Source: an uncultured Bacteroidales bacterium (lineage in GTDB: Bacteria; Bacteroidota; Bacteroidia; Bacteroidales; UBA932). From it: a stretch of 18,341 nucleotides of DNA. The stretch covers positions 1 through 18,341 of the forward strand of contig CAKUSF010000032.1 in assembly GCA_934678915.1 (NCBI GenBank). The letters run 5' to 3'. Below are positions 1 to 18,341 of the stretch, in pieces (the stretch's first letter is position 1; the number at the start of each line of letters is the position of its first letter). The position numbers and the translations under genes are program-made. Under the pieces are notes generated by a model, which saw nothing but the letters and a program-made list of their open reading frames with translations, was not told the origin of the DNA and searched no databases.

Positions 1-860
<860 letters not shown>

Positions 861-907
861 AGTAAAATGTGTTTTTATAAAGTTAAACTTATTCTCAATA
901 AGTGCCG

Positions 908-939
908 CAAATTTAAGGAATTTTTATCCATTACTCAAA
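908..939 (-). promoter_or_regulatory. Predicted Bacteroidetes-type promoter of pckA
   Basis: On the minus strand, positions 915-908 read TAAATTTG, a perfect match to the Bacteroidetes -7 consensus TAnnTTTG. Positions 939-936 read TTTG, matching the -33 element, with 20 bases between the two. Transcription would start near 900, giving a leader of about 40 nt. The small inverted repeat CTTATT-CTC-AATAAG at 888-902 lies at the expected start of the RNA and could be an operator or just an AT-rich chance match. Confidence 0.6.
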
Positions 940-959
940 TGAGAAAGAGATTAATTTCG

Positions 960-967
960 TACATTTG
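960..967 (+). promoter_or_regulatory. Predicted -7 promoter element of recQ
   Basis: TACATTTG fits the Bacteroidetes -7 consensus TAnnTTTG and lies 82 bases before the recQ start codon. I see no convincing TTTG -33 element at the right distance upstream, so this is a candidate only. Transcription would begin near 972 and leave a leader of about 75 nt. Confidence 0.4.
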
Positions 968-1049
968 CTTAACCGGTGCCGAACACTGCAAATAGTTTGC
1001 CAGCAATCATCGCAACGGGTTGAAATAAAACGGTTTAAAGATTTTTAAT

Positions 1050-3038
1050 ATGTCACCGTCAGAAGTGTTGAAAGAATATTGGGGCTACGATGGTTTTCGT
1101 CCGATGCAGGAGGAGATCATCACAGCTGCCCTTGAGGGAAAGGATGTGCTGGCCATTATGCCTACGGGCGGTGGCAAGTCGATTTGTTTTCAGGTTCCTG
1201 GCCTGATGAAAGACGGGATCACACTGGTCGTGACTCCGCTGATTGCTCTAATGAAGGATCAAGTCCAGAATCTGAACGACAGGGGAGTGAGGGCCTTGGC
1301 GATCCATGCCGGCATGAACAGACGAGAGGTAGATCTTGCTCTGAACAATGCCGCCTACGGAGATTACAAATTTCTCTATCTGTCTCCGGAAAGGCTTGGA
1401 ACTCAGCTGTTTCAGTCCTACATTGATGTCTTAGACGTCTGCTTCATAGTTGTCGATGAGGCGCACTGCATCTCTCAGTGGGGCTATGATTTCAGACCTG
1501 ACTACCTTAAAATCGGAGATCTGCGAGAGCGAATTGACGCACCAGTGATAGCTCTGACAGCCACAGCCACTCAGGCGGTCGCGCAGGACATTATGGAGCG
1601 TCTTGGCTTCAAGGAGAAGCTGTTGCTCAAAAGTGGTTTCGAGAGACCTAACCTTAGTTACATAGTGCGGCAGGTAGAGGATAAATATTCCCAGATTCTG
1701 AACATCTGCAACGGGGTTCATGGAACAGGAATAGTCTATGCGAGGAATCGTCGGAAGTGCGAGGAACTTTCGGCCTTCCTTCAGGCTCAGGGAGTCTCAG
1801 CCTCGTTCTACCACGCTGGACTTGGCGGGCAGGCAAGGGCGGAGCGTCAGTCGGCATGGAAGAGCGGTGCGATTAGGGTGATGGTCTGCACGAACGCCTT
1901 TGGAATGGGAATTGACAAGCCGGACGTGCGTTTCGTGGTGCATTATGATCTTCCGGAAAGCCCGGAGGCATATTTCCAGGAGGCTGGGCGGGCGGGACGC
2001 GATGGGAAGCGCTCGTACGCTGTGCAGCTTTGGAACGGAGTCGATGTGCGGAGGGCGAAGCAGATAGAGGATGTCTCTTTCCCTTCACTTGAATATATCG
2101 AGGACATCTACCAGAAACTTCACGTGTTCTTCGAAATTCCTTATGACACTGGAATCGGGCGCCAGCTGAAGTTTAAGATCGAGGATTTCTGCAAGCGTTT
2201 CGGCCTTCAGCGGGCTCCAGCGTTTTATGCACTCAAATACCTTGAGCGGACGGAGCATCTGACATATTCAGAGGAAGTTGACATTCCGACTAAGGTGCGG
2301 ATCAATGTTGACCGGAAGGCTTTGTATGACATTGAGTTGGCGGATCGGGGACAGGCGGCGGTGCTGGAGGCTCTGATGCGGAGTTACACGGGCATATTCT
2401 CTTTCCTTCAGCAGATCGATGAGGAATATGTTGCTCACCGCGCTGGCCAGACCGTCTCTCAACTCCGGCAGTCACTCTACCGCTTGTCATTGGCTCACGT
2501 AATCACCTATGTGCCGACCGACCACTCCGATGTGGTTGTCCTTCATCATGATAGGCTCCGTCCCGGCAATGTCAACCTAATGCCGTCCCGCTATGCGATG
2601 CTGAAAGGAACTTCGCACGACCGCAGCACCGCAATGCTTGAATATGTCAGCGAGACCACTGAGTGCCGTTCCCGCTACCTCCTCCGTTATTTCGGCCAGA
2701 CCGAGACCACCGACTGCGGCACCTGTGACATCTGCCGCGCCCGTAGAGCCTCCGCTCCAGTCCTTGAGCCTGCCGAAAGACCGGCCCCTGAGCCTGCCGA
2801 AGGGCCGGTTGCTACAACAAGCTCAGTTGCTTCGGCAATCTCAGCAACCGGCCCTGCCCGCACCATGCAGCAGATGACAAGGCGGAAGTTGATTGAATAT
2901 ATCAATGGAAAAGACGGGAAATATTCCCTCGAAGAGATCGTCTCCGAGTTCGACAACCCCTCTAAAAACTATTCCCCCGACTACCTAGACATCCTCCGCA
3001 ACCTCATCGACAACGGTGATGTGCCGATGTACAGGTGA
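1050..3038 (+). CDS. recQ: RecQ-family ATP-dependent DNA helicase
   Basis: A 3'-5' DNA helicase of superfamily 2 that unwinds recombination and stalled-fork structures. It is 662 residues, longer than E. coli RecQ (about 609). The helicase core has Walker A PTGGGKS at 38-44, DEAH at 136-139 followed by CISQWGYDFRPDY, ALTATA near 168, and the motif VI region QEAGRAGR at 310-317. Four cysteines, C539, C556, C559 and C562, have the C-x16-C-x2-C-x2-C spacing of the RecQ zinc cluster. Here the cluster lies after a long helical region, as in a second RecQ type common in Bacteroidetes, and there is no evident HRDC domain. A Pro/Ala/Glu linker (about 571-602) follows the zinc cluster and is encoded by a palindromic repeat listed separately. 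The last 55 residues resemble a small helical domain. The stop abuts the stop of the convergent downstream gene. Confidence 0.93.
   Translation: MSPSEVLKEYWGYDGFRPMQEEIITAALEGKDVLAIMPTGGGKSICFQVPGLMKDGITLVVTPLIALMKDQVQNLNDRGVRALAIHAGMNRREVDLALNNAAYGDYKFLYLSPERLGTQLFQSYIDVLDVCFIVVDEAHCISQWGYDFRPDYLKIGDLRERIDAPVIALTATATQAVAQDIMERLGFKEKLLLKSGFERPNLSYIVRQVEDKYSQILNICNGVHGTGIVYARNRRKCEELSAFLQAQGVSASFYHAGLGGQARAERQSAWKSGAIRVMVCTNAFGMGIDKPDVRFVVHYDLPESPEAYFQEAGRAGRDGKRSYAVQLWNGVDVRRAKQIEDVSFPSLEYIEDIYQKLHVFFEIPYDTGIGRQLKFKIEDFCKRFGLQRAPAFYALKYLERTEHLTYSEEVDIPTKVRINVDRKALYDIELADRGQAAVLEALMRSYTGIFSFLQQIDEEYVAHRAGQTVSQLRQSLYRLSLAHVITYVPTDHSDVVVLHHDRLRPGNVNLMPSRYAMLKGTSHDRSTAMLEYVSETTECRSRYLLRYFGQTETTDCGTCDICRARRASAPVLEPAERPAPEPAEGPVATTSSVASAISATGPARTMQQMTRRKLIEYINGKDGKYSLEEIVSEFDNPSKNYSPDYLDILRNLIDNGDVPMYR
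2762..2855 (+). repeat. Palindromic repeat inserted in frame in recQ
   Basis: Two 24-base direct units occupy 2762-2785 and 2786-2809 and share TTGAGCCTGCCGAA / CTGAGCCTGCCGAA. The second unit runs into a perfect 13-base inverted repeat, AGGGCCGGTTGCT at 2801-2813 and its complement at 2843-2855, around a 29-nt loop. That loop contains TTGC-TTCG-GCAA at 2827-2838. An alternative hairpin pairs 2780-2787 with 2802-2809. CTTCGGCAATCTCAG at 2830-2844 is an inverted copy of CTGAGCCTGCCGAAG at 2788-2802 with two differences. The whole element is read in frame as a Pro/Ala/Glu/Ser/Thr linker at about residues 571-602. The related element is in mtaB at 5009-5072. Confidence 0.75.
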
Positions 3039-3980
3039 TCATTCTATGACAAGGCCGTCGTAGGCGGGACGGACGATTGAATGGATGCCACGGTCGCGGC
3101 AAAGGGCTTCGAGGTCTTTGCTGAACTGGTTGTGACGGGGGAATGTGTGGGAGAGGTGGGTGAGCCAGGTGTGTTCCGCACCGATGCGGTCGGCCAACTC
3201 AAGGGCTTCGTCAAGACTGAAGTGCGAGTGATGTTTCTTGTAGCCTACCGTGTTGAGGGTCACATGCTTGAGACCATGTAGTTTCTCGAATTCGCATTCG
3301 GGAATGAAACTCATGTCCGTGATGTAGGCGATGTCACCGAAACGGAATCCTAAGACTGGCAGTTTGTCGTGCAGCCCTCGAATCGGTATGATTTCCACTC
3401 CTCCGGTCGAGGCGGCCATTGATGCCGGGTCCGCCTTATCGATGATGTCCTCCAACTTGCGGCCGGTCGGAATCAGCCTACCGTCCGGCATTTTGTAATG
3501 GTAGCCGACATCATGAACCCAGACCAGTTCCATGTCCTTGGCGTTAGGGTAGACCAAGAACGGATTCTCGTCAATAATGTGTAGGTGCCATTCCGGGGCG
3601 CCTGGGTATTTCGGAAAAGCAAAGACGTAAGGATATTCCTTTATTAGGTCATTGAGGACGTTTCGCTCGCAGTAGATTTCGGCTGCCCGTTTGTCGATGT
3701 AGTTGAGCGAGCGCACATCGTCAAGGCCTCCGGTGTGGTCCTTGTGGTTGTGTGTCAGTAGTATGGCATCAAGATGGCAAAGGTCGTGGGCAAGCATCTG
3801 CATCCTGAAATCCGGCCCAGCGTCCACAAGGATGTTCAGCCCGCCATATTCAACAAACACGGAGGAGCGGAACCGCTTGTCCTTCGCGTCCGGGGATTTG
3901 CACACATCGCATTTGCAGCCGATGATCGGAACCCCCTGTGAGGTTCCAGTGCCCAAGAATGTAAGCCTTGCCTTGTCCAT
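3039..3980 (-). CDS. PhnP-like metallo-beta-lactamase-fold hydrolase
   Basis: A 313-residue cytoplasmic metallohydrolase, probably a phosphodiesterase. It opens LTFLGTGTSQGVPIIGC and has C22, C24 and C27 in the C-x-C-x2-C pattern that binds a structural zinc in PhnP. The metal-binding motif HNHKDH is at 77-82, with DAGPDFR at 53-59, TDMSF in the second half, and LTHLSHTF near the C-terminus supplying a late histidine. PhnP proper hydrolyses phosphoribosyl cyclic phosphate in phosphonate breakdown, but no phosphonate genes are nearby, so the substrate here is unknown. It lies 93 bases downstream of mtaB on the same strand, and I see no TAnnTTTG box in that gap, so co-transcription with folB and mtaB is likely. 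Its stop codon touches that of recQ. Confidence 0.85.
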   Translation of the reverse strand: MDKARLTFLGTGTSQGVPIIGCKCDVCKSPDAKDKRFRSSVFVEYGGLNILVDAGPDFRMQMLAHDLCHLDAILLTHNHKDHTGGLDDVRSLNYIDKRAAEIYCERNVLNDLIKEYPYVFAFPKYPGAPEWHLHIIDENPFLVYPNAKDMELVWVHDVGYHYKMPDGRLIPTGRKLEDIIDKADPASMAASTGGVEIIPIRGLHDKLPVLGFRFGDIAYITDMSFIPECEFEKLHGLKHVTLNTVGYKKHHSHFSLDEALELADRIGAEHTWLTHLSHTFPRHNQFSKDLEALCRDRGIHSIVRPAYDGLVIE

Positions 3981-4073
3981 GATATTAGTGAATTGTGTCT
4001 TTGCTTTTGTAAATGTTTGAAATTGAGGATGTCTATTGATTTTTAAGCCGGGCCTGATTCCTCGAAACGAATG

Positions 4074-5480
4074 TCAGATTGTAATGTCTTCTATCATATT
4101 CACAAGCGCCGGGTCATAAGGCCTTTCGATGCGGATGTAGTTGCCAGTGTAGCCTCCCATCAGCCCGTCCTTGACATCGGATTCCCAAAGCACCTGCGAG
4201 CGTCTGCCCCGGTTCTTCGCCACAAATTCCGAATGCAATCTGGTGCATAACTCCTCAAGCCTTGCCACCCGTTCCGTCTTTACAGAATCTTTGACCTGAT
4301 CCTTCCATCCGGCAGCGACAGTGCCCGGACGTCGGGAGTACGGGAACACATGGATGAACGCTGGTTTAACGCGGTCCTTAAGGAATGAATAGGTCTCCTC
4401 GAAGAGCTCATCCGTCTCTCCCGGCAGACCTGCTATGACATCTATGCCGAAGAACACGAACGGTTTGGAGGTGTCACCGGGTTTAGGATCCATCACGGAG
4501 CGGATGTAGTCGATCCTGTCGGTGAAGAACTCCGTAGTGTAGCGTCGGCCGACTCTTTTGAGAATCGTGTCCGACCCTGACTGTAAGGGAATATGAAAGT
4601 GTGGCTGGAACTTTGTGCCGGAGGCTATCCAGTCGATGATGTCTTCGGTGATGAGGTTCGGCTCGATTGACGAAATTCGGTAACGTTCGATTCCCTCGAC
4701 ATCGTTCAGGCGCTTCAGCAAGTCGAGGAAGCTTTCACCTGTGGTCCTGCCGAAGTCTCCAGTGTTGACTCCTGTGATGACGATCTCCTTGATTCCAGAT
4801 TTCGCTATCTTTTGGGCCTGCTCCAGAACCTCAGAAATCGGGATATTCCTTGAATTGCCCCTCGCGTAAGGAACTGTGCAGTAGGCGCAGAAGTTGTTGC
4901 ATCCGTCCTGCACCTTGAGGAATGACCTCGTTCTTTCCTCCGAAGAGAACGCTGTCATCGTCTCCTTCGAGATCTCCTTATACTCCGCCGCGCTCATCGG
5001 CTTCTGATCTTTCGGTCCCTGAGCTTGCCGAAGGGCCGTAGCAGTCGCTTCGACAGGCTCAGCGACCGAAAGTGATGGCTCACTGGTCGAGACCTGTGAG
5101 CCGCCAGAGATGGCTGTGCCATCACTGGCAGCGTCCTTCTTACGAAGAAGCTCCATTGTCTCGGAAACGACACGTGACTTCTCCTTGGCACCGAACACAA
5201 GGGCGACACCCTCAATGGCCTGAAGATCGTCTCTGCGGAGTTCAGCGTAACAGCCTGTCACGATGATCCTTGCCTCAGGTGAAGTGCGGTGCATCTTCCG
5301 GATTACATTCCGGCACTTCTTCTCTGCCCTCTCGGTGACCGAACAAGTGTTGATGAGATAGACATCGGCCTTGTCCTCCCACGGCACGACCGTGAGGCCG
5401 TTCGCGACGAACCCTCTCTCGTAAGTCGAAGTCTCAGCGTAGTTCAACTTGCAGCCAAGAGTCAGAAACGCTATCTTCAT
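4074..5480 (-). CDS. mtaB: tRNA (t6A37) methylthiotransferase MtaB
   Basis: A radical-SAM enzyme that converts t6A to ms2t6A at position 37 of tRNAs reading ANN codons, using two [4Fe-4S] clusters. I start it at the ATG at 5478-5480, giving 468 residues; an in-frame ATG 27 bases earlier lies inside folB and lacks the good Shine-Dalgarno AAGGAG at 5489-5494. The protein begins MKIAFLTLGCKLNYAET. The N-terminal cluster cysteines are C10, C46 (INTCSVTERAEKKC) and C77 (VTGCYAE). The radical-SAM motif is C194-x3-C198-x2-C201 in QDGCNNFCAYCTVPYARG. The C-terminus (RSQVLWES... to GGYTGNYIRIE) looks like a TRAM domain. Between the N-terminal domain and the radical-SAM core there is an unusual Ala/Glu/Gln-rich stretch at about 128-161, encoded largely by a palindromic repeat. 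MtaB proteins are usually about 430-450 residues, so this one is longer by roughly that insert. Confidence 0.92.
   Translation of the reverse strand: MKIAFLTLGCKLNYAETSTYERGFVANGLTVVPWEDKADVYLINTCSVTERAEKKCRNVIRKMHRTSPEARIIVTGCYAELRRDDLQAIEGVALVFGAKEKSRVVSETMELLRKKDAASDGTAISGGSQVSTSEPSLSVAEPVEATATALRQAQGPKDQKPMSAAEYKEISKETMTAFSSEERTRSFLKVQDGCNNFCAYCTVPYARGNSRNIPISEVLEQAQKIAKSGIKEIVITGVNTGDFGRTTGESFLDLLKRLNDVEGIERYRISSIEPNLITEDIIDWIASGTKFQPHFHIPLQSGSDTILKRVGRRYTTEFFTDRIDYIRSVMDPKPGDTSKPFVFFGIDVIAGLPGETDELFEETYSFLKDRVKPAFIHVFPYSRRPGTVAAGWKDQVKDSVKTERVARLEELCTRLHSEFVAKNRGRRSQVLWESDVKDGLMGGYTGNYIRIERPYDPALVNMIEDITI
5009..5072 (-). repeat. Palindromic repeat inserted in frame in mtaB
   Basis: A long imperfect inverted repeat: 5009-5033 pairs with 5048-5072, 22 of 25 positions matching, around a 14-base loop. 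The outer nine bases (CTTTCGGTC / GACCGAAAG) pair perfectly. In the mtaB reading direction it contains GCTGAGCCTGTCGAAG and CTTCGGCAAGCTCAG, closely matching GAGCCTGCCGAA and CTTCGGCAATCTCAG in the recQ element. Both copies read their first arm in the same frame (x-E-P-A/V-E); the second arm is in a different frame in the two genes. It encodes about residues 137-158 of MtaB. Confidence 0.75.
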
Positions 5481-5481
5481 C

Positions 5482-5862
5482 CTAAATGCTCCTTTTTTGA
5501 TCTCCAAAAGTGACTGTCACCCTTGACCACGCGCAAGGCCCGTTCACAGGTGGATTCTTCTTGGAAACCCTGATTTTACAATACGCTATGCCTTTGAACT
5601 CTTTATGTATTGATTCCGAAATCCTTCCAGCCACATTCTCCAGCAGGTTAGATGGAATGGCCATCTGCTCAGCAATGATGTCATAAATCCTTCCGTAGTC
5701 AATGGTGTCTTTAAGGTCGTCAGACTTCATGGCATCCTCCAGCCCGGTTTCTGCGAAAAAATCCACAATGAAAGTATTTCCTTCCTTGCGTTCTTTTTCC
5801 AGACAACCGTGGTAGGCGTAAAATTCCATGCCTTCGAGTTCGATTATCCCGTTTTTGTTCAT
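5482..5862 (-). CDS. folB: Dihydroneopterin aldolase
   Basis: Cleaves 7,8-dihydroneopterin to 6-hydroxymethyl-dihydropterin and glycolaldehyde in folate biosynthesis; it acts as a cytoplasmic multimer. At 126 residues it has the usual FolB length. Recognisable blocks are GMEFYAYHGCLEKERKEGN (11-29, with E22 at the substrate-binding glutamate position), TIDYG (53-57, Y56), LLENVAGR (73-80) and VSKKNPPV (99-106), which carries the catalytic lysine at about 101-102. The TAG stop is one base upstream of the mtaB ATG, so the two genes are very probably translationally coupled. No other folate gene is visible in the window. Confidence 0.93.
   Translation of the reverse strand: MNKNGIIELEGMEFYAYHGCLEKERKEGNTFIVDFFAETGLEDAMKSDDLKDTIDYGRIYDIIAEQMAIPSNLLENVAGRISESIHKEFKGIAYCKIRVSKKNPPVNGPCAWSRVTVTFGDQKRSI
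5489..5494 (-). promoter_or_regulatory. Shine-Dalgarno site that sets the mtaB start
   Basis: AAGGAG on the minus strand, eight bases before the ATG at 5478-5480 and inside the last codons of folB. Such a clear site is unusual in this window. It favours the downstream ATG over the in-frame ATG at 5505-5507. Confidence 0.6.
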
Positions 5863-5881
5863 ATTCGTGAATATTCTTGTG

Positions 5882-5889
5882 CGAAGTTA
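5882..5889 (-). promoter_or_regulatory. Candidate -7 element upstream of folB
   Basis: On the minus strand this reads TAACTTCG, one mismatch from TAnnTTTG, 20 bases before the folB ATG. No -33 TTTG is evident at the expected distance, so this is a weak prediction. It is the best match I can see on this strand in the folB upstream gap. Confidence 0.3.
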
Positions 5890-5973
5890 GACAAAATCCT
5901 CTACTAACCGAACATTGATTGCCGAGATTCTTTATTAATATGCTTGAAAAGACAGAAAAAGCATTGTTTTCAC

Positions 5974-6006
5974 CGCTGCTATATTCAAAATGAATTTGTA
6001 ACTTTG
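5974..6006 (+). promoter_or_regulatory. Predicted promoter of the RsmI-like methyltransferase gene
   Basis: TAACTTTG at 5999-6006 matches TAnnTTTG exactly, with TTG at 5974-5976 as a possible -33 element 22 bases upstream. The -7 box ends only seven bases before the ATG at 6014, so the transcript would have almost no 5' leader. Confidence 0.5.
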
Positions 6007-6013
6007 TAAAACT

Positions 6014-6733
6014 ATGGCAAAAGGAAAACTTTATCTGATTCCGTCTCCTTTGGGGGAATATGATCCCTCTGAGGTCATTCCGGCACCGGTTCTGGAGCGT
6101 CTGAAAGGTATTCGTAAATATGTCGTCGAAGAGGCGCGTACAGTACGCCGCTATCTGTCTGCGGCAGGGCTTAAAGGGCACATCAACGAACTGGAACTCA
6201 GAGAATTGAACGAACATACAAAACCGGTTGAGGTCGAGGCGTTGCTGTCTATGTTTTCCGATCCGGACGGATCCCCGACAGATGTCGGACTTATCTCAGA
6301 GGCTGGACTTCCGGCTGTGGCCGACCCGGGGGCTCAGCTGGTGGCGCTTTGCCATATTCATGGAATACAAGTTGTACCGATGGTCGGTCCATCCTCATTA
6401 ATGCTTGCATTGATGGGGTCAGGGCTTAACGGTCAGAGTTTCGCGTTCTGCGGCTACCTGCCAGCCAAGACTGACGAGCGACGAAAAGCTATTCGTGAAA
6501 TAGAGAGAAGGTCTTCGCTATTGAATCAGACTGAGATATTCATAGAGACACCGTATCGCAACGATTCGATGATGGCTGATTTGCTGGCGACCCTTCAGAC
6601 GAAGACACGCCTTTGCGTTGCCGCTGACATCACGCTCCCTGACGAGAGCATTCAGACGAAGACCGTAAAGGAATGGCAGAAGACGAAATTATCAATTGGC
6701 AAGCGTCCTTGCGTGTTCCTTTTGCTCGCATAA
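6014..6733 (+). CDS. RsmI-type SAM-dependent methyltransferase (tetrapyrrole methylase fold)
   Basis: A 239-residue member of the tetrapyrrole-methylase superfamily, closest to RsmI, which 2'-O-methylates C1402 of 16S rRNA. Matching blocks are LYLIPSPLGEYD at the N-terminus (RsmI: LY..ATPIGN.D), EEARTVRRYL at about 39-48, GLISEAGLPAVADPGAQLV at about 92-110, VPMVGPSS, CGYLP and FIETPYRND. It is shorter than E. coli RsmI (286 residues), lacking the C-terminal extension. Bacteroidetes often carry both a canonical RsmI and this shorter relative, so the exact rRNA target is uncertain and I give no symbol. It is followed 21 bases later by the phosphatase gene on the same strand. The start ATG follows the -7 promoter box so closely that leaderless translation is likely. 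Confidence 0.85.
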   Translation: MAKGKLYLIPSPLGEYDPSEVIPAPVLERLKGIRKYVVEEARTVRRYLSAAGLKGHINELELRELNEHTKPVEVEALLSMFSDPDGSPTDVGLISEAGLPAVADPGAQLVALCHIHGIQVVPMVGPSSLMLALMGSGLNGQSFAFCGYLPAKTDERRKAIREIERRSSLLNQTEIFIETPYRNDSMMADLLATLQTKTRLCVAADITLPDESIQTKTVKEWQKTKLSIGKRPCVFLLLA

Positions 6734-6754
6734 AACACATAATCAATAATAATT

Positions 6755-7855
6755 ATGAGAAAAACAATCGCTTTTATTCTGCTTGCGGTCCTGATGGTCG
6801 TTCCGGCTGGAGCCAAAGACAAGGCTCCCAAGAATGAAAAGGTCAAGAATGTGATTTTGATTATTGGAGATGGAATGGGACTAGGAGCTGCCGCTTCGTG
6901 GATGATCAATCAGAACTATGGACCTACATGTTTTGACAGGGCGCAGTTCGCAGCTGTTGTCAAGACATATTCTGCCAATAGTAAGACTACTGATTCTGCT
7001 GCTGCCGCTACTGCTATTGCCACTGGTCACAAGACTAACAATAGTATGCTTGGCATGTTGCCGGACAGCACCAAACCTTCAAGCATAGCAAGACTTGCTA
7101 AGGATAAAGGACTTGGAACGGGAATAGTAGCCACATCTTATGTTCTAGATGCCACTCCTGGGGGATTTTACGCTCATGTGGGCAAGCGTGGGGAAAGAAA
7201 ACAGGTTGCTGAGGATCTCATTGCTTTTAGGCCTGATGTCATTATAGGAGGTGGGCGAAAGTATTTCACAAAAAAGAAGTACACTGACGAGAATCTGATT
7301 GAAAAGGCCATTGACGATGGTTTTACTTATGTTGAGACGCCAGAGGAGTTTTATGCGACCAAAGCCACTCCGATTCTTGGCCTTCTTGATGACGGGGCAC
7401 AAATTGATGAAGCTGAGGTTGATTCCGATCTTCTTTCAGATTTGGCAAAGCACACATGGGACATTTTGGAGAATAACAATAAAGGCTTCTTTTCGATGAT
7501 AGAAGGTTCTTTGATCGATCATGCAGCTCATGCCAACAACACTGAAGAATTGCTTTGGTGGATGGAGGAGTTTGACAAACTGGTCAATGCGGCTTTTGAC
7601 TATGCCGACACTCATAAAGGAACCCTAGTCCTTGTTACAGCTGACCATGAGACAGGAGGTATATCTCTTGTGCCGGGTAGCAAGGATTTTACAAAAGGCG
7701 AAAGCGGTCTTGACGTGAAATATTCTACTACTGGTCACACCGCGTCCCCTGTTATTCTCTATGCCTATGGCGCATCCTCTTGGAAGTTCAGCGGGGTGAT
7801 CGAGAACACTGACATCTTCAAAAGAATGAAAATGACACTGATAGATAAAAAATAA
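6755..7855 (+). CDS. Secreted alkaline phosphatase
   Basis: A 366-residue phosphomonoesterase that releases inorganic phosphate from organic phosphates in the periplasm. It starts MRKTIAFILLAVLMVVPAGA, a signal peptide with a likely cut after A20. Aligned by eye to E. coli PhoA: D39 in LIIGDGMG (metal), nucleophile S81 in TTDSAAAATA, D132 and T134 in LDATPGGFYAHV, R145 (phosphate-binding Arg166), E250 and D255 in IEGSLIDHAAHAN, H259, D297-H298 in TADHETGG, and H328 in TTGHTA. All metal ligands and the nucleophile are present, so it should be active. The position of PhoA Lys328 is His256 here, as in mammalian and some bacterial enzymes. It lies between the methyltransferase and the hexosaminidase genes with short gaps; no own promoter box is apparent in the 21-base gap upstream. 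Confidence 0.93.
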   Translation: MRKTIAFILLAVLMVVPAGAKDKAPKNEKVKNVILIIGDGMGLGAAASWMINQNYGPTCFDRAQFAAVVKTYSANSKTTDSAAAATAIATGHKTNNSMLGMLPDSTKPSSIARLAKDKGLGTGIVATSYVLDATPGGFYAHVGKRGERKQVAEDLIAFRPDVIIGGGRKYFTKKKYTDENLIEKAIDDGFTYVETPEEFYATKATPILGLLDDGAQIDEAEVDSDLLSDLAKHTWDILENNNKGFFSMIEGSLIDHAAHANNTEELLWWMEEFDKLVNAAFDYADTHKGTLVLVTADHETGGISLVPGSKDFTKGESGLDVKYSTTGHTASPVILYAYGASSWKFSGVIENTDIFKRMKMTLIDKK

Positions 7856-7868
7856 GTAGGTTTAAAAT

Positions 7869-9878
7869 ATGAATATCAAGCAGCTAGTTTTGGCCGCTTC
7901 TGCGGTTTTTCTTTCATCATCCGTAGCGTTTTCTGCTGTTGGCCCCGATTGCATCATTCCTAAACCGGTGAAAGCCATTGCTTCAGAGGGAGAATATTCC
8001 CTAAAAACAGATGGGAGTGATGTTCGCATTCATTACGGTAACAAGCGTTTCCTAAAAGAGATTAACTCTATGAATCTTCCTGAGTTCGCGAAAAACGAGG
8101 TCTATAAGATTCTGGTTGGTAAAAAAGGAATAGACATTTACGCCATTTCTGAAACAGGTGCTTATCGTGCCCAGACAAGTTTAAGGATGATGTTGGATAA
8201 GGATTCAACATTGGCCCAGTGTGTAATTCTTGATTATCCACGCTTCCGCCATAGAGGGCTCATGCTGGATATTTCTCGTAATTTTAGAGATAAAAATTTT
8301 ATTCTTAAGCAGTTAGATGCTATGGCATTGCTCAAAATGAGCACTCTTCATCTTCATCTCACTGATGATGCTGGTTGGCGCATTCAGATTGACGCCTATC
8401 CTAAGTTGACAGAAAAGGCCGCATGGAGAGAAGGACGGACCTACGAGGAGTGGATAGCAGGTGGAAAAAAATATTCTTCTCAAGGTTCACCGTTAGCATC
8501 AGGTGGTTTCCTTACCAAAGCTGATGTCAGGGAAATTGTGGAATATGCTTCCGCAAGGCACATCAACATCATACCTGAAATAGAACTTCCTGGACACTCC
8601 AGTGAGGTTCTCGCAGCATATCCTGAACTTTCATGCTTAAGTCCTGACGGTAATGATCATCGGTTTTCAGGAGATCTTTGTCCAGGGAAAGACAAGACTT
8701 TTGAGATGTTCGAGACAATCCTAAGTGAAGTGATAGACTTGTTCCCTTATGAATATGTCCACATAGGTGGCGATGAGGCATCCAAACGCAATTGGAAGGA
8801 GTGCCCCGACTGCCGGCACCGGATGGAGGCAGAGGGACTGAAAGATGTGGATGAGCTTCAGAGTTATCTAGTGAACAGGGTGACAAGATTTCTTGAGACT
8901 AAAGGCCGGCATGCCATCGGATGGGATGAGATTCTTGATGGAGGGCTTGCGGAAGGAGCTGCGGTTATGTCGTGGAGAGGAACTAAAGGTGGAATCATTG
9001 CGGCTAGCATGGGACACGATGTTGTGATGTCTCCGGGAGAATATTGCTACTTTGATTCCAGTCAAGACGCGCCTTTTTCGCAGCCCAAGTCTTTTAGTGG
9101 CTATCGTCCCCTAAGTCAGGTATATTCTTTTAATCCTACTGACGGAATTGACGAGGAATATACTAGGCATATTCTTGGCCTTCAGGCAAATCTTTGGTCA
9201 GAATATGTTCCGACAGGAGAGTACATGGAATACCTTCTTTATCCTCGTGCTTTTGCCATTGCTGAGATTGGATGGAGCCCGGAATGGGAAAAGGACTATA
9301 CAGAGTTTAAAGCCAGAGCCATTAATTTGTCAGAAAAGATGCTCTCCGATGGCTACAATGCTTTCAATCTGAAAAACGAAATCGGTCCCCGTCCTGAGTC
9401 ACTTGTTCAACTTGAGCATCTTGCTGCTGGGGCTAAGATCACTTACAATGGTGATAAGAAGTACTACAAGGGCTATTCTGCTGGTGGTGATAACGCTTTG
9501 GTTGACGGAAAACGTGGCGGTTGGTTCTATAAAGACGACCGTTGGCAAGGCTTCCTCTGCGATGTGGATGTCACGATTGACCTTGAATCAGTTAAGGACA
9601 TCCATTATGTTGGAGCTACATTCCTTTCCCACACTTCTGCTGATGTCGGTTTCCCGATTAGGACCGAAGTCTCTTTTTCAGAGGATGGGATTAACTTCAC
9701 TGAGCCGGTTGTCTGCCTTCTTGAGGTCCCGGACACGGATTCTTGCGCGCTCCTTCACACTTTGGGCACGGCTGTCAATGCCAAAGCTCGGTTCGTAAAG
9801 TACAAGGCGCTTCGTGATGACCTGGCTAAAAACCCAAGGCACGCCTTCATATTCATTGACGAGATTGTGGTGAATTAG
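7869..9878 (+). CDS. Secreted GH20 beta-N-acetylhexosaminidase
   Basis: A 669-residue glycoside hydrolase that removes terminal beta-linked GlcNAc or GalNAc from glycans by substrate-assisted catalysis. A signal peptide (MNIKQLVLAASAVFLSSSVA, cut near residue 23) targets it to the periplasm or outer membrane; no lipobox cysteine is seen at the cut site. A GH20b-like N-terminal domain occupies about 25-122. The catalytic barrel runs from about 124 to 485, with RHRGLMLDISRNF, LHLHLTDDAGWRI (160-172), IPEIELPGH (235-243) and the catalytic Asp-Glu pair D302-E303 in HIGGDE. Tryptophans of the sugar pocket are in GWDEIL (352) and SWRG (369). The last ~130 residues look like a discoidin/F5-8C-type beta-sandwich (NALVDGKRGGWFYKD... 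SFSEDGINF), typical of Bacteroidales host-glycan enzymes. It follows the phosphatase by 13 bases and ends before a clear hairpin terminator. Confidence 0.93.
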   Translation: MNIKQLVLAASAVFLSSSVAFSAVGPDCIIPKPVKAIASEGEYSLKTDGSDVRIHYGNKRFLKEINSMNLPEFAKNEVYKILVGKKGIDIYAISETGAYRAQTSLRMMLDKDSTLAQCVILDYPRFRHRGLMLDISRNFRDKNFILKQLDAMALLKMSTLHLHLTDDAGWRIQIDAYPKLTEKAAWREGRTYEEWIAGGKKYSSQGSPLASGGFLTKADVREIVEYASARHINIIPEIELPGHSSEVLAAYPELSCLSPDGNDHRFSGDLCPGKDKTFEMFETILSEVIDLFPYEYVHIGGDEASKRNWKECPDCRHRMEAEGLKDVDELQSYLVNRVTRFLETKGRHAIGWDEILDGGLAEGAAVMSWRGTKGGIIAASMGHDVVMSPGEYCYFDSSQDAPFSQPKSFSGYRPLSQVYSFNPTDGIDEEYTRHILGLQANLWSEYVPTGEYMEYLLYPRAFAIAEIGWSPEWEKDYTEFKARAINLSEKMLSDGYNAFNLKNEIGPRPESLVQLEHLAAGAKITYNGDKKYYKGYSAGGDNALVDGKRGGWFYKDDRWQGFLCDVDVTIDLESVKDIHYVGATFLSHTSADVGFPIRTEVSFSEDGINFTEPVVCLLEVPDTDSCALLHTLGTAVNAKARFVKYKALRDDLAKNPRHAFIFIDEIVVN

Positions 9879-9909
9879 AAAATAATTTAAAAAGCGTCAT
9901 GCAAGGTTT

Positions 9910-9958
9910 TCAAGCAGCGGGATTATGTTATATGTAGCCCCGCTGCTTGATTTATTCT
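9910..9958 (+). terminator. Hairpin terminator after the hexosaminidase gene
   Basis: A perfect 12-base stem, TCAAGCAGCGGG at 9910-9921 and CCCGCTGCTTGA at 9939-9950, flanks a 17-base loop and is followed by TTTATTCTT. It sits between two convergent genes. The T-rich tail is on the plus side only; on the minus strand the hairpin could still slow polymerase after the cysteine desulfidase gene. Confidence 0.75.
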
Positions 9959-9962
9959 TAAA

Positions 9963-11261
9963 CTAATTTTTGCAGAGCATAATTTGTTGGATGAGCCTGT
10001 CGGTTGACTGCATTCCGGACGAGCCAATCTTGCCAAGATTCTTGATTGTCTTTTCGATGTCCTTGTCGATGATTCCGTCCGTTTCGCTGATGCATGTGCC
10101 TCTGAGAGCGAGCACACATGACTGAACAGCGCACGCAACTCCTGATGCAACTTTCAGAGCGCATCCGACTTTGGCTCCGTCACAGACCATTCCAGTGATG
10201 TTACCGATCATATTCTTAATCGCAGCGCAGACTTGTTCGTAACTTCCACCTCTGAGATAGACGATTCCGCAGGCAGATCCGGTCGAGGCAATTACACATC
10301 CGCACAGAGCCGAGAGCTTCCCTAAATAGCCTTTTATGTGAATTGCTACCAAATTACTGAGAATTAATGCTCTGGAGAGTTGCTCGTCATCGATGTCGTA
10401 TTTCAGGGCGTAGGCGATTACCGGCATGCTGACCGTTATTCCTTGATTACCACTGCCTGAATTACTCATTGCAGGAAGTTTGCAGCCAGCCATCCTTGCA
10501 TCTGAAGCAGCTGCTGTCATCCCCATCGCGAAACTGATGAAATCGTCTCCAAAGACCTCCTCTTGATTCTCTCGGATGGCCTTGCCGACATTCAGGCCGT
10601 AGTTTCCGTTCAATCCCTCACGGGCAAGAGCTAGATTCAAGTCTCTGTCTGCCAGAATGAATTTGATGTCCTCGAAAGCAGCGTTAAGTGTGAATGAATA
10701 TATCTCCTTGACAGTCAGATTATAATCCAAGGTACTCTTGACGGGAGCAGTTTCTCCGTCTCCTCCTTTCCTAAAATCTGAAGTCTTGCTGTCCTGACCA
10801 GTTTCGACAATCCTGTCGTGGTCGTCCTCGATGATAGCCCAAGCCTTGTGATCTGCCGTGCTGACCGTCACCTTAACGTAAAGAGTTTTAGGGCTGTCAG
10901 CCACTTTAATTTTAACCTTGTCAGCGTTGACCAAGTCTTTAGCCTTTTTGACTGAGTTGTCGGTCAGATCCTTGAGAACTTCAAGCCCGTATTCACTTTT
11001 CCCGCAGACAGCTCCAAGAGCAGATGCGATGTAAAGCCCTACCATTCCCGTTCCGGGGATTCCGACCCCCATTCCGTTTTTAAGGATGTTTCCGCTCACT
11101 TCGACATCAAGGTCATATTCATTGACATCAGGTCGGATTTCCCTAAGCAGTTCAACGGCTTTGGCTGCTGCCAAGGCTACGGCTATTGGTTCTGTGCAGC
11201 CTAATGCAGGCTTGACTTCCTTATGCAGGAGCTCGATGAGTTCAGCTTCTCTTGGTGTCAT
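9963..11261 (-). CDS. L-cysteine desulfidase family protein (UPF0597 / serine dehydratase alpha-like)
   Basis: A 432-residue cytoplasmic iron-sulfur enzyme family that breaks L-cysteine into pyruvate, ammonia and sulfide. The N-terminal block KPALGCTEPIAVALAAAKA carries C22, the position of the active-site cysteine in this family. Later blocks are SNSGSGNQGITVSMPV (about 266-281), SALCGCVIASTGSACG (about 317-332) and GMVCDGAKVGCALK (about 357-370). C320, C360 and C367 are spaced 40 and 7 residues apart, as I recall for the [4Fe-4S] ligands of the archaeal enzyme, which supports a working cluster. It is the last gene of the minus-strand operon, three bases after the amidase-like gene. Serine or another amino acid could be the real substrate; the family assignment is firm, the substrate less so. 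Confidence 0.85.
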   Translation of the reverse strand: MTPREAELIELLHKEVKPALGCTEPIAVALAAAKAVELLREIRPDVNEYDLDVEVSGNILKNGMGVGIPGTGMVGLYIASALGAVCGKSEYGLEVLKDLTDNSVKKAKDLVNADKVKIKVADSPKTLYVKVTVSTADHKAWAIIEDDHDRIVETGQDSKTSDFRKGGDGETAPVKSTLDYNLTVKEIYSFTLNAAFEDIKFILADRDLNLALAREGLNGNYGLNVGKAIRENQEEVFGDDFISFAMGMTAAASDARMAGCKLPAMSNSGSGNQGITVSMPVIAYALKYDIDDEQLSRALILSNLVAIHIKGYLGKLSALCGCVIASTGSACGIVYLRGGSYEQVCAAIKNMIGNITGMVCDGAKVGCALKVASGVACAVQSCVLALRGTCISETDGIIDKDIEKTIKNLGKIGSSGMQSTDRLIQQIMLCKN

Positions 11262-11264
11262 GGC

Positions 11265-14200
11265 TTATTTGTTTAAATAGGTCATTATGTTCTTGATCAA
11301 TGATTCTGTACACTTTTCATCCTTAATTACCTCTATCGGGAACCCTAGGCAGACAGTTCTGTAGCCGTTCCCCTCGAAGCATGTCCCGGCTGATATGTTT
11401 GTGTCGGAATACAGAAGGAAAGTCTTTGCCTTGTCGCAGGACGGTACGATTCCATCGGGAGTCTCAACGTTGTAAATCACAGGATTCCTGTCCTTTTGGA
11501 AGGTGATCTCTTTTGCCTCCAAGGACAACATCTCATTGCCTTTAGGGCAGACTGTCGCGCTGCGGCTTGCATAGTTCGTCAACCACTTGTAGCCAAGAGT
11601 CTTTTCAATGAAAGCCTTTGTCGTGGTCCTATAGGCACTGTCTTTTCTGACAGGATAGATCTCATCCCAGACATCAGTTCCGATGTTCGCTCCGGAGATA
11701 AGCACATTGCCTCCGTTTGAAGTGTAGTTAAAGATGGCTTTCTGTAGTTCAGCCGGGAACACTTGGAATCTGTCAGGAACCTTACCCGTACCGATGACAG
11801 TCGTAATCTGTTTTCCACATATGATGTCGATGGCTTTGTCTTTTGCAGCCAATGACATGTCTGTTGAGAATGAGGCCGCACTGGACGAATGGAATGAGTA
11901 ACCGGCTGCCATAAGTGCCTTGCCATGAATCCCACAGTAGTCGAAAGTGTTTCCTGCAAAGACTTTTCCTGCCTCATCGGTCCACGATGCTCCGAAACCT
12001 GGATTGTCATCGTCCAACCACGGAAGATTGCGACGGAATTGGTACTGTGGACCAATGAAGTTGATCTCTTTGCCGTATGGAACGCCTGCATCAAGGTCGG
12101 AGTTGAATCCGGCATATTCCTGAGTATCAAACCATGCTGGTGCTGAGACTCTTGTGAAGTTGTTGACCACCAGAACACTCTTCCCGTTGCCGTTTTCAGG
12201 CACGCCTACACTTAGAACTTCTGAAGGGAAACTCTTGCCACCTTCGTTGAATGCTATGATCCTGTAGCTGTAGATGTGTCCTGGTACGATGTTGACTTCT
12301 GTTGACAAATTGTCTCCGCTTGCGTTCACTTTGTCGAGGATTCTTCCAGTGTCAAAGGCTCCGTTGTCTAGGCGTGTCTGGAGAATGTATCCCGTTGGCT
12401 CCGCAGTGGTTTCAAGAGAGTCCTCTGTGGCTTTCCAACTTAGCCTAACCTTGGATTTGTCTAAGAAAGACGTTGAGAATGAGTTGATTGGCAAAGGCTG
12501 GACAACGTACGGGCATCCATAGCGGGCACTAAGGTATTTCAGCATGCCTTTGTAGATTGCCCTGCTGACCGTGAAGCGGAATGATGGGTCAAGACCGAAT
12601 TTCATGTCTGCGAAATTCTGGTGTGAAAGGAGCTCTAGAAGCATCGCAGGCACAGTTGGAGTTCGGGATTCGCTGTAGGAACGATCCCAAAGCCCTCTTC
12701 TGCTCCATTCTGGATTGAAGCCTTTTCGTATGTCATTCACTATTTCTGTCTGAACGAAGTCCGCGTACATCCTCTGTTGAAGTCTGTCCTCACCATTGGC
12801 GAACTTGTTTTTTCCATCGCAAAGCAGAGTGTAGATTGAGAGCGTTCCGATGATCGAATCATTCATTGTCGTGCCAGCATCGGTGTGGAAGGCGAAAGAA
12901 AGGTCAATCGGAATGTTAAGTCCCTCTGTCTCAGGGTTAGTCCTTGAGCCTCCTGTCATCCAGCCTACCCAAGCTCCTCTGGTACCATAGTCAGAAGTGT
13001 AGTCGTCATCATACTTGCTGAGCAGTGTGGAATCGGCACCCGCCCATTGCATCCAGTAGAAGGCCCCCTCTGTGAATGAAGGAAGACCGGAGGTGGAATA
13101 TTCACTAACATTCAGTCCCTTGCGCCCTCTGGCAATCTTTCCCATTCCGCCACCGAACTTAACTGCATCGGCTGTGATGACCGCATTCTTTGGCACATTG
13201 TAGCCTTTAGGGACTATGTTGTCAAGAATTACACATCCATCATTCCCTTTGTCGAACTCGAATGTTCCAAGGTAAATCCATGTTCCTCCGCCCATCCTCT
13301 GGTTGACGATAAATTCACTCTCTCCTCCAAGATGCTTGACGGTATAGTGTGCGCATGGTGTGCTGTGCGGTAGGGTTTTATAGGAAACGTAAACAGAATA
13401 TTCACCTCTTTCTGGAATGTCTGGTGTCCAGAGTGCCTCTGAGACCTTATCCCTTCGATGCTCCATGCATTCAGACTGCCTGGCAGTACCCATCAGGAAT
13501 GGATTCTCGATTCCTGAATATGTGACCTTGCCATCAGCGAATCCAATGCCTGCGTCTGACCAAGTTCCTGTCTCTGAATATCTTCCCTCGATTCTGACCC
13601 CTTCTCCTCGGCATTCCTCGAAGGCCGGATCGTTGTCAGCGATGATTTCGTTGGTTTGAGGATCCCTTTCACGTGGAGTCATGACGTAGGCTCCGGCATT
13701 TTCAAGCATGGGAATTAGGAATGGGAGGACGTAACTCTGGGTGTACATGTCTTCGACTGTGTGGAACATCGGAGCTCGTTGCCATTCCCATCTGTCTGTT
13801 TTCTCTTCGAAGTACCTGCCGTGGCTCTGCCAAAGTGCAATATTTCGTCCTGTAAGACCTTTTTCGAAAGCCTGTTCCCCGATTCTTGTCACAAATGGAT
13901 GGACATTGCGTAAGTCCTTAGTCCTGAACTTGGTGTCAATAGCATTGCCATCATTTCCGACTTCCGGCATGACGTAAGATTCCAACTTGTTCTTCCCAAT
14001 GAAAAGATTCCCGATGTGGTAGTCGGAACATGAAGGCGGCATCAAGTCTTTGAGCGTGTCCCTCAGCCATTTGACATCCTCGGATCTCCAAGGAAAGTCA
14101 CCCATTGTAGGCGTGAAATAGAAATCAAGCCCGTAGCCTCTTCTTACGACCTTCGTGGCATTCACTTGAGCGGAAACCTTCGTCCTTTCCGGAAGTCTGG

Positions 14201-14306
14201 TTTGGAGCGAATCTATAGCATCCTTGAAATCTTTTACCGTTTGCGCAGCCGCACCTGTAGAAACGGCCACTACGATTGAGACAACGGTTATTATTCTTTT
14301 GAACAT
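11265..14306 (-). CDS. Secreted amidase-like protein interrupted by a golvesin-like domain ('xanthan lyase' family)
   Basis: A 1013-residue exported protein with a signal peptide ending near A21 (STGAAAQ). Bacteroidales relatives are often labelled xanthan lyase, but the sequence reads as an N-acetylmuramoyl-L-alanine amidase-like fold. IALWQSHGRYF has H162, then VEDMYTQSYVLPFLIPMLENAGA (about 184-206), LSFAFHTDAGT has H474, and TPTVPAMLLELLSHQNF has E558. These fit zinc ligands and the catalytic Glu of Amidase_3 enzymes. About 240 residues between the two halves (about 230-395: TGTWSDAG... SVYVSYK... GGGTWIYLGTFEF) look like a golvesin C-terminal-type beta domain. A fibronectin type III-like domain follows (about 605-702), then a C-terminal domain (about 708-1013) with NGGNVLISGANIG, of unclear function. 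Peptidoglycan or a related glycopeptide is the likely target; this is inference. Its start overlaps the VanZ-like gene by 16 bases. Confidence 0.75.
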   Translation of the reverse strand: MFKRIITVVSIVVAVSTGAAAQTVKDFKDAIDSLQTRLPERTKVSAQVNATKVVRRGYGLDFYFTPTMGDFPWRSEDVKWLRDTLKDLMPPSCSDYHIGNLFIGKNKLESYVMPEVGNDGNAIDTKFRTKDLRNVHPFVTRIGEQAFEKGLTGRNIALWQSHGRYFEEKTDRWEWQRAPMFHTVEDMYTQSYVLPFLIPMLENAGAYVMTPRERDPQTNEIIADNDPAFEECRGEGVRIEGRYSETGTWSDAGIGFADGKVTYSGIENPFLMGTARQSECMEHRRDKVSEALWTPDIPERGEYSVYVSYKTLPHSTPCAHYTVKHLGGESEFIVNQRMGGGTWIYLGTFEFDKGNDGCVILDNIVPKGYNVPKNAVITADAVKFGGGMGKIARGRKGLNVSEYSTSGLPSFTEGAFYWMQWAGADSTLLSKYDDDYTSDYGTRGAWVGWMTGGSRTNPETEGLNIPIDLSFAFHTDAGTTMNDSIIGTLSIYTLLCDGKNKFANGEDRLQQRMYADFVQTEIVNDIRKGFNPEWSRRGLWDRSYSESRTPTVPAMLLELLSHQNFADMKFGLDPSFRFTVSRAIYKGMLKYLSARYGCPYVVQPLPINSFSTSFLDKSKVRLSWKATEDSLETTAEPTGYILQTRLDNGAFDTGRILDKVNASGDNLSTEVNIVPGHIYSYRIIAFNEGGKSFPSEVLSVGVPENGNGKSVLVVNNFTRVSAPAWFDTQEYAGFNSDLDAGVPYGKEINFIGPQYQFRRNLPWLDDDNPGFGASWTDEAGKVFAGNTFDYCGIHGKALMAAGYSFHSSSAASFSTDMSLAAKDKAIDIICGKQITTVIGTGKVPDRFQVFPAELQKAIFNYTSNGGNVLISGANIGTDVWDEIYPVRKDSAYRTTTKAFIEKTLGYKWLTNYASRSATVCPKGNEMLSLEAKEITFQKDRNPVIYNVETPDGIVPSCDKAKTFLLYSDTNISAGTCFEGNGYRTVCLGFPIEVIKDEKCTESLIKNIMTYLNK

Positions 14307-14716
14307 TTTAATTTATTATGTGTTTTAATTATGTGCAAATCGATTAGCAGTACTATGACGGATGAAATTGCTAGTGCAATTGAGTCAGCCGCGAAATCGA
14401 GGACATCGCAGCTTCTGTACTCCGTAAATGACTGCCCTATTTCAGTCCCCGCAGCTATCACGCAACCTGTCAAGAAAACAATCCCGACAGCGAGCACAGT
14501 GTGACGAGGCTTGTAAGTACGCTTTACAAATGCAAGAAAACAAAGAAAGGGGAAGGGAAAGAACATCAGAAAATGCACTACCTTGTCCATAGGGATTCCG
14601 AAAATGGAATCCTGACCGATGTTCGGCAACTCGCTGAAATGCCAAAAACAGCAATAGGCGACTGCGGCAAGATAGGCCAAGAACAATAATAGCGTGAATA
14701 TGTTCCTTTTCTTCAT
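14291..14716 (-). CDS. VanZ-like integral membrane protein
   Basis: A 141-residue protein with about four membrane-spanning segments: roughly 7-26, 47-63, 75-92 and 108-126. It carries the VanZ signature DKVVHFLMFFPF (about 44-55) and GTEIGQSFTEYRSCDVLDFAADSIA in two stretches (about 90-114). VanZ itself gives low-level teicoplanin resistance by an unknown mechanism; most relatives, like this one, have no proven role and are probably not resistance genes. It begins 10 bases after the CBM9-like gene and its last 16 bases overlap the start of the amidase-like gene, so the three are almost certainly co-transcribed. Confidence 0.85.
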   Translation of the reverse strand: MKKRNIFTLLLFLAYLAAVAYCCFWHFSELPNIGQDSIFGIPMDKVVHFLMFFPFPFLCFLAFVKRTYKPRHTVLAVGIVFLTGCVIAAGTEIGQSFTEYRSCDVLDFAADSIALAISSVIVLLIDLHIIKTHNKLKCSKE

Positions 14717-14726
14717 TTGTCCGACC

Positions 14727-15386
14727 TTATTGCAAAATGATCTCTCCGAAGAACTCAGGTCTGTGGAAATCCGGATTCGGAATCTTGATAGGATTCCAAC
14801 TTAAGAAATGAGGATGTGCGGTGAGATCGCCACATTTATAGAAATTCCCTCGGATGCTGACAGGAAGGTTATCCCTGTCTATTCCAATCAACTCAAAAGG
14901 AATCAGCATGGCAACCGTCCAGCTGAAGATTCTGTCATTGATGCACACTTCTTTCTTGTCAAGAGAGCTGTGCCTGATCACACAGGACAACAGTTCGTTA
15001 GAAAGAGGAGTCTTGTTGATCCTGCTTGTCCTTTTGGAAGCTAGCAGGGAGCCGATGCAGGTCAGCTCAAAATTGTAGTAGGTCCCATCGTAAGGATCGG
15101 TGACGAAAAACTCACAGCAACTGTCCTCCCAACTGCGCCCGTTGTCTTCCATGGCCGTGGCGCGAAGATCCAATCCTCTGACATGGAACATCACAGCAAG
15201 ATGTGATTTTGTACGTGCTATTGAGCCGTTGCAATCCGGAGCGTAGGGAGCGTCCTTGGGCCAATTGTTCTCGCAGACAGCGAATTTGGCAGCACCTTTT
15301 TCCATCGCAAGGTCTAGCTCTTGCAGATTCATCCTTTCCAGCCCTTCAATGTAAGGGACTCTTATTTGTCTGAAAACGTTCTTCAT
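14727..15386 (-). CDS. CBM9-like carbohydrate-binding protein
   Basis: A 219-residue protein with the family 9-like carbohydrate-binding fold. Marker blocks are SHLAVMFHVRG, the acidic metal/sugar-site region SCCEFFVTDPYDGTYYNFEL (about 90-110), SIRGNFYKCGD, and the C-terminal HFLSWNPIKIPNPDFHRPEF, which is very characteristic of stand-alone Bacteroidales CBM9-like proteins. No signal peptide is visible, so it may be cytoplasmic, which is odd for a glycan-binding protein. It lies 29 bases after the ABC exporter gene and 10 before the VanZ-like gene. The ligand is unknown. The family call is good; a catalytic role cannot be excluded. Confidence 0.8.
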   Translation of the reverse strand: MKNVFRQIRVPYIEGLERMNLQELDLAMEKGAAKFAVCENNWPKDAPYAPDCNGSIARTKSHLAVMFHVRGLDLRATAMEDNGRSWEDSCCEFFVTDPYDGTYYNFELTCIGSLLASKRTSRINKTPLSNELLSCVIRHSSLDKKEVCINDRIFSWTVAMLIPFELIGIDRDNLPVSIRGNFYKCGDLTAHPHFLSWNPIKIPNPDFHRPEFFGEIILQ

Positions 15387-15415
15387 GATGTTATGTGAAT
15401 ATATTCGTTAATCCT

Positions 15416-17266
15416 CTAAAGCGCCTGCATGTCGTTGAGTTTTCGGTAGTAGCCGTTTTGGGCGAGCAACTGCTCATGCTTCCCGCGTTCCACGATGTGC
15501 CCTTCGTCCATGACGATGATTTCGTCTGCATTGCGGATTGTCGAGAGCCTGTGCGCGATTGCTATTGTGGTCCTGCTGGACATCAACCTGTCAAGAGCTT
15601 CTTGCACAATCTTTTCGGATTCGGTGTCAAGGGATGCCGTTGCTTCGTCGAGAATGAGGATCGGAGGGTTCTTTAGGATTGCCCTAGCTATGCTGATTCT
15701 TTGCCTTTGGCCTCCGGACAATTTTACGCCACGGTCCCCTATGTTGAAGTTGTAGCCACCTTCTTTCTCCATGATGAAGTCATGGGCGTTGGCAATTTTT
15801 GCCGCCTCAATCACACTCTCCATCGTAGCGTTCTCAACCCCAAAGGCTATGTTGTTGAAAATCGTGTCGTTGAAGAGAATTGACTCTTGGTTTACATTGC
15901 CTATGAGACTTCTTAGGTCTGAGATTCTTACATCCTTTATGTCGGTGCCATCAATCGTGATGGAGCCTCCTGTCGGGTCATAGAATCTAGGAATGAGATC
16001 CACGAGTGTAGATTTGCCAGCACCTGACGCACCCACAATAGCTATTGTCTTTCCTTTCGGAATCTCAAGGCTGACGTCTTCCAGAATCATCCTATGCCCG
16101 TCCGGGTATCTGAAATTCACATGATTGAATGAGAGTTTGTCGTTGAATCCGTTCAGGACTTTCGGTTGCTGAGGCTCGACGATGTCGTTTTCCGCATCCA
16201 GAATCTTGTTGATCCTCTCCATCGAAGCCATACCTTTAGGAATGGCGTACCCTGCCTTGGCGAAATCCTTGATCGGGTTGATGATGCTGTAGAGAATTAC
16301 CATGTAATAAATGAATATCGGAGCATCGATGGTCGATTTGCCTCCGAGGATCAAAGCACCTCCAAACCAGAGCACAATCATGATTAGAACCGTGCCGAGG
16401 AACTCGCTCATAGGGTGGGCGAGTGACTGGCGGATGGTCACGCGATTGCTCTTTTTCCTCATAGTCTCGGTGACATTGTCAAATCTGTCGGACATCTTCT
16501 TCTCAGCGATGAATGCTTTGATGATTCTAAGCCCGCCAAGAGTCTCCTCCACCTGTGCCATCACATCGCTCCAAAGTTGTTGAACCTCAAGCGATTTTCT
16601 CTTTAGATTCTTTCCCACGACTCCCATCACCCACATCATCACCGGGGCGAACAGGATCGTAAAGGCCGTCATCTGCCAGCTGATTACAAGCAGGGCTGCG
16701 AAGTAAAACAGAATGAGAATCGGATTTTTGATGAGCATCTCGATTGATCCTGTGATCGAGTTCTCGACTTCCTGCACGTCACCACTCATCCTTGCGATGA
16801 TGTCTCCTTTTTTCTCCTCGGAGAAGAATCCTAGTGGAAGAGCAAGGATCTTGTTGTAGATGTCCATTCTGATGTTCTTCACGACACCTGTGCGGATCGG
16901 AACCATGACTGCAGCGGAACCGAAATAGCAGGCTGTCTTGAGTGCCGTCATCACGACAAGGAATATGCACAAGTACAGCAACACTGTGGATGCGCCCACT
17001 GCTGAAATCTGCTGCTCTAGCATCCAATAGACGTTAGCCATGAATGCGTCACCGAGATCCTTGAACGGCATGCTCCAAACCTCATCCCAAGGAGTGAATG
17101 AATATACCGTCTCATTGATCTTGAACAGGATGCGCAGAATCGGCACTATGATCGCGAATGAGAAAATGTTGAACACTGCTGACAGGATGTTAAGTACGAC
17201 CGAGCCAGCGAGATATTTCTTGAATGGCGCCACATAGCGCTTGATCATTGACCAAAATTCTTTCAT
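15416..17266 (-). CDS. MsbA-like ABC exporter (fused permease and ATPase)
   Basis: A 616-residue half-transporter that would work as a homodimer in the inner membrane. The N-terminal ~340 residues form the six-helix exporter domain; clear hydrophobic segments include about 20-45, 92-120, 182-215 and 290-330. The nucleotide-binding domain has Walker A GASGAGKST at 412-420, Q-loop Q460, signature LSGGQ at 516-520, Walker B ILILDE at 536-541 with catalytic E541, and switch H572 in IAHRLST. All ATPase residues are intact. Length and layout match the MsbA / lipid A-core flippase group, but peptide and drug exporters look alike, so the substrate is not settled. It starts two bases after the M28 gene and precedes envelope-related genes, which fits lipid or glycan export. 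Confidence 0.9.
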   Translation of the reverse strand: MKEFWSMIKRYVAPFKKYLAGSVVLNILSAVFNIFSFAIIVPILRILFKINETVYSFTPWDEVWSMPFKDLGDAFMANVYWMLEQQISAVGASTVLLYLCIFLVVMTALKTACYFGSAAVMVPIRTGVVKNIRMDIYNKILALPLGFFSEEKKGDIIARMSGDVQEVENSITGSIEMLIKNPILILFYFAALLVISWQMTAFTILFAPVMMWVMGVVGKNLKRKSLEVQQLWSDVMAQVEETLGGLRIIKAFIAEKKMSDRFDNVTETMRKKSNRVTIRQSLAHPMSEFLGTVLIMIVLWFGGALILGGKSTIDAPIFIYYMVILYSIINPIKDFAKAGYAIPKGMASMERINKILDAENDIVEPQQPKVLNGFNDKLSFNHVNFRYPDGHRMILEDVSLEIPKGKTIAIVGASGAGKSTLVDLIPRFYDPTGGSITIDGTDIKDVRISDLRSLIGNVNQESILFNDTIFNNIAFGVENATMESVIEAAKIANAHDFIMEKEGGYNFNIGDRGVKLSGGQRQRISIARAILKNPPILILDEATASLDTESEKIVQEALDRLMSSRTTIAIAHRLSTIRNADEIIVMDEGHIVERGKHEQLLAQNGYYRKLNDMQAL

Positions 17267-17268
17267 TG

Positions 17269-18273
17269 TCAGAGTATTTTTTCCAACCAGTGGAAGATAA
17301 GGAATATTCTTTTACGTAAAACTTCGTAGTCTAGGGTGTCAGCCGTGTCTCCAATCTTGTTGGTAAGCAAGGTTATTCCAGATGTGAAGACAACGCAGGT
17401 GAGACCATTTTGCACAAAGATTTTTTGGTCTCCGAACCTGCTGTGGAACATTTCGGTAAATCCTTTGCTGCCATAGTAGCTCGTGGCGATGTCCAGCCCA
17501 AGTCCTTTCCCTTCGTTTGCCCTCGTGAAGTCGAATGTGTACTGTCCACCGCTGAGCATAATCAGGTAATCCTTTCTGTCCTCGTGAAGTGGGGCCAACG
17601 TGCTGCCGAGGATGTCCAACACAACTGTGGAATGGATTTTTTCCATTGTAATCGTCTCTCCGTTCACAGGGTCTTTCAGTTTCCCATCGCGTATGTACTC
17701 CATAAGAGCCTCAGCTCCAGCCGAGTTCCTCTCTTTGGCATCAGTTGCCACGAAAATTATGTTCTTCCCGTAAGAGCGCCCCAACTCTTTCATTTTCTGA
17801 AACATCTGTGCGATGCTCAGCATTGCGACCACTCCAGACGCGTTGTTGTCGGCCCCAGGATAGAGATTCCCATCGATGACTCCATGGCTGTCATAATGCG
17901 CACAGATGATCGTGTACATCTCCTTGACTCTGTCCCTTTTCCCCGGAAGAAATCCGAGAATGTTGCGTCCTACAAGACTGTCAACCTTGAACGATCGGCT
18001 CCAGCTGCCATCGAAAGGCATAAGTCCGGCACTTTCGTAACGTCTTGAAATCCAGAGCGCAGCCTCAGCGGCCCCACGTGAGCCAGTAGCCCGCCCTTTG
18101 AAAGAGGTGTCAGTTATGAACTCAACTTGCAATTTCAGGTTTTCCGAGGAGATGATCTTCTCAGCGTTTGTCCCAGACGGAACCATCCTCACGGTTGCCT
18201 GTTGCGCAAGAAGCTCATCAGTGGCTACCATGAGAAGGAAGAACATGAAAATTTTACTTAAAATCGTCTTCAA
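17269..18273 (-). CDS. M28-family peptidase homologue with altered active site
   Basis: An exported homologue of M28 zinc aminopeptidases. I start it at the TTG at 18271-18273 (334 residues), which gives MKTILSKIFMFFLLMVATDE, a good signal peptide ending near LLAQQ. The open frame extends to a TTG at 18306, but that lies inside the predicted promoter box; the ATG at 18246 would remove the positive N-region. Matched to M28 enzymes: H126 and D128 in AHYDSHG, D142 in GADNNASG and D220 in VVLDILG are kept. The catalytic Glu of the usual Glu-Glu pair is K180 in TDAKERNSAG, with E181 kept as a ligand. The late zinc-binding His of the usual His-x4-Asp-Thr motif is N305 in TNKIGDTADTLD. The fold is clear, but hydrolytic activity is doubtful. 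First gene of the minus-strand operon, two bases before the ABC exporter. Confidence 0.82.
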   Translation of the reverse strand: MKTILSKIFMFFLLMVATDELLAQQATVRMVPSGTNAEKIISSENLKLQVEFITDTSFKGRATGSRGAAEAALWISRRYESAGLMPFDGSWSRSFKVDSLVGRNILGFLPGKRDRVKEMYTIICAHYDSHGVIDGNLYPGADNNASGVVAMLSIAQMFQKMKELGRSYGKNIIFVATDAKERNSAGAEALMEYIRDGKLKDPVNGETITMEKIHSTVVLDILGSTLAPLHEDRKDYLIMLSGGQYTFDFTRANEGKGLGLDIATSYYGSKGFTEMFHSRFGDQKIFVQNGLTCVVFTSGITLLTNKIGDTADTLDYEVLRKRIFLIFHWLEKIL

Positions 18274-18303
18274 GGCACGATAAATGTTTATCTTTGCAAA
18301 CGA

Positions 18304-18311
18304 CAAAATTA
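18304..18311 (-). promoter_or_regulatory. Predicted -7 promoter element of the minus-strand operon
   Basis: On the minus strand this reads TAATTTTG, an exact TAnnTTTG match. The expected transcription start is near 18297, about 25 bases before the TTG start at 18273. The -33 region falls at the window edge and cannot be judged well. Confidence 0.45.
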
Positions 18312-18341
18312 GGAATTTTAAGCCTTAAAGTAAAATATATT

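Follow-up and report, generated by a model that had tools for sequence, protein, structure and literature searches.

A short hairpin repeat family within protein-coding genes of a Cryptobacteroides-like lineage of Bacteroidales

Repeat units in recQ and mtaB

The window, an 18,341-nt contig from an uncultured Bacteroidales bacterium, carries two unrelated genes, recQ and mtaB, each of which contains copies of a short palindromic repeat. The genes, the repeat units and a further hairpin pair are as follows.

1050-3038, plus strand: recQ, RecQ-family helicase, 662 aa (Pfam DEAD, Helicase_C and, at residues 522-563, RecQ_Zn_bind; NCBIfam recQ_fam over the cut-off)
2754-2852, plus strand: recQ insert of ~33 codons (APVLEPAERPAPEPAEGPVATTSSVASAISATG), C-terminal of the zinc-binding domain, missing in the relatives P0134, P0137, P0170 and P0212
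2759-2783, plus strand: recQ unit 1, core 2765-2777 (one core mismatch; 2 of 3 inner stem pairs)
2783-2807, plus strand: recQ unit 2, core 2789-2801, in phase and 24 nt past unit 1 (one core mismatch; 3 of 3 inner stem pairs)
2807-2831, minus strand: recQ unit 3, degenerate, core 2813-2825 (two core mismatches; 1 of 3 inner stem pairs)
2825-2849, minus strand: recQ unit 4, core 2831-2843 (two core mismatches; 3 of 3 inner stem pairs, stem TGC/GCA)
4074-5480, minus strand: mtaB, tRNA t6A37 methylthiotransferase (radical SAM), 467 aa (TIGR01579, 402 bits against a cut-off of 357; UPF0004 at residues 1-96, Radical_SAM at 188-366)
5009-5072: mtaB element, two head-to-head units with cores 5020-5032 (plus strand) and 5049-5061 (minus strand), encoding SVAEPVEATATALRQAQGPK (basis: 25-nt arms, unit scan, folds and the linker of P0113)
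5068-5135, strand not assigned: second hairpin pair in the mtaB linker, unlike the mtaB element in sequence (inverted repeats 5077-5088/5091-5102 and 5100-5114/5118-5132; z -5.1 as RNA and -5.7 as DNA)

A first-pass annotation had proposed that the coding strands of both genes carry two words in one and the same order, and this was borne out. In recQ, GAGCCTGCCGAA was found at 2766 and 2790, within a 24-nt tandem (2757-2780 and 2781-2804, 79%), together with a perfect 13-nt inverted repeat (2801-2813 and 2843-2855) and CTTCGGCAATCTCAG at 2830. The mtaB copy forms a 25-nt inverted repeat (5009-5033 and 5048-5072) with 88% complementarity, i.e., 22 of 25 positions. The arms in both genes and the tandem unit in recQ are as that annotation had described them, and its placement of the segments between folded domains also holds, the recQ insert lying past RecQ_Zn_bind and the mtaB element in the interdomain linker. 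The likeness resides in the DNA, as had been suggested: the first arm is translated into EP(A/V)E in RecQ and MtaB alike, while the second is read in different frames, giving SAIS in RecQ and LRQAQ in MtaB. One point had to be revised, as the unit-level scan replaced the single copy per gene by four units in recQ, one of them degenerate, and two in mtaB. With one mismatch allowed, GAGCYTGYCGAA matched the window 5 times against 0.41 expected, and none of 200 shuffles reached at least five matches.

The mtaB pair is predicted to fold strongly on both strands (RNA z -7.4 and -5.9, DNA z -6.2 and -5.7; no shuffle as good among 200). The recQ copy is partly decayed. Its RNA fold is weaker than that of mtaB (z -1.9 on the plus strand, where 12 of 200 shuffles did as well, and z -3.2 on the minus strand, where 1 of 200 did), and its DNA fold scored z -2.5 (7 of 200) and -3.3 (0 of 200). 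An Rfam search of the window at gathering thresholds returned no known RNA. Another unit-like stretch in recQ (1771-1793) was taken as chance, because the segment it encodes is also present in 17 aligned relatives.

The repeat family in related genomes

The recQ and mtaB copies have in common a unit of ~25 nt, NNNN-TGAGCYTGYCGAA-NNNN, with a covarying stem. Among 309 units collected without a stem filter, Watson-Crick combinations occurred 186, 186, 193 and 179 times at pairs 1-4, against maxima of 156, 132, 131 and 137 over 2000 shuffles. At positions -5/+5 in the clade, T with C was the commonest combination (103/309), and Watson-Crick combinations (63/309) were close to the shuffle mean of 67. 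Four covarying outer pairs are followed by G-A mismatches and one G-C around CYTGY. The 5' edge is CCGGTC(C) in the window's clade versus (C/T)GTCA in other Bacteroidota, the 3' edge of most listed copies reads GGGCCG or GGGGTC, and the loop varies between related species. Units are arranged singly, as head-to-head pairs or in tandem; single units make up 84 of the 114 elements sampled in three copy-rich genomes (G139, G321 and G346).

Copy number is patchy. CTGAGCYTGYCGAAG occurs 51-81 times in three of 199 family genomes and 0-2 times in the other 196, its reversed control yielding 0-1 per strand. Exact copies in the 30 genomes nearest by RecQ numbered 51, 43, 38, 14, 8, 6, 4 and 2, with 0-1 in the remaining 22; all of these counts come from relatives of the window's own genome. 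The further copies anticipated by the first-pass annotation were found in relatives, with 38-51 exact copies in three near genomes. Across the phylum, the core was present in 97 of 296 genomes.

In the three copy-rich genomes, 102 of the 114 sampled elements lay within mechanically called ORFs of at least 100 aa, compared with 8/37 in G034 and G131 (Fisher 1e-14). Eight more Bacteroidota genomes gave 7/49, so that in these ten genomes together the core is mostly intergenic (15/86 in ORFs). The host genes include ones resembling dnaG, metG, priA, dnaX and dxs. Pfam domains were detected in 16 of 20 scanned host proteins, and 12 of 18 elements fell outside the listed domain stretches, which span 63% of residues (p 0.01, hand-tallied).

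Five of the six reading frames of the unit are open, and they are used unequally. Counts were 44/37/30/13/8 over all units (chi-square p 3e-7), a test in which the units of one element are not independent, and 33/26/27/10/6 when only the first unit per element was taken (p 2e-5); the TGA-containing frame was represented by one unit. The favoured frames encode EPVEG, LRQAQG and PSTGSGT, and the two less-kept ones SLSLSK or PFDKLRD. Units showed no clear strand preference within genes (58 sense vs 75 antisense, p 0.17). Same-strand neighbours at most 210 nt apart were spaced by a multiple of three in 36 of the 38 cases listed; in other Bacteroidota the figure was 9 of 24 listed neighbours in any orientation, a control unmatched for orientation.

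Homologues with empty sites were found for both genes in the window, in line with the expectation that the segments would be absent from close relatives. In four RecQ relatives of 89-90% identity (P0134, P0137, P0170 and P0212), RRAS leads to the conserved QQMTR with few residues between, and the MtaB interdomain linker is nearly empty in P0113 (84% protein identity). Closer relatives carry inserts of other number or kind. MtaB linkers were compared at 24 of 26 loci plus the window by a loose pattern; the corresponding RecQ pattern reached only a minority of loci. At the DNA level, an S9 peptidase gene carries a 45-nt insert relative to two homologues without it. A spanning homologue was present in the fetched DNA for only 54 of 110 intragenic elements; for 20 of these 54, some homologue, at times distant, lacks at least half of the element, and for the others the homologues align with dissimilar or similar residues. 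When filled and empty sites were aligned as DNA, two of 11 cases, both against E141, were clean, one failed to align and the others were ragged; no target-site duplication was established.

Relation to known palindromic elements and presumed mode of spread

The family is very probably a short repetitive hairpin element of the REP type, its core placing it with a mostly intergenic REP lineage of Bacteroidota. As described in passages of Di Nocera et al. (2013; PMC3733652), CGTC-tagged REPs occur in five phyla, Bacteroidetes among them, and are mostly intergenic. Shared with the present family, according to the same passages, are a short hairpin, head-to-head dimers, a patchy distribution among species, some intragenic copies and no linked transposase. 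Copies of the core in other Bacteroidota usually bear the TGTCA/CGTCA tag of this superfamily; a TGTC or CGTC tag was seen in G034, G131, G476, G570 and most of G614, where the copies lie mostly between ORFs. The window's clade departs from the description in several traits. In place of the unpaired 5' tag CGTC (TGTC, CCTC), GGTC is commonest in G139, G321 and G346 and in the window units keeping the tag; the first two stem positions lack the described complementary AT in the window's clade (A and T prevail in G131); GGGCCG or GGGGTC stands where a 3-bp tail, mostly CCA, is described; and most sampled copies lie inside ORFs. Head-to-head dimers, said to predominate in CGTC REPs, exist here too, with 84 of 114 elements counting as single units. 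The described stem of 8-9 bp with a loop of 4-5 nt is set here against four covarying outer pairs, a comparison in which the stem-count convention is ambiguous. All of these comparisons with the paper's four families are by described traits.

Rickettsia palindromic elements (RPEs; Ogata et al. 2000, as summarised in passages of PMC2229807, PMC10969869 and PMC3733652) measure 105-146 bp, and a review passage among these reports one in guanylate kinase that is translated into an active enzyme with changed substrate affinity. As in those accounts, palindromic DNA lies here in frame within unrelated conserved genes and is absent from homologues. Unlike the RPEs as described, the present units are ~25 nt long, occur singly, paired or in tandem, belong to another phylum and have a core in common with intergenic REPs. 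On the best reading, the family works like RPEs but is much shorter and comes from a REP-type lineage. Literature searches by repeat words, peptides and topic retrieved no description of it, which does not prove absence, and the portions of PMC8040213 and PMC6006769 retrieved hold nothing on it.

REPINs and their RAYT transposases, as portrayed in parts of PMC3116915 and PMC2817692, resemble the present system in that paired inverted hairpins spread through a genome; here, by contrast, no RAYT association was found and copies are not mainly extragenic. That a Y1/HUH transposase of the RAYT group recognises and moves the unit seems unlikely. Head-to-head hairpins are typical of REPINs. Y1_Tnp was searched in 23 and then 20 genomes; of the 20, which represent the clade and its neighbours, 16 gave matches at E 0.01, 13 of them over the cut-off. 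Many matches lie in open frames of ~290-350 aa, and four scanned proteins matched the model of REP-associated tyrosine transposases, all below its cut-off. Among five wider contexts checked, one (L147 in G139) contained a proper unit 1.8 kb from the Y1 gene. Nevertheless, Y1 genes also occur in copy-poor genomes, the copy-rich G131, a small assembly, has none at E 0.001, and several Y1 genes have palindromes of their own. In none of the 49 Y1_Tnp loci (~1.6-3.3 kb) was the gene flanked by a proper unit, the nearest things being a stemless core (L298) and a stem with three core mismatches (L306). For CGTC REPs, no linked transposase is reported (PMC3733652, Table 1).

Other explanations account for parts of the pattern. 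Purely local growth of the linkers, through slippage during replication and gene conversion between repeats already in place, would fit several copies that have part of a second copy close by, in most cases at a distance divisible by three, which looks like in-frame tandem duplication. We regard such an origin, in which nothing is mobile, as very unlikely: slippage cannot seed new loci, and a single core appears across a range of unrelated genes, in either orientation and five reading frames, with homologues having empty sites. A selected DNA or RNA motif in genes, such as an uptake signal, a gyrase or chaperone site or an mRNA hairpin, would fit the constrained core, the covarying stem and the occurrence of the core across the phylum; it is very unlikely in view of the highly patchy copy number among related genomes, the lack of a clear strand preference and the loop differing between related species. 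Independent evolution of similar low-complexity linkers would agree with the linker-like peptides, but the identity is at the DNA level, on both strands and independent of frame, and stem bases covary, so that such convergence can be virtually dismissed.

We consider it highly likely that, in the Cryptobacteroides-like clade of the window, a CGTC-like lineage of REP type changed its tag and turned into a protein-coding palindromic element. The resemblance to RPEs and REPs noted in the first-pass annotation agrees with a core that is mostly intergenic in other Bacteroidota and mostly in ORFs in three near relatives. Its frame-keeping mobile element is upheld as regards the repeat family, the empty sites and the intragenic location, and not as regards a RAYT, Y1 genes being present even in copy-poor genomes and lacking proper units in their flanks; mobility itself is what we infer. 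Neither outcome named beforehand as speaking against it was seen, i.e., few further copies, or linker peptides conserved in distant relatives through unrelated DNA. Copies would arise by insertion of a mobile hairpin descended from CGTC REPs and moved by an enzyme acting in trans. Those whose net length is divisible by three would survive as in-frame inserts where they land in tolerant loops or in linkers between domains. Purifying selection would cause the frame and linker bias, the frames giving flexible-looking peptides being kept more often than the SLSLSK and PFDKLRD frames. An active linker-making system, i.e., a REP lineage that favours coding DNA and frame-keeping lengths already at the step of insertion or amplification, with new loop types per species, is unlikely; were it true, flexible linkers would be continuously seeded across the proteome of these bacteria.

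Linkers and neighbouring palindromes

The window's clade is known from gut and rumen samples, and with it another phylum gains a lineage whose sampled palindromic repeats are for the most part intragenic. The step from an extragenic to a coding element is open to direct study here, because in related bacteria the core persists as a REP found mostly between genes. Judged from the sequences, in-frame spread adds short linker-like peptides to many predicted proteins, core enzymes included. The family supplies conserved enzymes with linkers between domains and accounts for the recurring EPVEG, LRQAQG and PSTGSGT in predicted proteins; such linkers should be treated with caution, being no evidence of homology.

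A plasmid search with the window's own element gave no match at E 0.01; with a consensus and E up to 10, it returned 60 records, many of them at weak E-values, with Moraxella (16) and Sphingobium (15) heading the list. Related species have a composite palindrome in their mtaB linker, which was rejected as a dispersed family by its exact core word: in 7 of 16 genomes the word has a single occurrence, at mtaB. In an eighth genome, G394, it occurs twice, one of them at mtaB, and allowing two mismatches adds 10 more places.

Hairpin units in recQ and mtaB

The similar palindromic segments that the first-pass annotation had placed in recQ (2762-2855) and mtaB (5009-5072) were recovered at the same coordinates, with the inverted repeats in both genes and the 24-nt tandem in recQ; the second arm is indeed translated in different frames in RecQ and MtaB. 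With at most one mismatch, GAGCYTGYCGAA matched the window five times against 0.41 expected, and none of 200 shuffles gave five or more matches. By unit scan, recQ has four units in its segment (one degenerate) and mtaB has two. The mtaB pair folded far above shuffles on both strands, and the recQ copy only moderately above them. We rejected recQ 1771-1793 as an antisense unit, as the segment it encodes is common to relatives and its likeness to the unit is probably due to chance.

The unit has the conserved core T-GAG-CYTGY-CGA-A, and inside the stem a closing G-C pair is flanked by two G-A mismatches, which we infer to be sheared G-A pairs. Outside the core the stem comprises about four pairs with compensatory changes. 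Among 309 distinct sites that matched the 11-nt inner core with no more than one mismatch, taken whatever their stem, positions 1-4 were paired in 186, 186, 193 and 179, against maxima of 156, 132, 131 and 137 in 2000 shuffles; since the 309 include chance core matches, these counts understate the true pairing. Position 5, paired in 63 of the 309, did not exceed shuffles. GAAG and GGAGT (the latter in the genome G222 and in mtaB loci of related species) appeared in place of the loop YTGY with the same frame around them, and the core read backwards gave no matches. The 5' edge, CCGGTCCC, was mostly sharp among the clade copies listed, and the sequence upstream of it varied by copy.

In RecQ, the insert of ~33 residues lies C-terminal to the zinc-binding domain (522-563) and is missing from four relatives each 89-90% identical to the window protein (P0134, P0137, P0170, P0212); shorter forms occur in P0121 (95% identical) and other nearer relatives, and longer forms in P0126 and P0127. 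The MtaB linker follows UPF0004 (1-96) and precedes Radical_SAM (188-366); it is almost empty in P0113 (433 aa, 84% identical to the window MtaB), and the longest total among MtaB relatives is that of P0049 (547 aa). The peptides AEPVEA and LRQAQGP, repeated, were found in many of the 26 aligned MtaB proteins, the remainder carrying other inserts. The window MtaB, insert included, scored over the curated MtaB cut-off.

The same linker carries, at 5068-5135, a second hairpin pair of different sequence adjoining the REP pair, and thus seems to gather palindromes of several kinds. A composite palindrome of ~110 nt around CCTGGCCGCCCGYGGCCAGG was observed in the mtaB linkers of G381, G222, G306, G251, G354, G139 and G394 (loci L310, L311, L312, L313, L314, L316 and L319), in either orientation and in a frame that varies between species; its exact core is almost confined to mtaB. 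Further linker inserts, PSALRAPSRPAYGGPP... and VAARGHVNGWTA..., occur in P0036, P0043, P0072 and other MtaB relatives (alignment A1) and are possibly coding palindromes as well.

Location, reading frame and spacing

The window RecQ and MtaB matched Bacteroidales proteins, including P0162 and P0233, labelled Candidatus Cryptobacteroides (89% and 88% identical to RecQ), and P0006, labelled 'Rikenell...' (90% identical to MtaB). From these labels we infer a Cryptobacteroides-like genus. Location was counted in sampled stretches of three copy-rich genomes of this clade, G139, G321 and G346, for units with at most one core mismatch and at least 2/3 stem pairs. Of 114 elements, 102, 98 and 90 lay wholly within ORFs of at least 100, 150 and 200 aa, respectively. 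Because these shares resemble the ORF cover obtained by the same crude method (93-95%, 90-93% and 85-89%), the elements neither clearly avoid nor clearly prefer coding DNA. In contrast, at the 100-aa threshold, ORFs contained 8 of 37 elements in two other copy-rich Bacteroidota, G034 and G131 (Fisher 1e-14).

For 54 of 110 intragenic elements from five rich genomes, a site-spanning homologue was present in the DNA compared. At 20 of these 54 sites one or more homologues, distant ones included, lacked at least half of the element, as in two S9-family peptidases, a RelA/SpoT protein and an aminotransferase. One 45-nt insert was clean at the DNA level against two homologues, but most of the 11 aligned pairs were ragged. 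An OPT transporter varies at one and the same loop among three unit-bearing species and a fourth that lacks the unit. Pfam domains were detected in 16 of 20 further host ORFs above 300 aa from G139 and G321, taken mostly in list order with several passed over, and in 9 of nine more hosts chosen for having homologues. The 16 include DnaG-, MetG-, PurD-, DXS-, DnaX-, PriA-, Mur-ligase-, DsbD- and sigma-54-activator-like proteins, names being read from domains. In the 16 domain-bearing hosts, 12 of 18 elements fell outside the listed domains, which make up 63% of residues by a hand tally that lacks a second stretch of one domain family at L201 (p 0.01).

The frame containing TGA was used by one of 133 units; the open frames were used by 44 (EPVEG), 37 (LRQAQG), 30 (PSTGSGT), 13 (SLSLSK) and 8 (PFDKLRD). 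Usage of the five open frames departed from uniformity with p 3e-7 over all units and p 2e-5 with one unit per element, the latter being safer because units within one element are not independent; this bias probably reflects selection on reading frame. Sense (58) and antisense (75) units did not differ significantly (p 0.17). Among the same-strand edge-word neighbours listed within 210 nt (G251, G346, G381, G394), spacing was a multiple of three in 36 of 38, both exceptions being of 20 nt on a single G394 contig, versus 9 of 24 among the neighbours listed, in any orientation, in other Bacteroidota; both sets of pairs were compiled by hand from the neighbours listed. As the excess persists against a 0.63 chance of a shared frame, estimated from sense-frame counts (p 6e-6), in-frame duplication is suggested to give rise to tandem copies too.

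Patchy copy number and relation to CGTC REPs

CTGAGCYTGYCGAAG had 51 to 81 copies in three of 199 genomes of one family, and 0 to 2 in the other 196. The 30 genomes nearest by RecQ, picked from 398 searched, had 51, 43, 38, 14, 8, 6, 4 and 2 copies, and 0-1 in the other 22. In a separate set of ten genomes, those searched earliest, a shorter word gave 0 to 7 copies versus 0 to 4 for a reversed control. Across the phylum, TGAGCYTGTCGAAG occurred at least once in 97 of 296 genomes and at least 20 times in 10, including G139. The edge word CCGGTYCCTGAGC, counted in 23 genomes, was nearly clade-restricted, with 18 to 51 copies in G139, G321, G346, G381, G394 and G222, 2 to 5 in G251, G354, G306, G290 and G106, one in G614, and zero in G034, G131, G476, G570 and G416.

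In G476, G570, G416, G614 and others, TGTCA or CGTCA usually precedes the core, and several of these genomes have head-to-head pairs ~58-60 nt apart. In eight more distant genomes (exact core used), 7 of 49 elements lay in ORFs (100 aa or longer) and 42 outside. The authors of PMC3733652 report the CGTC REP superfamily from several phyla, Bacteroidetes included, with most copies intergenic and no transposase. The copies of the G476/G570/G416/G614 type resemble that superfamily in tag, placement and dimer habit, whereas the window-clade copies, lacking both tag and AT pairs, are not CGTC REPs by the published definition. The shared core suggests that the window-clade family descends from them. 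Tagged and untagged kinds occur together in G139, with units within the loop of TGTCATTCTGAGC...GCGAAGAATC elements.

At L128:137, L128:263, L125:9538 and L238:5006 of G139, units are nested in loops of a TGTCAT(T/C)CTGAGC...GCGAAG(A/G)ATC repeat, a CGTC-type REP. In two adjacent G139 genes (L125:1727, L125:4964), units are flanked by TTAGGCCGTACTCAGCCGCAG... and GAATGGACGCGGCCGGG, words from which recur at 6-7 of the loci examined; these flanks are perhaps another repeat family. Hairpins like these were also matched in plasmid records, from Moraxella, Sphingobium and Microbacterium among others, many with weak E-values; 30 of the 40 matches listed have no annotated gene beneath, in a plasmid gene table that is incomplete.

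A proposed insertion-and-loss model and Y1 transposase genes

The data would be explained if the hairpin inserted at numerous positions and the copies that broke a frame were then lost. By a rough estimate, the intragenic share exceeds what this filter alone would leave under equal insertion into coding and intergenic DNA, because most insertion phases would break a gene; the excess is the basis for a more novel, less likely reading in which insertion or amplification is itself biased to coding DNA. Rickettsia is known to carry palindromic elements inserted in frame (PMC2229807, PMC10969869), and intragenic REPs are known from several phyla (PMC3733652). As far as our literature searches show, four things are new: the hairpin family itself, the finding that most of its sampled copies in one Bacteroidota clade are intragenic, the difference between these and an intergenic relative, and the family's frame and spacing statistics.

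Y1 transposase genes were found in copy-rich and copy-poor genomes alike. None of the 49 Y1 loci examined with flanks carried a proper unit, and no enzyme was tied to the family. Three Y1 transposase genes of ~290-320 aa (L301, L307, L308) are flanked by repeats of their own, of the GACCATGTG and CACATGG kinds, and are candidate RAYT-REP pairs.
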